DNA of 64,000 nucleotides from a virus. Positions 1 to 64,000 of the stretch are shown here, piece by piece. The first letter of the stretch is position 1. Each line of letters begins with the position of its first letter. The position numbers and the translations under genes are program-made. The notes under the pieces were generated by a model that had not been told where the DNA came from, made no database searches, and was given only the letters and a program-made list of their open reading frames with translations. The DNA lies in IMG/VR virus record IMGVR_UViG_3300037297_000178, positions 97,984-161,983 of that record. One strand, written 5' to 3'.

Positions 1-1
1 C

Positions 2-262
2 GGCGCTAAGTCATGGCTCGTGCTGTTGAAGCACGGGCACAAAGAGCGACTGCTTCGGTACGTGTTCGTGGGGGACGCTTTTGAGCCTGAGAAAGTTGAC
101 GAGTACAGGGAGAGCGTCGACGACTGGCCGGTGACGCAGACCGACGTGGTGTTAAAGGCCCTCGAGCTTATCGAGGGCGGGGTTGCGCCGGACACGGTCT
201 ACAACTTGCTCGAGAACCTCGAGCGATTAACTAATGCGATAAAGAGGGCACGCGATGATTGA
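2..262 (+). CDS. Hypothetical protein, 5' end outside window
   Basis: The frame is open from the window edge, so the N-terminus is missing; an internal GTG lies at 20. The visible C-terminal part is charged and helical (KALELIEGG, LLENLERLTNAIKRA) with no family I recognise. Its stop overlaps the next start by 8 bases, typical of the translationally coupled gene string that follows. Its segment VAPDTVYNLLENLER resembles the repeat in the protein at 33918, so a distant relation is possible. Confidence 0.6.
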   Translation, partial: GAKSWLVLLKHGHKERLLRYVFVGDAFEPEKVDEYRESVDDWPVTQTDVVLKALELIEGGVAPDTVYNLLENLERLTNAIKRARDD

Positions 263-725
263 CGTTATTGAGAATTTCCCGCAAGGGCACATGGTCAGGC
301 TTCCCGACGGGGTGCTTGCGATGGTGGTCGGCGTTGCGTGGAACAAGCCGGATGGGCACGCGAGCATAATTGTCGAAACTGTGCGGGACGGGCAGGTGTT
401 TGTCGGATATGGCACGAACGTTACAGGTGTCGCGTATCGACACGAGGTTATTCGTGCGTTCGAAGCCCTAAGCGTCCATGACGCCGTATTCGAGTGGGTT
501 ATCACTGACGATGTTATGTTGACAACCGTGAAGGGCATTGTGGCGAGCGAGCTAAACGTCAATCAGCGAATAACGGATGCGCTAGAGGCAGCAGTGAGAC
601 GGTTTCCGAACGTACCTGAAAATGCTTTTGTATTTGAAACGTCACTCCGACACCTGAGCACATTCCTCGACTACCGCGCTCTTGCAGAGCGCGTTCGTAG
701 ATACATCACGGAGGAAATCGATTGA
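255..725 (+). CDS. Hypothetical protein (156 aa)
   Basis: No recognised family. The N-terminal half is strand-rich (MVRLPDGVLAMVVGVAW, SIIVETVRDGQVFVGYG) and could be a small beta-barrel. The C-terminal half is helical with the pattern RITDALEAAVRRFPNVP. It overlaps both neighbours by a few bases, so translation is probably coupled. Confidence 0.65.
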   Translation: MIDVIENFPQGHMVRLPDGVLAMVVGVAWNKPDGHASIIVETVRDGQVFVGYGTNVTGVAYRHEVIRAFEALSVHDAVFEWVITDDVMLTTVKGIVASELNVNQRITDALEAAVRRFPNVPENAFVFETSLRHLSTFLDYRALAERVRRYITEEID

Positions 726-1219
726 TAAGCACCATCAAGAAGCACCTGAAATATGCAAGTTACGTATTCAGGCACAAGTGGTATGTGTTTGTCGAATGCG
801 TGAAACTCGGGGTCCCGTTCCTGGGTCTTACACACGACCTGTCGAAGTTTCGGCCCGACGAGTGGATTCCGTATGCGAATTACTTTTACAACATGAACGG
901 CGGTCCTTCGCCTGAGGAGTGTGAGGCGTTTGACGAGGCGTGGCTCCGCCACATTCACCGGAACAAGCATCATTGGCAATGGTGGGTTATCCTGAGGGAC
1001 AACAACGGGAACAGGATACTCGACATGCCGGACAAGTACAGGCGCGAAATGCTCGCTGACTGGATAGGAGCGGGGAAGGCACAGGGGAACGACGACACGG
1101 CGGGCTGGTATGCCGAAAAACGACCATTCCTGATTTTACATCCTGAGACTGAGGCATGGCTCGATGGGCAGTTCGGACTCAGAACGGGTGAGCGAAAGTG
1201 GTTTCATAGGCTGAGGTGA
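722..1219 (+). CDS. DUF5662-like phage protein
   Basis: TTG start at 722 behind GGAGGAAATCGA. The protein shows the residue pattern I associate with DUF5662: GLTHDLSKFRPDEW near residues 36-48, then WLRHIHRNKHHWQWW near 92-106, giving a histidine/aspartate set like that of HD-type metal proteins. The remainder is polar and the protein looks soluble. Function is unknown; DUF5662 proteins are common in phage early regions. A metal-dependent hydrolase role is inferred only from the HD and HH pairs. Confidence 0.6.
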   Translation: MISTIKKHLKYASYVFRHKWYVFVECVKLGVPFLGLTHDLSKFRPDEWIPYANYFYNMNGGPSPEECEAFDEAWLRHIHRNKHHWQWWVILRDNNGNRILDMPDKYRREMLADWIGAGKAQGNDDTAGWYAEKRPFLILHPETEAWLDGQFGLRTGERKWFHRLR

Positions 1220-1223
1220 GAAT

Positions 1224-1814
1224 ATGTGGGTGTGTCAAGCTATAAAATGCGCCGTCTGTGGCGTGGTCGGAACTCGTGAGCACGGCGAACCGTATTATAT
1301 GTACTTTGACCGTCAACGGAAGGAGTACTTCGTAAGGGAAAACGAGACCGACGTTCGGTGCGGGCGCTGCGGTTCGACGCGCTGGTCTCCGTTGGACGAC
1401 GACGGAGAACGTTGTAAGCGTTGTGGGGCGCTCGTCGGGGGCGTGTGGCAGACCTCTGACGAAACATGGGCGAAGGTGTCAGGCGAGCACGTGATATTGT
1501 GCCGTCACTGTTTCGAGGTATTAGCGGACGAGAACGGGGACACTCCCTACTGGGAAGTTGAGCTTGGGCGCTTCCCGTCTGAGACGGGTTTTCTCGCCTT
1601 AACTGAGGCGTTCCTTAATCGACTGCGCGAGTTCGTACCTGAGAAAAAAGACTGTCGGCACGCGCTTATGATTATTGACGGGAAGCTCGCTGTCGCAACG
1701 CACAGCGAGAACGGATGGAACACCACGTTTTTCGACCCGGTTGACTACAACCTTAGTCCGGCTGACTTAGCCGTTGAGGTGAGGACTGCTCTTGAAATTT
1801 TATCAGGTGAGTGA
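1224..1814 (+). CDS. Multi-zinc-ribbon protein (196 aa)
   Basis: At least four Cys pairs in the first 105 residues: CAVC, CGRC, CKRC and CRHC, consistent with two or three structural zinc sites. The C-terminal region has the segment VATHSENGWNTTFFDPVDY and no motif I know. Zinc-ribbon proteins in phages often contact DNA, RNA or RNA polymerase, but nothing here says which. Its end overlaps the next gene by 23 bases. Confidence 0.6.
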   Translation: MWVCQAIKCAVCGVVGTREHGEPYYMYFDRQRKEYFVRENETDVRCGRCGSTRWSPLDDDGERCKRCGALVGGVWQTSDETWAKVSGEHVILCRHCFEVLADENGDTPYWEVELGRFPSETGFLALTEAFLNRLREFVPEKKDCRHALMIIDGKLAVATHSENGWNTTFFDPVDYNLSPADLAVEVRTALEILSGE

Positions 1815-2487
1815 TTTTCGGGGGGACAAATACGAATACCTGATACGTAAGGGGACAATGGACGGGGGCATAGTGAAGATGGTTGTCGAGGGGAACAGGT
1901 ATCGCTTCCCGCCCCGATTCCCCTCTTTGCCGGTCATCGATGTAGGAGCGCATATCGGCGCGTCTGCAACTGAGCTGAAACGACGGGGCGCTTCTGTCGT
2001 GTGGGCGATAGAACCACAGCCCGAAAACGTGAAGGTTCTTCGCTGCAACCTCGGCCTTCACGACGTGACGGGTAGCGTTTTCGTGCTTGACGTGGCGGTC
2101 GGGTACACGAACTCGGCCTTTATGACGCCGTTCCCGCTTTCGGGCGGGAACGTGAACACGGGCTGTGCCCGTGTCGGCGAAGGGACGGTCGAGGTGCGTT
2201 GCGTCACCCTCGAGAGCATAGTGTCGATGGTAGCGAGCGCACACGACAGTCAGGTGATACTCAAGCTCGACTGTGAGGGCGCAGAGTTTGACATCATTCG
2301 CCATGCCGACCCGTCATTGTTCGAAATGGTCCACTCGGTTTACGGCGAATACCACGAGGGGAACGGGAACTCTGCGAAGGTACTTGCTCACTATTTCGAG
2401 GGTGTCGGGTTTGACGTTCGGCTGTACGACCGGCTCGGGCAGCCCGGCGGCGGCGGTTTTGGTAAGTTTGTGATGGTGAGGCGGTGA
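1792..2487 (+). CDS. FkbM-family SAM-dependent methyltransferase
   Basis: TTG start at 1792. A Rossmann methyltransferase core is visible: VIDVGAHIGASATELKRRG (motif I, residues about 44-62), then VWAIEPQPENVKVLRCNL (acidic residue after strand 2) and VILKLDCEGAEFDII near 155-169, the last being the FkbM hallmark LKxDxEGxE. Family members O-methylate sugars or small metabolites; the acceptor here cannot be deduced. The length of 231 aa fits the domain alone. It is followed by a tiny membrane protein with an ATGA overlap. Confidence 0.8.
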   Translation: MKFYQVSDFRGDKYEYLIRKGTMDGGIVKMVVEGNRYRFPPRFPSLPVIDVGAHIGASATELKRRGASVVWAIEPQPENVKVLRCNLGLHDVTGSVFVLDVAVGYTNSAFMTPFPLSGGNVNTGCARVGEGTVEVRCVTLESIVSMVASAHDSQVILKLDCEGAEFDIIRHADPSLFEMVHSVYGEYHEGNGNSAKVLAHYFEGVGFDVRLYDRLGQPGGGGFGKFVMVRR

Positions 2488-2594
2488 TGAAACGAGGTAC
2501 ACAGTTGGAGGCTTTGACAATTCTATGTCTGATAATAGTCCTTTCGATGGTGATATGTCTGATAGGCGAGGCGATAATACGGGCGTGCTTCTGA
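2487..2594 (+). CDS. Small single-pass membrane protein (35 aa)
   Basis: ATG at 2487 overlaps the stop of the methyltransferase gene as ATGA. The translation is almost entirely one hydrophobic helix (LTILCLIIVLSMVICLIG) preceded by a basic N-terminus MKRGTQ, so a Nin-Cout bitopic protein is expected. It overlaps the 5' part of the next frame, which makes one of the two starts doubtful. One of several tiny membrane proteins at gene junctions in this window. Confidence 0.5.
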   Translation: MKRGTQLEALTILCLIIVLSMVICLIGEAIIRACF

Positions 2595-3700
2595 GGGAAG
2601 GAGACCTGCTTCGGGCAACTTACGACACGATTGAGCTATACGTGAGGCTTCTCGCGGGCGGGAATGCGCAGGTGGCAGACCGTTACGGGCGCGTGCTCGA
2701 CAAGAGCGTGTACTCAATACACGAGGCGAACGAGTACGCCCGCTACAACTACGAACTGGTCGGTAACGACCTCGAGGTACACATTGACCTTGACTTTGAC
2801 GACTACGAGGCGGTGCGCGAAGCGTTCGACGTTATGTACACGCTCCCTTCTCGCGTGTTTGTCGTTCACCCAACGGGTGACGTTTCCGGTTGTCTAACAC
2901 AGATTCTTCGAAGGCCCTGGGCTGCACATTATGGGGGCGTGTACAGTGAGGGCCTTGTACACTACTCAAACCTGTGCGGTTATCGGCGATTTACGGGCTG
3001 CAACCATCCCGACACGAACGGGGTGTGTCCCGACTTCCCATGCCCGATAGTCGAGCAGGCAGGTGAATGGCTCGTTCGTGTCGTAGGACGTCCGAAGGGA
3101 ACATACAATGAGTGGTACAGTAACGTCTTTATTCAGTACAAGGATGGGTCGATGGATATACCACGACCGGGCATTATGGGGCTTGACGAGCAGTTTACCC
3201 CCCTCGTCGAGTTCGAACTACGGCGGCGTGTCGAACAAGGCGCGAACTCGCTCATGCTTACGTTCGACCAGTCTGACATTTTCACGGGTTCCCTCGTGAC
3301 AGGCGAGACAGTAGCGCTTCTCTCGCAAATCCTTGTCGAGCGCGTGATGCTCGACGACGATGGTGAACCGGTCGAGGTCGACGGCGTGATACAGACTGAG
3401 ATTGTGCGCGAACCGATAGTCATGCTCGAAATGCGCGACCAGCCCTATGTCCCATGCCCTATATCACACGATGCGCCCGTTTTCACCATTGAGAAGGTTA
3501 AACTGAGGCGTTATGTACCGCGCCTCGTTGTTACCTACCCGACGCTCTTTTTAATTCGGACGGCAGCAGGCGACATAATCGACTACCACGACCCGAACGC
3601 TGCTGAAATCATCAAGAGGGCGCTGATAAAAGAGGCGGAAACTTCCGCAGAGGAATGTTTAAGACTTGTCGAAAGACAGATTGCCGAACGCGCAGTATAG
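2525..3700 (+). CDS. Hypothetical protein (up to 391 aa)
   Basis: A long frame with consistent codon use from about 2580 on. The start is uncertain: ATG at 2525 has a poorly spaced GGAGG, and ATG 2552 or GTG 2585 are alternatives that reduce overlap with the small membrane gene. A cluster of cysteines near 148-172 (LCGYRRFTGCNHPD, GVCPDFPCP) resembles a metal or Fe-S site. No fold is recognised. The C-terminus is helical and charged. Confidence 0.65.
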   Translation: MSDNSPFDGDMSDRRGDNTGVLLREGDLLRATYDTIELYVRLLAGGNAQVADRYGRVLDKSVYSIHEANEYARYNYELVGNDLEVHIDLDFDDYEAVREAFDVMYTLPSRVFVVHPTGDVSGCLTQILRRPWAAHYGGVYSEGLVHYSNLCGYRRFTGCNHPDTNGVCPDFPCPIVEQAGEWLVRVVGRPKGTYNEWYSNVFIQYKDGSMDIPRPGIMGLDEQFTPLVEFELRRRVEQGANSLMLTFDQSDIFTGSLVTGETVALLSQILVERVMLDDDGEPVEVDGVIQTEIVREPIVMLEMRDQPYVPCPISHDAPVFTIEKVKLRRYVPRLVVTYPTLFLIRTAAGDIIDYHDPNAAEIIKRALIKEAETSAEECLRLVERQIAERAV

Positions 3701-4226
3701 CATCAGGTACGTATCAGACCTGTATCAGATATACGAGCGGGCCTTCACCGACCCTGCAAGGTTGTATGTCGTCGATGTGCCCGACCCGGGACGTGCTTCG
3801 TTTTGGGTGCGGAAATACGCCTCCCTGGGGCGTCACCTCGACAATCCGAGCACGCCCCCTTACCAGTATGGAATGGTAGTGAGCACATACAACTTTTTTC
3901 ACCTTAACGCGTGCGGATATAAAACGAGGGGGTATCGAGGGCATTGCGCGTTCGGCGTTGGCCCTGATGAGTGTGACCGCGACATGATTCTCGGCGCGTG
4001 TCCGTTCGTGCGCGTCGCAGAACCGGGTGACATACGCCGCTTGTGGACCGGTGCCGTTGCGCCGGACTACAGGGAACGTTACATCAACTTTTGGCTCGAA
4101 GAACACTCAAAGAAACCGACGCACGTTGTCGTCGTGAAGAGGGCGCGTGGCATGTGGTTACATAACGTATTTCTATCTCATGAGGGCGATATAGTGAACG
4201 TCTGGAGGAATTATGAAGGGGCTTGA
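3666..4226 (+). CDS. Hypothetical protein with Cys-rich centre (186 aa)
   Basis: TTG start overlapping the previous gene by 35 bases. The centre contains NACGYKTRGYRGHCAF and ECDRDMILGACPF, reminiscent of the Cys cluster in the preceding 391-aa protein (CGYRRFTGC...CPDFPCP). The two may share a metal-binding module. Function unknown. Confidence 0.6.
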   Translation: MSKDRLPNAQYSIRYVSDLYQIYERAFTDPARLYVVDVPDPGRASFWVRKYASLGRHLDNPSTPPYQYGMVVSTYNFFHLNACGYKTRGYRGHCAFGVGPDECDRDMILGACPFVRVAEPGDIRRLWTGAVAPDYRERYINFWLEEHSKKPTHVVVVKRARGMWLHNVFLSHEGDIVNVWRNYEGA

Positions 4227-4581
4227 CGATTACATTGACGGGAAGCTGACGGCTGACCCTGACCTCACGCATGAGTTTATCGTTGAGGGGCACAGGCAAT
4301 TTAACGAGTGGCTCGAGCGAGAAGGACTGTCGCTCGAGGAGGGGGACACTGTTCACATCAAGCGAAGCCGGTTTATACCAGGGGACGCCTTCTATGTGGT
4401 GATGTGGCTTGACGGTTTCGACGGGGTCATCTTTTCGCCGCCGATGCAGAACGGCGAATTTCTTGACGGTAAGTGGCGCGTCGAGCTTGACCGCGAGGTG
4501 AGTCGCATCGAGACGACAACTTCGTCATATAACACGCTTGTAGAAGCGCTGAAGAAACTCACGCGCCCTGCTTATGGGTAG
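4213..4581 (+). CDS. Hypothetical acidic protein (122 aa)
   Basis: Starts at ATG 4213 behind GGAGGAATT. Mixed alpha/beta with a central strand-rich part (FYVVMWLDGFDGVIFSPP). No motif recognised. Overlaps both neighbours slightly. Confidence 0.6.
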   Translation: MKGLDDYIDGKLTADPDLTHEFIVEGHRQFNEWLEREGLSLEEGDTVHIKRSRFIPGDAFYVVMWLDGFDGVIFSPPMQNGEFLDGKWRVELDREVSRIETTTSSYNTLVEALKKLTRPAYG

Positions 4582-4753
4582 AATCACACGCGCCGTAGGG
4601 TACTTAATAGCAGCGGAGGCCGAACGAGTTGTACCGCGCCCCTCATGTGTCCCGCCCGGTCTTCACAGGTGGTATACAGTTATGTACATTTTCGCGTGGT
4701 CGAGTTGGCTTGGGTTTTGGGCGCGAATGTATGTAAAATTTCACAAGAGGTAG
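4574..4753 (+). CDS. Small membrane protein (59 aa)
   Basis: ATG at 4574 overlaps the previous stop. The C-terminal half holds one probable transmembrane helix, WYTVMYIFAWSSWLGFWA, rich in Trp, with a basic tail. The N-terminal half (RAVGYLIAAEAERVV) is amphipathic. It fills the space between two genes exactly, supporting its reality. Confidence 0.5.
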   Translation: MGRITRAVGYLIAAEAERVVPRPSCVPPGLHRWYTVMYIFAWSSWLGFWARMYVKFHKR

Positions 4754-4754
4754 T

Positions 4755-5006
4755 ATGAGCCGACAACTCACGTTCGAAGGAAAGACCGGAAGAGAACTGA
4801 TTGTTGAGGCCGAAAACCTCAAGTATCGGTCAATCTGTCAGGAAATCAGGGACGCTTACCGACTTGCTGAAGCAATCGAGGCAACCGACATTATGGAACA
4901 CCTCGAGAACTGTATCGTCATGGCGAAAAAGATGGACCGGAAGCTGCGCGAGAATAAGGCGAATCGTGGTGAGAAGCTCGACCGCGAGCTTTGGGAACCG
5001 CGATGA
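4755..5006 (+). CDS. Hypothetical helical protein (83 aa)
   Basis: Starts one base after the previous stop, with AAGAGG upstream. The sequence is mostly charged alpha helix (ELIVEAENLKYRSICQEIRDAY) and probably forms a helical bundle. No family recognised. Confidence 0.6.
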   Translation: MSRQLTFEGKTGRELIVEAENLKYRSICQEIRDAYRLAEAIEATDIMEHLENCIVMAKKMDRKLRENKANRGEKLDRELWEPR

Positions 5007-5077
5007 ACACCGACCTCCTCGTTTTGGCCTTAGCGGTTGTGCTTGTGTTTGTAACCGGGAAGTGGTTTTCCTCTTGA
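5003..5077 (+). CDS. Tiny membrane protein (24 aa)
   Basis: ATG at 5003 forms an ATGA overlap with the previous stop. The peptide is one hydrophobic helix, DLLVLALAVVLVFVTG, and then KWFSS. Its stop TGA sits inside the -35 element of the tRNA-Thr promoter. Position and hydrophobicity support it, but so short a frame could be fortuitous. Confidence 0.4.
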   Translation: MNTDLLVLALAVVLVFVTGKWFSS

Positions 5078-5102
5078 CCATTTTTGTATAATAGTGTATA
5101 AT
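5074..5102 (+). promoter_or_regulatory. Promoter for tRNA-Thr
   Basis: TTGACC at 5074-5079, 17-base spacer, TATAAT at 5097-5102. A second TATAAT lies 10 bases upstream. The start would fall a few bases before the tRNA. Confidence 0.75.
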
Positions 5103-5115
5103 CGTTGTATGAAAT

Positions 5116-5187
5116 GCCCTTGTAGCTTAGATGGTAAAGCGCCCGCCCTGTAAGCGGGTGACATCGGTTCGACTCCGGTCGGGGGCT
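5116..5187 (+). tRNA. tRNA-Thr (UGU anticodon)
   Basis: A full cloverleaf can be folded: acceptor GCCCTTG/CGGGGGC (two G.U pairs), D stem GCTT/AAGC, anticodon stem CCCGC/GCGGG with loop CCTGTAA, T arm ATCGG-TTCGACT-CCGGT, discriminator U, CCA not encoded. The anticodon reads UGU. Position 33 is C instead of the near-universal U, which is unusual for an elongator tRNA. Confidence 0.85.
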
Positions 5188-5198
5188 TGGAGGTGACG

Positions 5199-5510
5199 AT
5201 GGACGGCGAAATAACAATGAGGACCGTAAAACCGAACGACGTGAAGGAACACACGGTCCGGCGTAACAGTAAGTGGGCGAAGGTTCACGCTATGTTGCGC
5301 GAGGGTCTCAGTCGTGAGACGGCGGTCGAGTTCACCTGCCCGGACGCGAAAATGCGTGAGGTACTGCGGAACGTTATTACCTCTTGGCTGAATTACAACC
5401 GTGAGGGGCTTGTCCCTGAGGGGTACAGGGTGAAGACCACGACTAACGACGAGGGCGGCTTTTTCCTTTATGTCAGTTTAATTGAAGATATTTACTGTGA
5501 GGAACGATGA
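5199..5510 (+). CDS. Hypothetical protein (103 aa)
   Basis: ATG 5199 is chosen because GGAGGTGACG precedes it; the frame also runs back to a TTG inside the tRNA. Basic N-terminal half (VRRNSKWAKVHAMLREGLSRE) could bind nucleic acid or resemble a HTH recognition segment with METAVEFTCPDAKMREVLRN-like spacing. No family assigned. Confidence 0.6.
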   Translation: MDGEITMRTVKPNDVKEHTVRRNSKWAKVHAMLREGLSRETAVEFTCPDAKMREVLRNVITSWLNYNREGLVPEGYRVKTTTNDEGGFFLYVSLIEDIYCEER

Positions 5511-5803
5511 AAAGTGATGTTATCAGAGTGTCGGAAGCAATAGCTCAAGGAATTGTCGGGCGCGAGCGTGACATACAGCCCGCGCAAGTGGCAGCCGTAG
5601 CGGAATGGGTGATTGTCAATCGTGTTGTCGAGGATTGTGAGTATGGCTTCTGGGAAGCACTCGTTGACAAGCTGTGTCACCTGTTCTGGGAACATGACGG
5701 CATGACCGGACGGGCCGAACGAGTTGTGACGCTCGCCTGGGCTAACACGTATTTACGTGATGTATACGAGAAAATTCACGAGGTGTACCAGAGGGATGAA
5801 TAA
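5507..5803 (+). CDS. Paralogous protein A (98 aa)
   Basis: First of a tandem pair with the following gene. Shared positions include AIAQGIVGR/AIAEGLTGR near the N-terminus, a central VAEWV/VEAWV segment, and LAWANTYLRDVYEKI/EAWANIYLREAFDNI near the C-terminus. All-helical, acidic, no known domain. ATGA-type overlap with the neighbours indicates coupled translation. Confidence 0.65.
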   Translation: MKSDVIRVSEAIAQGIVGRERDIQPAQVAAVAEWVIVNRVVEDCEYGFWEALVDKLCHLFWEHDGMTGRAERVVTLAWANTYLRDVYEKIHEVYQRDE

Positions 5804-6089
5804 AGACGAGCCTGACAACAACGGATATTTAGCAAGGGCGATAGCTGAGGGCTTGACGGGACGGGGAAAGAACGCAAGTCAGATTATCGTGTCTGTGGTC
5901 GAGGCGTGGGTTGAACAAGAGGACATAGTTGAGTCTTGCGTGCGTGGAGACTGGAGGTTTGTCGTGTTCAAGCTGTGTGTTTTATTGTGGGGACACCCAG
6001 GCGCAGTCGAAACAAGACTCACCGAAGCGTGGGCTAACATCTACTTACGCGAGGCGTTTGACAATATTCGGGGCGGTAGTGACGAGTAG
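5796..6089 (+). CDS. Paralogous protein B (97 aa)
   Basis: Start ATG 5796 overlaps the stop of its paralogue and has GAGG upstream; an upstream in-frame ATG at 5757 is less likely. Same helical layout as the preceding protein. The last codons (GSDE and stop) are also the first bases of tRNA-Gln, so gene and tRNA overlap by 10 bases. Confidence 0.65.
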   Translation: MNKDEPDNNGYLARAIAEGLTGRGKNASQIIVSVVEAWVEQEDIVESCVRGDWRFVVFKLCVLLWGHPGAVETRLTEAWANIYLREAFDNIRGGSDE

Positions 6090-6150
6090 TTAAGCGGAAT
6101 AACACCGGGCTTTGAACCCGGGGTCTGAGGTTCGAACCCTCACTCGTCAG
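6080..6150 (+). tRNA. tRNA-Gln (UUG anticodon)
   Basis: Acceptor TGACGAG/CTCGTCA, D stem GTTA/TAAC with GG in the loop, anticodon stem CCGGG/CCCGG with loop CTTTGAA, T arm TGAGG-TTCGAAC-CCTCA, discriminator G as usual for Gln. CCA is not encoded. The 5' end lies inside the upstream coding sequence. No separate promoter is visible, so it is probably processed from the operon transcript. Confidence 0.88.
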
Positions 6151-6163
6151 TCGGAGGTGAATA

Positions 6164-6544
6164 ATGAAATTGTTGAAGCGTTTAGAACAGGTTAGGGCCA
6201 GAAATCTCGAATCTGAGCAGGTTCGGGGAAGGGTGAGGGAATCACTTCGCCCGGCTATCGTCGATGCTGTCAGGCTCGAGTTCAAGAAGAGGACTGCTCT
6301 TGACCTTGACGATAGCATACCGGTTGTGCTGAGGTGGAAGGAGGACGCCTTCACCGTCCGCTTGTTTATAAACAATCACTGTTTTATTACAGGCATTGAG
6401 GGGAAGGTACGCATAAACGAGGTACTCGAGACGGGCGAATTTTCGTTGTCTTTTACAGGCACGTGGGTAGGGTACAGCACGCTAAAGGACGAGGCCGTGA
6501 TAGAACATGAGGACATCGAGGCGGTTGGGTTGAGGTTACTATGA
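6164..6544 (+). CDS. Hypothetical protein (126 aa)
   Basis: Strong GGAGGTGAATA ribosome site before ATG 6164. Helical N-terminal half (KRLEQVRARNLESEQVRGRVRESL), then a strand-rich half (FTVRLFINNHCFITGIEGK). Unknown function. Four-base overlap with rtcB. Confidence 0.6.
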   Translation: MKLLKRLEQVRARNLESEQVRGRVRESLRPAIVDAVRLEFKKRTALDLDDSIPVVLRWKEDAFTVRLFINNHCFITGIEGKVRINEVLETGEFSLSFTGTWVGYSTLKDEAVIEHEDIEAVGLRLL

Positions 6545-7737
6545 ACGTTTACCAGGGAAAAGGAAAAAGACTGTTGTTTTCGACGGTTGACCTCAACGAC
6601 ATCGAAGCACAGGCGCGTTTTCAGCTCGTGAACGCTCGTCAACACCCGTCTGTGGTTCGAATGGGCGTTATGCCCGACTGTCATGCCGGATACGACATCC
6701 CGATAGGCACGATGGTAGCGTCGACGGCTGCTTTCCCGCGCTTTGCGGGTGTTGACGGCGGTTGTGGGGTGCTTTATGGGCGGCTGTACCATTGGCGCGA
6801 GAAGAGGCCCATCCGCCCCGACGAGCTTGACCTCGAACAGGTTGTCGAGCGCATATACGAGTCTGTGCCGGTCGGGAATGGGCCTGACGGTTCGCGTAAG
6901 GAGTATTACACGAAGAACACGCCGTCCCTCGACCACCTCGAGGCGTCGCTGAAGGACGAGGTCGAGTACGAGGTGATGCTCCGGCAGGTCGGCACGCTCG
7001 GAGGTGGGAATCACTTCATCGAGCTTGACGTGAACGAGCGCGAGGAGGTGTGCTTTATGATACACACCGGCTCGCGTAAGGCCGGTCACACCATAGGCTC
7101 GTTCTATGAGAAGGTTGCAGAAGACCTCATGGACACGTTCTATGTGTCCGACGCTCCTTCCCCATTCCTTCCCTGTGGTATCGTGCGGTCTAACATGTAC
7201 TTACAGGCACAGGAATGGACCGTCGAGTACGCGAAACTGAATCGCTATGCCATAGCGAAGCACGTTATTCAGGCTATCTGCGACGCACTCGGGGCTGACC
7301 GTAATGTGTATGAGTGCGAGCGCGTCGAGAGCGTCCATAACTTCGTCGAGACGGGCACGCTCGAGGGGCAGGACGTATTCATTCACAGAAAAGGTGCGAT
7401 ACGCCTTCCGCCCGGCGAACTTGGCGTGATTCCCGGCCATATGGGCGGGCACTCGTTCGTGGTGAGAGGGGTTGAGTCGGAATGGGCCGAAAAGGTGCTT
7501 CACACCGCCCCTCACGGGGCCGGGCGCGTTATGGGCCGACGCGAGGCGAAGCGAGAGCTTGACCTCGAGGAACAACAGGCGATAATGAAGGGCATTGTCA
7601 ATCGGCTCGACGCAGAACGGCTCGATGAAGCGCCGGGCGCTTACAAAGACCCGGACGAGGTTATCAGGGTGTGCGTTGAGAACGAACTGCTCGAGGTGGT
7701 TGAAGTTCTTTCCCCGATAGCTAACGTAAAGGGGTAA
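6541..7737 (+). CDS. rtcB: RtcB-type RNA ligase
   Basis: RtcB joins RNA 2',3'-cyclic phosphate or 3'-phosphate ends to 5'-OH ends using GTP and Mn2+, and heals tRNAs cut by nucleases. Visible signatures: GVMPDCHAGYDIPIGT (residues 42-57), GVDGGCG with D72 and C75 (metal ligands), GTLGGGNHFIEL with H158, IHTGSR with H175, HRKGA (282-286) and HTAPHGAGR with H325, the expected guanylylated histidine. At 398 aa it is shorter than the cellular enzyme (about 480) but all catalytic motifs are present. The gene sits shortly after two tRNA genes. In this window with interrupted and anticodon-less tRNA-like RNAs, a tRNA repair role against host anticodon nucleases is likely, though inferred. Confidence 0.93.
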   Translation: MNVYQGKGKRLLFSTVDLNDIEAQARFQLVNARQHPSVVRMGVMPDCHAGYDIPIGTMVASTAAFPRFAGVDGGCGVLYGRLYHWREKRPIRPDELDLEQVVERIYESVPVGNGPDGSRKEYYTKNTPSLDHLEASLKDEVEYEVMLRQVGTLGGGNHFIELDVNEREEVCFMIHTGSRKAGHTIGSFYEKVAEDLMDTFYVSDAPSPFLPCGIVRSNMYLQAQEWTVEYAKLNRYAIAKHVIQAICDALGADRNVYECERVESVHNFVETGTLEGQDVFIHRKGAIRLPPGELGVIPGHMGGHSFVVRGVESEWAEKVLHTAPHGAGRVMGRREAKRELDLEEQQAIMKGIVNRLDAERLDEAPGAYKDPDEVIRVCVENELLEVVEVLSPIANVKG

Positions 7738-7741
7738 GCAA

Positions 7742-7828
7742 ATGGAAAATATAGCACTTGTGTTTTCGGTTGTCGCGCTCTGTTCTGCGATAGTCTCACT
7801 TGTCCTTGTCATTGCGAAGCGTCAATGA
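7742..7828 (+). CDS. Tiny membrane protein (28 aa)
   Basis: ATG 7742, four bases after rtcB ends. One transmembrane helix, ALVFSVVALCSAIVSLVLVIA, is interrupted by no charge and followed by KRQ. ATGA overlap with the next small gene. Likely real by context; function unknown. Confidence 0.45.
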   Translation: MENIALVFSVVALCSAIVSLVLVIAKRQ

Positions 7829-7983
7829 TACTACTCGCCTTGTTAATTGACGTGTACGTCGTGCTCTGCCTGTACGCTGTCCTTAGCGCTAAAGAAGCAG
7901 AGCACGACGCGCTAATTGAGAAATACCGGCTGATGCGCCAAGAGGCACAAAGCGACTGGTATGAGAGGTGGTTTAATGGTTAG
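7825..7983 (+). CDS. Small membrane-anchored protein (52 aa)
   Basis: ATG 7825 overlaps the previous stop. N-terminal hydrophobic helix (MILLALLIDVYVVLCLYAVL) and a charged C-terminal coiled segment (EAEHDALIEKYRLMRQEAQ), the layout of i-spanin-like or other bitopic proteins. The gene contains one copy of the dispersed palindrome TTAGCGCTAA (7883-7892). Confidence 0.45.
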   Translation: MILLALLIDVYVVLCLYAVLSAKEAEHDALIEKYRLMRQEAQSDWYERWFNG

Positions 7984-8335
7984 TCTGTCAGACCTGGGTT
8001 TTGACCACCTGAGCATGGTGTTGTTAGTCGGGGACGCGCAGAATCAGGGGATTGACGTTGAGTTGTGGAAATTGAGGGTAAACCCGACCACGCATCCAAA
8101 CCAGGGCGTCTACACCGTCTGGAGCGAGAGCGACTCGACTAGGCTCGCAGACGGGGCCGTGCTCAGTGGGCACGATGACCTTGACGTAATTGACGACCTC
8201 GTGAGTTTGAATATACTGACGAACGGGAAGGATGGAGTCGCGCTCACCACGAAGGGGCGCGAGATATACTACATACTGTTAGCCAAGAAGCGAGCGAGAG
8301 GTACTATAAAAGGAGTGACATTGAACTATGAGTGA
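7976..8335 (+). CDS. Hypothetical winged-helix-like protein (119 aa)
   Basis: ATG 7976 is preceded by GAGGTGG. The C-terminal part DDLVSLNILTNGKDGVALTTKGREIYYILL has the spacing of a recognition helix followed by a beta wing, as in small winged-helix proteins; this is a weak inference. Overlaps the next gene by 8 bases. Confidence 0.5.
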   Translation: MVSLSDLGFDHLSMVLLVGDAQNQGIDVELWKLRVNPTTHPNQGVYTVWSESDSTRLADGAVLSGHDDLDVIDDLVSLNILTNGKDGVALTTKGREIYYILLAKKRARGTIKGVTLNYE

Positions 8336-9260
8336 GGTGATATGTGTCGGGCACGCGCCCGACTTTGACGGAATCGGGTCGATGATGCTCATGGTCAATC
8401 GCTTTGACCTTAAGCCGTTCGACCCGGCGGGTGACAACAAGCGCGTTGTATGGCCCTACAACTACAGGGGTTATGAGTTCCCCTGGGACCTGATAGGAAC
8501 GGAAACGCTCGTGTACATGGTCGACGTTTCTCTTCCCATCGACGACATGATACGTCTCGATAACCTGTGTCGGCTTGTCGTGCTCGACCATCACGAAACC
8601 CTGATACGTGACATGGAAGAGAGGGGCGTCACGTTTGAGGGCATACAAGAGGCGGGACGCGCAGCGATACAACTCACCTGGGAATGGCTGTATGGGCCAC
8701 ACGAGGCCGTCCCTCAATGGGTCGAGTACATCGGCCTTTGGGACGTGTACGACCACAGCGACCCGGACACGGTATATTTTCAGTGGGGCCTTCGGGGGGT
8801 CGACTCCTCCCTGGGCGCAGAGGTGTGGGCCGATTTACTCAATGAAGCGTTTTACGAACAACCAGCCCCACTTCAGGACGGGTTTGAGTCGCTGCGGGAA
8901 GCCGTGACGAGTTCCATAATCGAGCGCGGCATAATCGTACACGATTATGTACAACAAATGAACAAACAGTTCGAGGCGCGGGCATTTGAGGCGACCTTCG
9001 AAGGTCACACGGTGCTTGCAGTAAATGGGCCGGTCGGCGGTTTTCAGGCCGTCAAAGAAATCTTCAACCCGGAAAAGCACGCCTTTGTGCTGACGTTCAC
9101 GTATGGCCCGTTAGGCTCCGACATTGGCGTGCGCGTCGGCCTGTATGGGGGCGACCAGACGGGCGTGAACTGTGGCGAGATAGCGCGTCGGTTTGGGGGC
9201 GGCGGGCACGCTGGCGCAGCCGGGTTTACCGTCAATACGTTTTCGGAGATAGGGTTATGA
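8328..9260 (+). CDS. DHH/DHHA1 family phosphoesterase
   Basis: DHH proteins are Mn2+-dependent phosphodiesterases that act on nanoRNA, pAp or cyclic dinucleotides. Motif I is HAPDFDGIGS (residues 9-18), motif II MVDVS near 64, motif III LDHHET near 86-91, motif IV GLWDVYDHS near 141-149, and the DHHA1 signature GGGGHAGAAG lies near 292-301. The length of 310 aa matches NrnA/GdpP-type catalytic units without a membrane part. Substrate cannot be read from sequence. In a phage, turnover of nanoRNA or removal of cyclic-nucleotide defence signals are both plausible. Confidence 0.85.
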   Translation: MSEVICVGHAPDFDGIGSMMLMVNRFDLKPFDPAGDNKRVVWPYNYRGYEFPWDLIGTETLVYMVDVSLPIDDMIRLDNLCRLVVLDHHETLIRDMEERGVTFEGIQEAGRAAIQLTWEWLYGPHEAVPQWVEYIGLWDVYDHSDPDTVYFQWGLRGVDSSLGAEVWADLLNEAFYEQPAPLQDGFESLREAVTSSIIERGIIVHDYVQQMNKQFEARAFEATFEGHTVLAVNGPVGGFQAVKEIFNPEKHAFVLTFTYGPLGSDIGVRVGLYGGDQTGVNCGEIARRFGGGGHAGAAGFTVNTFSEIGL

Positions 9261-9607
9261 AACGCGCATGTGTGTTGTGTAAAAGGGGGAAGATAACCGA
9301 CCTCGAGCTTGTTAATTGCTCTGAGGCCGTGAACTTACGCGACCAGCGAGGGGAAGCGATAACCTCGACTGCGAGCGGTCTGATAAAGTCGCCTGTGTCC
9401 GAGTGCGATAACTTCGAACACGTCGGGCTTGATGCGCCCGACATTGAGGACCGCGAGCGCATTTACCTTGAGGCCATATCGTACAGGCACACAGAGGAAC
9501 GGCGGGGAAGGGTACGCCGTATTACGAGGTTTGAGGATGGGTGCTTCAACATTATCGAGCTTATCGAGGCCCCCCTGTATAACATTCACAAGGTGATTGA
9601 CCTATGA
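9257..9607 (+). CDS. Paralogous CxxC protein A (116 aa)
   Basis: First of a tandem pair. Shared layout with the next protein: CVLCKRGKITDLELVNC/CICCKHGRVRESRLLDC at the N-terminus and ECDNFE/VCDNFE near residue 50, giving a likely four-cysteine zinc site. The rest is charged and helical. Four-base overlaps on both sides. Confidence 0.6.
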   Translation: MKRACVLCKRGKITDLELVNCSEAVNLRDQRGEAITSTASGLIKSPVSECDNFEHVGLDAPDIEDRERIYLEAISYRHTEERRGRVRRITRFEDGCFNIIELIEAPLYNIHKVIDL

Positions 9608-9921
9608 GAGTCCCTGACCGAAGCTGTATTTGCTGCAAACACGGACGGGTTCGTGAATCGAGGCTGCTTGATTGCAACAACATCAAAAACCTGCGAACAC
9701 ACGACGGGCGCGAAATCGACGTTTTAGTTACCCCCACCTGCGTCACGCCTTCGATGGTTTGCGACAACTTCGAAGCACTCGATGTGCTCGACAATGAGCG
9801 CGAGGCCATAATCGAGGCGTACAAAAAGATGGACACGACGGTTTACCCCGTTCACCTGTCTCGTGAAGGACATGAGACAATTGTTCACGAAATATTCCCC
9901 TGGAGAGCGAGGTTTAAGTGA
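9604..9921 (+). CDS. Paralogous CxxC protein B (105 aa)
   Basis: Tandem relative of the preceding gene with the same cysteine spacing (CICC, LLDC, CDNFE). Its C-terminal half has diverged. A small zinc protein of unknown role. Confidence 0.6.
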   Translation: MRVPDRSCICCKHGRVRESRLLDCNNIKNLRTHDGREIDVLVTPTCVTPSMVCDNFEALDVLDNEREAIIEAYKKMDTTVYPVHLSREGHETIVHEIFPWRARFK

Positions 9922-10226
9922 CAAAAGACCAGATTGCAGCAGTCGCGCTCGCGCTTCTCGCCTTACTGATTCTCGTGTGGGTTGTCGGGTGCGTGCTTGA
10001 GGTCGAGACGATGTGGGGGCGCGTCACGGACAAGGAAATAACTGTCGTTATGACAGACGACGGTCCCGAATACAATTACTGGTTACACGTCCACACGGAC
10101 GGGGCAGGCGAGAAGATGTACCTGACGGGCGTCCACTCGTACAACAAGGCAGTGGTCGGAGGGGGGTACAAGCTAAAAGTGAGAGGGTTCAAGTGGCTCC
10201 CGCAAACAGCCGAAATAATGAACTGA
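9918..10226 (+). CDS. Membrane-anchored hypothetical protein (102 aa)
   Basis: GTG start overlapping the previous stop. One N-terminal transmembrane helix (AAVALALLALLILVWVVG) followed by Cys, then a strand-rich domain of about 75 residues. The VVGC sequence resembles a lipobox, so a lipoprotein is possible; the charge before it is weak. The downstream gene starts inside this one in another frame. Confidence 0.55.
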   Translation: MTKDQIAAVALALLALLILVWVVGCVLEVETMWGRVTDKEITVVMTDDGPEYNYWLHVHTDGAGEKMYLTGVHSYNKAVVGGGYKLKVRGFKWLPQTAEIMN

Positions 10227-10615
10227 TTGACTTTACATACGATAGCTGTCGGGAAATTGACGACCTTCTGAGGCGCAAACTTTTAGCGCTAAAGGTCGAC
10301 GTCGACCTTACTCTACGGGACGACGTCGTTAGGAATCGTTCGTTAGAACGCATCGACTACCTCGTGGGCGGCAGTTTTTTTGAGAACTACACAATAGCAG
10401 TCGAGCGAGAGGAGTGGGGCTTTAGCGGATACCTTTTCCTTCCGTGTCCTGGGGGTAGTGTCGTGAACGCACACAAGGTCGAGATTCGCTTTCCGCTCTG
10501 TTACGGGAACATAGCGGATTTAATAGCTTACTTTATCTGTATAGCCGAGCGCACAGACGAGACGAACATGATGTTCGACTTGTGGCGCTCGAGGAGAGAA
10601 AATGTCAAGAGCTAA
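10193..10615 (+). CDS. Hypothetical protein (about 140 aa)
   Basis: GTG 10193 behind GAGAGG is the best start; the frame stays open further upstream but there it shadows the membrane gene. Alpha/beta protein with a strand-rich centre (YTIAVEREEWGFSGYLFLP). It contains TTAGCGCTAA as Leu-Ala-Leu codons (10283-10292). No family recognised. Confidence 0.5.
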   Translation: MAPANSRNNELIDFTYDSCREIDDLLRRKLLALKVDVDLTLRDDVVRNRSLERIDYLVGGSFFENYTIAVEREEWGFSGYLFLPCPGGSVVNAHKVEIRFPLCYGNIADLIAYFICIAERTDETNMMFDLWRSRRENVKS

Positions 10616-11258
10616 GAAGCTCGAGGTTGAGACACGCCGAAACGAGAATCTACTTAGAGGGAAGGTGGTGTCCGGGCGGGCGGCCCTCGAAGATGGTCGC
10701 CCTTGGTACACGCCTGAGGCGGTTGAGTGGCTTGAAGAGTTCCTGCGGACGTTCCCGCGAGAGGAGCGGAAGGTATGCGAGTTTGGAGGGGGCGGGTCGA
10801 CGGCCTTTTTCCTACGCCTGTGCTCAATGGTGCTCACGGCTGAGCATAATGTCGAATGGCTTCCCCACATACGCGAGTTGACCATACGCCTCGAGGTTGC
10901 AGAGGGACTTCACGTGTACTACATACCGGGCACACCGGACGTGGTACAGCCTGAGAAATATCGGGCGTACACGCGAGCGTTCCGTTTCGTTCCCGACAAG
11001 TCGCTTCTCGTCGGAGCAGTTGACGGCGAAGAGCACGTGCGATTGTGGCAGTTCCTCGAACTGTATCCGAAGGTGCGGGACGACGGCATAATTGTCGTCG
11101 ATAACTCCGACTGGATACCTGAAGACCTCTGCAAGGTACACAAGCTGACGCGCATACGTAAGCGCATCGACTTCATACAAAAGGCCGAATGGCCGCCCGA
11201 CAAGAAGGTGTTCAACTGGTACACCTCAGTGTTCCTGTTCGAGGGGGCGAATGGCTAA
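10602..11258 (+). CDS. Class I SAM-dependent methyltransferase-like protein
   Basis: VCEFGGGGSTAFFL (residues about 58-71) matches a glycine-rich SAM loop, AVDGEEH near 140 a second-strand acidic turn, and DDGIIVVDNSDW near 160-171 the motif IV region of the TylF-like small-molecule methyltransferases. The N-terminus is basic and helical. Acceptor unknown. Good GAGGAGAGAAA ribosome site. An alternative is a non-catalytic Rossmann protein, because the loop has one extra glycine. Confidence 0.65.
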   Translation: MSRAKKLEVETRRNENLLRGKVVSGRAALEDGRPWYTPEAVEWLEEFLRTFPREERKVCEFGGGGSTAFFLRLCSMVLTAEHNVEWLPHIRELTIRLEVAEGLHVYYIPGTPDVVQPEKYRAYTRAFRFVPDKSLLVGAVDGEEHVRLWQFLELYPKVRDDGIIVVDNSDWIPEDLCKVHKLTRIRKRIDFIQKAEWPPDKKVFNWYTSVFLFEGANG

Positions 11259-11718
11259 GACCGGGGTACACGACGGGGCGTGCGTCGCCCTGGGGGCGAT
11301 ACAGCTTGCAGCGAGCGCTTTCAGTCCGGTGTTTCTCTTTTCGGGCCTCGGCTCGCTTGCGGGACTGTTACTCAGTCCCGACATGGACTGGAACGGTTCG
11401 CTCGTGTTCAATGAGCGAACCGAAAACACCTACATCATCACGCGTCACCCGGCGCGTCACGAGACGGTCCAAATACGGTACGTGTGGGGGAAGGTGACGC
11501 GTCGCTGGCCGCCTGTTTTACGCGAGTGGTGGCAGGTGTACGCGCTACTGTTCCGTCACCGGAAACTCTCACATGCCCCGTTCGTAGGGACTCTCACGCG
11601 CGTCCTGTGGCTGTTCCCCTTATTCGCCCCGCTCGTGTACTTCTTCCCGGTCGAGACGGGCCTGTTCCTGATGGGCCTGACGATAGCTGACCTCGTTCAC
11701 CTCCTCCTCGACCTGTGA
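11251..11718 (+). CDS. DUF2227-like metal-binding membrane protein
   Basis: The pattern H(7)DG, LLSPDMDWN (42-50), WWQVYALLFRHRKLSHAPFVGTLTR (94-118) follows the DUF2227 family of putative metal-dependent membrane proteins, in which conserved His/Asp sit at the membrane face. Hydrophobic segments are at 12-38, 118-133 and 135-155. Biochemical activity of the family is not established. Last gene of the first plus-strand run. Confidence 0.6.
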   Translation: MAKTGVHDGACVALGAIQLAASAFSPVFLFSGLGSLAGLLLSPDMDWNGSLVFNERTENTYIITRHPARHETVQIRYVWGKVTRRWPPVLREWWQVYALLFRHRKLSHAPFVGTLTRVLWLFPLFAPLVYFFPVETGLFLMGLTIADLVHLLLDL

Positions 11719-11722
11719 CAAT

Positions 11723-11751
11723 TTGCGTCATACGCGTTACTGTGCTATAAT
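11723..11751 (+). promoter_or_regulatory. Promoter of leaderless sigma-like gene
   Basis: TTGCGT at 11723-11728, 17-base spacer, TATAAT at 11746-11751. The expected start lies at about 11758-11761, so the ATG at 11761 would be at or next to the mRNA 5' end. Confidence 0.65.
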
Positions 11752-11760
11752 AGGCACAGT

Positions 11761-11979
11761 ATGAAATGGGAAGAGAGAGTCGAACTCAACGTCGACCTTC
11801 AAAATGCAATTCTTAACCTCACTGTGAATCAATACTTCGTGTTCCATTATATATTTGTGCTTGAATACACACACGAAGAGCTTTCAGAGCTTCTAGGCTG
11901 CTCGTCACAGGCCGTTTCCGACTCTGTGGCGCGTATCAAAGAAACTCTGAAAGCTCACCTGTCTGAGTATCTAGACTAG
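11761..11979 (+). CDS. Sigma-70 region-4-like DNA-binding protein (72 aa)
   Basis: The C-terminal half, LEYTHEELSELLGCSSQAVSDSVARIKETL, has the helix-turn-helix spacing of sigma-70 region 4 (xYxxxEIAxxLGxSxxxVxxxxxRAxxxL). There is no region 2, so it cannot be a full sigma factor; it could be an anti-sigma, an activator contacting the beta flap, or a stand-alone repressor. No Shine-Dalgarno is present and the transcript seems leaderless. It is convergent with the membrane gene ending at 11976. Confidence 0.65.
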   Translation: MKWEERVELNVDLQNAILNLTVNQYFVFHYIFVLEYTHEELSELLGCSSQAVSDSVARIKETLKAHLSEYLD

Positions 11980-12311
11980 TTGTCGAACTCCTCGACCTCA
12001 GGGAGCCAACTTGTTGGGGTAAAAGTCGAGGCCACAAGTTGAGGGGGTTCGGGGGCCTCGACGCGGGCGCGACTGCCGTTGTGGTACGCCCGCCCTAGTT
12101 CACGAACGAATCCCCCTTGAACTACGTTCGTGGCTATGTCGGCCCCCTCCCTCAGAAGGGTACGCCCGAAAAAAACACCTAAGCCGACACAGAGCACGCC
12201 CACGACAACGAACATAAGTAATAGCAGTATGGCTACGTAAGGCGTACTGAGCACAAGCATCAGGAACACGCCGAACGCGAAACAAACAGCCCCGACTAAA
12301 AAGTTTCTCAT
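11976..12311 (-). CDS. Two-helix membrane protein (111 aa)
   Basis: Two adjacent hydrophobic helices (about residues 3-22 and 25-49) followed by a polar tail with several prolines. It overlaps the FtsK-like gene by 4 bases and so is cotranscribed with it; it may anchor or assist that ATPase at the membrane, which is inference from context. Confidence 0.6.
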   Translation of the reverse strand: MRNFLVGAVCFAFGVFLMLVLSTPYVAILLLLMFVVVGVLCVGLGVFFGRTLLREGADIATNVVQGGFVRELGRAYHNGSRARVEAPEPPQLVASTFTPTSWLPEVEEFDN

Positions 12312-13657
12312 ATCTCTTCACCTGTTACCGGGTCGATTATCCCGGCCTCGACCAGCTTGTCATATACCGGTCCGGCTATCTCGTAGTGACGCCGGGCCTT
12401 GTTTATGTTCACGCGCCGACCGTCGGGCCGACACCAGCCTTCGATGGTGTATTCTGACGACGGGGGACCGTCGAAGTGACGTCTCACCACCATGTTCGCT
12501 ATGTAGTCGGGTTCGAGCGGGTCGGGCGGTCGGCCCGCAACCGACGACTCGATGATATGTATCGGGCAGTCGGTTGAATCGAACTCGACCGAATTGTTGC
12601 CGGGCGGAAGTATGTCGAACACGTCCTGTGACACCTGCGCGGCCTGAAATCGAATTACCGGCTTCATTCGGTTTGTCGGGTCGACTATTATGAAGTCGCC
12701 TTCCCCGAGGAGCCGTTCTGCACCGGTCCCGCCCCTCCCTGTGGCCGTGTCGGCTGCGGTCGAATCCTCGACGCGCCCGACGAGTTTGAGGCCCAGGTTG
12801 CGCCTCAGCGGGCCTATGTCTTCGAGCGTCACGAACTGCGTCCCGACTATCACGTGAATCTTGAACTCGCGGGCCTTCTGCCCCAGGCGCTTGAGAGCGG
12901 TTATAACCCACTTCCGGGACTCCTTGTCCTGGTCGAGAAGGTCTGCGAGTTCGTCAATCACCAGGAACAGGTGAGGCATGTCGGCGTCGGCTATCTGGAG
13001 CGTCTTTCGTCGTTCCATTTCCTTGACGAGGAACGCGATACACTGGAGCGCCTCGTCAAATTCTGTTATGACGGGGTGCGCGAGATGAGCCTTGCCGTTG
13101 AAAATGGACAGGCGACGCCCGCCCTTCCCCTCGTCGACGATGAAGAACTGAAGGTCACGCGGGCTATTCGACCGACTGAGCGCAGCAACAAGCATTTGAA
13201 TCATTTCGGTCTTCCCTGAGCCGGTCATGCCTGCGACGAGCGCGTGCGCGTTCGTGCTCGCGCCGAAATTCGCCGTCACCAGTTCCTTGACAACGTCGAT
13301 ACCCAGGTAGGGATTGACCGACTGTCGCCTGCCGGGCGGAAGGTCTTTGTCACACAGGCCGAAGACGAGGTTTTCGGGTTTCGGTAGTTCGAGGCGAATA
13401 ACATACCCGTGATGCCTCGAAATGTTGACTGTCATACCTTCCGGGAAACCCATCGCCATGCTAAGTTGCGTGTCGATTTTTTGAAGCGGACTCAGTAGCT
13501 TCGGGTTAATAGCCACGAACACCGAAGCAACTTTCGGCGTGTCAATAACCCGCGTCACCCGATAGTGACGCTCGGGCACGAGTTTTAATTCCTGATGCGC
13601 GTACAGTGCAAAACCGCGCATCGACTCTTGTACGAACTTCGCAGTGGTATCAAACAT
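12308..13657 (-). CDS. FtsK/SpoIIIE-type DNA translocase ATPase
   Basis: RecA-like motor with Walker A GMTGSGKT (143-150) and Walker B FLVIDELAD (231-239), followed by the FtsK-typical GTQ and GRVEDSTAADTATGRGGAERLLG-like pattern (short stretches GRVEDS, GGTGAERLLGEGD) that in FtsK precedes the hexamer interface. At 449 aa it lacks the N-terminal membrane domain and has a short C-terminal extension instead of a clear gamma domain. Relatives move DNA in conjugative plasmids and in phage-plasmids. It follows a small RHH-like gene with one base between and shares its promoter. Confidence 0.88.
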   Translation of the reverse strand: MFDTTAKFVQESMRGFALYAHQELKLVPERHYRVTRVIDTPKVASVFVAINPKLLSPLQKIDTQLSMAMGFPEGMTVNISRHHGYVIRLELPKPENLVFGLCDKDLPPGRRQSVNPYLGIDVVKELVTANFGASTNAHALVAGMTGSGKTEMIQMLVAALSRSNSPRDLQFFIVDEGKGGRRLSIFNGKAHLAHPVITEFDEALQCIAFLVKEMERRKTLQIADADMPHLFLVIDELADLLDQDKESRKWVITALKRLGQKAREFKIHVIVGTQFVTLEDIGPLRRNLGLKLVGRVEDSTAADTATGRGGTGAERLLGEGDFIIVDPTNRMKPVIRFQAAQVSQDVFDILPPGNNSVEFDSTDCPIHIIESSVAGRPPDPLEPDYIANMVVRRHFDGPPSSEYTIEGWCRPDGRRVNINKARRHYEIAGPVYDKLVEAGIIDPVTGEEI

Positions 13658-13658
13658 G

Positions 13659-13952
13659 CTACCCTCGAATCGCCTTAATCCCCAGGGACGAGCCTATTTG
13701 TTCGTCACATTCCTCGATTGCGCGAGTGACGGCTGTCTCGTTTTTCAGTAAAAGCTCGAGCACATCCGCCGGTGATTTACCGGCTTCTTCACATTCGGCG
13801 CAAAACTGTTTGATGTTCTGGCGGTCAAGCTCGACTAACATCCCCCTCATTATCAGAGCTTCAGCCGCTTCGTAAATTTTCGTACCCCTCAGTATTCGAT
13901 ATATACTGAGGGCCTTGTGGACTTTCAAACCCACCTGTATTTTCTTACTCAT
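13659..13952 (-). CDS. Possible ribbon-helix-helix protein (97 aa)
   Basis: N-terminal KKIQVGLKVHKALSIYRI could be the beta strand and first helix of an RHH fold, with YEAAEALIMRGM as the second helix. The remainder is acidic helix. As the first gene of the translocase operon it may be an autoregulator or a DNA-loading partner. Assignment is tentative. Confidence 0.5.
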   Translation of the reverse strand: MSKKIQVGLKVHKALSIYRILRGTKIYEAAEALIMRGMLVELDRQNIKQFCAECEEAGKSPADVLELLLKNETAVTRAIEECDEQIGSSLGIKAIRG

Positions 13953-13990
13953 TCACGTCCCCTTTCGTCATTGTTACCAACTTACTGCGA

Positions 13991-14019
13991 ATTATAACAC
14001 GGACGACCGTTTTTGTCAA
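13991..14019 (-). promoter_or_regulatory. Promoter of the translocase operon
   Basis: On the minus strand TTGACA (14019-14014), 17 bases, TATAAT (13996-13991). Confidence 0.85.
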
Positions 14020-14039
14020 TACTCGAATGTGAAAAAGGG

Positions 14040-14220
14040 AATTTCTGTATAATGCTGTATAATAGAATAGAATATTGTTCAAGGATATAATGGGGTATAA
14101 TTCTTGTATTCTTCACACATACATTTAATTTAATCGTCTTAGAAACTCTGTATTCTGTTGTATAAATGGGGGTTTTCGTGTTTCCGTGTTTTGTGGTATA
14201 ATACAGGGTATGAGGAGGTG
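14040..14220 (+). promoter_or_regulatory. AT-rich intergenic region with many -10-like boxes
   Basis: This divergent intergenic stretch contains TATAAT or GTATAA at about 14047, 14056, 14085, 14096 and 14197. The last is placed to serve the P-loop ATPase gene at 14226, with no good -35. The cluster of near-identical TGTATAAT units resembles those at 5087-5102 and 29190-29220 and may be a regulatory or unwinding region. Confidence 0.45.
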
Positions 14221-14225
14221 AAAAC

Positions 14226-14822
14226 GTGGATTTACACGAATATCAGCAGTTAATGACACGGAATTTACTCGCTGACCTGGGCGTTTCACGGAATGTGAGG
14301 TTTAGTTTTCAGGCTCACTGTGTACTTATGGGCGGGCGGTCGAGCGGGAAAACGACGATTCTTCGAGCATTACAGGAAATGCTCGAAGACCGGCTCATTG
14401 ACGTGAAATATTTTAACGAAAAAGGTGAACTGCCGGAGGCGGAAGGGATAATTCTCGTCGACGATGCCCACGACAAGCCCCGTCCGGCGCTCGAGGCAGT
14501 TTTGGTGTATGCCGAAAAGAACGACTGTAAGTGCGTATTCGCTTTTACGCCGTCCTACCTCACACCCCTGAGTAGTCCCGAAAAGTGGCTTCGTCTTAAC
14601 ATAAAGCCGGTCGAGTACAGGGAACACCGAATACGTCCGTCCTTAGCGCTAAGGGAGGGGGTCATGCCCGTTTCGCTAGTGGTCGGGTCGGGAAACGCTG
14701 TTTTACCTGAGTTCATCACGCAGGTACTCGGTCTTCCGGCTGAGACGGCGATTAAGCACTGTGCTTACGACTACGCGAACATCATGAGCGTACTGATAGA
14801 ACAAGTAGGGGGTCGGGCATGA
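14226..14822 (+). CDS. Small P-loop ATPase (198 aa)
   Basis: GTG start behind GAGGAGGTG. Walker A GGRSSGKTT (36-44) and a Walker B-like GIILVDDAHD (74-83) are clear; the rest fits a compact AAA/STAND-type fold with QVLGLPAETAIKHCAYDY at the C-terminus. Size and position upstream of unknown genes fit a helicase loader or a DNA packaging accessory, but no specific family is recognised. It contains one TTAGCGCTAA site as codons (14643-14652). Confidence 0.65.
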   Translation: MDLHEYQQLMTRNLLADLGVSRNVRFSFQAHCVLMGGRSSGKTTILRALQEMLEDRLIDVKYFNEKGELPEAEGIILVDDAHDKPRPALEAVLVYAEKNDCKCVFAFTPSYLTPLSSPEKWLRLNIKPVEYREHRIRPSLALREGVMPVSLVVGSGNAVLPEFITQVLGLPAETAIKHCAYDYANIMSVLIEQVGGRA

Positions 14823-15535
14823 CGGGAATAATTTTTCACACGAAGGGGAACGACGACGTCACCGTAAGGGGGTCGGAGCGCATACGCATCGACTCGTACA
14901 TTGCGGGCTTGACGTGGAACGTACTTCGAACCATACCGGGTAAACAACTGATGAAGGTGCTCGACAAGAGCGATTACCTTTACGGGCTGATACGCTCCGA
15001 GCACGTTGCGGGGCGCGAGGTGATTGAGGAGTTTCTCGAGCGTCAACTCCTCGTGTGGCTGACTGTTCGCTCGTCAAACTACGGCTTCCACCTCCCTACT
15101 GGGCACGTATCAGCCGACGCTATTGTACACAACACGGTGAACGTGTGCGCGAGCGAGCATGTGAAGTTCCTTGCGAAATTACACGGGCAGTGTGAGACAT
15201 ACGCGTATATCCCAGGCGTATTCACCCCCTGGGCGGCTGACTTGCTCGAGCAAGCCTTAGCGCTAAACCTCGTACCAGAGGGGGTCGGCTGGGAAAAGGT
15301 ACTCGCGTTACTTGACGGTGACCCAGGGACCGTCGTGACCTCGTACTCGGTAACTGGCCCGTTCCCTCGAGCCGGTTCGACGTATGATGTATCCTGGGAC
15401 GATGGGATGGAGTGGCTTCATACGGAGGTCGAGCCTCGAAACAACATTTGCCTCACTCCAAAGGCGCTCAACGTGTGCTTCGGCGGAACGCACCACACCG
15501 CCTTTACCATCAAGGAGTACTGTAATAGTGTTTGA
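14819..15535 (+). CDS. Hypothetical protein (238 aa)
   Basis: Mixed alpha/beta protein without recognised motifs. The N-terminal strand-rich part is followed by helices (YLYGLIRSEHVAGREVIEEF). It contains TTAGCGCTAA as Leu-Ala-Leu (15257-15266). Four-base overlap with the P-loop gene suggests a joint function. Confidence 0.6.
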   Translation: MTGIIFHTKGNDDVTVRGSERIRIDSYIAGLTWNVLRTIPGKQLMKVLDKSDYLYGLIRSEHVAGREVIEEFLERQLLVWLTVRSSNYGFHLPTGHVSADAIVHNTVNVCASEHVKFLAKLHGQCETYAYIPGVFTPWAADLLEQALALNLVPEGVGWEKVLALLDGDPGTVVTSYSVTGPFPRAGSTYDVSWDDGMEWLHTEVEPRNNICLTPKALNVCFGGTHHTAFTIKEYCNSV

Positions 15536-15614
15536 CCTCCCTCTCGAATATCAGAACGCAGAAATCGAGTATGCGCCAGCGCTTGCTCGATGTATTGCTC
15601 GTCAGTACGAATGA
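15528..15614 (+). CDS. Short peptide (28 aa)
   Basis: GTG 15528 with AAGGAG 11 bases upstream; stop overlaps the next ATG as ATGA, a local habit that supports translation. The peptide is acidic (EYQNAEIEYAP). It may merely couple translation of the methyltransferase. Confidence 0.35.
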   Translation: MFDLPLEYQNAEIEYAPALARCIARQYE

Positions 15615-16507
15615 GCGAGACGTGTGGCTCGTTATTTTCAGGCTGTGGCGGTTGGGAAGTTGGAGCAGGCCTGACACCGTTGTTTGCTATCGAGAAAGAC
15701 CCTTCCGTAGCTGAGGTGTACAGGCGCAACGTCGGTCCGCACGTGACGGTTGCCGACGTGTGCTCGACCGACGCGAAGCGATTCCCGCGTGTCGACGTTC
15801 TGTTCGCGTCACCTCCCTGTGTGAGAGCGTCGGTTGCGGCTCAGTCGGTCGAGCACCGGCTCGACCTCGAAATGGCCCGGGCGGTAGCCCGCTTTGTCAC
15901 GGAGCTGAGGCCCGCCTTCTTTTTCCTCGAAAACGTCATCCCTTACCGGCATTTCGAGGCGCTTAACGTGATATGTGAGGGGCTTCAAAATGCCGGTTAC
16001 GTGTATGACGTTCACGCTCTGTGTATGGCCGACTTCGGGGTCCCGCAGACGCGTCGACGGCTAATACTGAGGGCGTCGCGTGACACTCTCCTCAACCCGC
16101 TCCCTGAGCCTACTGAGTGGGGGAGCTGGTTTGACGCAGTATTCGACCTTAACCTTCCGCTCACGAGCTTCTCGCCTGTACAGGTTCGGCGACTCCCGCC
16201 TCACCTGTGGAACGAGGATTTTATGATGATACCTGACAGTAAGCTGACGCGGCGCTTTATTGACGAGCCGAGCGTCACCGTCACGGCTAACCTGTGCTAC
16301 AGGCAGGTTGCGAGGGCCTACCTCGGCGGGGACGTTTACCGCCTCACGCTGAGGGCACTGGCACGCCTCCAGACGTTTCCCGACTCGTTTGACGTTCGAA
16401 CGCAGGTTGAGGGCGCTGTGATAGGAAACGCCGTCCCGCCTGAGTTCTCGAGGCGCATCGTTGAGGCAACTTTATGCACATCTAGGGCGGGTTACTGCGT
16501 AAAATGA
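15611..16507 (+). CDS. C5-cytosine DNA methyltransferase 1
   Basis: Start ATG 15611 in an ATGA overlap. Motif I LFSGCGGWEVGAG (8-20), motif IV FASPPC with the catalytic Cys near 75, motif VI ENV near 111, motif VIII FGVPQTRRRLI near 143-153, motif X IGNAVPP near 277-283: all present. At 298 aa the target recognition domain is short, as in solitary phage enzymes. No cognate nuclease is visible. It probably protects phage DNA from host restriction; the site cannot be predicted. Confidence 0.9.
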   Translation: MSETCGSLFSGCGGWEVGAGLTPLFAIEKDPSVAEVYRRNVGPHVTVADVCSTDAKRFPRVDVLFASPPCVRASVAAQSVEHRLDLEMARAVARFVTELRPAFFFLENVIPYRHFEALNVICEGLQNAGYVYDVHALCMADFGVPQTRRRLILRASRDTLLNPLPEPTEWGSWFDAVFDLNLPLTSFSPVQVRRLPPHLWNEDFMMIPDSKLTRRFIDEPSVTVTANLCYRQVARAYLGGDVYRLTLRALARLQTFPDSFDVRTQVEGAVIGNAVPPEFSRRIVEATLCTSRAGYCVK

Positions 16508-16716
16508 AACGGAACAAGAAGCTGTTTTTGAGGTTACTCGCGGGGGGTCCAGGTGCGAGCCTGAATTATTATTATGGTCAACTTATGGCCCGCGACTTTC
16601 ACCTATGTGACGAGTGTCTGTTCGGGCGGAAGCTCGGCGGTTGCTTCTGGCTTCCGTTTTGGAGACGCGACTATGAGTACGTCGCGTTCTGCCCTGAGTT
16701 TGTGGGGAAGAACTAA
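16504..16716 (+). CDS. Small Cys-containing protein (70 aa)
   Basis: ATG overlaps the methyltransferase stop. Basic N-terminus, aromatic-rich centre, and CDEC...C...C spacing (HLCDECLFGRKLGGCFW) that suggests one metal site. It ends at a strong terminator. Confidence 0.5.
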   Translation: MKRNKKLFLRLLAGGPGASLNYYYGQLMARDFHLCDECLFGRKLGGCFWLPFWRRDYEYVAFCPEFVGKN

Positions 16717-16742
16717 AAAGACCCCCGAAGGGGTCTTTTTTC
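16714..16742. terminator. Bidirectional intrinsic terminator
   Basis: AAAAAGACCCC-CGAA-GGGGTCTTTTTT: T-tracts on both strands. It closes the plus-strand operon and the convergent minus gene ending at 16743. Confidence 0.9.
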
Positions 16743-17024
16743 TTAGGCCCACATTTCCTGTCGGGCCTGCTTGTGAGCTTCGCGTATCCGCTCCTGCATC
16801 GTGGCGATGTCTTCGCCCTGTGCGAGCCTGCGGAGTATCGGGCTGGCGGGCATTTTGCCCGGGCGAAACTCGCCGCACTGTGCCTGGAAACTTATCTCGT
16901 CCCAGGCCTGCTCGAGGGCTATGAAAGCGTCGTCCTCGTCCTCGATGCCCTCAGCGAGCCGAAGCCCGATGTCCTTCAACTGTCCTTCAAGTCCTTTGTC
17001 GCTGTCCCAGATTATGTCGAACAT
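16743..17024 (-). CDS. Hypothetical acidic protein (93 aa)
   Basis: Has its own promoter and the conserved leader ending in AGTAAAGGAGACAGGAA before ATG. Helical, acidic N-terminal half (EGIEDEDDAFIALEQAWDEI) and basic C-terminus. No family recognised. A free-standing small unit like the other minus-strand genes up to dnaN. Confidence 0.6.
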   Translation of the reverse strand: MFDIIWDSDKGLEGQLKDIGLRLAEGIEDEDDAFIALEQAWDEISFQAQCGEFRPGKMPASPILRRLAQGEDIATMQERIREAHKQARQEMWA

Positions 17025-17076
17025 TTCCTGTCTCCTTTACTCTAATTCGTAGTTTTTAATCCTTAACTCTACATCT

Positions 17077-17105
17077 ATTATAGCACTGGCCGACCACCTT
17101 GTCAA
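17077..17105 (-). promoter_or_regulatory. Promoter of gene at 17024
   Basis: Minus strand TTGACA (17105-17100), 17 bases, TATAAT (17082-17077), then the recurrent leader GAGTTAAGGATTAAAAAC and AGAGTAAAGGAG. Confidence 0.92.
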
Positions 17106-17168
17106 GCAAGAAATAGGGAAACACCCCTCTGGAACCTTAAAATATCGTAAATTTAGCGTAAATAAAGT

Positions 17169-17192
17169 AAAGAGGCCCCTATTCGGGGCCTC
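17169..17192 (-). terminator. Intrinsic terminator after the AWW operon
   Basis: Minus-strand hairpin GAGGCCCC-GAATA-GGGGCCTC followed by TTTACTTTATTT. Confidence 0.75.
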
Positions 17193-17195
17193 GAT

Positions 17196-17762
17196 TTATG
17201 GTATGAGGTCAATGAAATACTCCGACCCGCCACCCAGGCGCGGGTGCGGGCCTCGGGGTGCTTCGCCCCTGAGTTGACGTGTTAGCTGTCGTTTAACAAC
17301 AGCCATTTTCTCTTCAGGCGGTACGCTCTTGGGGCAGTGGCCGTGCCATGCCCACATTGTCGAGTGTTCGACCTTCCCATTCGAGTAGCGTGACATAACC
17401 TTTTGGGCCTGCCATTTGCCCGACCCACCAAGCCACACCCGGAACGTGCCACCTCGAGCGCCTTCGGTGTGGGCCTCTGTGAGAAGGACTGCTCGCCTTT
17501 CCTCTTTAGCCTGACGCCGCTCTGCTGCGACCCTGTCGCGGTGCTCAGTCACAACTTTGTACACGACGCTTTTCAGGTGCGGGAATCTGTCTTTAAGTGC
17601 TCGTGGAAGCTCGGTCTCGACCCACCATGCATGGTGTTTCGCAGCCACCGCTTCCACGAGCACTTCAGTTATGTCGGCTTCGGTCAGGCCGTCGAGTTCT
17701 TCGACGGCGGGGATTGACGCCTTATGGTTGAGTGCTAGTTCCCGAAACTCGTTTTTATTCAT
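17196..17762 (-). CDS. AWW-motif protein 1 (188 aa)
   Basis: Start MNKNEFREL at 17762 overlaps the stop of the upstream gene; the longer frame is not used. It shares with the two upstream genes a helical module: L(T/G)E..I...L..A, then HHAWWVETELPRALKDRFPHL near residues 36-56. Here it is followed by a basic coiled segment (AAERRQAKEERRAV) and a strand-rich C-terminal domain (TFRVWLGGSGKWQAQKV). Last gene of the operon. Confidence 0.6.
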   Translation of the reverse strand: MNKNEFRELALNHKASIPAVEELDGLTEADITEVLVEAVAAKHHAWWVETELPRALKDRFPHLKSVVYKVVTEHRDRVAAERRQAKEERRAVLLTEAHTEGARGGTFRVWLGGSGKWQAQKVMSRYSNGKVEHSTMWAWHGHCPKSVPPEEKMAVVKRQLTRQLRGEAPRGPHPRLGGGSEYFIDLIP

Positions 17763-18049
17763 CGTGCTGCCTGCTCTGCTGCTTTTTTCCTTCGCTGCTG
17801 ACGCGCCTCTCTGTGGCGGCGTTCCTGCGTCTCGAACGTAGTTGCTCGGACGCGCTCTTGAAGGTTTGGGAACACGTCGCTGAGGTCGTCGGGCAGGTAA
17901 GGGTCGACCCACCACGCTACTTCGCCTTCGGAGATAGCCTGACACAGGGAGGCGATAACCTCGTCCTCCCCCAGGTGAAAAACCTCGTCCGGTGTGGGCT
18001 TGTCGGAGTTAGTGTCCTTCGCCAGTGCGTACAGTTCGTCGGGTGTCAT
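17759..18049 (-). CDS. AWW-motif protein 2 (96 aa)
   Basis: Contains the module LGEDEVIASLCQAISEGEVAWWVDPYLPDD followed by FPNLQERV, matching its neighbours. The C-terminus is strongly basic (RRHREARQQRRKKAAEQAAR), which suggests nucleic acid contact. Overlaps of 4 bases at both ends. Confidence 0.6.
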   Translation of the reverse strand: MTPDELYALAKDTNSDKPTPDEVFHLGEDEVIASLCQAISEGEVAWWVDPYLPDDLSDVFPNLQERVRATTFETQERRHREARQQRRKKAAEQAAR

Positions 18050-18492
18050 GCTGTCACCTCGAGCGCCCGGTCGACGATGTGACCGACGAGGGTCGGGTAC
18101 TTCGAGTGAAGGTCGTAGCAGAGCGGTTCAATCCACCATGCTGACTCGCGCCTCACGACGGCGTCCCCGAGTATGCGCCGAAGCTGTCCCTCTGTCAGGC
18201 CGTCAACGTCAAGCGTTGTAGGCTTATCGGAGTACATCGTATTAGCGATGCGCTCGAGGTCGGCGGTGTCTATACGCCGACCGACGTGAGCGTGGAAGTG
18301 TGAAGCGGGCCAGTCGCTCACCACAGGGGTGTCGACCTGCTCGAAGTCGTTGAAGTGGGCATCGAGCACGAGACGGGCAACTGCGAGTTTCGAGCGGTGC
18401 GAGCCGTCCACTGAGTTCGCGTGCCGTCCGTCGTCAAGCTCGACGTATGCGCCGTCGATACCTTTTACGTAAAAAAATCTTTTAGCTTTCAT
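18046..18492 (-). CDS. AWW-motif protein 3 (148 aa)
   Basis: Start MKAKRFFYV at 18492, overlapping the upstream stop. An N-terminal strand-rich part of about 70 residues precedes the module LTEGQLRRILGDAV...SAWWIEPLCYDL...YPTL shared with the two downstream genes. Three consecutive copies imply duplication within the operon. Confidence 0.6.
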   Translation of the reverse strand: MKAKRFFYVKGIDGAYVELDDGRHANSVDGSHRSKLAVARLVLDAHFNDFEQVDTPVVSDWPASHFHAHVGRRIDTADLERIANTMYSDKPTTLDVDGLTEGQLRRILGDAVVRRESAWWIEPLCYDLHSKYPTLVGHIVDRALEVTA

Positions 18493-18809
18493 TAAGCACC
18501 TCGATGCTGTGAATGATGTTTCTTGAATTTTTCCTCGTCCCATCCTAAGATGCGAAGCCAGCGACCCAAACGATACTGGTGAGGGATAACAACTGCCTTC
18601 CCGTTCACGTCCCGGAAGTATATCTTCACCGGCCATATCTTGTTTCCCTTCGGGAAGCGCACGTAGGCGACGGCTTCGACCGAATCCCATCCTGTGTGTT
18701 CGCTCGGCTCAACCTCAACGGGGCGCGTGTCGCGTCGTATCGTCACGTCAATGAACATCTTCCCGTCTTTTCTGTATGGCTGACCGTTACTCATTATCGG
18801 TTTCGGCAT
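18492..18809 (-). CDS. Hypothetical small beta protein (105 aa)
   Basis: ATG 18809 follows AAGGAGGCGAA; the upstream open frame contains a hairpin and is not counted. Strand-rich sequence (FIDVTIRRDTRPVEV, WPVKIYFRDVNGKAVVIP), perhaps a single OB or SH3-like barrel. First gene of the AWW operon. Confidence 0.55.
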   Translation of the reverse strand: MPKPIMSNGQPYRKDGKMFIDVTIRRDTRPVEVEPSEHTGWDSVEAVAYVRFPKGNKIWPVKIYFRDVNGKAVVIPHQYRLGRWLRILGWDEEKFKKHHSQHRGA

Positions 18810-18860
18810 TTCGCCTCCTTGGCTTCGCCTCTCGTAAGTGCCCCCTTCACTTACCAGGGG

Positions 18861-18892
18861 CGAAGCCCGGGGGGTGTCCCGGGCTTCGCTTA
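18861..18892 (-). terminator. Strong stem-loop between genes
   Basis: Minus-strand CGAAGCCCGGG, 7-base loop, CCGGGCTTCG. The following sequence lacks a clear U-tract, so it may be an attenuator or processing site reducing read-through from 18902 into the AWW operon. Confidence 0.5.
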
Positions 18893-18901
18893 CTTCCCCT
18901 T

Positions 18902-19264
18902 TTACCAATCTTCGGGGAAGAGAATTTCGATTATGGAACCCCCGTCAGGGGCGTCGTTTATTTGTGTCCAGAGGGTCTCACCGAACGCCTTGAAGCTGGC
19001 GAACCAGTCGTTCCCGGCGGCCTTCATCGCCCGACTGTGGGCGATTTTCAGGGCGTCGAGGTTCGTTTTGATGCTGATGTTCCTCTCGTCGTCCGGGGCG
19101 GTGCGGTTCGTGTCGATTATGGTGTCGAACACGGAGCGGGTGATAAAGACGCGGGCGGTCGTGCCGTCTGTGCCCTTGATGTCCCAAACGTTAATCATTT
19201 CGCCGTCCGCTTCGGGGTCGTGTATCTTGCTATCATCTATGTGAACTATTCTTGTGTCTGACAT
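18902..19264 (-). CDS. Hypothetical protein (120 aa)
   Basis: Own promoter with the conserved GAGTTAAGGA and GAGTAAAGGAG leader. Strand-rich N-terminal half (IVHIDDSKIHDPEADG, ARVFITRSVFDTIID) and helical C-terminal half. No family recognised. Confidence 0.6.
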   Translation of the reverse strand: MSDTRIVHIDDSKIHDPEADGEMINVWDIKGTDGTTARVFITRSVFDTIIDTNRTAPDDERNISIKTNLDALKIAHSRAMKAAGNDWFASFKAFGETLWTQINDAPDGGSIIEILFPEDW

Positions 19265-19310
19265 TTCCGTCTCCTTTACTCGTTAGCTGTTTTCCTTAAC
19301 TCTACTTGTA

Positions 19311-19339
19311 ATTATACACCTGGGCGGTCAGGTTGTCAA
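19311..19339 (-). promoter_or_regulatory. Promoter of gene at 19264
   Basis: Minus strand TTGACA (19339-19334), 17 bases, TATAAT (19316-19311). Confidence 0.92.
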
Positions 19340-19365
19340 GCACGTTTGTTTGATAGTTTTGTAAC

Positions 19366-19402
19366 AAAAAGCGGGAAGCCCCCTGGAGAGGGGGGCTTCC
19401 CT
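19366..19402 (-). terminator. Intrinsic terminator after gene at 19425
   Basis: Minus-strand GGGAAGCCCCC, short loop, GGGGGCTTCCC followed by GCTTTTTG. Confidence 0.85.
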
Positions 19403-19424
19403 GGTGTAAATAGAGTAAAGGATT

Positions 19425-20564
19425 TTAGGCTTCAACCGCTACGGGTTTGAACCTTGTGATGGTTGTCGACCCGTAGCGAGAATCGTGCTTCTTGATTGTG
19501 GCTTTGCCCCTGTAGGTCTGCCCGACCTCGAGGCCGTCCATAGCGTATCCGGCGTAGAACCACACCACCTTGTGACCCTCAGGGGAACGGAACGTGTACA
19601 TTGTGTTTGTCCCGCCCATGTACCCCGGGGTGTCACGTTCACCGACCAGCACCAGCGTGAGTTCTGTTTTTTCACCGACCTTCCCGACGAAGCCGGGCGT
19701 CCACTTCGGGGTCACGCTCTTGAGGTAATGCTGTACCCCGTAGGCTGCAAACCCTTCGAGCTTCCATTCTATCAGGTCGGTTTCGTAGACGGCTTTGAGG
19801 TTGTGAATGAACTCGGTGCCGTCGTCCTCGAGGGAGCGGATGTACTCAATCGCCTTGTCGGCTGTGTCGAAGTCTTGCGGGGCCGCACCGGCGGTAGTCG
19901 AACTCATGAGAACGGAGGCGAGGTATGCCGTGCTCGGGCGGTCGAGTTCCTGCGCCTTCGACTTCGAGACCCATCCGCCCCGTCGTATCTCAGCCGACAC
20001 ACAGGCGCAGAAGGAACGGAGGCGGGTGTAGGGCGCGACCTCAGGTATGCCGTCGTAGTCGCGTGCCTCTTTGTCGAGGTTTTCGAGGGCTTCGGCCCAC
20101 TTCGCGGCTGCGTGCGGGCTGTTCGAGCCGGTGAAGTCAGCGAGGCAGGTCGACCCGACCTGCGCCCATCGCCCGTCCTCGTGCCGCACGATGTAGACCG
20201 ACTTTCGGAAGCGGCGCGTGTTGCAGTGGTCACAGCGCTCCGTGTCGGCGTTCCAGAACTCCTCAGGTATCGGGGCCTCGTCGTTACCCTGTGCCCAGGG
20301 GAACCGGCGAATAACGAAGTCTTCGCCGTTCGGCTCGAGAACGGCTATGAGTTCCCATCCCTCGAGCATCGGCGCTTCGCCTTCAACCTGGACCGTCACG
20401 GCAAGGTATTCGCCGCCGTCCGGGTGTTTGACGAACTTCTCGTCCTGTACTGTCATTTCAATCGGCGGGCAGCCGAGCTTTTCGGCTCGGCGATTAAGCT
20501 CGGCGACTCTGTCGCGCAGCTTCCCGTAGTTTTCCTGTGGTACTGTGTACGTCTTTTTCATCAT
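19425..20564 (-). CDS. Zinc-binding hypothetical protein (379 aa)
   Basis: Starts MMKKTYTV behind GTAAAGGAGACG (either of two adjacent ATGs). A zinc site is suggested by ERCDHCNTRRFRKSVYI (about 108-124) with GSTCLADFTG about 20 residues on, a pattern I associate with phage and plasmid proteins of unknown function. The C-terminal 90 residues (ELTLVLVGERDTPG, YRGKATIKKHDSRYGSTTI) look like an OB fold. A role in single-strand DNA or replication fits its neighbourhood beside dnaE, but is inferred. Confidence 0.6.
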   Translation of the reverse strand: MMKKTYTVPQENYGKLRDRVAELNRRAEKLGCPPIEMTVQDEKFVKHPDGGEYLAVTVQVEGEAPMLEGWELIAVLEPNGEDFVIRRFPWAQGNDEAPIPEEFWNADTERCDHCNTRRFRKSVYIVRHEDGRWAQVGSTCLADFTGSNSPHAAAKWAEALENLDKEARDYDGIPEVAPYTRLRSFCACVSAEIRRGGWVSKSKAQELDRPSTAYLASVLMSSTTAGAAPQDFDTADKAIEYIRSLEDDGTEFIHNLKAVYETDLIEWKLEGFAAYGVQHYLKSVTPKWTPGFVGKVGEKTELTLVLVGERDTPGYMGGTNTMYTFRSPEGHKVVWFYAGYAMDGLEVGQTYRGKATIKKHDSRYGSTTITRFKPVAVEA

Positions 20565-20602
20565 CGTCTCCTTTACTCGAATTTTCCGCTTGAACTACCC
20601 CC

Positions 20603-20631
20603 ATTATAAGCGAAAAACCCGCTGTTGTCAA
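20603..20631 (-). promoter_or_regulatory. Promoter of gene at 20564
   Basis: Minus strand TTGACA (20631-20626), 17 bases, TATAAT (20608-20603). The -35 box lies in the loop of the terminator of the upstream gene. Confidence 0.92.
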
Positions 20632-20641
20632 GCGGGTTTTC
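20612..20641 (-). terminator. Terminator sharing sequence with a promoter
   Basis: Minus-strand AAAACCCGC-TTGACAACA-GCGGGTTTTT. The hairpin ends transcription of 20654 while its loop carries the -35 of the next promoter. Confidence 0.8.
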
Positions 20642-20653
20642 GTGTTGCTTTTA

Positions 20654-20836
20654 TCACGACGATTGTCTTATCGCCCGGTTGAGGGAAGCTATCCTCTGCC
20701 GGAGGTGGTCGACGTTGTTATCAGCTTGCAGCCGATTCCGTTCGTAGTCGGGGTGTTCGCGGTCGAGGGAGGCGCGTTCGCGTTCGGCTTCAGTGAGCGC
20801 CGCCTTCAGGCTTGTGAGTTCTTTTATGTCTTCCAT
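20654..20836 (-). CDS. Small coiled-coil protein (60 aa)
   Basis: Begins two bases after dnaE ends, so it is translated from the dnaE transcript. Nearly all of it is charged heptad-like helix (LKAALTEAERERASLDREH). It may be a polymerase accessory; nothing more can be said. Confidence 0.6.
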   Translation of the reverse strand: MEDIKELTSLKAALTEAERERASLDREHPDYERNRLQADNNVDHLRQRIASLNRAIRQSS

Positions 20837-20838
20837 TA

Positions 20839-23800
20839 CTACTCCTTCTCGATGCTTATGTTTTCTTGTCCAAATGCTGCTTTGAGTTCCCGTATGGCAG
20901 CGGTCGGGTTAATGGGTGCTTCCGGGAACTCGACCTCGTGTCCGTCAATCATTATGACAAAGCGGAAAGTGCCCGGGTGTGAACGCGCTATTTCGACGCC
21001 CCTCGTGAGCGTCGCCTTCCGGTCTGTTTTATTGGGCAGGACGACGGTTACTGTACCTGTTGTCATGGTGCTGTCACTCCCTATTGTAACATCGTATGCT
21101 TGAATAGACAAATTACCCCGATACTCGTCCATCTTCCCGTTAATGGTAAGTATCGCCCCTTCCCGAACGAGGCTTCTTTTCTTTTCCCAGACCTCTGGGA
21201 AAAGAGTCACTCGCGCCGTCCCCTCATCGTCCTCGAGCGTGATAAAAGCCATTTGTTGTTTCCGCTTTGTCATCACTTTCCGAACGCCCGTGACGAGGCC
21301 CACGACAACAACATGGTGAGGGGGGGCGGGAAGCGCGTTCAACTTGTGGCTGTGCCCCGTTACGCCCTCGAGCGGGTGCTCTGACAGGAACGTGCCTGCA
21401 AGCTCCTTCTCGTCCCGGAAGCGAGTAGTCGGGTCGACTGCTGCGTCCTTTAGCGCTAAAAGCGCGACTTCGCCTGTATCAAAAAGCGCAAGCTGGCCGG
21501 TGTCGCGCTCTTTAGCCGCACGCGAGCTTGCGGCTGTCAGTTCGTCGAGGGAGGCTAGAAGCGACTCCCTGAGCGAACCCAGGGAGTCGAGTGCCCCAAC
21601 TCGTATGAGCGACTCGACCGTCCGTTTCCCTACGCCCCTGAGGTTGACGCGTCGGCCCAGGTCGTGAACGTCCTTGAACGGTCTTTCACGGAGGAGTCTG
21701 AGAAGCGCCTTCTCGCTCACGTTCTTGATAGCGCCCAGGCCAAACCGAATAGCTTCCCCTTCAAGAGTAAACTCAACATCAGAGGAGTTCACGTCGGGCG
21801 GAAGTATCGTGACGCCTGCGCGACGGGCGTCGACCACGAGCGCTGCGACCTTGTGCTGTCGGCTGCGTTCTGCCGACAGGGAGCCACAGTAGAACTCGAG
21901 CGGGTAATGTGCCTTCAGGTACGCCGTCGTGGTCGTGAGGCTCGCGTAGTTACTCGCGTGTGCCTTATTAAAGCCATAGCGGGCGAAAAACTCTATGTCG
22001 TCAAAGATGCGCGACGCTGTGTCAAACGGGACACCCCGTTCTACGGCTCCGTTGACGAACTTCTCGCGGTGCGCCTTGAGTTCCTTTTCCTTCTTCTTCC
22101 CGACCGCCTTCCGCATGAGGTCGGCCTCACCAGCCGAGTAGCCTGCAAAGTCGCGGGCTATCTGGATTATCTGTTCCTGATAAACGATGATTCCATACGT
22201 CTCCTCGAGTACCCCCTTGAGGGAGGGGTGAAGGTACTCGACCGGCTCGCGCCCGTGCATACGCGCGATGTACGTGTCGATGTATTCGAGAGGTCCTGGG
22301 CGGTACAGCGCGACAATAGCCACGATGTGCTCAAAGCGGGTCGGCTTGAGCGATGTGAGAACGGAGCGCATACCGGCACTCTCGACCTGAAACACGCCGA
22401 CACTTTCGCCCCGGGCCAGTAACGCGAGCGCGTCCGGGTCTTCGAGCGGGATGTTCCCGAAAGACAGGTCTACGCCATGTCTCTCCTTTATCAGCCGACA
22501 CGTGTTGTGTATGGCCGTCAGGCTCGACAGGCCCAAAAAGTCGACCTTGAGGAGGCCCAGGTCGTCTACGTCCCCCATGTCGTATTGCGTGAGCAGGCCG
22601 TCGCGGGTACGAGGGACGAGCGTGACAGGTATGTAGTCGGTAAGAGGTCCTGGTGCTACGACTATGCCAGCAGCGTGAACACCTGCGCTTCTGACCGTCC
22701 CCTCGAGGTCAAGGGCCATGTCGGCCATTTCCCTCAAATAGCTTTCCTTTTGAACGTGAGCAGCGAGGACGGGGTCTTCGAGCGCGTCCTCGAGCTTAGT
22801 CCCGGGCACAGCCGGAATCTGTTTTGCGACTGCGTCAACTTCCCCATACGGAATATCCATCACGCGCCCCACGTCACGTATAGCAGCCTTCGCGCCCATC
22901 GTGCCGAACGTGATAATCTGCGCGACGCGGTCTGACCCATATTTTTCGATGGTGTACTGTATCATCTCGTCGCGCCGGTCGTCTGGAACGTCGATGTCAA
23001 AGTCAGGCATGTTGACGCGGGCCGGGTTTAGGAATCGCTCGAACATCAGCCCGTGTTCGAGCGGGTCGAGGGTCGTTATTCCCATACAGTACGCGACGAT
23101 TGAGCCTGCCCCCGACCCTCTCACGTTCCACATGATTCCGTTCTTGCGGGCGTACTCAATGAGGTCCCACACAATCAGGAAATACTCATCGAAGCCCATG
23201 TCGTGTATGATTTTTAGTTCGTATTCGAAGCGTTCAAGGACGGGTCCCGGATACACGGTCGACATGCCGGTGAAGCTCGCTCGTCCGTATTTTTTTGCAA
23301 GGCCCACCTCGCAGATTGAGCGAAGGTACGTCTCGGCGGTCCGGCCAGCCGGTACGGCGAAGTGAGGGAGGAGGTATCCTTCCCTGTCGAGGTCGACGTT
23401 GCACATCTCTGCGACTTCGAGCGTCGCCTCGAGGCTTTCCGGCTTGTGGTCTCGTTCCATTTCCTCGAAGGACTTGAGCCACAAGTCACCTATCAGGCGC
23501 ATCCGTTTCGTGTCTGATAACACGCTCCCTGTCTGGAGGCACAGGAGCGCGTCGTGTGTCTCCCGGTCTGACCGGCGGATGTAGTGAACGTCGTTCGTTG
23601 CGAGAGTCCGAATGTTGTTCCGCTCTGCAAGCTCGTACAGGGAGCGGTTAAGGATTGTGAGTTCCGATATGTTGAGTTCCATTATCTCGATAAAAAAGCG
23701 CTCGCGCCCAAACACCTGTACGTACCAGTCGAGGCGTTCGGCGGCCTGCTCGTGTGCCCCCTCCCTGACGAGGCGCGGTATTTCACCGGCCATGCAGGCG

Positions 23801-24213
23801 GTCGAACATATCAGGCCGTCCGAGTGTTCTGCGAGAAGCTCGCGGTCGATGCGCGGCTTGTAATAGAACCCTTCTGTCTGGCTGCGCGAGGCGAGAGTGA
23901 GAAGATTCTGGTATCCGGTCGGGTTCATAGCGAGAAGTAACAGGTGGTAGCGGAAGTCGTCGCGCCCCGCCTCTTTGTCAGTCATCCTGCGCCCCAGGGG
24001 GGTCAGGTACGCCTCGAGGCCGATAATGGGTTTGACGCCGACCTTCTTACAGGCGCAGTGAAATTTGTACGCGCTATACATCACGCCGTGCTCGCTAATA
24101 GCGAGGGCAGGCATGTTGAGGTCGGCGGCCCTTCTTGCAAGGTCGTCGAGATTACATAGGCCGTCCAACAGCGAGTATTCGCTGTGGACGTGAAGATGTA
24201 CAAAGTTAGGCAT
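20839..24213 (-). CDS. dnaE: DNA polymerase III alpha subunit (DnaE type)
   Basis: C-family replicative polymerase of 1124 aa, about the cellular DnaE length. Start MPNFVHLHVHSEYS at 24213 has AAAGGAG; an upstream in-frame ATG at 24270 precedes the promoter -10. PHP domain: HLHVHSEYS (6-14), ISEHG (40-43). Palm: VRGSGAGS (364-371), PDFDID with catalytic D404 and D406, and KVDFLG with D558. A helix-hairpin-helix region lies near 855-890, the clamp-binding motif QLALF at 907-911, and an OB fold near 970-1060. All catalytic residues are present and there is no intein. It is DnaE, not PolC, since the exonuclease insertion is absent. Confidence 0.97.
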   Translation of the reverse strand: MPNFVHLHVHSEYSLLDGLCNLDDLARRAADLNMPALAISEHGVMYSAYKFHCACKKVGVKPIIGLEAYLTPLGRRMTDKEAGRDDFRYHLLLLAMNPTGYQNLLTLASRSQTEGFYYKPRIDRELLAEHSDGLICSTACMAGEIPRLVREGAHEQAAERLDWYVQVFGRERFFIEIMELNISELTILNRSLYELAERNNIRTLATNDVHYIRRSDRETHDALLCLQTGSVLSDTKRMRLIGDLWLKSFEEMERDHKPESLEATLEVAEMCNVDLDREGYLLPHFAVPAGRTAETYLRSICEVGLAKKYGRASFTGMSTVYPGPVLERFEYELKIIHDMGFDEYFLIVWDLIEYARKNGIMWNVRGSGAGSIVAYCMGITTLDPLEHGLMFERFLNPARVNMPDFDIDVPDDRRDEMIQYTIEKYGSDRVAQIITFGTMGAKAAIRDVGRVMDIPYGEVDAVAKQIPAVPGTKLEDALEDPVLAAHVQKESYLREMADMALDLEGTVRSAGVHAAGIVVAPGPLTDYIPVTLVPRTRDGLLTQYDMGDVDDLGLLKVDFLGLSSLTAIHNTCRLIKERHGVDLSFGNIPLEDPDALALLARGESVGVFQVESAGMRSVLTSLKPTRFEHIVAIVALYRPGPLEYIDTYIARMHGREPVEYLHPSLKGVLEETYGIIVYQEQIIQIARDFAGYSAGEADLMRKAVGKKKEKELKAHREKFVNGAVERGVPFDTASRIFDDIEFFARYGFNKAHASNYASLTTTTAYLKAHYPLEFYCGSLSAERSRQHKVAALVVDARRAGVTILPPDVNSSDVEFTLEGEAIRFGLGAIKNVSEKALLRLLRERPFKDVHDLGRRVNLRGVGKRTVESLIRVGALDSLGSLRESLLASLDELTAASSRAAKERDTGQLALFDTGEVALLALKDAAVDPTTRFRDEKELAGTFLSEHPLEGVTGHSHKLNALPAPPHHVVVVGLVTGVRKVMTKRKQQMAFITLEDDEGTARVTLFPEVWEKKRSLVREGAILTINGKMDEYRGNLSIQAYDVTIGSDSTMTTGTVTVVLPNKTDRKATLTRGVEIARSHPGTFRFVIMIDGHEVEFPEAPINPTAAIRELKAAFGQENISIEKE

Positions 24214-24232
24214 GTGCTCTCCTTTCGTCTGA

Positions 24233-24261
24233 ATTGTACCACACGAGGCGACGCCCGTCAA
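24233..24261 (-). promoter_or_regulatory. Promoter of dnaE
   Basis: Minus strand TTGACG (24261-24256), 17 bases, TACAAT (24238-24233); weaker than neighbouring promoters. Confidence 0.8.
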
Positions 24262-24272
24262 GCGAATCAAAA

Positions 24273-24298
24273 AGCCCCCCTCGTGGGGGGCTTTGTTT
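24273..24298 (-). terminator. Terminator upstream of dnaE
   Basis: Minus-strand AAAGCCCCCC-ACGA-GGGGGGCTTTTT, ending the gene at 24304. Confidence 0.9.
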
Positions 24299-24303
24299 TC
24301 GAC

Positions 24304-24705
24304 TTAGCGGTCGAACCGCTCGTCGTACCATCTGTCGGCGAGTTCGTCAAGCTCGTCCTGGCGGGTGCGGACGTCGTCCTCGTAGTAGTCCGGGTTGTCG
24401 CAGCCGAACTCCTCTTCGTTCGTGTGGCAGACGGCGTAGAAAAACTCGTAGGCGACCTCGTTAGCTTCGTCACTCTCCGTAAGAAGGTCTTCTTCCCAGC
24501 GGGGAACCGCGTTCCAGAAGCCCGACTTGAGTTCCTCACACCATTCCGTGAGAGCTTCCGTGAGGCTCTTGTTGTCGAGGTTAGCGTTGTAAGCGGTGTC
24601 CTCGTAAGCCTCAGTGGCACAAACGAACTTGGCGAAGGCTTCAAGCGTCTCAGCCTCGTACTCGTGCTCTTTGTTGAATTTCTCTTTAAGTTCCTCGTAA
24701 GTCAT
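24304..24705 (-). CDS. Highly acidic protein (133 aa)
   Basis: About a quarter of residues are Asp/Glu with few basic ones. It is helical throughout and ends DERFDR. Strong acidity is typical of DNA-mimic antirestriction or anti-CRISPR proteins, but no specific family is recognised. Very strong dedicated promoter whose region is duplicated at 58335. Confidence 0.6.
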   Translation of the reverse strand: MTYEELKEKFNKEHEYEAETLEAFAKFVCATEAYEDTAYNANLDNKSLTEALTEWCEELKSGFWNAVPRWEEDLLTESDEANEVAYEFFYAVCHTNEEEFGCDNPDYYEDDVRTRQDELDELADRWYDERFDR

Positions 24706-24731
24706 TTCTGTCTCCTTTACTCGTTAGCTGT

Positions 24732-24833
24732 TTTTATCCTTAACTCTGATACTATTATAGCACAAAACAGTATACTTGTCAAGCAAATATACGTCAAATT
24801 ATCACTACATGTTATCACAGTTTTATAACAAAA
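24732..24833 (-). repeat. Duplicated promoter block, copy 1
   Basis: This segment read on the minus strand is nearly identical to 58335-58437 on the plus strand: a 62-base identical upstream block through CTTGACAAGTATA, a few differences in the spacer, and an identical TATAATAGTATCAGAG stretch into the leader. Confidence 0.9.
24754..24782 (-). promoter_or_regulatory. Promoter of gene at 24705
   Basis: Minus strand TTGACA (24782-24777), 17 bases, TATAAT (24759-24754). Upstream on the same strand lie two direct GTGATAA repeats. Confidence 0.93.
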
Positions 24834-24837
24834 GTTA

Positions 24838-25173
24838 TTACCGGTCGAAGTGCTCGTCGTACACGGTGTCACAGTGGCGGTGAAAACCCTCGACGTATTC
24901 GAGCACAAAGGCGAGCACTTCGGCGGCCTCAGGGGTACGTCTCAGAAGCTCGTCGCGTCCGTTGTTTAGCAACCACGACAAATGAGCGACGGCTGCGGCG
25001 AACGTTGGGACCCGGTGCTTCACGAGTAGGGTAGTGAAGAGTGGGTCATCGTGCGGGTTGACGACAACCGTCGCTCCATCCGATTCCTGTCGGAGCGCGA
25101 TTTTATGTTCGAGTAGTTCTTTGAGTAAGGACGGGTGTTTCTCAACATCAGTTGCTAGGTAGTGGCGGTGCAT
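24838..25173 (-). CDS. Hypothetical protein ending DEHFDR (111 aa)
   Basis: ATG 25173 behind AAAGGAGGCTGATA. Helical, with a C-terminus YDEHFDR almost the same as YDERFDR in the gene at 24304, so the two may be related or share a degradation or binding tail. Downstream of 25148 in one operon. Confidence 0.6.
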   Translation of the reverse strand: MHRHYLATDVEKHPSLLKELLEHKIALRQESDGATVVVNPHDDPLFTTLLVKHRVPTFAAAVAHLSWLLNNGRDELLRRTPEAAEVLAFVLEYVEGFHRHCDTVYDEHFDR

Positions 25174-25348
25174 TATCAGCCTCCTTTAGGGCGTGAAATT
25201 CCCGGAAGGTGTCGACGGCGCGGGCGAAGTCTGCCGGGTTGAGCACCTCGAGCGAGGTGCAGTTTTCCCGAACGAGAATCTTTCGTTCGTACAGGGCAGC
25301 GAACAGGCCCGGGAAGTCGTCGATTTTTCCGGTAAGTTGAACCTTCAT
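25148..25348 (-). CDS. Hypothetical protein (66 aa)
   Basis: Begins MKVQLTGKIDDFPGLF; compact alpha/beta. First gene after the promoter at 25368; overlaps the next gene by 26 bases. No family recognised. Confidence 0.55.
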   Translation of the reverse strand: MKVQLTGKIDDFPGLFAALYERKILVRENCTSLEVLNPADFARAVDTFREFHALKEADNAPPLPSN

Positions 25349-25367
25349 TTACATCACCTCGACGACG

Positions 25368-25396
25368 ATGATACACCTGCCTGACCTGGGTGTCAA
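25368..25396 (-). promoter_or_regulatory. Promoter of gene at 25348
   Basis: Minus strand TTGACA (25396-25391), 17 bases, TATCAT (25373-25368). Confidence 0.8.
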
Positions 25397-25401
25397 GCAG
25401 A

Positions 25402-25428
25402 CAAAAGAAAAGCGCCCCGAAGGGCGCT
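25402..25428 (-). terminator. Terminator after gene at 25434
   Basis: Minus-strand AGCGCCC-TTCG-GGGCGCTTTTCTTTT, close upstream of the next -35. Confidence 0.85.
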
Positions 25429-25433
25429 GTCGG

Positions 25434-25838
25434 TTACGGGATTCGGTATGGGTGTCGGCTCAGTTCGGGGAATATTCCCCGGGCCGTGTCCGGGCGAAGT
25501 TTCCGCCCGAAGTCTGCAACATCCGCCCACGCCTTGTCGGCGTTGTGGACGTATGCAGCCCACTTTTCGCCGTATGAGTCGGTGACGGCTACGACTTTAC
25601 GGTCGTATCGCTGATTAGCCACGAGGTGCTCGACCTCAGGCGGGTTTTGGTGGTTAATCCAAGTGACACGCGGTCCGAAGCACTCTTCGTCAAGCTCGTC
25701 GAGAAAAATCGTATGGTCACGCCCGATGAACTCGACCCGCTGGCGACCGGCGTTCTCGCCAGCCTCGAGGGGCCTGTTTACGAGTACAACTTCCGGGCCT
25801 CTCAGCCCGTCAAACCAGAAGTATCCTTGCTTGTTCAT
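25434..25838 (-). CDS. Hypothetical protein (134 aa)
   Basis: Start MNKQGYFWFDG at 25838 follows TTAGCGCTAAGGAGAGAGAT, so the dispersed palindrome abuts the ribosome site. Alpha/beta, with DHTIFLDELDEECFGPRVTW near the centre. Unknown function. Confidence 0.55.
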   Translation of the reverse strand: MNKQGYFWFDGLRGPEVVLVNRPLEAGENAGRQRVEFIGRDHTIFLDELDEECFGPRVTWINHQNPPEVEHLVANQRYDRKVVAVTDSYGEKWAAYVHNADKAWADVADFGRKLRPDTARGIFPELSRHPYRIP

Positions 25839-25884
25839 ATCTCTCTCCTTAGCGCTAAAGAAAATAAAGCCCCCCATTTATCGG

Positions 25885-26052
25885 TTATGCCTTCACCGGC
25901 TCGTATTCGGGGAGTCGGGTTTTGAGGATGTTCGACTTGTGTTCTTCCCCGACCCACTTGACCGTTACGGTCAGGTCGTTAATTCTGACTATCTCGAACT
26001 GGAGGGTCGAGCCTTTTTTCCTGATAATCAGACCTATAATCGGCTTGAACAT
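25885..26052 (-). CDS. Small beta-rich protein (55 aa)
   Basis: ATG 26052 behind CTAAGGAGGCCGAAA. Sequence FKPIIGLIIRKKGSTLQFEIV followed by TVTVKWVGEEHKSNI suggests a KOW/SH3-like barrel. Operon with the upstream gene. Confidence 0.55.
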   Translation of the reverse strand: MFKPIIGLIIRKKGSTLQFEIVRINDLTVTVKWVGEEHKSNILKTRLPEYEPVKA

Positions 26053-26063
26053 TTTCGGCCTCC

Positions 26064-26552
26064 TTAGCCTCTCAATACCGCCGCCCACGTGGCGACGCCG
26101 CCCCAACTCTGCGCCGGGAAGCGCTCAATCACGCGGTCGACCAACTCGTCAAGTTCCTTCACCATCGCTTGTCGTTCCGGGCCGTAAGGGAGCGGGAGGT
26201 CCCACTCAGCGCACACCGGCATACAGGTTAGCTGGCCGGTCCAGCCCAGGTAAAATCCGACCATCCGCCACACGTAGGCTGCTTTCCCGGTGACGGGGTT
26301 GTTCTTGTCGACTTTCGGCTTCGAGCGGCGAAGCATATCCTTCCCGCCGCCGCGCGTGCTCAGGGTCAGGGTGAGAATTTCGCGCTCCTCAGAGGTGAGG
26401 TCGGGTACAGTTTCGAAGACCTCGGCGTGTGTCATTCCCCGGGTCTCGACCGTGAGGCGCATGTTCGCCTTCTGCCCTTCTGTCATTTCCGACTCGTCAA
26501 TCGCACGAAGAAGTTTCTCTTTTTCCGCCTGTGTAAGTTTCGCCTGTTTCAT
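26064..26552 (-). CDS. Hypothetical protein (162 aa)
   Basis: ATG 26552 with AAAGGAGAGACGT upstream. The N-terminal 75 residues are regular charged helices with T.AE/S.EE caps (LTQAEKEKLLRAIDESEMTE); the C-terminal half has aromatic and proline-rich parts. No family recognised. Confidence 0.6.
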   Translation of the reverse strand: MKQAKLTQAEKEKLLRAIDESEMTEGQKANMRLTVETRGMTHAEVFETVPDLTSEEREILTLTLSTRGGGKDMLRRSKPKVDKNNPVTGKAAYVWRMVGFYLGWTGQLTCMPVCAEWDLPLPYGPERQAMVKELDELVDRVIERFPAQSWGGVATWAAVLRG

Positions 26553-26639
26553 ACGTCTCTCCTTTACTCTTATTAGCCTGTCTCATTCAGAGGGCGGGGG
26601 CTAATCCGCCGCTGACGGGCTTTCGCCCGTTTCGACTAA

Positions 26640-26664
26640 AAGAGCCGGTCGAACTGACCGGCTC
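26640..26664 (-). terminator. Terminator after gene at 26669
   Basis: Minus-strand GAGCCGGTC, short loop, GACCGGCTC then TTTTAG. Confidence 0.8.
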
Positions 26665-26668
26665 AGAT

Positions 26669-26956
26669 TTATGCGAATGAGGGAGCGGGGACAACTCTCA
26701 CGCTCTCAACGAAGCGGGCGGGGATTACAACGAACAAGCCGCGAACCCTGAAGGCGACCCCGCCGCGAGCGCGAATTGCGGCGACCCGGGCGTTCGTGTC
26801 GCGGTCGGTCGTGCTCATCATGTCGGTTCCGGCAATGAACTCGACGCCTTCGGCAACCTTCACGGTGTCGAACTTCGTTTTGTTGTCGAAAACGATGTCG
26901 TCCGACACGTTGACCTTCGCGTGCTTCTTGACTTTAACCACTATGATGTCCTTCAT
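26669..26956 (-). CDS. Hypothetical beta-rich protein (95 aa)
   Basis: Regular strands (DIIVVKVKKHAKVNVSDDIV, VAFRVRGLFVVIP) suggest a small barrel. Own promoter with the conserved leader. Unknown function. Confidence 0.6.
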   Translation of the reverse strand: MKDIIVVKVKKHAKVNVSDDIVFDNKTKFDTVKVAEGVEFIAGTDMMSTTDRDTNARVAAIRARGGVAFRVRGLFVVIPARFVESVRVVPAPSFA

Positions 26957-27004
26957 CTTCGTCTCCTTTATTCTGTGAATGTTTTAATCCTTAACTCTGA
27001 TACT

Positions 27005-27034
27005 ATTATACACCTGCGGCATACCACTTGTCAA
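27005..27034 (-). promoter_or_regulatory. Promoter of gene at 26956
   Basis: Minus strand TTGACA (27034-27029), 18 bases, TATAAT (27010-27005). Upstream, TGTTATGTGTTTGTGATG is nearly the same as the block before the giant-RNA promoter at 42412. Confidence 0.88.
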
Positions 27035-27079
27035 GCAGGAACACATCACAAACACATAACAGTTTATGACGCAGTATGA

Positions 27080-27104
27080 CAAAAAAAGACCCCCTTTCGG
27101 GGGT
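27080..27104 (-). terminator. Terminator after gene at 27104
   Basis: Minus-strand AACCCCCGAAGGGGGTC followed by TTTTTTT. Confidence 0.92.
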
Positions 27105-27376
27105 TATGCGAGGGTCAGTACCCTCGTCATATGGGCCACGAGTAGGCCCGTGTGAGGGGCCATTCCGTGCCCCTCAAAGCCTTCCACGTGGAAGGCGAAA
27201 AACCCGGCTTCCTCGAACCCCTCGAGGTCTTCCTCCGTGTGGTGGCCCAGGGGGTCGACCCTGATGTCACTCACCTCGAAGGTGGTGTCCCTGAGGAGGG
27301 TCACGTGCTTCGGACTGCGCCCTGCCCCGTCCCTGAGTGTCACTCTGTTCCCGGTCTTTATCGTGAAGGTCTTCAT
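27104..27376 (-). CDS. Hypothetical protein (90 aa)
   Basis: Strand-rich first half (TFTIKTGNRVTLRDG) and an acidic, His-containing second half. Own promoter and AGAGTAAAGGAG leader. No family recognised. Confidence 0.6.
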   Translation of the reverse strand: MKTFTIKTGNRVTLRDGAGRSPKHVTLLRDTTFEVSDIRVDPLGHHTEEDLEGFEEAGFFAFHVEGFEGHGMAPHTGLLVAHMTRVLTLA

Positions 27377-27429
27377 ATTCCTGCCTCTCCTTTACTCTGA
27401 GCTTAATTCGTCCTTACCGAACTGACTAC

Positions 27430-27458
27430 ATTATATACCTGCCCCTTCCCGTTGTCAA
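27430..27458 (-). promoter_or_regulatory. Promoter of gene at 27376
   Basis: Minus strand TTGACA (27458-27453), 17 bases, TATAAT (27435-27430). Confidence 0.92.
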
Positions 27459-27489
27459 GGGCGAATTTTTCACAATAAGGAGAGAAAAT

Positions 27490-27520
27490 AAAGCGAGGGT
27501 AGCTTTCGCTACCCTCGTCA
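27490..27520 (-). terminator. Terminator after dnaN
   Basis: Minus-strand CGAGGGTAGC-GAAA-GCTACCCTCG then CTTTATTTT. Confidence 0.9.
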
Positions 27521-27578
27521 GGCTCATCAAGCAAAAATGAGCGACACGAACTGATTATATCACGTTACGCCTCAGGCG

Positions 27579-28718
27579 TCAAGCTGCGACATGCATGGGC
27601 ATGACGATGTGGGTGAAGCCGGGGTGTGAGGGGGCCACAAACACGACAGGTCCCTCCGTGCTTTCGATGTATGCCTCGAGGTATTCGGCGTCCTTTACGA
27701 CGCCGAGGTAGTCGGCAAGGTATTTCACGTTTAGGGCTACGACGACGGGGTCGGCGTCGTCGTTTGCCCATTCAATCGGGGTGATGGTGGGGAGCCGCAC
27801 CTCAACGTCTCCGACCGTCGTTGTCGATGTCGTGACCCGCACCTCGTCGCTGTCGGTGTCGAGCGACCACTTGATGATGTGGGCCGCCTGTCCTGCTACG
27901 TACTTCAGCGGTGTGAGAATCTCCCTGAGCCGGTCGGGGTCGAGTGTCACCTTTATCCGCCCGTCGAGGTCGGGCATTATCCGCTCAACGTCCGGGAAGT
28001 TCCCGTCGATAAGCTGCGATATGAGCATGGCGTTCTCATACTTCACGGTCAGGCGGTTACTTGCAACGAGGCCGGTTCTCGCAACGTCGGCGATACAGGT
28101 TGCTGTCGGGTCTTCCCCGTCGAGGATGTCCCCCATAAGCTGCCACATGTTATGAGGTATAATCAGTTCCCCGTCGACGCCCGAGTCGAACGGGATGTGG
28201 CTGAGGCGGTAACCGTCCGCTGAAGCTATCATGTCGGGGCGTAAGCACACGCCTGTGAGTACGGGTCTGGAGGCGTCCTGACTGACGGCGATGTCGACGG
28301 CCCGGTACATGTTCCTGAACTCGTTCACCTCGAGTTCGAACGTCACGGCGTTGTCCCCCTTCTCTTCCATCAGCGGAAATTCGGCGGGTTCGAGGCCCAG
28401 GAGCCTCGACCGGTACTTGTGCGCGAGGATTGTCATTTCGCGCTTCTTGTCGTCGGTCTCGAGCCGGATGGTGTCGGACGCCCCGATGGTTGCGACGAGG
28501 GCTGCGTAGGGAATGACAATCCCTCCCTCCTCCTCGACCTTCACGGGTATTCGCAGAACGATACCTATTTCGAGGTTTGTCGCGCAAACTTTCATCATGT
28601 CCCCGTCCACCTCGAGGAGTACACCCGACAGGACGGGCAGTGCCGACCTGCTCGGGATTGCTCGCTTGACGCTCTTGAGAGCATCGAGCAGCGATTGACT
28701 TGTCAACTCAACTTTCAT
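27579..28718 (-). CDS. dnaN: DNA polymerase III beta sliding clamp
   Basis: Ring clamp that tethers DnaE. Start MKVELTSQSLLDALKSVKRAI at 28718; 379 aa matches the normal three-domain length. Typical features: RSALPVLSGVLLEVDGD near 24-40, FRNMYRAVDIAVSQDASRPVLTGVCL near 135-160 opening domain 2, and a C-terminus IVMPMHVAA instead of the usual PMRL. Located one operon upstream of dnaE and transcribed the same way from the origin-like region. No clamp loader is seen, so host loader is probably used. Confidence 0.95.
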   Translation of the reverse strand: MKVELTSQSLLDALKSVKRAIPSRSALPVLSGVLLEVDGDMMKVCATNLEIGIVLRIPVKVEEEGGIVIPYAALVATIGASDTIRLETDDKKREMTILAHKYRSRLLGLEPAEFPLMEEKGDNAVTFELEVNEFRNMYRAVDIAVSQDASRPVLTGVCLRPDMIASADGYRLSHIPFDSGVDGELIIPHNMWQLMGDILDGEDPTATCIADVARTGLVASNRLTVKYENAMLISQLIDGNFPDVERIMPDLDGRIKVTLDPDRLREILTPLKYVAGQAAHIIKWSLDTDSDEVRVTTSTTTVGDVEVRLPTITPIEWANDDADPVVVALNVKYLADYLGVVKDAEYLEAYIESTEGPVVFVAPSHPGFTHIVMPMHVAA

Positions 28719-28760
28719 AGAATCACTCTCCTTGTCTGAGTACAGTTTGTAATTGATGGA

Positions 28761-28789
28761 ATTGTACCACAACTCGCCAAAAAGCTCAA
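28761..28789 (-). promoter_or_regulatory. Promoter of dnaN
   Basis: Minus strand TTGAGC (28789-28784), 17 bases, TACAAT (28766-28761). A TTAGCGCTAA palindrome lies about 30 bases further upstream. Confidence 0.7.
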
Positions 28790-29367
28790 AAATCCCCGAA
28801 TAACAAAGACGACACGCGCTTTAGCGCTAAACAACTTTATGTCATCTTCAAACGTAATTTTTTGGCATTATAACTTTGTTATCTTAGGACAGACTAACTT
28901 AACAACCCTGTTACAAACAGCCTTAAATCATAACTTTTGTAACACAAAACCCTTGAAAGTTATCATTAACTCGTTACAAACAGGGGGTAAAAGTACGCAG
29001 ATTGTCACAAAGTAATGGGTCTGTTATACGTTGAAAAATCGACCCCTTTTCAACAACTTGACAATAACAACCTTAAATATTACAGGCGTATAATATTCGT
29101 GTTTTTGTCTTGTTTATCACTTGCCATAACAACCTTAAAAATGCCCTAGTTTATGCCTGTTTTTGTCATTTTATATAATGTTTTATAATCGTTGTATAAC
29201 AGGATATAATCGTTGTATAATATTGTAAAATTCGTGTCACAATCCTACCAGAGGCCACCAGAATAGCCGGAATCGATTCGCTATACAAGGGGTCACGTTT
29301 TGAGATTCCGGCTAAATTGCATTTTTCCGCGTGTCGTCTTTGTCACAAGTAATAGTTAAGTGTTCTA

Positions 29368-29700
29368 CTTAACGTTAAGGGCTTTAACAAACTATTCTGT
29401 AAGGTGTAACTTGTAACTCGTAAGATGTAATTCGTAAGGTGTAACTTGTAACTCGTAACTTCATTACTTAAGCGGAGCACTTAACGTTGAGTCTTCTACT
29501 CAACGTTAAGTCTTCTACTTAACGTTGAGTAAACTACTCAACTATTGATATTGTCGGGCTAACACTAACCTTCGCGTCAGTCGTACACTATCTATGGTTG
29601 AGCCAGGCCCTTAACGTTAAGTAGAAGACTTAACTATAGTTTGCGTCGCACGTACACTATCTATGGTTGACGGCGGCGCACAACGTTGAGTGGGGCGCTC
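29368..29700. repeat. AACGTT-centred iterons
   Basis: Copies of (A)CT(T/C)AACGTT(A/G)AG(T) at about 29368, 29479, 29498, 29517, 29611 and 29690. Three central copies alternate orientation with CTTCT spacers at a 19-base period: ACTTAACGTTGAGT, ACTCAACGTTAAGT, ACTTAACGTTGAGT. Confidence 0.85.
29582..29670 (+). repeat. Two 20-base direct repeats
   Basis: CGTACACTATCTATGGTTGA at 29582-29601 and again at 29651-29670, each beside an AACGTT palindrome. Confidence 0.95.
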
Positions 29701-29794
29701 AACTATTTGCAGCAACCGATTCAAAACTAAGAGGCGCGGGCGGGTGATAATTCAGGCTATTAAACGACTAACATGGTAGAACGGAGGTGAAACG

Positions 29795-30022
29795 ATGTAC
29801 ACAGAAATTCAGAAGGCGCAGGTGCTCAGTGACCTTGTCGACGACCTCAACGAGTGCAGAGTCCCGCGCCTGTGGGCGCTGCTCGCAACCGACCCGGGCC
29901 TCGTCGAGGCTGTGCTTCCAGAACTCATATTTGTGTTCTGGTTGACAGACCTGACGCTTCGGTGTAAAATAATCTTTAGCGCTAAGGAGGTGCTAGACAA
30001 ATGTGGAGTCCTGAGAACATAG
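29795..30022 (+). CDS. Hypothetical protein (75 aa)
   Basis: First gene rightward from the origin-like region; ATG behind CGGAGGTGAAACG. Helical; hydrophobic patch LPELIFVFWLTDLTL is too mixed for a sure membrane helix. It carries TTAGCGCTAA at 29976 near its 3' end. Confidence 0.6.
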   Translation: MYTEIQKAQVLSDLVDDLNECRVPRLWALLATDPGLVEAVLPELIFVFWLTDLTLRCKIIFSAKEVLDKCGVLRT

Positions 30023-30447
30023 AAACAAGCCGATATGTAGTCGGGAAGCGCGGGCAGATTGAGCGGCCCGCGACAACCCTGCGCGACATCCCCCTTCCCC
30101 GTCGTCGGCTAGTTGAATTTAACACCGAATACCTGTATGTCAAGAGGTTGTTTTTCGAACCGCCGACCGACCACCTGTACAGCATATCGGTGTCGCTCCC
30201 CCTTCCCCTAGTGTTGAACATAATCGGGCGCTCGTATCCGTCCGGTACAAACCCGCTCGAGTGGGCAGTCTGTGTCGTGAAGCCTGCAACCGAGTCGACA
30301 CCTGCTGACTCGATATGGGCCGGTACGAGGATGCTTTTCAAAACGGGCGCGTCGGAGGTGGTCGACCTCGTGTACCACGTGGGCGCGATGTGGGACCTCT
30401 TCAGGTACATTGACGTGTGTTACATACTCCCTAAGGGAACGTCGTGA
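30001..30447 (+). CDS. Hypothetical protein (148 aa)
   Basis: ATG 30001, preceded by TTAGCGCTAAGGAGG in which the palindrome touches the Shine-Dalgarno. Alpha/beta with no recognised motif. Overlaps neighbours on both sides. Confidence 0.6.
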   Translation: MWSPENIETSRYVVGKRGQIERPATTLRDIPLPRRRLVEFNTEYLYVKRLFFEPPTDHLYSISVSLPLPLVLNIIGRSYPSGTNPLEWAVCVVKPATESTPADSIWAGTRMLFKTGASEVVDLVYHVGAMWDLFRYIDVCYILPKGTS

Positions 30448-30797
30448 TTAAGGTCCTGGTTTTTCGGAGCGGGAAACAGCGCCCGCGAACACGAAAGTAC
30501 AAAACGAAGGGAGGGGCCGCCCGCTACATCCTGAAGATGCTCGGGCAGGCAATTGACGCCGTCGACCGTGAGCGCCCTCATTACACCTCGTTCCCATACA
30601 ACAGGATAACTGTACAGGACACAGACGCAGTCGCATGGAACAATCCATACGGTTACGTCGGCGGCCTGGAGCTGAGCGACGTTTTCATAGAGAACGGGTA
30701 CACGGCGGCCCGGAAGCTGTCGATTGCACTCGAGGAGGTGCAGATACGACGCCGTTACCTGTGGTTTCAACGCAAGTCGCGCGACATCCTCTGGTAA
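30444..30797 (+). CDS. Hypothetical basic protein (117 aa)
   Basis: GTG start overlapping the previous stop. Basic at both ends (RSGKQRPRTRKYKTKGGAAR, RRRYLWFQRKSR), so nucleic acid binding is possible. No family recognised. Confidence 0.6.
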   Translation: MIKVLVFRSGKQRPRTRKYKTKGGAARYILKMLGQAIDAVDRERPHYTSFPYNRITVQDTDAVAWNNPYGYVGGLELSDVFIENGYTAARKLSIALEEVQIRRRYLWFQRKSRDILW

Positions 30798-30820
30798 CAA
30801 AACCGGGACACCGAAAACTC

Positions 30821-30849
30821 TTGACAAGCCCTTGAAACGGGTGTACAAT
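30821..30849 (+). promoter_or_regulatory. Promoter with flanking inverted repeat
   Basis: TTGACA (30821-30826), 17 bases, TACAAT (30844-30849). CTTGAAACG (30831-30839) and CGTTTCAAG (30858-30866) form a perfect 9-base inverted repeat around the -10 box, a likely operator. Confidence 0.85.
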
Positions 30850-30888
30850 ATCGACAACGTTTCAAGTATTAGAGTAAAGGAGCCTCAT

Positions 30889-31572
30889 ATGAATAAAGGA
30901 ATTGAAGAGTTCAAGGAAATGGTCGAGTACGCGCTCGAGAACTGGTGGTTTCTCGCTGACGAAAGAGGGGCCGTGTCCGACACCTGCGAGACCGTCAAGC
31001 GCGGTCTCAAGTGGCTCGACGAGCACACCCCCTCGGCAGAGGCGATAGCGAGTCGCTTCGCCAACTGTGGCGAGTTCGAAGTGTGGAATCGCCTCGAGGA
31101 GTGGGCACTCGAAGAGGGGATGACCGACACGTACATCGTGACAATGTACTCGACCGGCAGTCTTTGTGACGCGACAAAGCGCCCCGAACGAGAAGTCAAG
31201 CACGAGGTCTCGTTCGACGAGCGCACGCAGTTGCTCGCCTTCGTGCTCGACGCGACGAGCTTCGACGAGGCGAGACAAAAGGCACGGGAAGCATACGACC
31301 GGGGCGCGAAAATCGTGTACCTGTCCGACCTCGACCACAACGTGCAAGAGCGTGTGCGGACACTCATGGTGCTTCCGTTCGGCAAAGACCCCGAGGCGGC
31401 TGACGAGGGCGTGTGGCGTGAGGGAGGCGTCTATCAGGCGTGCGAGAGCGTCGAGGCGGCGTGGCGCTGGCTCGAAGGCTATTTCCTGCCTGAGGCGAAG
31501 GATGGTCGGCTGATACGCGAGCACATTGCTGAGCACGGGTACGACAAGCCCGGTTCGGTTATCATATCGTGA
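30889..31572 (+). CDS. Hypothetical acidic protein (227 aa)
   Basis: ATG 30889 behind AGAGTAAAGGAG; the frame extends upstream through the promoter and is not used there. Acidic, Trp-containing helical repeats (ENWWFLADERG, SVEAAWRWLEGYF). Resembles the acidic proteins at 24304 in style, no family recognised. Confidence 0.6.
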   Translation: MNKGIEEFKEMVEYALENWWFLADERGAVSDTCETVKRGLKWLDEHTPSAEAIASRFANCGEFEVWNRLEEWALEEGMTDTYIVTMYSTGSLCDATKRPEREVKHEVSFDERTQLLAFVLDATSFDEARQKAREAYDRGAKIVYLSDLDHNVQERVRTLMVLPFGKDPEAADEGVWREGGVYQACESVEAAWRWLEGYFLPEAKDGRLIREHIAEHGYDKPGSVIIS

Positions 31573-31586
31573 AGGAGGAGAGTTTA

Positions 31587-32294
31587 ATGACACCATACAG
31601 AACCGTTCTGAGTGACGGCACAGGTATCATATGTGTTGTCGAACCGGCTCGAGGGAACGTGCTCAATGTGTATTCCCAGGCCGAATACGACGAGCACCGG
31701 CTTCGCCAGCTTGTCGGTCAGTACGAGCACTTTAAGTTCACGGTGTTCGTCGGGCATCCGACCGACGCTGCGACCCTGAAGGACATGGCTAAAAAGGCAG
31801 ACGTGCGCGTTGACGTGTCGCTCGAGAGGTTTGTGAGCCGTCACGTGTGGTTCGACGGCGACCGGAAGGTGACGTTCGACACGATGCGTGCTCGTGAAGC
31901 GTCGGCGTGGCTGATTGAGCGGCTTCTCGAGGCGGTGTGCCCCCACTTCGAGGGTATCTCCGACCTCGAAGGGACAGGGGCCGACATCGCCGGATACCTG
32001 AGGCGCGAGACGGTCGGCAGTTCCCTGTCGGAGCTGCTCGGAGAGGGCGCGTTCATAAACAGGGAGGTTCACGAGCAAGCCGGTTATGGGTGGACCAGGA
32101 CTACCGTCACGGTGAACCCTTCGGTCGGAGACATATTTTTCAGATTTGCGCTTGACGGCGATTGGTTTTACCGCGAGGTTGACGCGACTGCCGACCCGGA
32201 CGGCTACCTTCTCTTCGACGTGATTTATGGCATACTGACCGGGAAATGGGACGTGACCGTCGTTGACTGGCACTTCGAGGAGGAGTTGTTATGA
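31587..32294 (+). CDS. Hypothetical protein (235 aa)
   Basis: ATG 31587 follows GAAGGAGGAGAGTTTA. Alpha/beta, begins PYRTVLSDGTGIICVVEPA; no motif recognised. Overlaps the next gene by 4 bases. Confidence 0.6.
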   Translation: MTPYRTVLSDGTGIICVVEPARGNVLNVYSQAEYDEHRLRQLVGQYEHFKFTVFVGHPTDAATLKDMAKKADVRVDVSLERFVSRHVWFDGDRKVTFDTMRAREASAWLIERLLEAVCPHFEGISDLEGTGADIAGYLRRETVGSSLSELLGEGAFINREVHEQAGYGWTRTTVTVNPSVGDIFFRFALDGDWFYREVDATADPDGYLLFDVIYGILTGKWDVTVVDWHFEEELL

Positions 32295-32752
32295 GGATGA
32301 CAGTTACGACCAAAAGAGACGTTCCCGTTCATGTCGTGAGGCTGCGTGTCGACGCTGGCGAGGTGGTGACGCTCAAAGACCTCGAGGAGCGAGACGCTCG
32401 CCTGTCGCTCGAAGGACGGGCGTACAAAGAAGGCACGTTCGAAATGGGCGAAGGGGTGTACAGGCTCGTGTATGAAGACTACGAAGACAACCCGGGTTCG
32501 TATCAGAGGCGGAACGTGTCTCAACAAATGTGTAAGGTGTTTATATGCTTGTTCCGGGACTCCTCCCTCAACGCTGAGTTCGTCCCGACCCGGAAGGTTC
32601 CGCCCGGCCTCGACCCCGACAACTTCATTGAACACAAACTCCCTTGCGGGAATAAAATCGTGTACGTATTCGCAGCGAGTAAGGGTGACGCGTTCGCTCG
32701 TGTTAAAGAGGAATATGACGCCGGTCGGCTGAATCTGGAGGACATCAAATGA
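32291..32752 (+). CDS. Paralogous protein C1 (153 aa)
   Basis: Tandem relative of the next gene: VVTLKDLEERDARL versus KVTLKDLEKIDDRL, and CKVFICLF versus CRVFVLE at matching positions. Strand-rich. Function unknown. Confidence 0.6.
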   Translation: MRMTVTTKRDVPVHVVRLRVDAGEVVTLKDLEERDARLSLEGRAYKEGTFEMGEGVYRLVYEDYEDNPGSYQRRNVSQQMCKVFICLFRDSSLNAEFVPTRKVPPGLDPDNFIEHKLPCGNKIVYVFAASKGDAFARVKEEYDAGRLNLEDIK

Positions 32753-33159
32753 CTGAGGTGACACCCAGGACAGACGGTTCGTGTCACGTACTCGAGGTAC
32801 GCGTGCGCGTGAAAGAAGGCGCGAAGGTTACGCTCAAAGACCTCGAGAAGATTGACGACCGTCTGTGGCTCAAGAGGAACGGTGTCAAGCGCGTCGTGTA
32901 CTGTGCCGACGAGTTTGGGCCGGGCCTGTGGCTAATCCGGTACGCGTACAATGCTGCGTCGGCCCCCTCGAGGCAGTTCACCATCACGGCTAATTCGTGT
33001 CGGGTGTTCGTACTCGAACGGCAGGGGAAATATTTCGGGACGGCCTGCGAGACTGAGCAAGACCTCGATGAAGAGGTCACAGACACACACGTCATAGTCC
33101 ATGTCCCCTCTGGCGGGCAGGCCCGCGCCCGCGCCGAACAACTCGTGAGGGGGTACTGA
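32749..33159 (+). CDS. Paralogous protein C2 (136 aa)
   Basis: Second member of the pair, with the same order of strands and the VTLKDLE turn. Overlaps both neighbours, so it is coupled to the HD-domain gene that follows. Confidence 0.6.
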   Translation: MTEVTPRTDGSCHVLEVRVRVKEGAKVTLKDLEKIDDRLWLKRNGVKRVVYCADEFGPGLWLIRYAYNAASAPSRQFTITANSCRVFVLERQGKYFGTACETEQDLDEEVTDTHVIVHVPSGGQARARAEQLVRGY

Positions 33160-33566
33160 TGCTCGAAGGTGCGATAATTCTCGCTATGAATGCCCATATG
33201 AATCAAAAGGACAAAGGGGGCAAGCCCTACATCCTTCACCCCCTTCGCGTTATGCTCAGCCTGAAAAACCCGACCGAAACCGAACAGATTGTAGCCGTCC
33301 TTCACGACATATTCGAGGACTCCGACTTCACGGGGGAAGACGTCGAACTGTTATTTCTCCCTGAAGTGTACGAGGCAGTCATGGCCCTCACGAGGCGTGA
33401 GGGCGAAATTTACCGCGACTACATCCTGCGCGTGAAGGAGAATCCCATCGCCCGAAAAGTTAAAATAGCAGACCTCAGAGACAACCTGGACCCGGTCCGC
33501 TCCGACAACATTCCCGATAGCCTTCGGAGGAGGTACAGGTCTGCCCTTCGGGTGCTCGAGTTTTAG
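33159..33566 (+). CDS. HD-domain protein, RelA/SpoT hydrolase-like
   Basis: Small alarmone hydrolases remove pyrophosphate from (p)ppGpp. The visible pattern matches: GGKPYILHPLRVML (20-33), VAVLHDIFEDSDFT (46-59) with the HD pair H49-D50 and ED, and NPIARKVKIADLRDN (95-109) with the conserved DLRDN. No synthetase domain is present; at 135 aa it is a single hydrolase unit. It could blunt the host stringent response during infection, or hydrolyse another nucleotide. The dispersed palindrome includes its stop codon. Confidence 0.85.
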   Translation: MLEGAIILAMNAHMNQKDKGGKPYILHPLRVMLSLKNPTETEQIVAVLHDIFEDSDFTGEDVELLFLPEVYEAVMALTRREGEIYRDYILRVKENPIARKVKIADLRDNLDPVRSDNIPDSLRRRYRSALRVLEF

Positions 33567-33570
33567 CGCT

Positions 33571-33597
33571 AAGGCCCGGTCAGCAGGGCCTTTTTGA
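33571..33597 (+). terminator. Terminator after the HD gene
   Basis: AAGGCCC, loop, GGGCCTTTTTG, starting inside the palindrome TTAGCGCTAAGG. Confidence 0.85.
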
Positions 33598-33632
33598 TTC
33601 AAAACTGATATGCTCAAAAGCCTGTTTCTTAC

Positions 33633-33661
33633 TTGACAAGTGGGGTGTGCAGTGGTATAAT
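33633..33661 (+). promoter_or_regulatory. Promoter of gene at 33703
   Basis: TTGACA (33633-33638), 17 bases, TATAAT (33656-33661), leader GAGTTAAAAAC and AGAGTAAAGGAG. Confidence 0.93.
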
Positions 33662-33702
33662 TCTTTATAGAGTTAAAAACCCACAGAGTAAAGGAGAGAA
33701 CG

Positions 33703-33918
33703 ATGGAAGCAGGAGCGATAGTTACAGTCAAGAAGGGTTTAGACAACAATGAGGGGCAGGAACAATTTGAAGGTCAGACGGGTCTCGTTACGCGCGTTTC
33801 GCCGCCGATGTTCGAAGGGGACGAAACGACCGTCGTTGTCACGTTCACATTCCACAAAGAGCTTTGCCCGAACGCCGGTACCGGCTTTTTCGCAGCCGCC
33901 GAACTGGAGACGGTCTGA
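33703..33918 (+). CDS. SH3/KOW-like small protein (71 aa)
   Basis: Strand-rich: AIVTVKKGLDNNEGQ, GQTGLVTRVSPPMF, TVVVTFTFHKEL, the spacing of a small SH3-like barrel. First gene of a long operon. Function unknown. Confidence 0.55.
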   Translation: MEAGAIVTVKKGLDNNEGQEQFEGQTGLVTRVSPPMFEGDETTVVVTFTFHKELCPNAGTGFFAAAELETV

Positions 33919-34355
33919 TGTACAAGAGGATACGCGACACGAAAGTGACCGTAACGCCCGACAGGGAGTTCTACCACACGCCCGCCTTCGGGCGCGGGAC
34001 GGCTGAGAGCTTTATGGAATCGATTGACCCGGAAGGCGCTGCTCACATCCGACGTGAAGTACAGCGAGGCGAAATGCCTCACGACATCGTTCACCGGATG
34101 GTCGAGAATTTCCCGAATAAGAAAAACAACATCGTGTACTGTCAGAACGCCGAACGATATGCGTTCGACCTGATACAGCGCGGTTGGGGTTACGTCGAGG
34201 TTCTAAACGGGGTTGAGGAGAGGCTGACCGACACCATCGAGGCTGCGGTCGAGGCAGGGGAAAGCCCGCACGACATAGCGAACGCTGTCGTGCTGCGACA
34301 CCCGCTTCCGGGCCTTCACCGAATGGTCAGGATATATGCTGAGGGTGTGAAATGA
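33918..34355 (+). CDS. Hypothetical protein with internal repeat (145 aa)
   Basis: ATG overlaps the previous stop (TGATG). Two similar helical units are visible: HIRREVQRGEMPHDIVHRMV and TIEAAVEAGESPHDIANAVV. The SPHDI/MPHDI turn is the signature of the repeat. No known family. Confidence 0.6.
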   Translation: MYKRIRDTKVTVTPDREFYHTPAFGRGTAESFMESIDPEGAAHIRREVQRGEMPHDIVHRMVENFPNKKNNIVYCQNAERYAFDLIQRGWGYVEVLNGVEERLTDTIEAAVEAGESPHDIANAVVLRHPLPGLHRMVRIYAEGVK

Positions 34356-34744
34356 AATCGAACTGCGGTTGTGTCCCAGGCTCGTATCACTGTGAGGAGG
34401 CCGACCGCCTGTGGTCGGCTGTGAATACAGCGTACTACACGCACGATGCCGAGGCACAGGCGGAAGCACGTGAACAATACCTGCTTCACGTGCTCACTGC
34501 CCGCCTCGAAGCCGACGACCCGGTCGGCCTGTACGTGTGTGGGGACGAAGACACGCTGAGGGTGTACCCTTACGGTCTCGAGCCGAAGGGGCTTCGCTCG
34601 CACAACGTCTTTTGTGTGAGACCGTCGGAGGTGGTGACGCGCCTTGCGGGTGAGTACGAGCACCGCGACCTCCAGCTTCACCGCTCGCTCGACTCCCTGA
34701 CGGTTGCGTTCGTGGCGGAAGGTTTTCGGGTGAAGCTGATATGA
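34352..34744 (+). CDS. CGCxPG protein 1 (130 aa)
   Basis: One of three neighbouring paralogues starting with a cysteine cluster: here NCGCVPGSYHCEE. A shared C-terminal segment, VRPSEVVTRLAGEYEHRDLQLH, corresponds to ARPSELVEELSTRFYGVFEIKIH in the next protein. Probably a small metal-binding N-terminus joined to an alpha/beta domain. Unknown function. Confidence 0.6.
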   Translation: MKSNCGCVPGSYHCEEADRLWSAVNTAYYTHDAEAQAEAREQYLLHVLTARLEADDPVGLYVCGDEDTLRVYPYGLEPKGLRSHNVFCVRPSEVVTRLAGEYEHRDLQLHRSLDSLTVAFVAEGFRVKLI

Positions 34745-35136
34745 AAAAGGCGACCTGCGGTTGTGTGCCCGGTTATAGCTACTGCGAGACGTATTATCGC
34801 CTGAGGCGCGAGCTTGACGATGACGCCTCTGTTCTTGAACAGATTCACGTACACTGTTACGAGGCCCGCGTCGACCTCGACGCGCCGGTGATGTGGGCGG
34901 CCTTCGAAATGGAGTACGACAACGGGCGCGAGATAGTCGACTACATCGAGGTGGCTCCCTGGGGCCTCGAGAGGGCGAAGGGAAAAGGTTTCATGTTTGA
35001 GGCCCGCCCGTCGGAGTTGGTCGAGGAACTGTCGACCCGCTTTTACGGTGTTTTCGAGATTAAAATTCATTCGTGTATGAAGCACCTGTCGCCTGAGTTG
35101 GGGCGATATGGCTATGAAATCGAGGTGATAGGATGA
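34741..35136 (+). CDS. CGCxPG protein 2 (131 aa)
   Basis: Second copy, TCGCVPGYSYCET at the start and ARPSELVEEL near residue 90. Overlaps by 4 bases with both neighbours. Confidence 0.6.
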   Translation: MKKATCGCVPGYSYCETYYRLRRELDDDASVLEQIHVHCYEARVDLDAPVMWAAFEMEYDNGREIVDYIEVAPWGLERAKGKGFMFEARPSELVEELSTRFYGVFEIKIHSCMKHLSPELGRYGYEIEVIG

Positions 35137-35312
35137 TACAGATTAAGGAACAGCTTCGGAAGGAAATCGGAACGGACGTCGGCACATGGGCGATGGTAGT
35201 CGAGAAGTTCCGGCTGGCGGTCGAGGACGTGAAGGTGCTCGCCAAGAAGTACGAGGCCCACGAGGCGCTCGTACTGACCGAGGACGAGGTGCTCGAGGCG
35301 GTGCTCGCATGA
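35133..35312 (+). CDS. Small helical protein (59 aa)
   Basis: ATG 35133 overlaps the previous stop and its own stop overlaps the next ATG, so it fits the coupled series exactly. Acidic helix (VVEKFRLAVEDVKVLAKKYEA). No family. Confidence 0.55.
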   Translation: MIQIKEQLRKEIGTDVGTWAMVVEKFRLAVEDVKVLAKKYEAHEALVLTEDEVLEAVLA

Positions 35313-35719
35313 GTTGTGGCTGTATACCTGACGAAAAGATTCTATGTGAAGAGGCGAAGGCGCTCGTGGCTGCTGCTAAGAGTGAGTGGAAGCTCGCCAT
35401 GAGCAACCTCGAAGACCCCGACTTTGTTGAGTATGACTACAGGATGGGCCTCGTGTACCTTCACAGGCTCAATGCTCAGTGGTCGACTAACAGTCTGATG
35501 AATTTTCGCTTCCACCTACGGAACGACAACGGCCTGCTGATACTTCCCGACCCGGTCCCCGGTTTCACAGTCGGCTGCGAGCGCGAACCGCTGCGCCCGT
35601 CCGACCTCGTGAAGTACGTACTGAAGAATTATCCGGGCGTGGACACGGTACACATTGACGCCCCGCCCTCAATCGTTGACCAATTTATTAAACAGAACAT
35701 TCAAGTAAAGGAGTTCTAA
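35309..35719 (+). CDS. CGCxPG protein 3 (136 aa)
   Basis: Third copy: SCGCIPDEKILCEEA at the start and LRPSDLVKYVLKNYPGVDTVHI near residues 93-114. The true start is ATG 35309; the frame is open far upstream only because it shadows the previous gene. Confidence 0.6.
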   Translation: MSCGCIPDEKILCEEAKALVAAAKSEWKLAMSNLEDPDFVEYDYRMGLVYLHRLNAQWSTNSLMNFRFHLRNDNGLLILPDPVPGFTVGCEREPLRPSDLVKYVLKNYPGVDTVHIDAPPSIVDQFIKQNIQVKEF

Positions 35720-35720
35720 C

Positions 35721-35993
35721 ATGCCGCACGGGATATGGAACATTTGGACAGACTACGACCAGGACAACAAGGAGTCGTTCGTGGCTATCGCCCGCGACGA
35801 CGGGCGTCAGTTCGGCTTAGGGAAGCCCCGTTACAAAGAGGAGGGGAGCATCACGACGGTGCTCGCGTTCGTCGAGAAGGTTATCGAACCGCGCTTTGAC
35901 ATCGACGTGGTGTGGGTTTTCGACCCGAACCTGTTCTCGACCGTCGAGGAGTGGGGCTTCGAGTGCTCGTACAGGGAGGTCGAACGTGCATAA
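35721..35993 (+). CDS. Hypothetical protein (90 aa)
   Basis: ATG 35721 with AAAGGAG upstream. Alpha/beta, no recognised motif. Overlaps the next gene by 8 bases. Confidence 0.6.
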   Translation: MPHGIWNIWTDYDQDNKESFVAIARDDGRQFGLGKPRYKEEGSITTVLAFVEKVIEPRFDIDVVWVFDPNLFSTVEEWGFECSYREVERA

Positions 35994-36507
35994 GCTCAAG
36001 GTGTACAAGGCTGGTCAACCGTTGACGGCAACCGGAATCTGTTTGACCGTCATACACGAAGACGACCCTGACCCGCTCGCGGGCTGCGAGTGTAAAGAGT
36101 ACGAGGTCGAACACATCTTCGAGGTTGTCGACCTGATACTGGAGGAGTCAAAATTCAAAAACGTGACGACGTTCGAGGTGTCCCCTTCGGTCGGAGGTGC
36201 TCAGTTTTCGAGCCGGAACTTCAACGTTCAACTAATCGACGCTGCGACAAACGAGATGATTGTCGAGTATCTCGAGGGGAAGATACGAGACGACCTCGTC
36301 CCCCTCGAGGTCAACTTCCCGTCCCCGAACGTGATACGCGTCCGACATGCCGGTCAGTCATTTTTCCTGCGCCGGTCAGGGTACGACCGCTCGACACTCC
36401 CTCAGCTTCGCGTCGTGGTGACTGCGAGCGGGCACGGAATCTCTGTGTGTCTTCACAATGCAGCCGAGCTTTTGACGATGCTGTTCCTGACGGCGGAAGG
36501 TGCTTGA
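35986..36507 (+). CDS. Hypothetical protein (173 aa)
   Basis: GTG 35986 behind AGGGAGGTCGAAC. Strand-rich with VNFPSPNVIRVRHAGQSFF and LRVVVTASGHGISV; no family recognised. Its end overlaps the -35 of the next promoter. Confidence 0.6.
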   Translation: MHKLKVYKAGQPLTATGICLTVIHEDDPDPLAGCECKEYEVEHIFEVVDLILEESKFKNVTTFEVSPSVGGAQFSSRNFNVQLIDAATNEMIVEYLEGKIRDDLVPLEVNFPSPNVIRVRHAGQSFFLRRSGYDRSTLPQLRVVVTASGHGISVCLHNAAELLTMLFLTAEGA

Positions 36508-36532
36508 CAAGCCCGGGTATCGATAGTACAAT
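36504..36532 (+). promoter_or_regulatory. Promoter of gene at 36549
   Basis: TTGACA (36504-36509), 17 bases, TACAAT (36527-36532), overlapping the end of the previous gene. Confidence 0.85.
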
Positions 36533-36548
36533 AAACGAGAGGTGATGT

Positions 36549-36653
36549 ATGGACTACACCGAAACACGACTGGTGCTCAATAAGGTAACGACACAGGTAA
36601 TTGACCTGATAAAATTTGCTCTGACGTTTTCGGAGCGGAAGGAGTCGCAATGA
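36549..36653 (+). CDS. Short protein (34 aa)
   Basis: ATG 36549 with GAGAGGTGATGT upstream and an ATGA overlap at its end. Amphipathic (VTTQVIDLIKFALTFSERK). Likely translated because it directly follows a promoter and is coupled to the next gene. Confidence 0.45.
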   Translation: MDYTETRLVLNKVTTQVIDLIKFALTFSERKESQ

Positions 36654-37102
36654 AGGAAATAGCGGACAGGATGATTCAAGAATTACGGTTGAAGGGGGTG
36701 AAGGGGAACATAACCTCCCGCGTCACCCCCTATTCACTGTTCCTCGAGGTGAACGGTCTCGTGTTCAAGATTGAGGCCGTTCGCAAATATGGGATTGACA
36801 TGGGGGATGTAAGGCTAGGGAAAGTACAGACCGGGCCTAAACAGATGGTCGAGGTTATCATCGTCGCGCTCGAAGCGGCTGCCCAGGCCGTCAAGCCGCT
36901 CGTCTCTCGTGAGACGGCGGGCCTACGGCTCAACGACTACCGCGCTGGCGTCGTTGAACACTACGAGTGCTGTTACTGCCCGCAGTTTTCGCTTGATAGA
37001 ATCGGGCGCTCTGAGTTCCCGGTCCCTGACAAGCCTCACTCGCCTGACTGTGCTATCGAGTGGGGCAGGCGCATCCTCGGGGCGGTGCCGCATGTCGAAT
37101 GA
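36650..37102 (+). CDS. Paralogous CxxC-H-C protein D1 (150 aa)
   Basis: Tandem relative of the next gene. Shared zinc-like site: YECCYCPQF...KPHSPDCAI here and YRCAFCGEY...RPHSDDCPI there (C-x2-C, then H-x3-C). The N-terminal 90 residues are strand-rich. Unknown function. Confidence 0.6.
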   Translation: MKEIADRMIQELRLKGVKGNITSRVTPYSLFLEVNGLVFKIEAVRKYGIDMGDVRLGKVQTGPKQMVEVIIVALEAAAQAVKPLVSRETAGLRLNDYRAGVVEHYECCYCPQFSLDRIGRSEFPVPDKPHSPDCAIEWGRRILGAVPHVE

Positions 37103-37559
37103 CTATGACATCATAAACGCCCGCGTAGTTGTAAATAACCTGCGTCGGGCGGGGGTCGAAGGGAAAATCAGCTTCGTGAAAATCACGAAGCGACACGTCG
37201 ACATGACCGTCGTCGGGCTGAAGTTTTCGCTGATGTTTGAGACCATCAGTCGCGTGAAGGTGTGGGTTGGGGAACAACGAGTGTCGACAACTATCGGAGA
37301 GGCTCACAACGTGATACTCGTTGCGCTCGCGGGTGCTCGACAACTGGCGGCGATGGTGCTCGAGGACAAGTCGGCTGGTACGTACATGTGCGAGTTCGAG
37401 TCGGGCGTGGTCGAGCGTTACCGGTGCGCCTTCTGCGGGGAATACCACAAGGATTACATCAAGAAGGGGTTTCACGCCGAAGACGACCGACCTCACTCAG
37501 ACGACTGCCCTATTGCACGCGCGACCGTCATAAAGGAGGCGCTTCGTGGGCGGGTATGA
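37092..37559 (+). CDS. Paralogous CxxC-H-C protein D2 (155 aa)
   Basis: Start MSNDYDIINARVVV at 37092. Same order as D1: LRRAGVEGKISFVKI corresponds to LRLKGVKGNITSRVT, then the C-x2-C/H-x3-C site near 115-141. Confidence 0.6.
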   Translation: MSNDYDIINARVVVNNLRRAGVEGKISFVKITKRHVDMTVVGLKFSLMFETISRVKVWVGEQRVSTTIGEAHNVILVALAGARQLAAMVLEDKSAGTYMCEFESGVVERYRCAFCGEYHKDYIKKGFHAEDDRPHSDDCPIARATVIKEALRGRV

Positions 37560-37665
37560 AAACGTAAACCAGGTCGGGGCCGGTATGCCCCTGGGCCTGT
37601 TCCTGTCGCTCATTGTTCTTTTCGTGGGCGGCATACTGACGGAATTGACCGCAAAGCTAGATTAA
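37546..37665 (+). CDS. Small membrane protein (39 aa)
   Basis: GTG 37546 behind AAAGGAGGCGCTTC. One transmembrane helix, PLGLFLSLIVLFVGGIL. Overlaps the end of D2. Belongs to the group of tiny membrane proteins at gene junctions. Confidence 0.5.
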   Translation: MGGYENVNQVGAGMPLGLFLSLIVLFVGGILTELTAKLD

Positions 37666-37674
37666 GGAGGAGGT

Positions 37675-38124
37675 ATGAACAAATTATATGAAGTAGACAG
37701 AAAAACCGTCGACGTTTCAGAGACGGTGAAGGTCAAGTTCACCGTGTTCGAAGACACGAACACGTTCGGAGAGCACGTGATTGAGTATTTTCTGTACGAC
37801 ACTGCCGAAGGCGACGGTCTTCGTGTCAACCCGTTCCTGGGACCGGACGACGTCGTCGTGGTGCTCGAGGCTATCAAGGAGTATGCAAACCACAACGGTC
37901 TCACACGCGTGAGTATGCCGAAGGGCGGGCGCGTCCGTTACTCGCGCCCGAACGTGACGCGTGCTCAGATGGAGACGCTCAACGAGCAGCACGACCTTTT
38001 ACTGCTCGAGTGCCTCGAGGATGGTGGTGCGCTCGCCTTGCGGACGCAACATTTCGAAGACATTGTGGTTATAGACACGAGCGGTGCGTTCTTGACTGTG
38101 CCCGACTACTACGAGGTGTCGTGA
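37675..38124 (+). CDS. Hypothetical protein (149 aa)
   Basis: ATG behind AAGGAGGAGGT. Strand-rich first part (VKVKFTVFEDTNTFG) and RPNVTRAQMETLNEQHDLLLLE helix. Related by layout to the next gene, which has the same order VKVTFTV-like strands then a helical part, but identity is low. Confidence 0.6.
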   Translation: MNKLYEVDRKTVDVSETVKVKFTVFEDTNTFGEHVIEYFLYDTAEGDGLRVNPFLGPDDVVVVLEAIKEYANHNGLTRVSMPKGGRVRYSRPNVTRAQMETLNEQHDLLLLECLEDGGALALRTQHFEDIVVIDTSGAFLTVPDYYEVS

Positions 38125-38822
38125 TGGAAGAGTACACGAATATCATTGTGTCACACGACACCGGCGTGAGCGCCGTAACAGTAACACTCAACGTCCGTGA
38201 CGAGCTTGTGCTCGAGATAACGCCTTACGACGGTTCGGAGGAGGTACAGGCCGACATCGACCACAAGCTCAAAGAGTGGTGTGACGCGCGTTATCTGACG
38301 CGCATCGAGGGAATATCACCGCTTATCACGTACAAGCCGGACGTTGAGCGCATAGTCAAGCGGTTAAGGGGCATATTCCCGAACGGACGCATATACCTGG
38401 GTGTCGGGCGAAGTTGGATGATATGTCGGGGCGGCATGGGTGTCGGTCCGTTGCGAGCGTACCTGTCGGGTAAGAGCTACAAGAACGTTGGCGACCCGGT
38501 CGAAAAGGCCGACCCCATTTTCCTGATGGAAGAGGTCTTCAAGCTCGACCAGCTCGCGTCAACACTTGCGGGCGTGCTGTACGAGTGCGAGAAGCTCGAC
38601 GGTGTCGAGGGGAACGTACTCGACGCTGCGACGGCTGTGGTGTATGCTCAGGGAATGAGAATCACGCTTGAGGTCGACCCGTCTCAAATAGGGCGCTACT
38701 TTGAGCCGGATGAGGTTTTCGTCAACGTGACATACGACGGCGTGACGGTAAGTGTGCCGGTGCTTCAAGCAGAACGTATCGTCGCCTTAGCGCTAAAGGT
38801 GAGGGAGGAGGCATGGGAATGA
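38124..38822 (+). CDS. Hypothetical protein (232 aa)
   Basis: Start MEEYTNIIVSHDTG at 38124, directly overlapping the previous stop. Ends with VALALKVREEAWE, where the Leu-Ala-Leu codons form TTAGCGCTAA (38787-38796). No family recognised. Confidence 0.6.
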   Translation: MEEYTNIIVSHDTGVSAVTVTLNVRDELVLEITPYDGSEEVQADIDHKLKEWCDARYLTRIEGISPLITYKPDVERIVKRLRGIFPNGRIYLGVGRSWMICRGGMGVGPLRAYLSGKSYKNVGDPVEKADPIFLMEEVFKLDQLASTLAGVLYECEKLDGVEGNVLDAATAVVYAQGMRITLEVDPSQIGRYFEPDEVFVNVTYDGVTVSVPVLQAERIVALALKVREEAWE

Positions 38823-39370
38823 TGCAGACGTGGATGGAGGTTCCGCTTTACGAAAGAGGGGGGGTGTGCATAGGGAAATTCCCGAAGGCTCACCTCTGCA
38901 CTCGCTGTGTTCACGCGAACATCGTCAAGAAGGGACCGCACGAGATTCAAACCTGCGACCGCGACCCGTCAATGAACTACGACGCGATAACCTGTGCTGT
39001 GTCGCCTTTGAGCACGCGCGTCGTGGCGACCTGTAAGTCGTTCCTCAGCCGTCACCTCGTTGACCTGTTCCCCGACTTTGACGATGGAGACCTGAAGACT
39101 GAGCAATTACTCGCGTTCCTACGCTCGCAAGGAGTCGAGTGTATACCGCTCGGGTTCGGCGTGCTCGCGTACAGGAACGGGCGGTACTTTATGCTCACCT
39201 ATGAGGCGGGCGAATACGGCGAAATCGAGGTATGGAAAGTGAATACCGACGACGTCGTGACGCTCATTGTCGGAGGCGAGACGGTCGAGACGATAGCCTT
39301 CTGGACGTATCAGGCTATCTGCGAGGAGCCGGTTGACTTTGACCTGAAGCTCGAGGGGGTGCGGGTATGA
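38813..39370 (+). CDS. Hypothetical Cys-containing protein (185 aa)
   Basis: ATG 38813 behind AGGGAGGAGGC. HLCTRCVHANIVKKGPHEIQ followed by TCDRDPSM gives a three- or four-Cys site of the type also seen in the proteins at 51216 (HLCTTCAGRC...YYCDYD) and 52181 (HLCDSCIHCK...YYCDLT). The remainder is alpha/beta. Confidence 0.6.
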   Translation: MGMMQTWMEVPLYERGGVCIGKFPKAHLCTRCVHANIVKKGPHEIQTCDRDPSMNYDAITCAVSPLSTRVVATCKSFLSRHLVDLFPDFDDGDLKTEQLLAFLRSQGVECIPLGFGVLAYRNGRYFMLTYEAGEYGEIEVWKVNTDDVVTLIVGGETVETIAFWTYQAICEEPVDFDLKLEGVRV

Positions 39371-39759
39371 GTGAGCGTGTGAAGGTTGTTAGTCTCCTCC
39401 CTCACAACGTGACGTTCATTTCGCGGGCAAAACGAACCCGCGTGATTCCGCCTTCAGGGCGCGTCGCTGTTGTCAGTTATGAGGCCGACTGGTACACGAT
39501 GAAAACGTCAGTTGGGGACTTCCCGGTGCGCTTTAACACTCGGGCCATATTGACGGTGTATGAAGCCGACGAGACGGCGTATCCGTTTCCCCCGGAAACG
39601 GAGGGGACGGTGTACCTCGTGTCGACTGCCGTCGCGCGACACCTGTTACACAGGCGTGACGTGATATGCCCGAATACGCGCGTCAACGGCGTATTCAGCG
39701 GCGGCGGGAAGCTAATCGGTGTGAGTGCCTTTACAAACTTTGCAACGGAGGTAGACTGA
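39367..39759 (+). CDS. Hypothetical beta-rich protein (130 aa)
   Basis: Regular strands (VTFISRAKRTRVIPPSG, GTVYLVSTAVARHLLHR). No motif recognised. Ends at the first base of the next start. Confidence 0.6.
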   Translation: MSERVKVVSLLPHNVTFISRAKRTRVIPPSGRVAVVSYEADWYTMKTSVGDFPVRFNTRAILTVYEADETAYPFPPETEGTVYLVSTAVARHLLHRRDVICPNTRVNGVFSGGGKLIGVSAFTNFATEVD

Positions 39760-40262
39760 TGGACGACATTCAATATCTATTCAAGAAACTCGGCGAACTC
39801 GCGCCCCGGGACGGATACACGACAAAAGGTCCTGGTGGCTCGACCCTCTCGTGTATCGGCGGGAAGACGTTTTTTGTATCATACGATGACGTCGAGTTCG
39901 ACCCCGACACGTATGAGGCCATTCGGACACCGGCCCTTGACGATACCCTGCGCGACGCAGTTAAGGAGATGGAGAGGGCTGCGCCTCAGACAAGGCGCGT
40001 CGCTGAAATCCTCAACATGGCGGCCATTTCACGGACCGTCGTGGTGTCGGCGGTCGACATTCGAATACGCATGAGGCTATTCGAGGGGTACACGGACATA
40101 TTCGTTCGCGTGCGCCCAAACCAGTCAAAGTCGGCTGAAAATCTCGAGGTGTGGGTGTCTCACGACGAATACTCGTTCAAGTGTGAGGTGAACGAGCTTA
40201 TCCGTCATCTTCGGTTCGTGAAGTCGATATGGAAGGCGGCAGGAAAATGTCTGACAGAGTAG
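39759..40262 (+). CDS. Hypothetical protein (167 aa)
   Basis: ATG 39759 behind CGGAGGTAGACTG. Mixed helices and strands; no motif recognised. Overlaps the next gene's start. Confidence 0.6.
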   Translation: MDDIQYLFKKLGELAPRDGYTTKGPGGSTLSCIGGKTFFVSYDDVEFDPDTYEAIRTPALDDTLRDAVKEMERAAPQTRRVAEILNMAAISRTVVVSAVDIRIRMRLFEGYTDIFVRVRPNQSKSAENLEVWVSHDEYSFKCEVNELIRHLRFVKSIWKAAGKCLTE

Positions 40263-40690
40263 AACTCAAAGACTTGCCGGAGGGGTGGACCGGTGTCAGG
40301 GGCGAACAGCTTTTGTGTTCGATACAACAGGGGGTGTACTGTCTCCGACTGCCCCCCGGGTCGGACGTGGAAGACCCGACCCAGGCGCTCGAGCACATAA
40401 CCCCTGACATGGACATGAGGGGGTACACTCGCACGAAATACCACATACGCTTCGCCTGCGACGGTTCGAAGGCAGTCGAGGTGTGGGTGTGGGGGGAGAG
40501 GCGAGAAATCTCGTTTGAACAAATGAGGGCGATAAACAGCGACCCCACGATGTGCCTACGCGACGTGATTGTCGAAGCGGACGGGAAGCGGGTGTGCATT
40601 GCGCTCACCTCGTTCGAGCCACGCGGGAACGTCCGCTTCATTCCTGAGAACGGGCGCGTGTTCACGGTGAACGCGTGGTATCACACGTAA
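40247..40690 (+). CDS. Hypothetical protein (147 aa)
   Basis: ATG 40247 (MSDRVELKDLPEGW) or ATG 40229 are possible; the former overlaps less. Alpha/beta with an N-terminal DLPEGWTGVRGEQLLCSIQQG. Last gene of the operon. Confidence 0.55.
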   Translation: MSDRVELKDLPEGWTGVRGEQLLCSIQQGVYCLRLPPGSDVEDPTQALEHITPDMDMRGYTRTKYHIRFACDGSKAVEVWVWGERREISFEQMRAINSDPTMCLRDVIVEADGKRVCIALTSFEPRGNVRFIPENGRVFTVNAWYHT

Positions 40691-40736
40691 CAGAACTGTG
40701 AACACGGCCTCGACACCCCCTGACACCCCTGTACTG

Positions 40737-40742
40737 TATAAT
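40737..40742 (+). promoter_or_regulatory. -10 box upstream of gene at 40770
   Basis: TATAAT preceded by GTACTG; no convincing -35 at 17 bases. Possibly an extended -10 or activator-dependent promoter. Confidence 0.5.
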
Positions 40743-40769
40743 AGGGGTAGGATTAAATGAGGTATCACG

Positions 40770-41030
40770 ATGAAAGGAAAACAGGAAATGGCAGACAAAG
40801 CAACGTTACAGGCACAGGCCGAAGCGCTCCGAAGCGAAATACAGGGCCTTCTCGACAGTCGGCCTGAGGGAGGAGACCCGACCGTGATTTACCCCCGTAT
40901 GGAACACTACGACCCGGACGGGTACGAGCGCCTACAGGCGGCCCGCACCGAACTGTGCAAGGTCCAGGATGCCCTTGGGGAGATTTACCTCGACGAGGAA
41001 ATCGCAGCCGCCGAAGCTGAGGTCGGCTGA
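40770..41030 (+). CDS. Hypothetical coiled protein (86 aa)
   Basis: ATG 40770, or 40788 (MADKATLQAQAEALRSEI). Charged helical protein with a central PRMEHYDPDGYERLQAAR. Convergent with two minus-strand genes across a shared terminator. Confidence 0.55.
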   Translation: MKGKQEMADKATLQAQAEALRSEIQGLLDSRPEGGDPTVIYPRMEHYDPDGYERLQAARTELCKVQDALGEIYLDEEIAAAEAEVG

Positions 41031-41034
41031 TGCG

Positions 41035-41067
41035 AAAAGCCCCGCTCACACGAGCGGGGCCTTCTTT
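41035..41067. terminator. Bidirectional terminator
   Basis: AAAAGCCCCGCTC-ACAC-GAGCGGGGCCTTCTTTT between convergent units. Confidence 0.85.
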
Positions 41068-41273
41068 TATTCGGCGGGGCAGTCGACCCCTGGGACGATG
41101 CGTCTCGAGCCTTCGGGCGGCTCCCTGCGCAACTCGCCTTCATAGTCGCCTGTGCGGTACTCATAACCGGGAGTCCCGACCCGCACGAAGTCGCCTTCGG
41201 GACTCCGATGCGCCTCACCACCTGCGCGGGCCACATCTTCTGCCTGCGCCTGACTCACCTGTATAAGGCTCAT
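41067..41273 (-). CDS. Hypothetical protein (68 aa)
   Basis: Polar, probably disordered at the C-terminus (REPPEGSRRIVPG). VRVGTPGYEYRTGDYEGEL resembles the ARTGSAGYHFEDFGSSEAI segment of the upstream gene. Overlaps it by 4 bases. Confidence 0.5.
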   Translation of the reverse strand: MSLIQVSQAQAEDVARAGGEAHRSPEGDFVRVGTPGYEYRTGDYEGELRREPPEGSRRIVPGVDCPAE

Positions 41274-41500
41274 GAGCGGGACGCCTCCTTCTCTTCGGCT
41301 ATCTGCTCGAGCGTCTCGACGGCCTCCTCTGCTGAGTCACCCAGGGGAATGGCCTCGCTCGACCCGAAGTCTTCGAAGTGGTAGCCTGCTGAGCCGGTCC
41401 TGGCGTTGTAGCCCTTGTACACCTGGGCTGCTGAGGCCCGCCCGACCCCGAACGTCTCTTCTGCTGCATCCTTCACCTGCTGTATCGCTGTTTTTGCCAT
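41270..41500 (-). CDS. Hypothetical protein (76 aa)
   Basis: Start ATG 41500 (MAKTAIQQVKDAAEE) has GGAGG at a good distance; ATG 41509 is too close to it. The leader reads TTAGCGCTAAGGAGG, so the palindrome overlaps the ribosome site. Acidic helical C-terminus. Confidence 0.5.
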   Translation of the reverse strand: MAKTAIQQVKDAAEETFGVGRASAAQVYKGYNARTGSAGYHFEDFGSSEAIPLGDSAEEAVETLEQIAEEKEASRS

Positions 41501-41619
41501 TTCTAACATCCTCCTTAGCGCTAAAGATTTTTGATAGTATGCTCACATTATACCACACGTACACCCCCACATAGAGGGGGGAGTCGCCCACTTATAACGG
41601 AAGCTACACCAAAACTTAC

Positions 41620-41648
41620 TTGACAACATGTTGGGGCAGGTGTATAAT
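41620..41648 (+). promoter_or_regulatory. Promoter of tandem-motif RNA and gene at 41910
   Basis: TTGACA (41620-41625), 17 bases, TATAAT (41643-41648). Confidence 0.93.
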
Positions 41649-41682
41649 ACCTTTAGTTCATTAACAAAAACTAAAATCATTT

Positions 41683-41874
41683 GTCAGTGCCCCCGCGAGA
41701 GTAGTCGAGGAGGTCGGGGCACAAATCCCCCTCTTGAATGAGGCGCGTGAAGTATTAGGGCCTGACGGGGCAGAACCGACCGGGAAGGAGCTTCCCGGGG
41801 CCAGCGAGAGTAGCGCGAGCGTTCGGGGCACGAATCCCCCTCAGTAACGAGGTCGACGAAGCCGGGGCACTGAC
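41683..41874 (+). ncRNA. Structured leader RNA with two tandem motifs
   Basis: An 11-bp helix joins GTCAGTGCCCC (41683-41693) with GGGGCACTGAC (41864-41874). Inside are two similar units of about 56 bases (41695-41750 and 41802-41857): GCGAGAGTAG, then GGGG-CAC(A/G)AAT-CCCC, then CCTC-N6-GAGG, ending CG.GAAG. They are separated by the hairpin CCGGGAAG-GAG-CTTCCCGG. It lies in the 5' leader of the gene at 41910 with 35 bases to the start codon. A tandem aptamer, that is a riboswitch-like regulator, is one option and a processed stable RNA another. Confidence 0.7.
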
Positions 41875-41909
41875 AAGCGATTTTAGGGAAGAGTAAAGGA
41901 TAACCCATT

Positions 41910-42248
41910 ATGAGTATAAATATCATGTTGGGTTTCCGAAACGAGAGCGGCGGGTGCTCGTTCATACCGGACGCGCCCGACGTTAATCTCAGCAACACTA
42001 ACGGTGAGATTTTCATTCGAATGGGAAAGAAGGAACCCCTGACGGGTGACACCGTTTCCGGCGAATTTCCTATCGCCGACCTCGAGAGGTTTGTGGCTGA
42101 CATACACGTCGCAATCTTCAACAAGGTCCAGGATGGGACTTTCACCGCCCACGAGACGCTTTACTGGATGGGAAAGCTAAAAGACCTTGCGATAATGCTC
42201 GGCTTTAGCCTCAACTGTCCTGAAGCAACCCTCGTCTACTGGGGCTGA
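41910..42248 (+). CDS. Hypothetical protein (112 aa)
   Basis: ATG 41910 with AGAGTAAAGGA upstream. Strand-rich (GEIFIRMGKKEPLTGD) then helix (LERFVADIHVAIFNKV). No family recognised. It is the only gene between the leader RNA and the giant-RNA promoter. Confidence 0.6.
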   Translation: MSINIMLGFRNESGGCSFIPDAPDVNLSNTNGEIFIRMGKKEPLTGDTVSGEFPIADLERFVADIHVAIFNKVQDGTFTAHETLYWMGKLKDLAIMLGFSLNCPEATLVYWG

Positions 42249-42411
42249 GAGTTTCGGAAACCGGCCCCCGACCATAGGCCGACCCCCCCGGGTCGAATAG
42301 TCGGGAAACACTGACCGGGCAGTGGGGAATGAGGCGAATTACCCGGAAATTCGCCGAAAACACTGTTATGACTTTGTGATACATTGTTATGCGTTTGTGA
42401 TGAAAAAACCC

Positions 42412-42440
42412 TTGACAAGAATACAACCCAGGTGTATAAT
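42412..42440 (+). promoter_or_regulatory. Promoter of the giant structured RNA
   Basis: TTGACA (42412-42417), 17 bases, TATAAT (42435-42440). Upstream TTGTTATGCGTTTGTGATG matches the block before the promoter at 27034. Confidence 0.93.
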
Positions 42441-44151
42441 AAGGGTGTAAGGTTGAGGAACGCGGTAACATTAAAAACACAGAGGCAGGAGTTAGGCCCG
42501 AATAAGGGGGGGCGGAAACGAAAGAAGCGCTTGAAGTCTCTCACCAGCCCCGACAACTCTCCGACTAGGACACGCCGAAAGCCCGACTACTACCCGCCGA
42601 CACCGAAGAGAGGAAAAACCTCTCAGAGGCGGGACACCGAAAAGACACCCACACGGGTAAGCGAGTAAGCGGAAAGATACAACCCGAAGGGCGGGGCCGG
42701 TGAAAGCCTTCAAGCGAAGATGACGCCTCAGACAGAGCCTTGACAATAGGCACACAGATAAGACCTTGATTGTCAAACAGGCGAGATAAAATCCCTCACT
42801 GAAAAGGTGAGAGGGAGCTGAGGGTCAACGGCGAAACCCGACGAGGTTCACCCGGCCTCGGAAATCAGGGGAACGCTGAGCTACCGGGTGAAGGGGGCGG
42901 GACTGAGGAACGGTAAAACGAGAAGGTCCCGCCTCCGACAGGGGTGCTCAAGCACCGGTCTAGGAATAAGGACTGAGGAGCGCCCCACAAACTGAGATAA
43001 AACCCGCTCGAGGGTGAAGGGAAACCTCACCGGCCCACACCCGAAGGGTTAAAAAAGAGGAGAGCCTGAGCCGGGCTTCGGCCCGGCCAGGAATGAAGCT
43101 AAAAACGCCGGTGACACCTTCGGGAACCCCCGACCGAAGGCGAGGCGAACAGGGTGAGTGGGCGATGGGTCAGGCCCGAAACTGACCCCGGCCTAATGAG
43201 GAACGGTCGGTCCGAGAAGCCGACCAGAGGAGCGAGGGCCTCTGACCTCGAGGGGAACGCGGGACATCCCCTTAAAACAAACCCCGCCGGGGACGCCGCT
43301 ACAACGAGGCGTCGGGAACCCGCCACGAGCGGGAACACGAGCCGGTCCGACAATCCGGCTCAACCGAAGGACACCATCGGGGCCTTCCCCCCTCACCTCG
43401 TAAACTCTCCGACAAGGACCAGCCCCGAGTTAACAACCCCTCACACAAGATGCTGTGACGGGAAGGGAAGCGGGAAACCCACAAAAAACCCGCAGGGGCG
43501 AAAGCCCCGGAACACCCCCGGTCGGTGACAATCCGGGAGAATCAAAAAGTCACCCCCCTCCCTGACGGGGAAGAATAGTCCGGGCGGGGCCTGCCCCGAA
43601 GGCGGGCGGTGGGTTACGACCCTCACAGTCAGTCCGAAAAGCTGACCTTAACAGACTAGAACACCGATTGAGCCGACCGGATAATTGCCCCCCGGATGGA
43701 AGGCGAGGTGAGTGACAGGGCGGGCCTGAGTGAGGCTCCGAACCACAACCGACGGGAACGGGTCGATAAGGGTAAGGGTTTACAGACCTCAACTTCCACT
43801 CACTCAGACGACAAGAGGCGACCCACGAAACAAACAATCGGGCCGTCTGGCCGGTAAGGTCGGAGATAAACGGTGAAGGCACAATGACAGCGGGACGCTG
43901 ACCCACTCAGAAGCGCAATTCCTGACACAAAGGGAAACGTGGCGAGCAATGGGAAGGCCGCCCAGCCGGAAGAACCGGGCAAGAAGAGCCGCTCCGACGC
44001 CCGAAGGGAGCTTGAACCGACCCCCCTCAAGAGGTCGGCGCGACAGAACCGATACAGCCCGTGAATGGTCGGGCCGGTGAAAGTGACACCGGACGCCGAC
44101 AATAGTCGGGAAGAAGAGCCAGGAGGCGACCTAAGGTTCGGCGAGCTACAT

Positions 44152-44237
44152 CGGTCGACATAGGGGATGGAGACCCCTACCTGTCTGTAAAACAGGCTGT
44201 GGATGCCACATTGAAGGTTCGAATCCTTCTCGACCGA
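44152..44237 (+). tRNA. tRNA-Tyr (GUA anticodon) embedded in giant RNA
   Basis: Acceptor CGGTCGA/TCGACCG, anticodon stem CCTGT/ACAGG with loop CTGTAAA (anticodon GUA), long variable arm TGTGG-ATG-CCACA as expected for bacterial tRNA-Tyr, T arm GAAGG-TTCGAAT-CCTTC, discriminator A. The D stem can extend to 6 bp (TAGGGG/CCCCTA), unusual for Tyr. It has no promoter of its own and follows the giant RNA directly. Confidence 0.88.
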
Positions 44238-44490
44238 CCTTAGCCGGAACGCCGAAGATGACTAGGCAGGGACAGCGCATTTGGACAAGAAAACACACCC
44301 ATCAGGAGACGTAAGGCGGACGATAGCCGAAAGTCAAGAGGCGACCCCGGAACGCCGACGAATGTGAGGACTGCCCCCCCCTCACACGAGGCACAGGGGC
44401 TACGGGGCCGGGGCCGGACAACCCCGGACGTGAGAGGCGACACGAACTCGCCTCAAGGGTAAATCCCCCCTCGAGAAGACGGGGGACGAC

Positions 44491-44524
44491 GGGAAGCTAC
44501 ACTAACGCGTTAGTGTAGCTTCCC
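44491..44524. repeat. Perfect 34-base palindrome
   Basis: GGGAAGCTACACTAACG followed by its exact reverse complement. In RNA it gives a 15-17 bp hairpin with almost no loop; in DNA a possible cruciform or dimer-protein site. Confidence 0.95.
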
Positions 44525-44784
44525 CCCACACACGAGGCGAGCTTGTCGTGCGGGCGTCAGGTCTGACCACCTGAGACAACCCGCAACGCGCGAAAGCGCG
44601 AAACAAGCACGGGCAGGCGGTCAGGTTTGTCCGGGGCGGTGAGGCGAGAGCAAGACCGCCTCGTGTGTGGGACCCATAGGTGTCAAGCGAAGCGGTCGAC
44701 CAGCAGGTCCCCCGTTTCCATGACGATGGACAGCCCGGGTGTGGGGAAACCCATAGAGCGGACAGACTCCGGTCTAGGGCAGGC

Positions 44785-44813
44785 TTGACACCGCCTTAAA
44801 CTCGATGTATAAT
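44785..44813 (+). promoter_or_regulatory. Promoter of interrupted tRNA-like gene
   Basis: TTGACA (44785-44790), 17 bases, TATAAT (44808-44813). Confidence 0.93.
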
Positions 44814-44824
44814 CGAGTTACGTG

Positions 44825-44972
44825 AGCAGTGGAGTCCGGGACGACGCGCCGGACGATTGACGTTTAGCTGAGCCGTGACGACGGGGGCCTTACTCAGCCT
44901 GAGGTTGAAGCGGAAGCGTCAAGGCCCGCGAGCGACGGTTCGCGGTTGGGGGTTTGAATCCCCCCGCTGCTA
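44825..44972 (+). tRNA. tRNA-like gene with 47-base insertion in the anticodon loop
   Basis: Acceptor AGCAGTG (44825) pairs with CGCTGCT (44965-44971), discriminator A. T arm GGGGG-TTTGAAT-CCCCC; long variable arm CCGCGA/TCGCGG (44927-44945); D stem GTCCGG/CCGGAC of 6 bp; anticodon stem TTGACG/CGTCAA (44857-44862 and 44917-44922). The loop is 54 bases instead of 7. Removing 47 bases leaves TTTAGAG or TTTAAAG, that is UAG or UAA (Leu), in line with the long variable arm. The insert folds (GCTGAG/CTCAGC, CCGT-GACG-ACGG). Too short for a group I intron. Confidence 0.65.
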
Positions 44973-45169
44973 CTATGTCTGAATTGTGGGGCGGGAAGGG
45001 GGGCGTTGCAAGCCCCCTTCCCGAAGCCCCTGTGAGGTGGTCGGAGCGCACAAGCGTGAACATAGAATGTAAATGCGCCTCATTGCTGCCGACCACCAGC
45101 CCGCCCGCGCGGGTGTTCTGTCCGGGAACGCGGGATAACCCGGAACCTTTACTCTACTTAACTCTGGTA

Positions 45170-45227
45170 TTCGGGATGGGAAACCGACAGGTCGGCCCCC
45201 CGGCGGGTTCGAGGCCCGCCCCCGAAA
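45170..45227 (+). ncRNA. Minimal tRNA-like fold without anticodon arm
   Basis: TTCGGG (45170-45175) pairs with CCCGAA (45221-45226) next to a T arm GGCGGG-TTCGAGG-CCCGCC (45202-45220), so 6+6 bp give the 12-bp acceptor-T stack of a tRNA. Only a small hairpin (GGG, CCGA-CAGG-TCGG, CCC) lies between. The T loop is canonical, but the fold could be a chance or merely structural element. Confidence 0.4.
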
Positions 45228-45259
45228 CTGACCGATTACTTTTATCTTTGTTGAATCGA

Positions 45260-45560
45260 AGGAGGCCCGTGTGAACGGAAGGTGGTTATCTCGCCTCAGT
45301 TACGACGGCTGGTGGGTGCGCGAGAAGGTCGACAGACCCCGCCCGCCACGCATTGTAAGAGGCGCATGTCTACCGCCAATTATGCCTCGTGAGAGGCTTT
45401 GCGGCGATGGTGTTTTCGAAGGGAAGCAGCCGGTCGACTTGAACGGGAAAAGGGCCTACGCCCCGGGGTGCGCTGCTTCCCCGACCTGGTTAATGGGTCG
45501 GTTGGGAAGTCGACCAGTATATGAGTGTGACCGGCGCGAGGTGACAGGGCACATCTAACC
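45260..45560 (+). ncRNA. Structured RNA segment with pseudoknot
   Basis: GGGAAGCAGC (45421-45430) pairs with GCTGCTTCCC (45472-45481), and GGTCGACTT (45432-45440) with AAGTCGACC (45507-45515), interleaved as a pseudoknot. The hairpin GCCTC-GTGA-GAGGC (45384-45397) lies inside a CCGC/GCGG helix. A 95-aa frame (GTG 45271 with GAAGGAGG) covers the same bases, so a coding role is not excluded. Confidence 0.5.
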
Positions 45561-45660
45561 GGCCCGTGCCCAGGCCCCCGGGCCTGCAAATTACTGAGAA
45601 GCACCGGCTCGACCTTTCGTCGGTCACACCTGTGTAAAACGACCGGGAAGACCCCTGGGA

Positions 45661-45881
45661 GTTTCCGACCCCTTGCGGGGATTGGGGTATTCCAACACCG
45701 GATGAGGTTTGTGGTGATGCGCCGATGAACAAGTTTCCGACCATAACACATGGGTAATTTAGACATCGAACCCGGGAAGTTTCCAACCCCTTGCAAGGGG
45801 TTGAGGGGTATTCTGACTTCATCACGGGGTACACTACTGCGGAGGGGACGAAGTTTCCGACTCCCGATACTACTAGCGAGG
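45661..45881 (+). CRISPR. Degenerate CRISPR-like repeats (mini-array or solitary repeats)
   Basis: Two long repeats: 45661-45696 (36 nt) and 45779-45817 (39 nt), both GTTTCC(G/A)ACCCCTTGC, GGGG, then GGGGTATTC(C/T)(A/G)AC, with the hairpin CCCC-TTGC-GGGG typical of CRISPR repeats. Each is followed by 36 or 35 non-repeated bases and then a partial repeat starting GTTTCCGAC (45733, 45853). No cas gene is present. It could be a decayed mini-array, an RNA anti-CRISPR of the solitary-repeat kind, or coincidental structural motifs. Confidence 0.45.
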
Positions 45882-45902
45882 CCCGCGAGAGCGGGCCTCA
45901 AC
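45880..45902 (+). terminator. GNRA-capped hairpin before gene at 45917
   Basis: GAGGCCCGC-GAGA-GCGGGCCTC, then AACCTTAAGGAG. No U-tract, so more likely a leader or processing stem than a terminator. Confidence 0.4.
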
Positions 45903-45916
45903 CTTAAGGAGAAGAT

Positions 45917-46504
45917 ATGCAATACCATAAGCTATTCAGAAAAAAGGCCCGCGAGCTACCGACGGGCTATCAGCACGACATGAGGACTGTACACAGGAAT
46001 CGCGTCGTGTCGCAGGTGTCGCGCACAGGCGAACAGGTATCGCTCAAATATCGGAGCGGTCCGTCTGCCCGGGTCGACGGGGACGACGAGGTGTACGTAT
46101 CGAGTAACGAGCACATACACTACGTGATGTTACGGGAAGTTCCTGCCCCAGGTTTGAGGGCGGTCGAGGTTGACCCGATTGTTTACGGAACCGACTTAAT
46201 GATAATCAAAGACCGCCCTGAGTTCGAGGAGGGGATGGTCGGACACCTCGACGCGTTCGAGGGGACGTGGGTGTTCGTGCGGGCGATACGCTTCGGCGAC
46301 TGGCCCGAAGGTGTCGAACTCACTGTCCGCAACTTCGACACAGGCGTCGAAGTGTTTGTCGGTGAACGGTCACACGCGTTTTTGTACGTGTGCGGGAAAT
46401 TCGAGGTCGGCGAAGGCGAGTTCGACCTCGAACTCGGTACGTACCTGAGTAGAGACGAATTTCAAGAGGAATTACTAAAGGAGGCACATCGTGAGAGACA
46501 TTGA
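45917..46504 (+). CDS. YG...WYF-module protein (195 aa)
   Basis: ATG 45917 behind TAAGGAGAAGAT. Near residues 93-125 it has VYGTDLMIIKD...GMVGHLDAFEGTWVF, a module repeated in the genes at 46491, 60299, 60838 and 61982. Basic N-terminus. Strand-rich and probably a small barrel. Directly downstream of the RNA-rich region, so it might be cotranscribed with it. Confidence 0.6.
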   Translation: MQYHKLFRKKARELPTGYQHDMRTVHRNRVVSQVSRTGEQVSLKYRSGPSARVDGDDEVYVSSNEHIHYVMLREVPAPGLRAVEVDPIVYGTDLMIIKDRPEFEEGMVGHLDAFEGTWVFVRAIRFGDWPEGVELTVRNFDTGVEVFVGERSHAFLYVCGKFEVGEGEFDLELGTYLSRDEFQEELLKEAHRERH

Positions 46505-47075
46505 GGTAGTGCGGGCTGATAGCCTGACGCCCGGAAGGCAAGCTCAGCGCGTCGTGTACGACAGCGAGTGGTACAGACACGTCGAGCTTGAAAACAAAGA
46601 GGTTATTCTCACCTCGTGGAGCAACCGAGTAGTCACGGTCCCAGGCGACACACCCGTCGTCGTGACCCCCCTCGACAGGATTTTCGAGGCCGTCGTTGAC
46701 GACGGTTTTCTCAGCGTCAACAAGCACGTTTACGGGTACGACAAGGTGTTCACAAAAACCACCTGCCCGAAGGGTACGACAGGAACGCTCGCGCTCGAGA
46801 ACGGCACGTGGTACTTCTTCCCGCACCTTGCAGTGCTGTTCAACGTTCACCCCGACCGGGTCGACGGCATAGAGGCAACCTGGGAAGAGAACGGGCGCGA
46901 GTGTACGTTTCGCATCGAGAACATGTGCTGTGAAGTTTATGCGAGACTCAAATACGTGAACTTCGGGCAGTACGAGGTGGTCGAGAGTAACGTCATTCGG
47001 TCTGGTACGAAGTTCACCTGGGAAGAGGTTTTGAAACAGTTCATATCAACACAAAGCCTCATGGTGAGGCAGTGA
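46491..47075 (+). CDS. YG...WYF-module protein (194 aa)
   Basis: GTG 46491 behind AAAGGAGGCACATC. Contains HVYGYDKVFTKTTCPKGTTG followed by LENGTWYFF near residues 80-110, the same module as its neighbour. The C-terminal part has CTFRIENMCCEVYARLKYV. Overlaps the methyltransferase gene by 4 bases. Confidence 0.6.
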   Translation: MRDIEVVRADSLTPGRQAQRVVYDSEWYRHVELENKEVILTSWSNRVVTVPGDTPVVVTPLDRIFEAVVDDGFLSVNKHVYGYDKVFTKTTCPKGTTGTLALENGTWYFFPHLAVLFNVHPDRVDGIEATWEENGRECTFRIENMCCEVYARLKYVNFGQYEVVESNVIRSGTKFTWEEVLKQFISTQSLMVRQ

Positions 47076-47800
47076 TTAACGAAATAGTACACGGTGACGC
47101 ATTGACGCTCCTCCCGCAGCTAAGCGAGGCGAGCGTCAACCTCACCATCCTGGACCTTCCGTTTAACGCTAAGAAGCAGTACGAGGGCGCGTTCGACGAC
47201 GGCCTCCCTGACAACGAATATGTCGAGTGGTATTCGGAGGTGGTGAATGAGGTATACCGCGTGATGAGCGACGGGTACGTGTACGTGTTCTGTACGACCC
47301 CGCAGCTTTTCACGCTCCGACCCATATACGAGCGCGTCGGCTTCTCGTGGCTGATGATGCTGATATGGCACGGGCCGAATTACTCGAGCAACTCTAAACA
47401 GATTCGAGGTCAGTGGCGGACACTCTATGAGCCGATTATGATGTTTCAGAAGGGCCGAAGGCTCCCCATGCTCAACGAGAGGAGCGGGTACAACTCCGAC
47501 GCCGTCCTTCGCTTCCCGCGCCCGCAGTCGAACTTTGTCGGACATCAGAAGCGCGAGCACGTCGCGCAGAAGCCGATGGGCCTGTACGAGACGCTAATCG
47601 CCCGCACGCCGGGCGATGTTGTGCTTGACCCGTCTGTCGGGTCGGGTACGTGCGCTATGGCTGCGAAACGACTGAGGCGCGACTTTTACGCGTTCGAGCT
47701 TGAGGCCGAATACGTCGCGCTCGCAAGGAGGCGGCTCGCCTCAGTCAGACCCCTCCCTGAGCTGCTCGTCCCCTCCCTCGAGCAGGGGGTGATGCTGTGA
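47072..47800 (+). CDS. N4/N6 DNA methyltransferase (beta class)
   Basis: Transfers methyl from SAM to an exocyclic amine of adenine or cytosine. Motif IV is NLTILDLPFNAKKQ (about 23-36) with DLPF in place of the usual DPPY, and motif I comes later as VLDPSVGSGTCAMAAKRLRRDFYAFEL (about 189-215), the beta-class order. GTG start overlapping the previous gene. No nuclease nearby. DLPF is rarer than (D/N/S)PP(Y/W) but keeps the aromatic residue. Confidence 0.88.
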   Translation: MINEIVHGDALTLLPQLSEASVNLTILDLPFNAKKQYEGAFDDGLPDNEYVEWYSEVVNEVYRVMSDGYVYVFCTTPQLFTLRPIYERVGFSWLMMLIWHGPNYSSNSKQIRGQWRTLYEPIMMFQKGRRLPMLNERSGYNSDAVLRFPRPQSNFVGHQKREHVAQKPMGLYETLIARTPGDVVLDPSVGSGTCAMAAKRLRRDFYAFELEAEYVALARRRLASVRPLPELLVPSLEQGVML

Positions 47801-48696
47801 AGGTTCTAGACCTGTTCGCGGGCATCGGCGGTTTCAGCCTGGGCCTCGGTATGGAAACCGTAGCGCAGGTTGAAATCGAGCCGGACTGTCGAGAGGTACT
47901 CGCTCGACACTGGCCCAACGTAACGAGACTGGAGGATGTGAGAAATGTCGGAGGAGAGTTTTCAGTCGACCTTATTTCAGGTGGATTCCCCTGTCAGGGT
48001 TTTTCGCTGGCTGGAGGCCGTCGAGGAATGGACGACCCTCGAAGCGGACTGTGGTTCGAGTTTGCCCGAATTATTGAGGGCATTCGTCCTCGATGGGTTG
48101 TTATCGAAAATGTGCCCGGCCTTCTGTCGTCTCGAAGCGGACGGGACATGGGAATCGTTACCGGAACGCTGGCCCAACTCGGGTATGAGTGGGCCTACAG
48201 GGTGCTTGACGCTCAATACTTCGGAGTGCCCCAAAGACGCCGAAGAGTGTACATTGTTGGACATTATGGAAGAAGGGGAAGTGCCGTCCGAGTTCTATTT
48301 GACGACGTACAGGCGACGGTCGATACTGAGGCGGTCACGAGAGCGAAACACCCCCCTTCCGAACGCGCTGAGGGCCTCCCTAGAGCGTTCGTGATACAGT
48401 ACAACGACGGCGGCAGTCACAAGAGGGCCGACCGCCCTAAAGGCGGGATGTACGTGTACGAGACGCCACACGCGCTCACTGTCGGGACGCCCGACACCCT
48501 CGTGCTCGTGACACCGGAGGGTCCCAGGTATTGTACTACCATCGAAGTCGAGCGGCTTATGGGATTCCCGGACGGCTGGACCGAAGGGCACTCGAAAACG
48601 AGGCGCTTCTTGATGCTTCGGAACGCAGTCGTCGTTCCTGTGATTGAGTGGCTCGGGCAACGCATCGTCAAGGAACATAATGAAACTGTTCCTTGA
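47797..48696 (+). CDS. C5-cytosine DNA methyltransferase 2 (Dcm-like)
   Basis: Motif I DLFAGIGGFSLGLG (5-18), motif IV GGFPCQGFSLAG with catalytic Cys near 71, motif VI ENVPG near 104, motif VIII YFGVPQRRRRVYIVG near 147-161, motif X LRNAVVVPV in place of the usual GNAVxxP near 275. About 300 aa with a short recognition domain. It overlaps the amino-methyltransferase gene by 4 bases, so the two are one unit. A second frame inside the gene encodes another protein (47945-48394). Confidence 0.93.
   Translation: MKVLDLFAGIGGFSLGLGMETVAQVEIEPDCREVLARHWPNVTRLEDVRNVGGEFSVDLISGGFPCQGFSLAGGRRGMDDPRSGLWFEFARIIEGIRPRWVVIENVPGLLSSRSGRDMGIVTGTLAQLGYEWAYRVLDAQYFGVPQRRRRVYIVGHYGRRGSAVRVLFDDVQATVDTEAVTRAKHPPSERAEGLPRAFVIQYNDGGSHKRADRPKGGMYVYETPHALTVGTPDTLVLVTPEGPRYCTTIEVERLMGFPDGWTEGHSKTRRFLMLRNAVVVPVIEWLGQRIVKEHNETVP
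47945..48394 (+). CDS. Overlapping gene embedded in the methyltransferase (149 aa)
   Basis: ATG 47945 has a well-spaced GGAGG. It reads in another frame across the conserved core of the C5 methyltransferase. The product is protein-like: LEADGTWESLPERWPNSGM, LTLNTSECPKDAEECTLLDI, GEVPSEFYLTTYRRRSILRR, LPNALRASLE. This order (MCPAFC, SGRW.NSGM, TSE.P.DA..CSL..IL, P..F.LS..ACRGILRRAE, LP..LR.ALE) matches a phage hypothetical family that I recall being encoded over cytosine methyltransferases. Its function is unknown to me. Confidence 0.7.
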   Translation: MSEESFQSTLFQVDSPVRVFRWLEAVEEWTTLEADCGSSLPELLRAFVLDGLLSKMCPAFCRLEADGTWESLPERWPNSGMSGPTGCLTLNTSECPKDAEECTLLDIMEEGEVPSEFYLTTYRRRSILRRSRERNTPLPNALRASLERS

Positions 48697-48721
48697 CAAG
48701 CACTTGTCAAGGGTATATAAT
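48693..48721 (+). promoter_or_regulatory. Promoter with palindromic -35 region
   Basis: TTGACA (48693-48698), 17 bases, TATAAT (48716-48721). CTTGACAAG-CA-CTTGTCAAG (48692-48711) is a perfect palindrome over the -35 box and spacer, a likely operator. A leader of about 90 bases follows. Confidence 0.9.
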
Positions 48722-48813
48722 GGTATCTAATGGGCGGGGCTGTTTGTTAGAAGTGCTGACGCTTTTATGCCCACAGCCGTAACGGCAGTCCGGCTCAGAG
48801 TAAAGGAGACAAG

Positions 48814-49401
48814 ATGGAAGGTATTCAACTCAAAGAACACGAAATAATTAAGCTCGAGCGTGGTGAATTGACCGCTTTTATTCGCCCTGTTTACGACCTC
48901 CCTGAGGATGGTACGCTCGACGGTGCTCACTTCACCGACATCTACACGCCGGACGGGCGATGGAAGGCGTATCGGGGCGGCGATGAGGTCGGGCGCTTCA
49001 ACATGCCCTGCCCATTCGACGGGCACGTGTACGTACAGGAGACGTTCGCATACAATGGTGTTGAGCACTTGGCGGCGCGTCCGGCCTTGCTCGCGTGCGA
49101 GTATCCGCTGTTTACCAGGTACAAGGCGGCGGGTGACGAGCCTTACAGCGTATGCGGATGGACACGAGCGTTCGTGATGGAAGAGGCGCAGGCCCGCTTC
49201 ATACTCACGACCGTGTCGGTGACGGTCAGGCGAATAGCAGACGTGCTTGACAGCGAAATCGAGGCGGCGGGATACGACGGGCGCGAAGCGTTCGAGGCGA
49301 CCTGGGACGAGGAACACCCAAAACGTAAGGCGAGCACAAACCCGTTCGTGTGGGTTGTACGCTTTGAACTATTGCACAAAAAGGTTTTCAGAAGGGAGTG
49401 A
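48814..49401 (+). CDS. ASCH-like protein 1 (195 aa)
   Basis: ASCH folds are RNA-binding or RNA-processing barrels. Evidence is the overall pattern of phage ASCH-like proteins: an N-terminal basic or acidic stretch, GHVYVQETFAY near 70, TVRRIADVLDSEIEAAGYDG near 150, and NPFVWVVRFELL near the C-terminus, matching the WVWV.EFE ending typical of the group. Own promoter. A second, divergent member is at 54641. Confidence 0.6.
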   Translation: MEGIQLKEHEIIKLERGELTAFIRPVYDLPEDGTLDGAHFTDIYTPDGRWKAYRGGDEVGRFNMPCPFDGHVYVQETFAYNGVEHLAARPALLACEYPLFTRYKAAGDEPYSVCGWTRAFVMEEAQARFILTTVSVTVRRIADVLDSEIEAAGYDGREAFEATWDEEHPKRKASTNPFVWVVRFELLHKKVFRRE

Positions 49402-49404
49402 CAC

Positions 49405-50019
49405 ATGACAGATTGTGACGGCTGTTTTCAAAGGGAAAAACACATAAGGGAGTTTTATCTCGCGTTCGTGAAGAGCGACCCTCTACTGAGGCGCGAGCTT
49501 GTTCATCGGGTGCGCGACCTTAGCGCTAAGGCCGACGAGCGCGACAACGCCTGGACGCGCGAGGTGCGCGAGAAACTTCTTCGCGCGACCGGCTTGCCAC
49601 AGGAAATGAAGAAGATGCTATTCGACGCCTACCCGGCTTCGGCGCTGTTCTTCGAGTTGAAGGTGATTCGGCGCGACCGCTCGACCGGGCGCTTCAACTG
49701 GAAATCCCTCGTCGGAGAACTTGACGGGCTGAGGGCCGAGGTCGAAGACCTTAAGTTCCTGGGCGATTGGCCCGGCTGCGTCGACCTCACGGTGTGGGTC
49801 GACGACGAGATTCTCGACGTGACCTTCACCACGAGTGAGGGTGCTGAGACAGAGAACAACGGTACGTATAAGCGGGAGGGGGACGGGTTTGTCGCTTCCC
49901 GTTGGGACGGTCTCGACTCGCCTGACAACTGGAGGCCCGGCGAAAAGCTCACTCTTGACGAGGTGAAGGAACAACTCCTCGAGACCGCCGACAGCATGGC
50001 AGTCGGCTACACGCGATGA
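49405..50019 (+). CDS. Paralogous protein E1 (204 aa)
   Basis: N-terminal half is related to the protein at 50493: REFYLAFVKSDPLLRRELVHRVRD versus TEFYLTFIRAVPSLLDELEARIRD (kept as short segments) and PASALFFELKVIRRD versus TPYALFLSIQTWRAL. The C-terminal half is acidic and strand-rich. A TTAGCGCTAA site lies in the gene at 49520. Confidence 0.6.
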   Translation: MTDCDGCFQREKHIREFYLAFVKSDPLLRRELVHRVRDLSAKADERDNAWTREVREKLLRATGLPQEMKKMLFDAYPASALFFELKVIRRDRSTGRFNWKSLVGELDGLRAEVEDLKFLGDWPGCVDLTVWVDDEILDVTFTTSEGAETENNGTYKREGDGFVASRWDGLDSPDNWRPGEKLTLDEVKEQLLETADSMAVGYTR

Positions 50020-50050
50020 ACGAAGTTTTTATTGAGTAAGGAGATATAGC

Positions 50051-50500
50051 ATGGAGTTAGCTCAAATAGTTGACGCGCTCGAAAAGCTCGCAGCCGACCT
50101 TCACGTGTCGGAAGGCGAGTACGAGGGCCTCGAACAAGAGGCGATACACGACGCAGCCTGTGACATATCGTCGGCAGCCTCGACCATACGCTCGCTGTTT
50201 ATCTCGCAGCTCACGGTCGAACTGCCCGACGAGAAGATGTTCGGCGAACTGCCGGTCGAGGCGGTTTTCACGACCTACTCGAGGGTCGGCCCGCTCAAGA
50301 AAATAGACGCTGAGCAGGCGTTCGACCCCCTGTCCGGCGATAAAATCACCATCGACCCGGAACAGGGGTGCGAGCCGGTGACAACCGACTGCAAGGCCTG
50401 GGGCTTACGGGAAGACGGCCATTATGGCCCGTGCGAGAAGTGCGTCTCGTGCGTCGCTCGTGACCTGGGCATGTTCCGAAAGTGGGGGCGCGATGAATAG
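50051..50500 (+). CDS. Hypothetical Cys-containing protein (149 aa)
   Basis: ATG behind AAGGAGATATAGC. Helical N-terminal half and a cysteine cluster near 106-133 (GCEPVTTDCKAWG, GPCEKCVSC) that fits one zinc site. Ends in an ATGA overlap. Confidence 0.6.
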   Translation: MELAQIVDALEKLAADLHVSEGEYEGLEQEAIHDAACDISSAASTIRSLFISQLTVELPDEKMFGELPVEAVFTTYSRVGPLKKIDAEQAFDPLSGDKITIDPEQGCEPVTTDCKAWGLREDGHYGPCEKCVSCVARDLGMFRKWGRDE

Positions 50501-50807
50501 CCTCGTCAAGGACAGCCGGAATACAGAGTTTTACCTGACATTTATCAGGGCCGTCCCCTCGTTACTCGACGAGCTTGAGGCTCGCATACGTGACACGTCG
50601 AAGGACAGGTGCGTGCTCGACCACAAGTGGGCAAACAAGGTAACGGTCAGGGTAGGGGAACGGCTCGACCTGCCCGTCAAGTGCCGTCAGGCCATACTCA
50701 ACGAGTTCACCCCTTACGCGCTATTCCTGAGTATTCAGACGTGGCGGGCACTTGACGCTGAGGGACAACTGGATTGGACCTATATACGGACGGGTGAATG
50801 GGAATGA
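50493..50807 (+). CDS. Paralogous protein E2 (104 aa)
   Basis: Start MNSLVKDSRNTEFYL at 50493, inside the end of the previous gene. Corresponds to the N-terminal half of E1. All-helical. Confidence 0.6.
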   Translation: MNSLVKDSRNTEFYLTFIRAVPSLLDELEARIRDTSKDRCVLDHKWANKVTVRVGERLDLPVKCRQAILNEFTPYALFLSIQTWRALDAEGQLDWTYIRTGEWE

Positions 50808-51028
50808 AGTGGACGCAGCAGGACGGGCGCTCGAGGGGCGTCAAGCGAGTGTCACCTACGCTCACCATCGTCGCCTACGTGTATCCGCTCGAAGGCTCGA
50901 CGCGATACGCATACGACATATACGAGTACAGAAACAGCGACCCGAAGCGCTACCGGGTGAAGTATGGGTCGGGAAGCACATATTCGGAAGCAGTAAAGGA
51001 GTGTGAGGAATGGTCTGGCGACAAATAG
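50798..51028 (+). CDS. Hypothetical basic protein (76 aa)
   Basis: Starts MGMKWTQQDGRSRG; a strand-rich middle with many tyrosines (YVYPLEGSTRYAYDIYEY). Overlaps both neighbours. Confidence 0.55.
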   Translation: MGMKWTQQDGRSRGVKRVSPTLTIVAYVYPLEGSTRYAYDIYEYRNSDPKRYRVKYGSGSTYSEAVKECEEWSGDK

Positions 51029-51219
51029 CTATCGATACGTGGAAGGCGCTGTGCGAGGGGTACACGGCCCTCGTGTACTATCAGGGGCGTTCGGCCTACT
51101 CGATGTTCCGCCTGAGCATACGCCTGGGCGGACTTGAGGTGTTTCACGACAACGTAGACACAGTCGCGTCCGGCAAGAGGTCGGCGGGGCGCTTCTTCAA
51201 GCGAGAAGGGATAATATGA
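51010..51219 (+). CDS. Hypothetical protein (69 aa)
   Basis: ATG 51010 behind GTGAGGA. Compact alpha/beta with a basic tail SGKRSAGRFFKREG. Four-base overlap with the following gene. Confidence 0.55.
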   Translation: MVWRQIAIDTWKALCEGYTALVYYQGRSAYSMFRLSIRLGGLEVFHDNVDTVASGKRSAGRFFKREGII

Positions 51220-52184
51220 AGCGGAAATGGGGAACACCACACCCAAACGACTATCGGGCGCGGGATGGAAACGAGGAGTACTGTATCTTTCAGCTTAGCG
51301 ACTGCGTCGATTGGCAGGTTTTAGTCGACGGCGAAATGGAAGCGTCAGGCTATGCCGTCGACGTGGAAGCCGGGAAGGCGAAAATTAGCCTTCACCTCGA
51401 GCTACGCGACAAGGGAGACCTCAGCGAACACGTGATGTTGTACTTTGCAGGTGAGCATGGCACAATCAGCATACTTCACTCGATACACCCGCTCGACCGC
51501 CTTCACGAGGTGCTCGTGTCGTGGTTTGATGACTTCGGTTTCCGTGAGAGTATCGGTGAAGGTAGATACAACGTGTACGTGTTCCCGTATGGGTCGGGCA
51601 CTGAAATCAAGGAACAAATACGCGAACTTGAAGCACTCCGAATTGCAAACGGAAACGAGATTCACGCCTTAGCGCTAAAGACCGTCAAGAGCACGTGGTT
51701 TGACCTGGGCGAATGGCTCTGTTTGATACACGCCGGGCGCGTGATAGCTATACGAGAGAAGGACGGGAAGTTCGAGTACGAGGTGCGTTGTGGCGACGGC
51801 GTACAGAGGGGCGTGTGTGACACGTTCATTCGTGTGAAGGCTGAGGCGGTGTCGGAGGCGACCCCCTTTTACAAGGGACGGGCAGTCGCAGCGTACACGT
51901 CTTCCCGCGTGTGGCGGCGCGGGACTCCCGGTTCGCACCTCTGTACCACCTGCGCGGGACGGTGCTCGACGCTAAGGCCCACAACGGACGAAAAGACTTT
52001 CGAGCGGGCATACTACTGCGACTACGACCTCGAGCCGGTCGACATACGACAGGACGGGGAATACCTCGAGGTGGTGTCGGCCTGCGTCGACTTTGTCGAT
52101 AACCCTACCCTTCAAAAGTTCCGCAATGAGGGGTCTGAGTGGGGACTGGCCCGGGCGCTCGACTATATACGAGGTGACGTATGA
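51216..52184 (+). CDS. Paralogous protein F1 (322 aa)
   Basis: Tandem relative of the next gene along most of its length: YNVYVFPYGSGTEIKEQIRELEALRIANGN versus ALYVFPYGDTDEIREHIRDLEAMRLANRN (segments), AVSEATPFY versus AVREATPSS, and HLCTTCAGRC...ERAYYCDYD versus HLCDSCIHCK...ERAYYCDLT. The Cys residues may bind zinc. TTAGCGCTAA occurs as codons at 51669. Function unknown. Confidence 0.65.
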   Translation: MKRKWGTPHPNDYRARDGNEEYCIFQLSDCVDWQVLVDGEMEASGYAVDVEAGKAKISLHLELRDKGDLSEHVMLYFAGEHGTISILHSIHPLDRLHEVLVSWFDDFGFRESIGEGRYNVYVFPYGSGTEIKEQIRELEALRIANGNEIHALALKTVKSTWFDLGEWLCLIHAGRVIAIREKDGKFEYEVRCGDGVQRGVCDTFIRVKAEAVSEATPFYKGRAVAAYTSSRVWRRGTPGSHLCTTCAGRCSTLRPTTDEKTFERAYYCDYDLEPVDIRQDGEYLEVVSACVDFVDNPTLQKFRNEGSEWGLARALDYIRGDV

Positions 52185-53161
52185 TATGGAAACAGGACGG
52201 CTCGTCACTCGTGTCGGGGGCCGGGGACGAGGTGTATCGCATACGTGATGGTGATAGTGAGGCGTTCTGGAGCGTCGTCTCGAATGGGGTAATTCAGAGG
52301 GAGGGTACGTCGGCGAACGTCGAGGAGGCGAAGGCAGCCGTCACTCGTTACCTTATTGAGCGGCAGCGAGAGGGGACGCGCGAGCACTACTTCATATTCT
52401 TTGTCGACGAGTTAGGGCACGCTGCGTATGTTGAAATGGTCGACGACCTCGACGCCCTACATGATGCGCTCATACAGTGGTATGACAGCTTCAACCTGCG
52501 TGAGCGCACGAAGAAGGGGGACGTGGCGCTGTACGTGTTCCCATACGGTGACACAGACGAGATACGCGAGCACATACGCGACCTCGAGGCGATGCGCCTT
52601 GCAAACAGGAACGCGTACCTGTACGAAGCGCTTCTGACAGTTACCGACGAATGGTGGGTGTACGAGGGCCTGCTGTGCCTGCTTCACCTCGAGTACGTGT
52701 GTGTGATATGGGCGGATGAGGGCGGTTATCAGTTCCGTGTGATACACGCCGGGAAAATCACTGAGCAGGGGGCGGCTGCGTCGCTCGCCGACGCGAAGGC
52801 CGTCGCAGTGCGAGAGGCGACCCCCTCCAGTTACATTCGGAGCTATCAGTGGTACAACGAAGGGTCACAACGGTTGCAGAGAGGGAAGGGGCTTCACCTG
52901 TGCGATAGCTGTATACACTGTAAGACGCGCTTCCGTCACCTCGACGAGTGGACGTTTGAGAGGGCCTATTATTGTGACCTCACGTTAGCCGACGTGACGG
53001 CTAAGGGTCGTCACAAGCGCGACGACGTGATTCGCTGCAACGCGTTCAAGGCGAACGCGTATCTGAAGACGGTGTGGAATAACCAACAAGCGGCGATATG
53101 CCACAAGTCGCTCGAGGCGGTGAAGCGCCTCCTCGGGGAGATTCGAAGTGAAGCGGATTGA
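52181..53161 (+). CDS. Paralogous protein F2 (326 aa)
   Basis: Second copy with the VFPYG central segment near 127 and the C-terminal cysteine set near 245-278. Overlaps F1 by 4 bases and the next gene by 14. The duplication must be old, since identity is moderate. Confidence 0.65.
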   Translation: MIWKQDGSSLVSGAGDEVYRIRDGDSEAFWSVVSNGVIQREGTSANVEEAKAAVTRYLIERQREGTREHYFIFFVDELGHAAYVEMVDDLDALHDALIQWYDSFNLRERTKKGDVALYVFPYGDTDEIREHIRDLEAMRLANRNAYLYEALLTVTDEWWVYEGLLCLLHLEYVCVIWADEGGYQFRVIHAGKITEQGAAASLADAKAVAVREATPSSYIRSYQWYNEGSQRLQRGKGLHLCDSCIHCKTRFRHLDEWTFERAYYCDLTLADVTAKGRHKRDDVIRCNAFKANAYLKTVWNNQQAAICHKSLEAVKRLLGEIRSEAD

Positions 53162-53438
53162 CGTGTATGTAGAGATGATAGTCAGGGCGTTCATTGACGG
53201 GACGCCCGACCTCAAAGACATATTTGAGGCGCGGGTGAAGGAGTCGCCCGACAGCCGCGAGACATTGATTGGAGACATCCGCTTTGCGAACCTCGTGGCC
53301 GATAGAATGGCCGAAGGGGTGTCAATGCCCCCGTTCGCAAAGCGGATGTTCAAGCAACTTCACAACGCCGCCGTCGTTGTCGAGGTTATGCACAAGGCCC
53401 GGCGGAAGTATCTTGACAAATCAAAAAACCCATGTTAG
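53148..53438 (+). CDS. Hypothetical helical protein (96 aa)
   Basis: ATG/GTG region at 53148 overlapping F2. All-helical; the part MPPFAKRMFKQLHNAAVVVEV resembles LPQEMKKMLFDAYPASALFFEL of E1, so a distant relation is possible. Its 3' end contains the promoter of the next gene. Confidence 0.55.
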   Translation: MKRIDVYVEMIVRAFIDGTPDLKDIFEARVKESPDSRETLIGDIRFANLVADRMAEGVSMPPFAKRMFKQLHNAAVVVEVMHKARRKYLDKSKNPC

Positions 53439-53441
53439 AAT
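53413..53441 (+). promoter_or_regulatory. Promoter of gene at 53457
   Basis: TTGACA (53413-53418), 17 bases, TAGAAT (53436-53441). The leader would be only about 10 bases. Confidence 0.75.
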
Positions 53442-53456
53442 GAAGGAGAGGTAAAC

Positions 53457-53747
53457 ATGCTTAGTGTACAGGTGTTAGACAAACTTCCTGAGACGCTCAC
53501 GGTGAATCGCACGTTATGGGGGAGAATACGAGAGGCAGTGCTTGAAAACGCCGCCGCGCTGAAGGACGGGAAGGTGCTCGAGTTCACGGTCGACGACAAG
53601 AAGGTGTGTACGTCGGGACAGTCGGCAATACAGCAGCTTAACGGGCGCGGGGTGCTTGTGGGGTACAGGCTCCGAACCCGCACGACCCCCATTGACGGGC
53701 GTGACGGGAAGTGGAAGCTGTACGTGTACGCAGAACAGAGGGGTTGA
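53457..53747 (+). CDS. Hypothetical protein (96 aa)
   Basis: ATG 53457 behind GAAGGAGAGGTAAAC. Alpha/beta (RTLWGRIREAVLENAAALKD, VLEFTVDDKKVC). Its last codons overlap the tmRNA-like domain by 8 bases, so cleavage of the transcript at the RNA 5' end would remove the stop codon. Confidence 0.6.
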   Translation: MLSVQVLDKLPETLTVNRTLWGRIREAVLENAAALKDGKVLEFTVDDKKVCTSGQSAIQQLNGRGVLVGYRLRTRTTPIDGRDGKWKLYVYAEQRG

Positions 53748-53804
53748 CAGGTTTCGACTCAGCCGAGAGGTGTGAGGACCCCGGTTCGATTCCGGGCAAC
53801 TCCA
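53740..53804 (+). ncRNA. Miniature tmRNA-like tRNA domain (about 65 nt, no tag frame)
   Basis: Acceptor GGGGTTG (53740-53746) pairs with CAACTCC (53797-53803), with G3.U70 and discriminator A, the alanine identity set shared with tmRNA. ACAGGTTTCGAC matches the conserved 5' segment of tmRNA (GGTTTCGAC). The T arm is CCCGG-TTCGATT-CCGGG. Instead of an anticodon arm or a long tmRNA body there is one hairpin, CTCAGCC-GAGA-GGTGTGAG, capped by a GNRA loop with one bulged G. There is no room for a tag-coding region. CCA is not encoded. Confidence 0.7.
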
Positions 53805-53974
53805 TGAGGTGGTGCTATGAGACGTTTCAAAATGGTCAAGCTCAGAACGGGTGTGTGGGTGTCACAGGCGCAGGTTCACCCGACAATACATTGAGATACC
53901 CGTCTGCGCTGTTATGCTTTCGGCTTTACAATATGACGGCGAAGTGAGGGTTGACACCCTCGAAAGGACTTAGA
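53805..53974 (+). other. Short intergenic after tmRNA-like RNA
   Basis: 170 bases holding only the doubtful 25-aa frame and a GAGGG-TTGACA-CCCTC hairpin. No tag-like coding region with tmRNA features is visible. Confidence 0.5.
53817..53894 (+). CDS. Possible short basic peptide (25 aa)
   Basis: ATG 53817 with GAGGTGGTG upstream, MRRFKMVKLRTGVWV. It directly follows the tmRNA-like domain. Could be chance. Confidence 0.3.
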   Translation: MRRFKMVKLRTGVWVSQAQVHPTIH

Positions 53975-54256
53975 ATGATTACACTGAAAGATGGTACTGA
54001 GTTACCTCTGGCGACGGTTGCAGCAACTATGACGGCTATCGAGGCGCTTCCGGTGCTGATGCTGTATGGCCTGTACAAGCTGTGTCAGAATCCGGAAGGG
54101 AAGACTGGCGGAGGATGGGCGCGTCAATTCAAGGAGCGCTCGCTCATGTCGGAGGATGGGGTGATATACGACCACGTGAAGGCCGTCGTCCTGTCTGCGG
54201 TCGAGGTTGGGGACGAGTTCATAACCGTCGACTCGCCCGTAAGGGGTGACGAATGA
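53975..54256 (+). CDS. Hypothetical protein (93 aa)
   Basis: ATG 53975 behind GAAAGGACTTAGA. Helical with a hydrophobic middle (IEALPVLMLYGLYKL). The upstream 80 bases contain the hairpin GAGGG-TTGACA-CCCTC. No family recognised. Confidence 0.6.
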   Translation: MITLKDGTELPLATVAATMTAIEALPVLMLYGLYKLCQNPEGKTGGGWARQFKERSLMSEDGVIYDHVKAVVLSAVEVGDEFITVDSPVRGDE

Positions 54257-54654
54257 ACGGCATAATCGAACGCATCGAGAAGGACGACGAGCGGTGTCAA
54301 CAGGCGACCCCCGGTCCCTGGGTTGTCGGAAGCAAGCACATTTGCGCCCCGTCTGTGGGTGAGAGCGTCCATTTCGTTAATGACGGTGAAGACTACTCCC
54401 TATGGTGTAGCGACGAAGAGTGTGTAGCAATGCACAAAAACAGTGAGTTCGTGGCATACGCACGCGGGGCGCTCGAGGCGAGCGTCTCCGACCGTCGCCT
54501 CCTTGTGAAGGCGGTCAAGATACTGATGAGCGAGTGCCGTCACCACGCGTGTGACGTGGGCGTCGAGGAGTGCCTGCTCGGTAATGTCGGCGTGTGCTCA
54601 ATCGAGACCTGCCCGATACTGAGAAGGGGGGGCCTATTCAATGCCTGCGATTGA
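54253..54654 (+). CDS. ATPGPW-type phage protein (133 aa)
   Basis: CQQATPGPWVVGS near residues 15-27 and KNSEFVAYARGALEA near 64-78 fit a widespread phage pattern (ATPGPW ... AEFIAxAR) of unknown function. The C-terminal part is Cys-rich. Overlaps neighbours by 4 and 14 bases. Confidence 0.6.
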   Translation: MNGIIERIEKDDERCQQATPGPWVVGSKHICAPSVGESVHFVNDGEDYSLWCSDEECVAMHKNSEFVAYARGALEASVSDRRLLVKAVKILMSECRHHACDVGVEECLLGNVGVCSIETCPILRRGGLFNACD

Positions 54655-55225
54655 GTTCACGGTCGAAGAGGTACAGGCCCTTCGAACAGGCGAAAAGAAC
54701 CGTTCGGCTTGGCTCGTGGAACCTCAGCCGTCCCTTCGGGGACCGTTCGAGTTTCGGCAGCAGCGGGACGGCTTATGGTACGCATACGACGACCTTGACA
54801 ACACGTTCGAGTGGTATGGTGAACCGCTGAAAGACCCACTGCAAGGATTTACGGAGCTGTGGGTCAAGGAACCGTTCTGCCTGACGCGCGACGGTCCCCT
54901 GTACGAGGCCGACAGCAACGAATGGGAAGGGGTACGCTTCAGCCCGGCTGCGCTGATGGACAGGAAACACAGCCGGTACACGCTCGTGATACAGCGCGTG
55001 TACCCTCTCAGTCTTGCCGACCTCGACGAGGACGACCTCAGGCATTTCGGCTTCGGCCCGGAAATGGTCGACAGCGGTGCTCAAGACCCAGGCTCAGGCG
55101 CATGGATTGAAATTCCCGACTACTCAGTTCCATTTGCGAGGTGGTGGAACCGGAAATATCCCGACTACCCTTACCTCTCGTGGCCCTGGGTGTGGGTCAT
55201 CGAGCACAGGCTCAAGGCCCCCTGA
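54641..55225 (+). CDS. ASCH-like protein 2 (194 aa)
   Basis: FTVEEVQALRTGEKNRSAWL at the N-terminus (a version of the IL.G.KTQTRR opening), TELWVKEPFCL near 68, IQRVYPLSLADLDEDDLRHFGFG near 115-137, and SWPWVWVIEHRL at the C-terminus: the usual order of phage ASCH-like proteins. Ends before a terminator. Confidence 0.65.
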   Translation: MPAIEFTVEEVQALRTGEKNRSAWLVEPQPSLRGPFEFRQQRDGLWYAYDDLDNTFEWYGEPLKDPLQGFTELWVKEPFCLTRDGPLYEADSNEWEGVRFSPAALMDRKHSRYTLVIQRVYPLSLADLDEDDLRHFGFGPEMVDSGAQDPGSGAWIEIPDYSVPFARWWNRKYPDYPYLSWPWVWVIEHRLKAP

Positions 55226-55268
55226 TATAGCGTGTAATAACCATTTATGGTGTTACCGGTGATTGCTT

Positions 55269-55299
55269 GGGGCGGTTTACCCGGACCGCCCCCTTTTTT
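55269..55299 (+). terminator. Intrinsic terminator
   Basis: GGGGCGGT, loop, ACCGCCCC then CTTTTTTTA. Confidence 0.92.
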
Positions 55300-55311
55300 T
55301 ACGGAGGAGAC

Positions 55312-55575
55312 ATGTCGCTTCAAACCCCATTCAACGAAGTGCTCGCTCAACAAATGAGGGCCTCATATGAGGCCAGCCTTCTCGAGCGAATACGCACCCT
55401 CGAGGGGGAAATCAAACTACTCACAATCGAGCGAGATGCTCTTAAAACGCGCCTTCTGGAAATGCGCGAGGTGCTTCAGGTGTTTAAGGGGGGTCGGAGG
55501 TGTGGATACTGTGGCGGCGAATACTCTCACAACGACGACTGCCCGGTGCTGGCGGGCTTGAGGCTGATGGAATGA
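55312..55575 (+). CDS. Coiled-coil and zinc-knuckle protein (87 aa)
   Basis: ATG 55312 behind CGGAGGAGAC. A long heptad helix (ERIRTLEGEIKLLTIERDAL) is followed by CGYCGGEYSHNDDCPV, a CxxC...H...C site. Possibly a DNA-linked adaptor; unknown. Confidence 0.6.
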   Translation: MSLQTPFNEVLAQQMRASYEASLLERIRTLEGEIKLLTIERDALKTRLLEMREVLQVFKGGRRCGYCGGEYSHNDDCPVLAGLRLME

Positions 55576-55841
55576 GGACTGACGAAAGGCTCGAGCAGGC
55601 GCGAGAACTGATACTGCGAACGAGGCGCGAAGGCGAGTTCATACCGGACGACCGGATTGAAGAACTCATGGCGCTCGAGGACGCGTTCTTGATACTATGC
55701 CTCAATCAGGGGTTTGACCTTGCAGACCGCGAGGTGATTCGCTCGTTGACTCAGTCTCTTGCGACGGCATACCGGCTCGGGGTCGAAGACCGGGGTGACA
55801 TCCCGTCTGCTTTCGACGAGGAGTTTGATGGCCGCTTATGA
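55572..55841 (+). CDS. Hypothetical helical protein (89 aa)
   Basis: Start MRTDERLEQARELIL at 55572, inside the previous stop region. All-helical and acidic. Coupled to the transglycosylase-like gene downstream. Confidence 0.55.
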   Translation: MRTDERLEQARELILRTRREGEFIPDDRIEELMALEDAFLILCLNQGFDLADREVIRSLTQSLATAYRLGVEDRGDIPSAFDEEFDGRL

Positions 55842-56635
55842 TGTTGCTGATACCAGGGAACGCAGCGACGATAGCGGCTGAGGCGAGGCTCGACCGACGC
55901 TTCACCGGTTTTCTGCTTACCACGAAGAACACTCAAATAACAACCGGTTTGTTCGGGATGCGCTACGGTGTTGACAACGAGTGTTATTCCCTGGGACCGG
56001 CGTTCGACCAGGACCGCTTCTTGCGGGCGCTCGAGCGAATAGCTGAGACGCATGGTACAGAAGAGTGCGTCTTTGTAACTGCGCCCGACGTTGTCGGCGA
56101 TGCTCAGGCAACGCTTGAGAGGGCTGAGGAGTGGCTCCCTCTTGTTCGTTCGCTCGGCTTCCCGGCGGCCCTTGCGGCACAGGACGGCCTCGAACGCGAG
56201 CGCATCCCCTGGGCAGAGTTTGACGCCATCTTCGTGGGCGGTACGACTGAATGGAAGCTCGGCGAAGCGTGCGCGACAATCATGGCCGACGCACGCTCGC
56301 GCGGGAAGTGGCTTCACGTCGGACGCGTCAACTCTGAAAAGAGGTGGGACGAACTCCTCGTGAAGCCTGACAGCGTCGACGGCACAAAGTTCCTGTACTC
56401 ACGTAATGTACGCTGGTGGGTCAGGAACCGGCAGACCGACTTGCACCAGAAGCGCCTCCCTTTAGCGCTAAGGGACGACCCCGACCTGCTCGAGATGATG
56501 CTCAAATATTACGAGTATTTCGACTGTGACCTGCTCGAGGGAGTGCCCGACATCGACTGTATCATGGACGGGGACGGGAAGATTGACCGGGGAACGATGT
56601 ACCACATACTTGCAGAATACGGAGGTGTCCTATGA
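55838..56635 (+). CDS. TGT/DpdA-like transglycosylase-fold protein (265 aa)
   Basis: The tRNA-guanine transglycosylase superfamily swaps guanine for a 7-deazaguanine; phage DpdA proteins do this in DNA. Segments matching that layout: FVTAPDVVGDAQATLERAEEW (split here as APDVVGD, TLERAEEW; about 78-100), PAALAAQDGL near 108-117, FDAIFVGGTTEWKLG near 127-141 and GKWLHVGRVNSEKRW near 153-168. The catalytic Asp candidates are in APDVVGD and VGG regions. It is shorter than tRNA TGT. Its neighbour is a 7-deazaguanine transporter homologue, which supports the call. One TTAGCGCTAA occurs at 56462. Confidence 0.65.
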   Translation: MMLLIPGNAATIAAEARLDRRFTGFLLTTKNTQITTGLFGMRYGVDNECYSLGPAFDQDRFLRALERIAETHGTEECVFVTAPDVVGDAQATLERAEEWLPLVRSLGFPAALAAQDGLERERIPWAEFDAIFVGGTTEWKLGEACATIMADARSRGKWLHVGRVNSEKRWDELLVKPDSVDGTKFLYSRNVRWWVRNRQTDLHQKRLPLALRDDPDLLEMMLKYYEYFDCDLLEGVPDIDCIMDGDGKIDRGTMYHILAEYGGVL

Positions 56636-57141
56636 TAGATGACATTAAGCGGTTGAGGGTTGTCCTTTACGTGCTGATGTATCTGACTGCGATTGTGTGC
56701 GCGAACCTTGCAGTGACGGCGTGGGGGCCAGAGGTGGCTATTGTGACGGCGTTCTTTTTCATCGGCCTGGACCTCACCTCGAGAGACGCGCTCCATGACC
56801 TGTGGCACGGGCGCTCGCTGTGGCTGAAGATGGGGGCGCTGATACTGACCGGTTCGCTGTTGTCGTGGGTGCTCAACAGGAACGCAGGAAGAGTGGCGGT
56901 TGCGAGCTTCGCCTCGTTCGCGCTTTCCGGGACGGCTGACGCCGTCGCCTACACCTACCTGCGCCGGTACGCGCGACTGTTACGCGTGAACGGCTCGAAC
57001 GTCGTGGGGGCCGCCGCCGACAGCGTCGCCTTCCCGACTCTCGCGTTCGGCTCGTTTCTGCCGTTCATTATCCTGGGCCAGTTTGCTGCGAAGGTGCTCG
57101 GCGGTTTCTTCTGGAGCCTGTTTCTCAATGACGTTAGCTGA
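56632..57141 (+). CDS. VUT/YhhQ-family 7-deazaguanine (preQ0/preQ1) transporter
   Basis: YhhQ-type proteins import queuosine precursors. Features: ANLAVTAWGPEVAIVTAFFF (24-43), IGLDLTSRDALHDLW near 44-58 (the family signature), SFASFALSGTADAVAYTYL near 95-113, RVNGSNVVGAAADSVAFPTL near 121-140 and ILGQFAAKVLGGFFW near 148-162. About five or six transmembrane helices. The length of 169 aa is near the usual 170-220. Four-base overlap with the transglycosylase-like gene strongly suggests a shared pathway for base modification. Confidence 0.82.
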   Translation: MIDDIKRLRVVLYVLMYLTAIVCANLAVTAWGPEVAIVTAFFFIGLDLTSRDALHDLWHGRSLWLKMGALILTGSLLSWVLNRNAGRVAVASFASFALSGTADAVAYTYLRRYARLLRVNGSNVVGAAADSVAFPTLAFGSFLPFIILGQFAAKVLGGFFWSLFLNDVS

Positions 57142-57622
57142 CGCGCTCGTTTCGGTCGGAGGCCCCCACCTGGGCGCAGTGGGCACGATGATGGGACGGG
57201 CTGAGGATGTAATTGAGCAGTACAAGAAGAAGTTTCCCTTGCGCGACGAGGTACACTGGTGCTTCGGGGTGCTCAACTGCCCCGTATGCCTGTATGGTCT
57301 CGACCTGCGCCTGTACGACCATCACGCTGGTGAACTGATTGAGCGCGTGTTAGCCGGACAGGACACGAGGCCCGCGACAGACGCCGAACTTATCGCCCAT
57401 CTTGCAGCAATGGCTGCAAAGTCGCCTCTCCGACCTGCCGCTGTTTGTCTGTACACGCGGCTGTTCAAGCGCGTGTTCCCGCACGTGAAACTTGACGAAT
57501 ACGACATGAGCCTGTACGACCGGGACGCCGACGAACTCGACGCGCTGATGAGGTCAAAGCTCGCCTGGGCCGAGCGCGTGTTCGACCGCGACAAATACCC
57601 CCGTGACGAAATCCTTACTTGA
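57128..57622 (+). CDS. Hypothetical protein with internal repeat (164 aa)
   Basis: Start MTLADALVSVGG at 57128. Two related units: LDLRLYDHHAGELIERVLAG and YDMSLYDRDADELDALMRSK, each after a hydrophobic stretch with VFP/CPVC. No family recognised. Follows the transporter and may belong to the same pathway. Confidence 0.55.
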   Translation: MTLADALVSVGGPHLGAVGTMMGRAEDVIEQYKKKFPLRDEVHWCFGVLNCPVCLYGLDLRLYDHHAGELIERVLAGQDTRPATDAELIAHLAAMAAKSPLRPAAVCLYTRLFKRVFPHVKLDEYDMSLYDRDADELDALMRSKLAWAERVFDRDKYPRDEILT

Positions 57623-57647
57623 CAACGCAGCCGGGTAGATGTATAAT
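57619..57647 (+). promoter_or_regulatory. Promoter of gene at 57674
   Basis: TTGACA (57619-57624), 17 bases, TATAAT (57642-57647), then CAGAGTAAAGGAG. Confidence 0.93.
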
Positions 57648-57673
57648 TGTCTTATCAGAGTAAAGGAGAGACC

Positions 57674-57949
57674 ATGTTGACTGACCCGAAGTTCCTGTAC
57701 GAACAACTGAGAGAAGCAGACCTCACGACCGCAGCCTTCAAGAGGCGCATTGTCGACCACCTCGTGTCGAAGGGCCTCGTGGCCGAACAGCGAGGTTTGA
57801 ACGTGCTCGTGAGGGGCGCGACGGTCCAGGCCGTTAAAGATGCAATGCCCCACACAGGCGACGTGATTGTCACGTTCACGGCTGAGGCCGGTAACGTGTG
57901 GCTTACCGGATGGAAAAGAGGCGGGTTGAACCCCGCAATGTACGAGTAA
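57674..57949 (+). CDS. Hypothetical protein (91 aa)
   Basis: Start MLTDPKFLYEQLREADL at 57674. Helical first half (TTAAFKRRIVDHLVSKGLV, like a winged-helix segment) and strands after (DVIVTFTAEAGNVWLTG). No family recognised. Confidence 0.6.
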   Translation: MLTDPKFLYEQLREADLTTAAFKRRIVDHLVSKGLVAEQRGLNVLVRGATVQAVKDAMPHTGDVIVTFTAEAGNVWLTGWKRGGLNPAMYE

Positions 57950-57960
57950 AGGAGACGATT

Positions 57961-58305
57961 ATGTTTGACGACGTTCAATCAGAGCGAGTGGAAATGTTCG
58001 AGAAATTCCTTCAAGGCGAGGCTGAAGACGCGAGGCGAATTGAGGCCGAAGCAGCCGAGTACGAGAAACAGTGGCCGAATCACTGCCGGACGTGTGGCGG
58101 TTGGGGCGAGCACCGACACTCGTTCGACCCCTCCCCGGACGGTGTCTCACTCGGAGCCGGTTCGATGGAAGACGCCGTCCCATGCCCGGACTGCGCCGAA
58201 AAGGGACTGTGCCCGAGGTGTATGCACATCGTCGAACCGGACGAGATTTTCTGCCCGTCCTGTGGCTGCGACCAGGAACGACCCGAAGGGAAACCCACCT
58301 ACTGA
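57961..58305 (+). CDS. DnaJ-like zinc-motif protein (114 aa)
   Basis: ATG 57961 behind GTAAAGGAGACGATT. Cys set: CRTCGGWGEHRH, then VPCPDCAEKGLCPRCMH and FCPSCGCD. The same order CxxCxGxG...PCPxCxxxxxCPRC...CxCG occurs in the genes at 60838 (twice) and 61982, so it is a shared module. DnaJ-type sites bind two zinc ions. The N-terminus is an acidic helix. Confidence 0.65.
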   Translation: MFDDVQSERVEMFEKFLQGEAEDARRIEAEAAEYEKQWPNHCRTCGGWGEHRHSFDPSPDGVSLGAGSMEDAVPCPDCAEKGLCPRCMHIVEPDEIFCPSCGCDQERPEGKPTY

Positions 58306-58307
58306 GC

Positions 58308-58327
58308 GCGAAAGCGCTCTTTTTTTT
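58308..58327 (+). terminator. Intrinsic terminator
   Basis: AGCGC-GAAA-GCGCT then CTTTTTTTT. Confidence 0.88.
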
Positions 58328-58334
58328 CGTATTA

Positions 58335-58437
58335 TTTGTTATAAAACTGTGATAACATGTAGTGATAATTTGACGTATATTTGCTTGACAAGTATACCGT
58401 TTCATGCTATAATAGTATCAGAGTTAAGGATAAAAAA
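58335..58437 (+). repeat. Duplicated promoter block, copy 2
   Basis: Near-identical, in opposite orientation, to 24732-24833. Includes two GTGATAA repeats, the -35, the -10 and the leader. Confidence 0.9.
58385..58413 (+). promoter_or_regulatory. Promoter of gene at 58463
   Basis: TTGACA (58385-58390), 17 bases, TATAAT (58408-58413). Confidence 0.93.
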
Positions 58438-58462
58438 CACGAGAGTAAAGGAGAGACAGGAA

Positions 58463-58813
58463 ATGATAAAGATACAGATAGAAGGGATAAACACCGAAGA
58501 GAACCGCTCCGACAAGATAGGCATAGAGGTCGATGGTGAGAGCTTCCGCAGCTTCATAGACTTCATAAAAGAGACCTTCGACGCCAGCTTCGACTGGACC
58601 ACGAAAGTCTGGACCGTCAAGAACCCCGAAGGCCGCCGAAACATAAGCGGGTTCTTTAGCACCATAAAGGCTTTCGTTGAGAAGAACGGCATAAGCCACA
58701 AGATAGACACCGGTTCTGAGTGGGACCGGATAAAGCCCGAAGCCCCGATATTCGCCGCCTTCGGGACCGGCAGCCGCCGAAGCCACGCCTTCAGGAAGGC
58801 GGGCGGCATATAG
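58463..58813 (+). CDS. Leucine-free hypothetical protein (116 aa)
   Basis: ATG 58463 behind AAAGGAGAGACAGGAA. The translation has no Leu, Tyr or Cys at all, and all Ile codons I read are ATA; Ser is mostly AGC. Neighbours use Leu freely. Alpha/beta sequence (FRSFIDFIKETFDASFDW, KVWTV). The segment WTTKVWTVKN resembles MKFWTVRIT in the next gene, suggesting a distant pair. Strong promoter and terminator of its own. Confidence 0.65.
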   Translation: MIKIQIEGINTEENRSDKIGIEVDGESFRSFIDFIKETFDASFDWTTKVWTVKNPEGRRNISGFFSTIKAFVEKNGISHKIDTGSEWDRIKPEAPIFAAFGTGSRRSHAFRKAGGI

Positions 58814-58838
58814 AAAAAAGCCCCTTCGGGGGCTTTTT
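58814..58838 (+). terminator. Intrinsic terminator
   Basis: AAAAAAGCCCC-TTCG-GGGGCTTTTT. Confidence 0.9.
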
Positions 58839-58845
58839 AATTTGC

Positions 58846-58874
58846 TTGACAAGTAAACCGGGCGATGGTATAAT
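58846..58874 (+). promoter_or_regulatory. Promoter of gene at 58918
   Basis: TTGACA (58846-58851), 17 bases, TATAAT (58869-58874), leader with GAGAGTAAAGGAG. Confidence 0.93.
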
Positions 58875-58917
58875 AGGTACATCGGAATTAAGGAACACGA
58901 GAGTAAAGGAGACAGAA

Positions 58918-59346
58918 ATGACAGCAGTGATAAGTGTACGAATAAAGAATCACCTCGTTAAAGTGGAAGGCGACGTGTTCGCTGACGTGCTCGCGTTTGT
59001 GAAGTCGCTCGACAAGGCGTCAGAAGGGCGTCCGATAGGTGACGGGAAGTGGAAGAGCGTCACACCTGCCCCGTCCTTCAACAGCGTGATGAAGTTCTGG
59101 ACTGTGAGAATTACAGAGCGCGAGTTCGAGGAGTTCGTGAAGGACAGCGGGTTTGCCTTCACGATGGTCGAAGAGGGTGACACGACCGTGTTCGATGCGT
59201 TCGCAGCGATGACCTCGACCTTCAAAACGTGGAAGCCTTCAGGCGGCCCGGCCCGCGACGCAATGCTTCGAGCACAGCGGATAGTCAACGCGAACGGCGG
59301 TCTCTCGAAGGCCCGCGACATAGCACGCGAAACCTTCAACTTCTAA
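58918..59346 (+). CDS. Hypothetical protein (142 aa)
   Basis: ATG 58918 in the conserved leader context; the longer frame covers the promoter and is not used. Related in layout to the preceding gene (strands, FVKSLD helix, KFWTV, FEEFVKDSGFAFTMV). The C-terminal 35 residues are basic (ARDAMLRAQRIVNANGGLSK). Confidence 0.6.
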   Translation: MTAVISVRIKNHLVKVEGDVFADVLAFVKSLDKASEGRPIGDGKWKSVTPAPSFNSVMKFWTVRITEREFEEFVKDSGFAFTMVEEGDTTVFDAFAAMTSTFKTWKPSGGPARDAMLRAQRIVNANGGLSKARDIARETFNF

Positions 59347-59349
59347 ACT

Positions 59350-59376
59350 GAAGCCCCCTTTGGGGGGCTTTTTTGT
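59350..59376 (+). terminator. Intrinsic terminator
   Basis: AAGCCCCC-TTT-GGGGGGCTTTTTT. Confidence 0.9.
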
Positions 59377-59423
59377 TGTTATACTTTGTTATAACTGCTA
59401 CACTATTCTGTTATGAAAAACCC

Positions 59424-59452
59424 TTGACAAGTAAACGGAGCAGGTGTATAAT
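59424..59452 (+). promoter_or_regulatory. Promoter of second long RNA
   Basis: TTGACA (59424-59429), 17 bases, TATAAT (59447-59452). The transcript begins with the AGTATCAG...AGTTAAAAAC leader also found before protein genes. Confidence 0.93.
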
Positions 59453-60037
59453 AGTATCAGAAAGTTAAAAACAGAATATCAGTAACGTTTCGGAGCTTGT
59501 GAGGGCCAGCCTCACCCGCGAGAACAAAAGTGCAGAATAGAGGGTATCGCGGTAGCCTGAAGGCCCTCACAAGCTCCGAAGCGAGAGTGACGGGAAGACA
59601 GCCCGAAGGCCCCCCACAGGGAGGGTCGAGGGTAAGGAAACTCACCTCAGGGAACACCTAATAACGCGAGGCCCTTGAAAGCCCCGCTAGGCCCCGGCCT
59701 TAGAAACCGGGAAACTCGGAAAGCCTGACAGCGAGTACGAGGCCCACATCAAACCTGAAAATCCGAAAGCGGAACGCCGAGATACCTGAGAAGGTTAAGC
59801 GAGCGGCGAAAGTGAATAAGGAGGTGAGGGTCAACCCAAAACAAAAAGAAGGGGGTCGGGAAGCCTGACCAGCGGACCGACCCCCGGTCGAGGCGGGGGC
59901 GCGGACAGTCGCCGATGGGATGACTAACAGCTTGTAAGGCTCGGTCAGAGCCGAATACGGGAACGGATAAAGCCGCCCGACCCATCAAGACCGGGGTATC
60001 CCGGGGTAATACCCGCCTCGACCATCTAGAAAATTAT

Positions 60038-60118
60038 GGGGTCACTGCTAGGGGCAGCCGGTCGAAAAGACGCGAAAGCGTATCGACCGGGCGATGGGTT
60101 CGAAACCCATTGACTCCA
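60038..60118 (+). ncRNA. Anticodon-less tRNA-like domain with G3.U70
   Basis: Acceptor GGGGTCA/TGACTCC with G3.U70 and discriminator A; D-like arm CTGC-TAGGG-GCAG; T arm ATGGG-TTCGAAA-CCCAT. The anticodon arm is replaced by CCGGTCGA/TCGACCGG continued by ACGC-GAAA-GCGT, a 12-bp GNRA-capped helix. A118 is followed by CC but the encoded end is not a full CCA. Alanyl-tRNA synthetase recognises G3.U70, so alanine charging is plausible. Confidence 0.75.
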
Positions 60119-60261
60119 CCTAAACCCTCGAGGGAAGTCGCGCCCCCTCACACGAAAACCTTCACTACCAAGAAGCCCACGTCAAATCGGGGATGAGGAG
60201 AACGAAGGCTCGGACGTGAAATGCCGGTAAGGAGTGGCGAGCGTAACGGAGGGTAAACGAG

Positions 60262-60284
60262 GCGAAAGCCTCAAATTTTTTTGC
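60262..60284 (+). terminator. Terminator of second long RNA
   Basis: GAGGC-GAAA-GCCTC then AAATTTTTTT. Confidence 0.8.
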
Positions 60285-60298
60285 ATAAAGGAGAGCGT

Positions 60299-60841
60299 AT
60301 GTTCGTGAAGTGTTTTGTCTGTGACCTCACACAGGAAATATGTGACAAGGCCCGTGTAGTGTACGACTGTAACCGGGTCGTCGGGATTGAAGAGGGGAAC
60401 GTGCTCGTGTTCCCGCCCGACCAGCGACGGCCTGCCCCATTGAAAGCGCCGGTGTATATCACAGACAGAAGCGTGATATACGGCGTCACCATCGGGGAAC
60501 GGCTCGAGGACAGACCCGTCACGGAGGTGGAGTTTTCGCGTGTCGTTTACGGTATGGGCGGTGTGCTTCATCTTCCGTTTATGCCACATTCAACCGGTAC
60601 GAAGGGGCGGCTCGTGCGGGTCGGCCACAGTTGGGTTTTCGAGCCGGACGTGATTGAGGGTGCTCGCGTATGGGGAGTCGACGACGGCGTGATGCTCGTC
60701 GAGTTCAACAAGGTTGTATTCGGGCATGGTGGTCTCATGCTCGTGAGGAATGACTTCCCGGGCGGCGTTACGTACCCCGCCGGGACGGTCGGGCGGCTTG
60801 AGCGTTGGGGTAACAATTGGTATTTCAGAGGTGATGTATGA
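60299..60841 (+). CDS. Double YG...WYF-module protein (180 aa)
   Basis: ATG 60299 behind AAAGGAGAGCGT. An N-terminal CFVCDLTQEICDKA segment is followed by two module copies: VYGMGGVLHLPF...GTKGRLVRVGHSWVFE and VFGHGGLMLVRN...GTVGRLERWGNNWYF. Strand-rich tandem barrels are likely. Function unknown; the module is confined, in this window, to genes next to the two long-RNA regions. Confidence 0.65.
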   Translation: MFVKCFVCDLTQEICDKARVVYDCNRVVGIEEGNVLVFPPDQRRPAPLKAPVYITDRSVIYGVTIGERLEDRPVTEVEFSRVVYGMGGVLHLPFMPHSTGTKGRLVRVGHSWVFEPDVIEGARVWGVDDGVMLVEFNKVVFGHGGLMLVRNDFPGGVTYPAGTVGRLERWGNNWYFRGDV

Positions 60842-61968
60842 ACGTATTCAAGATGTTGTATCCGAAGCACTGTGAGACATGTAAGGGAACCGGGCAGGTG
60901 GGTGTACGAGGTGAAAGTGGCCTCTTCCCTTGCCCGCACTGTGTCAAGAAAAACGTCTGCCCGAGGTGTGGGGTCGACGGCTTCAATCCCGAGGTGAGGT
61001 GCTGGTGCGGGTTCTTGTATGGCCGGTCTTACGGGGCCATTGAGGCGGGTTATGCTCGCCTCCAGCTACAAGACATTCGCGGGTCGATGCTGAGCAAGTT
61101 TCGCGTCACTTTCGACGGGTTTGCAGTCAAGTACATATCGCTTCATTACCCGTTCGAAGAAGGGAGTGAGTATGACGTTACCCTCGAGAACGGGAACGTG
61201 AGACTTGCGACTGCAACCAGCCTCGTGTACGTGACCGTCCCGGGCGTGATACCAGAGGCAATCGTCTCGTCGGTCGACGGTGACATGGTCACGCTTAGCA
61301 TTGACACCCGTTACGGTTATGAGCACACAGTTGAGGCGTCGACGTGCTCGCGCGTTACGAGCGGGTCAGTCGGTACGCTCCGGCAGGTTGACGGCGAATG
61401 GTACTTTGAACCGCGCCCGATAGACGTGTACGCTGCGCTCTGGCCGAATTACTGTCGGGGCTGTAAGGGGAGCGGTCAGATATGGAACAAGGAGTGCCCT
61501 GACTGTGTCGAGCATGGCTGCTGCCCCAGGTGTGGCGGCTGGCTCACCTCAGACGCACCCGAAGGCGTGAAGTGCTCGTGCGGGCACAAGTGCGGGGTCA
61601 CGCTTCCGAAGACCCACGAGCACTACACGCGCGTGAAGGCGTCCGACCTCAGAACCGAAATGTTCGACTTTCGGGTGATATATGAAGGGAAGGTGGTCAA
61701 GAACGTTGTGCGGGTCGGCGAAAGCATTACAGTCGCGTTCACGAACAATCTCGTTAGGGTGCTCGACCCGCACGAGGTTTTGTTCGTGTCCGACCCGACT
61801 TTTGTACACAATGCCGTCGTGTACGACGAGAGCACCGTCCTGTTTAGCATCGAGACTTACGGGATGGGCGGGGCGATGAATCTCGACGTGTCGGCTTACA
61901 AGCCCGGCACAAGCGGATACCTACGCCCGAAGCCTGACGGCGAATGGTACTTTGTTGAGGCTATTTGA
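60838..61968 (+). CDS. Tandem zinc-motif and YG...WYF-module protein (376 aa)
   Basis: A clear two-fold repeat. Each half has a DnaJ-like zinc motif (CETCKGTGQVG...PCPHCVKKNVCPRC...CWCG at about 13-58; CRGCKGSGQIW...CPDCVEHGCCPRC...CSCG at about 204-245) followed by a strand-rich domain ending in the YG...WYF module (RYGYEHTVEAST...EWYFE and TYGMGGAMNLDV...EWYFV). An internal duplication of a two-domain unit is the simplest explanation. Confidence 0.7.
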   Translation: MNVFKMLYPKHCETCKGTGQVGVRGESGLFPCPHCVKKNVCPRCGVDGFNPEVRCWCGFLYGRSYGAIEAGYARLQLQDIRGSMLSKFRVTFDGFAVKYISLHYPFEEGSEYDVTLENGNVRLATATSLVYVTVPGVIPEAIVSSVDGDMVTLSIDTRYGYEHTVEASTCSRVTSGSVGTLRQVDGEWYFEPRPIDVYAALWPNYCRGCKGSGQIWNKECPDCVEHGCCPRCGGWLTSDAPEGVKCSCGHKCGVTLPKTHEHYTRVKASDLRTEMFDFRVIYEGKVVKNVVRVGESITVAFTNNLVRVLDPHEVLFVSDPTFVHNAVVYDESTVLFSIETYGMGGAMNLDVSAYKPGTSGYLRPKPDGEWYFVEAI

Positions 61969-61981
61969 AAGCGAGGAAACT

Positions 61982-62734
61982 ATGACAGGGCTATCGGTTT
62001 ACCACGAAAAATATACCGTGTACGAAGAGGTGTTCCCGGGTTCGTGCGACTGGTGTAAAGGGAACGGATGGGTTTTCGACCCGAAGTTCCCGTGCGAGGT
62101 GTGCGTGAAGCATGGGCGTTGCCCCAGGTGTATGAGCGACGGGTTCGAGGGAACGTGTTCGGTGTGCTCGTTCGTGCTTGGCGAGTCCGAAGGCGACACA
62201 GGAGAGGACTGTGTCAAGATTCGCGTGCGCGACTTCCGCGAGCGGATGTTCGTGAAGTTCGAAATCGTCCATCACGGGCAATCGGTCAGGGGTGTTGAGG
62301 GCGATACAATCTGTTACCTCAACGGCGAAACGTTCTACTGTGACGTTGACAACGAATACCTGATACTCACACCGGCTCACGAGATTCGCGGTTGCCGCGT
62401 CGGGGAAATCAGCAAGGGCGAAGCAGAAGTTACCTTCTCGCGCGAGATTTACGGGCGCGACGGCGTGCTTCACGTGCGTCCGAAAGACCTCGTTGTCGGC
62501 ATGACCGGCTCCCTCAGATACGACCCGGAAGGCGAGCTTTTCTTTCAGTGGCGCTTCATACCGGACGACAAATACCCCAAGAAGCCCGGCTTTTACTGGG
62601 CAAAGGTGACGGGGAACTGGGAACCGGTGAAGGTGGTCGAGCGCGACGGTTCGCTTCAGGTTGCGACATACGAGCGCCTCGACACGTGGCCGGTCGGAGA
62701 GTACGAGTGGGGCGGTCCGGTCAAGTTGCTGTAA
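61982..62734 (+). CDS. Zinc-motif and YG...WYF-module protein (250 aa)
   Basis: Start MTGLSVYHEKYTV at 61982. One zinc motif (CDWCKGNGWVF...FPCEVCVKHGRCPRC...CSVC) and one module (IYGRDGVLHVRP...GMTGSLRYDPEGELFF), then a C-terminal extension with KKPGFYWAKVTGNWEPVKVV, a segment common in phage proteins. Paralogue of one half of the preceding protein. Confidence 0.65.
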   Translation: MTGLSVYHEKYTVYEEVFPGSCDWCKGNGWVFDPKFPCEVCVKHGRCPRCMSDGFEGTCSVCSFVLGESEGDTGEDCVKIRVRDFRERMFVKFEIVHHGQSVRGVEGDTICYLNGETFYCDVDNEYLILTPAHEIRGCRVGEISKGEAEVTFSREIYGRDGVLHVRPKDLVVGMTGSLRYDPEGELFFQWRFIPDDKYPKKPGFYWAKVTGNWEPVKVVERDGSLQVATYERLDTWPVGEYEWGGPVKLL

Positions 62735-62738
62735 ACAC

Positions 62739-62766
62739 TTGACAAACGCCTGCGTGATGGTATAAT
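62739..62766 (+). promoter_or_regulatory. Promoter of gene at 62785
   Basis: TTGACA (62739-62744), 16 bases, TATAAT (62761-62766). Confidence 0.9.
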
Positions 62767-62784
62767 TCAGTCAAGGAGACATTT

Positions 62785-63300
62785 ATGAGATACGTTGCGA
62801 TAAAGTGCGATGTGTGGAACACCCCACAACTGAGAGCGACGAGGGACGGGAAGAAGTTTTTCTTTCACCCGAACTACCCGTCTCACACGACCCTGACCGA
62901 AGTCGAGACACTCAAGGAGTACGACCCGAAGGAAATGTCGTTTTACGAGGCTGAGATTGAGTTTTACAAGGACTTCCCTCTCGAGCCTGAAATGGTCTTT
63001 TCGGACGGCTGGCTATCTCCGACCGGCAAGTTCTTCCCGTGTGGCCCCCTCGAGCACGAAACACTCGCCTACCCGCTGTGCCTCCAGTTTTACGCGAACG
63101 GAGGGGGCGGGAAGGAACTCGAGCAAAGAGGATGGGCGAAGGTCGGCATTTATAACGTCCTGTGGCGGGACGGTGACAACAAGGCGACCTTCGAGCAGAT
63201 TTTAGCGCTAAAGGCGCTCGCTGAGCTTGCAGACAACGACCTGTTCAAGAGGCAGGTGGCTGACGTTATTGAGGAGTGGCGAAAATGGTTCAACGAATAG
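62785..63300 (+). CDS. Hypothetical protein (171 aa)
   Basis: ATG 62785 behind CAAGGAGACATTT. Alpha/beta; SDGWLSPTGKFFPCGPLEHETLA near the centre fits a pattern of phage proteins of unknown role. Ends with TTAGCGCTAA as codons (63202-63211) in ILALKALAEL. Confidence 0.6.
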   Translation: MRYVAIKCDVWNTPQLRATRDGKKFFFHPNYPSHTTLTEVETLKEYDPKEMSFYEAEIEFYKDFPLEPEMVFSDGWLSPTGKFFPCGPLEHETLAYPLCLQFYANGGGGKELEQRGWAKVGIYNVLWRDGDNKATFEQILALKALAELADNDLFKRQVADVIEEWRKWFNE

Positions 63301-63827
63301 AAAACACCTTCCCGGACGTGGTTGACCGAACCCTCAAGGCTGAGGGGGTCGAGTACACTGAGGATGTTGCAAAGCGCGTGTCGGAGGCGATACTCGAGGG
63401 GTTCGAGGACGACGGGCACGCGCTCGAGCACATGGAGCATGCAGAGGGTATAATCACAGGCGCGTGCGCGTTCACGCCCAGGGGCTTCGGCTTCAGTGTC
63501 GACGCGCTCCGAACCGCTGTTCGTATCAGGCGCGGGGGCCTGAGGAAAGGCGACCGCGTCCGTGTGTACAGGATGGTGTTCAAAGAGCAGGATTCGGAGC
63601 GTGGAACACTTATCGCCTCAGTCACGCACAGCACGTTCAACTGGAACCACCTCGTGTACGAGTGGTGCGAGCCATTCGAGGCGATTATCACGGGTTGGGT
63701 AACTATTCGCCTTGTGGGGGACGACAACCCCACTTTCAGAGTGTGGAAGGTTCAACCGGCCCACACGGACAGGTGGCTCAAGCCGAGGCTGGTCAGGGAG
63801 GTTGACGTTGAAATCCTCAACCTCTAA
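63285..63827 (+). CDS. Hypothetical protein (180 aa)
   Basis: ATG 63285 has GAGGAG at a good distance; GTG 63276 is the alternative. A helical N-terminal half with TLKAEGVEYTEDVAKRVSEA, then basic strands (RIRRGGLRKGDRVRVYRMVF). No family recognised. Confidence 0.55.
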   Translation: MVQRIENTFPDVVDRTLKAEGVEYTEDVAKRVSEAILEGFEDDGHALEHMEHAEGIITGACAFTPRGFGFSVDALRTAVRIRRGGLRKGDRVRVYRMVFKEQDSERGTLIASVTHSTFNWNHLVYEWCEPFEAIITGWVTIRLVGDDNPTFRVWKVQPAHTDRWLKPRLVREVDVEILNL

Positions 63828-64000
63828 GGCACAGAACAATGTTCGGAAAGACCTTGACACGGCGCGGGCGGCGCAACGCGCGATACAGGACGGCCTTCGT
63901 AAGCTGACCGAAGTTATGCCCAACATCAGCCACGAGCTTGCAGCGCTTCAGCGAGACCGGATGAGGCTCGCAGTGCTCAGCACAAATCTGATGCTGTGCG
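63808..64000 (+). CDS. Hypothetical helical protein, 3' end outside window
   Basis: TTG 63808 behind CAGGGAGGTTGACG. The frame stays open to the window end: helical and basic (KDLDTARAAQRAIQDGLRK). Too incomplete to classify. Confidence 0.5.
   Translation, partial: MKSSTSKAQNNVRKDLDTARAAQRAIQDGLRKLTEVMPNISHELAALQRDRMRLAVLSTNLMLC

Follow-up and report, generated by a model that had tools for sequence, protein, structure and literature searches.

The locus examined here raises the question of what a phage may encode in a 2.34-kb stretch that starts at one perfect promoter, ends at another, holds a tRNA and shows no signs of coding. The preliminary description of this DNA had proposed a very large structured noncoding RNA with an embedded tRNA-Tyr. 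Our analysis points in the same direction, and the presence of a real structured noncoding RNA is, judging from the sequence, highly probable; every sequence-level test was in favor of it, while its production as a single 2.3-kb transcript is something that we infer. The window, i.e., the whole stretch of DNA analyzed, covers the terminal 64 kb of an IMG/VR virus record of 161,983 bases (IMGVR_UViG_3300037297_000178) and all positions below refer to it unless otherwise noted. The record represents a tailed phage with a terminase, a DnaE polymerase, a DnaB-like helicase and nine tRNA genes. No close relative of it was present in the collections searched. A terminase pattern search in IMG/VR retrieved this very virus, with identity extending beyond 24 kb, followed by relatives with at most 52% identity. 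The nearest terminase among GenBank phages was that of Streptomyces phage TurkishDelight (45%), and the sole terminase match in bacterial genomes was found in a contig of a Chloroflexi MAG (46%).

The putative RNA, hereafter RNA1, spans positions 42449-44790 of the plus strand and is supported by its compositional skew, absence of period-3, folding z-score and comparison with Rfam. Its start was placed according to promoter P1 and its 3' end according to the end of the T-poor stretch and the next promoter. As previously claimed, a consensus promoter lies ahead of the region: P1 (42412-42440, plus strand) is of the sigma-70 type, with the sequence TTGACA-N17-TATAAT and 12/12 matches. The poverty in T was also evident, since RNA1 consists of 28% A, 29% C, 32% G and 11.5% T, against a genome mean of 22% T. 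The low-T stretch stops where a second perfect promoter, P2 (44785-44813, plus strand; TTGACA-N17-TATAAT, 12/12 matches), begins. No other segment of this size in the record reaches the A-over-T skew of the 2342 bases starting at 42418 (0.42, against a genome mean of 0.01 with an sd of 0.10); the next-highest value (0.24) overlaps a second putative RNA, designated RNA2 and described below. At the same time, the GC skew is close to zero in RNA1 while the AT skew is extreme, and such a composition, with similar amounts of G and C and a large surplus of A over T, is what paired G-C stems plus unpaired A give. The reported lack of a coding signal was borne out by a period-3 ratio of 0.5-2.4 across the stretch, compared to a window median of 3.9, and by a search of 42442-45262 in which no Shine-Dalgarno-like motif was found 4-9 bases before a start codon. 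No intrinsic terminator for RNA1 was detected before 45240. The lack of TTTT over 2.8 kb was considered as further evidence and rejected, because the genome contains two longer TTTT-free runs.

P1 belongs to a wider promoter family. The pattern TTGACA-N16..18-TATAATA occurs in 8 copies in the window and in none of 100 shuffles, and it thus appears to be the phage's own promoter type. For many other members of the family, a GAGTAAAGGAG-like ribosome-binding site belonging to a gene follows after about 40 bases, a site that is missing downstream of P1 and of the RNA2 promoter (59424-59452, plus strand), the latter showing 82% identity to P1 in a 45-base alignment. Promoters of the form TTGACAAG...TATAATA are distributed across the whole record, for example at window positions 17105(-), 24782(-), 27034(-), 58385 and 58846, and several of the genes under their control have a common leader ending in GAGTAAAGGAG. 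The same promoter also precedes a region located 22.9 kb into the record, which was found to be coding. At 41620-41905 (plus strand), another perfect promoter is succeeded by a leader of 250 nt, with a 112-aa gene downstream. A long-range stem of 26 nt with 88% complementarity closes this leader, in which a 52-nt motif with GGGGCACRAATCCCC hairpins is present twice, the copies being 75% alike.

Regarding folding, the full-length energy of RNA1 was calculated at -984 kcal/mol, versus -871 +/- 15 kcal/mol for dinucleotide shuffles (z -7.7). As controls, nine equally long coding segments of the window yielded z-scores between -1.1 and -5.0, with 7-30 kcal/mol of excess energy per 1000 nt, while the respective excess was 48 kcal/mol for RNA1 and 73 kcal/mol for RNA2. 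The antisense strand of RNA1 also folds with a z-score of -7.1, and thus the strand is set by the promoter and the composition, not by the energy. Local sliding windows of 200 nt in RNA1 showed modest z-scores only, as would be expected if much of its structure is long-range. The preliminary description had also emphasized GNRA and UUCG hairpins as well as A-rich loops. UNCG loops were indeed enriched (3 vs. 0.24 expected; 0/200 shuffles), whereas GNRA loops showed no clear enrichment (3 vs. 1.5 expected). The A-rich loops were discarded as structural evidence, as composition alone accounts for them, the fraction of unpaired A being 0.50 in RNA1 and 0.51 in shuffles.

The helices of RNA1 were predicted from one sequence, and 2.3-kb structures predicted in this manner are partly wrong. 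Among the predicted elements are a long 5' hairpin (42528-42716, plus strand), in which 42528-42552 would pair with 42692-42716 through 22 pairs with a probability of 0.91-0.93, and a central long-range domain (43381-43959, plus strand), closed by 43381-43389 and 43951-43959 with a probability of about 0.9. A 3' domain (44525-44671, plus strand) would be closed by a 14-bp helix and would expose two complementary 6-nt loops. Directly upstream of it lies a perfect 34-nt palindrome (44491-44524; GGGAAGCTACACTAACGCGTTAGTGTAGCTTCCC), which could form a 15-bp hairpin and is a possible self-pairing site. Part of the palindrome, GGAAGCTACAC, is found again at 41599-41609, next to another promoter.

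The embedded tRNA-Tyr-like element is located in the 3' third of RNA1 (44152-44239, plus strand) and was reported by ARAGORN as a cloverleaf with a GTA anticodon and a long variable arm. Its Rfam tRNA score is 29.6 bits (cut-off 29), as opposed to 55-68 bits for the other Rfam-listed tRNAs of the record. In bacteria, the identity rules for tRNA-Tyr are G1:C72 and U8. Direct reading of the embedded element gave C1:G72 and C8, along with A73, so that of the earlier assignment the cloverleaf with its GTA anticodon stands, but the bacterial tRNA-Tyr rules are not followed, a departure absent from the preliminary description. With C1:G72, a bacterial TyrRS would be expected to charge the element poorly. 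A predicted helix, TCGGCG/CGCCGA (44138-44143 with 44250-44255, plus strand; probability 0.70-0.84), brackets the element, and for this reason the tRNA may remain inside RNA1.

RNA2, which had also gone unmentioned, is a putative structured noncoding RNA of 0.82 kb (59460-60283, plus strand) with 13% T, a folding z-score of -6.3 and no period-3, and it repeats the plan of RNA1 on a smaller scale. Its 3' end is an intrinsic terminator, consisting of GAGGCGAAAGCCTC followed by TTTTTTT. An Rfam scan of RNA2 with E-values up to 5, including the GOLLD, ROOL, OLE, HEARO, intron, rRNA and tmRNA models, gave no match. At 60038-60118 (plus strand) RNA2 carries a tRNA-like cloverleaf without an anticodon, comprising a 7-bp acceptor, a D hairpin and a 5-bp T arm with the loop TTCGAAA, while a long GAAA-capped hairpin replaces the anticodon arm. 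The acceptor is of the alanine type, given that G3.U70 and A73 are alanine identity elements and that both were found by direct reading at 60040, 60115 and 60118. RNA1 and RNA2 share the promoter and short words only, and homology between them is therefore not claimed.

The predicted hairpin loops suggest potential loop-loop contacts. Among the 62 hairpin loops predicted for RNA1, the sole 6-base complementary pair is CTGACC (44563-44568) and GGTCAG (44619-44624) on the plus strand, each making up a whole 6-nt loop (P 0.00065 among the 6-nt loops of RNA1). Among the 22 predicted loops of RNA2, the sole 5-base complementary pair involves the same word, with the loops CTGACCA (59865-59871) and GGTCA (59943-59947) in hairpins at 59851-59952 (plus strand). 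Either pair by itself is no more than suggestive (P 0.07 in RNA1 for any 6-mer and 0.06 in RNA2 for any 5-mer). The one strong result is that the word coincides in the two RNAs, with P 0.0002 in 10,000 permutations of a test that was post hoc and based on predicted loops. If real, CTGACC/GGTCAG would permit contacts within each RNA, between copies of the same RNA and between RNA1 and RNA2.

Further tRNA-like elements were sought on both strands of the record (324 kb) with a strict scan demanding a perfect 5-bp T arm, a T-type loop and a 7-bp acceptor. The nine matches were five ordinary tRNAs, the RNA1 tRNA, the RNA2 element, an element at 44825-44971 and a CDS-less tmRNA at 53740. All of them lie in tRNAs or noncoding RNAs and 0/9 is a false match in a gene, so a chance origin of the RNA2 element and of the one after P2 is unlikely. 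The latter, another addition to the preliminary description, is a tRNA-like domain designated RNA3 (plus strand), situated directly after P2, which would drive it. It possesses a 7-bp acceptor, a D hairpin, a variable hairpin, a T arm with the loop TTTGAAT and A73; a long arm replaces the anticodon arm, and ARAGORN does not report it. RNA3 is followed by a structured noncoding stretch with a putative extent of 44980-45260 (plus strand), which holds a short series of tRNA-like hairpins around 45170-45229. The CDS-less tmRNA (53740-53807, plus strand) is a 68-nt fused tRNA-like domain without an mRNA part, which scores 47.6 bits with the Rfam tmRNA model (cut-off 47) and keeps G3.U70. Similar fused forms were found in 20 other IMG/VR contigs. 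The CDS-less tmRNA of phage DS6A has been reported to inhibit tmRNA when expressed (PMC11915505). RNA2 is comparable to this type in that it also has a G3.U70 acceptor without an anticodon, but its tRNA-like part contains a D stem and is not matched by the Rfam tmRNA model.

Concerning known RNA families, the statement that RNA1 matches no known class agreed with our Rfam comparison. With cmscan, at gathering thresholds and with E-values up to 5, no GOLLD, ROOL, OLE, HEARO, intron or rRNA match was obtained for 42200-45300, and the tRNA was the sole convincing match. According to these models RNA1 is not a member of the GOLLD, ROOL, OLE or HEARO families and appears to resemble them in kind; OLE, HEARO, group I and II introns and rRNA are also large structured bacterial RNAs, and none of them matches RNA1. 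The phage RNAs GOLLD and ROOL, for which no function is known, assemble into RNA-only cages by means of kissing loops and A-minor contacts, tRNAs are sometimes found in a linker of GOLLD, and ribosomes bind GOLLD in pull-downs (PMC12286853). ROOL is encoded by phages and prophages near tRNA islands and can equal 16S rRNA in abundance (PMC12286853). RNA1 is similar to GOLLD in being phage-encoded, large, apparently structured and associated with a tRNA, which in this case lies inside; however, the cage is known for GOLLD, while here a kissing pair is predicted. Moreover, RNA1 would be approximately 2.3 kb long as opposed to somewhat more than 800 nt, it does not match the GOLLD model, and in its sister RNA2 the place of a tRNA is taken by a tRNA-like domain lacking an anticodon. 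ROOL differs in its length of about 660 nt, and neither RNA1 nor RNA2 matches its Rfam model.

Searches for homologues were performed at several levels. Using blastn, no useful homologue was found for RNA1 and RNA2 in 50,697 phage records or for RNA1 in 72,556 plasmids. Comparison of the RNA1 DNA with 86 virus records, mainly terminase or DnaE relatives, revealed no homologue, and none was retrieved by the promoter-pattern and RNA1 leader-pattern searches. Neighboring proteins searched in IMG/VR, and one of them also in phages, gave nothing useful. The best chance match (G078, E 4.6e-5) proved to be a low-complexity coding stretch. T-poor stretches with low period-3 were also flagged in the terminase and DnaE relatives, and the five strongest among those inspected were runs of small genes.

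RNA1 is most likely a new class of giant phage RNA, similar to GOLLD and ROOL in its working. To the more specific reading, namely that it is a stand-alone giant structured phage RNA acting as a scaffold with a tethered tRNA, we would assign an even chance. Transcription from P1 would yield RNA1 as a single molecule of about 2.3 kb, which would fold into domains with loops contacting each other. The contacts could involve the CTGACC/GGTCAG kissing loops common to RNA2 and perhaps the 34-nt palindrome, and RNA1 could bind itself, RNA2 or both. The resulting scaffold or multimer would hold tethered tRNA-like parts, as has been proposed for GOLLD, with the bracketing helix keeping the tRNA in place rather than released, and the likely target would be the host translation system during infection. 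The promoter, the skew, the lack of period-3, the energy excess, the tRNA-like parts, the kissing word and the bracketing helix support the scaffold reading, while the points against it are that neither a terminator nor a homologue of RNA1 was found, the modest local z-scores and the antisense z-score. A two-part assembly of ribosome size, in which the 2.3-kb and 0.8-kb RNAs would be joined via CTGACC/GGTCAG to display the tRNA and the alanine-type mimics and to act on host translation, seems unlikely.

The main rivals of the scaffold reading are a processing precursor and a translation decoy. In the former, a transcript of the block at positions 42.4-45.3 kb would be cut by RNase P and tRNA 3'-processing enzymes at its tRNA and tRNA-like domains, which would serve as processing signals setting the ends of several smaller RNAs, one of about 1.7 kb before the tRNA. 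A tRNA-like element acts as a processing signal in the mammalian MALAT1 RNA. Such a role would suit the position of the tRNA-like domains, which are located toward the 3' end in RNA1 and in RNA2 as well as directly after P2, and RNA1, having no terminator, would need another way of forming its 3' end. Nevertheless, the intrinsic terminator of RNA2 is downstream of its tRNA-like domain, the predicted helix around the RNA1 tRNA would hinder RNase P, and T-poor structured sequence extends 550 nt past this tRNA; we regard the precursor as possible but doubtful. It differs from the scaffold in predicting pieces and not a full-length RNA. Somewhat less probable is that the RNAs serve as carriers for uncoding tRNA mimics, which would keep alanyl-tRNA synthetase, EF-Tu or the ribosome-rescue system occupied, beside the CDS-less tmRNA. 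The RNA2 tRNA-like part, with G3.U70, A73 and no anticodon, would be suitable for this, as would the 68-nt tmRNA of the phage, which has the form reported as tmRNA-inhibiting from DS6A (PMC11915505). However, 2.3 kb of structured RNA is more than a decoy requires, the RNA1 tRNA has a normal GTA anticodon loop, and the RNA2 part has no tmRNA model match.

Two further explanations were considered. The perfect 34-bp palindrome, the position of a noncoding block between gene sets and the strong strand skew could reflect a cis-acting element, such as a replication origin, a packaging RNA or a long regulatory leader, with a composition arising from strand-biased mutation and not from folding. We find this quite improbable: a GC skew near zero combined with an extreme AT skew fits paired G-C plus unpaired A better, RNA2 presents the same features 17 kb away with its own terminator, and the folding excess persists against dinucleotide shuffles. 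That the region is ordinary coding sequence or decayed intergenic DNA is hardly credible. Open frames of up to 124 aa do exist, but such frames are expected because low T makes stops rare, and they come with neither period-3 nor ribosome-binding sites; decay, for its part, would produce neither the energy excess nor shared kissing words.

In terms of significance, RNA1, if it is one transcript, would surpass 16S rRNA in size and be over two times as large as GOLLD usually is, and in a two-part assembly, if true, it would be to our knowledge the largest structured noncoding RNA from a phage. The anticodon-less alanine-type mimic of RNA2 would tie the giant phage RNA class to translation in a testable manner. 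What is new here is an unmatched, very large putative phage RNA with an internal tRNA, together with a sister RNA whose tRNA mimic lacks an anticodon; categorical novelty would require that RNA1 and RNA2 assemble together.

Finally, two further observations were made in the window. Downstream of the structured region, four AGTTTCCRAC repeats (at about 45660, 45733, 45778 and 45851) occur in a noncoding stretch at 45658-45865 (plus strand), before a gene at 45917. In addition, a 398-aa frame at 6541-7737 (plus strand) resembles by eye an RtcB-type RNA ligase, in a phage that is rich in structured RNAs.
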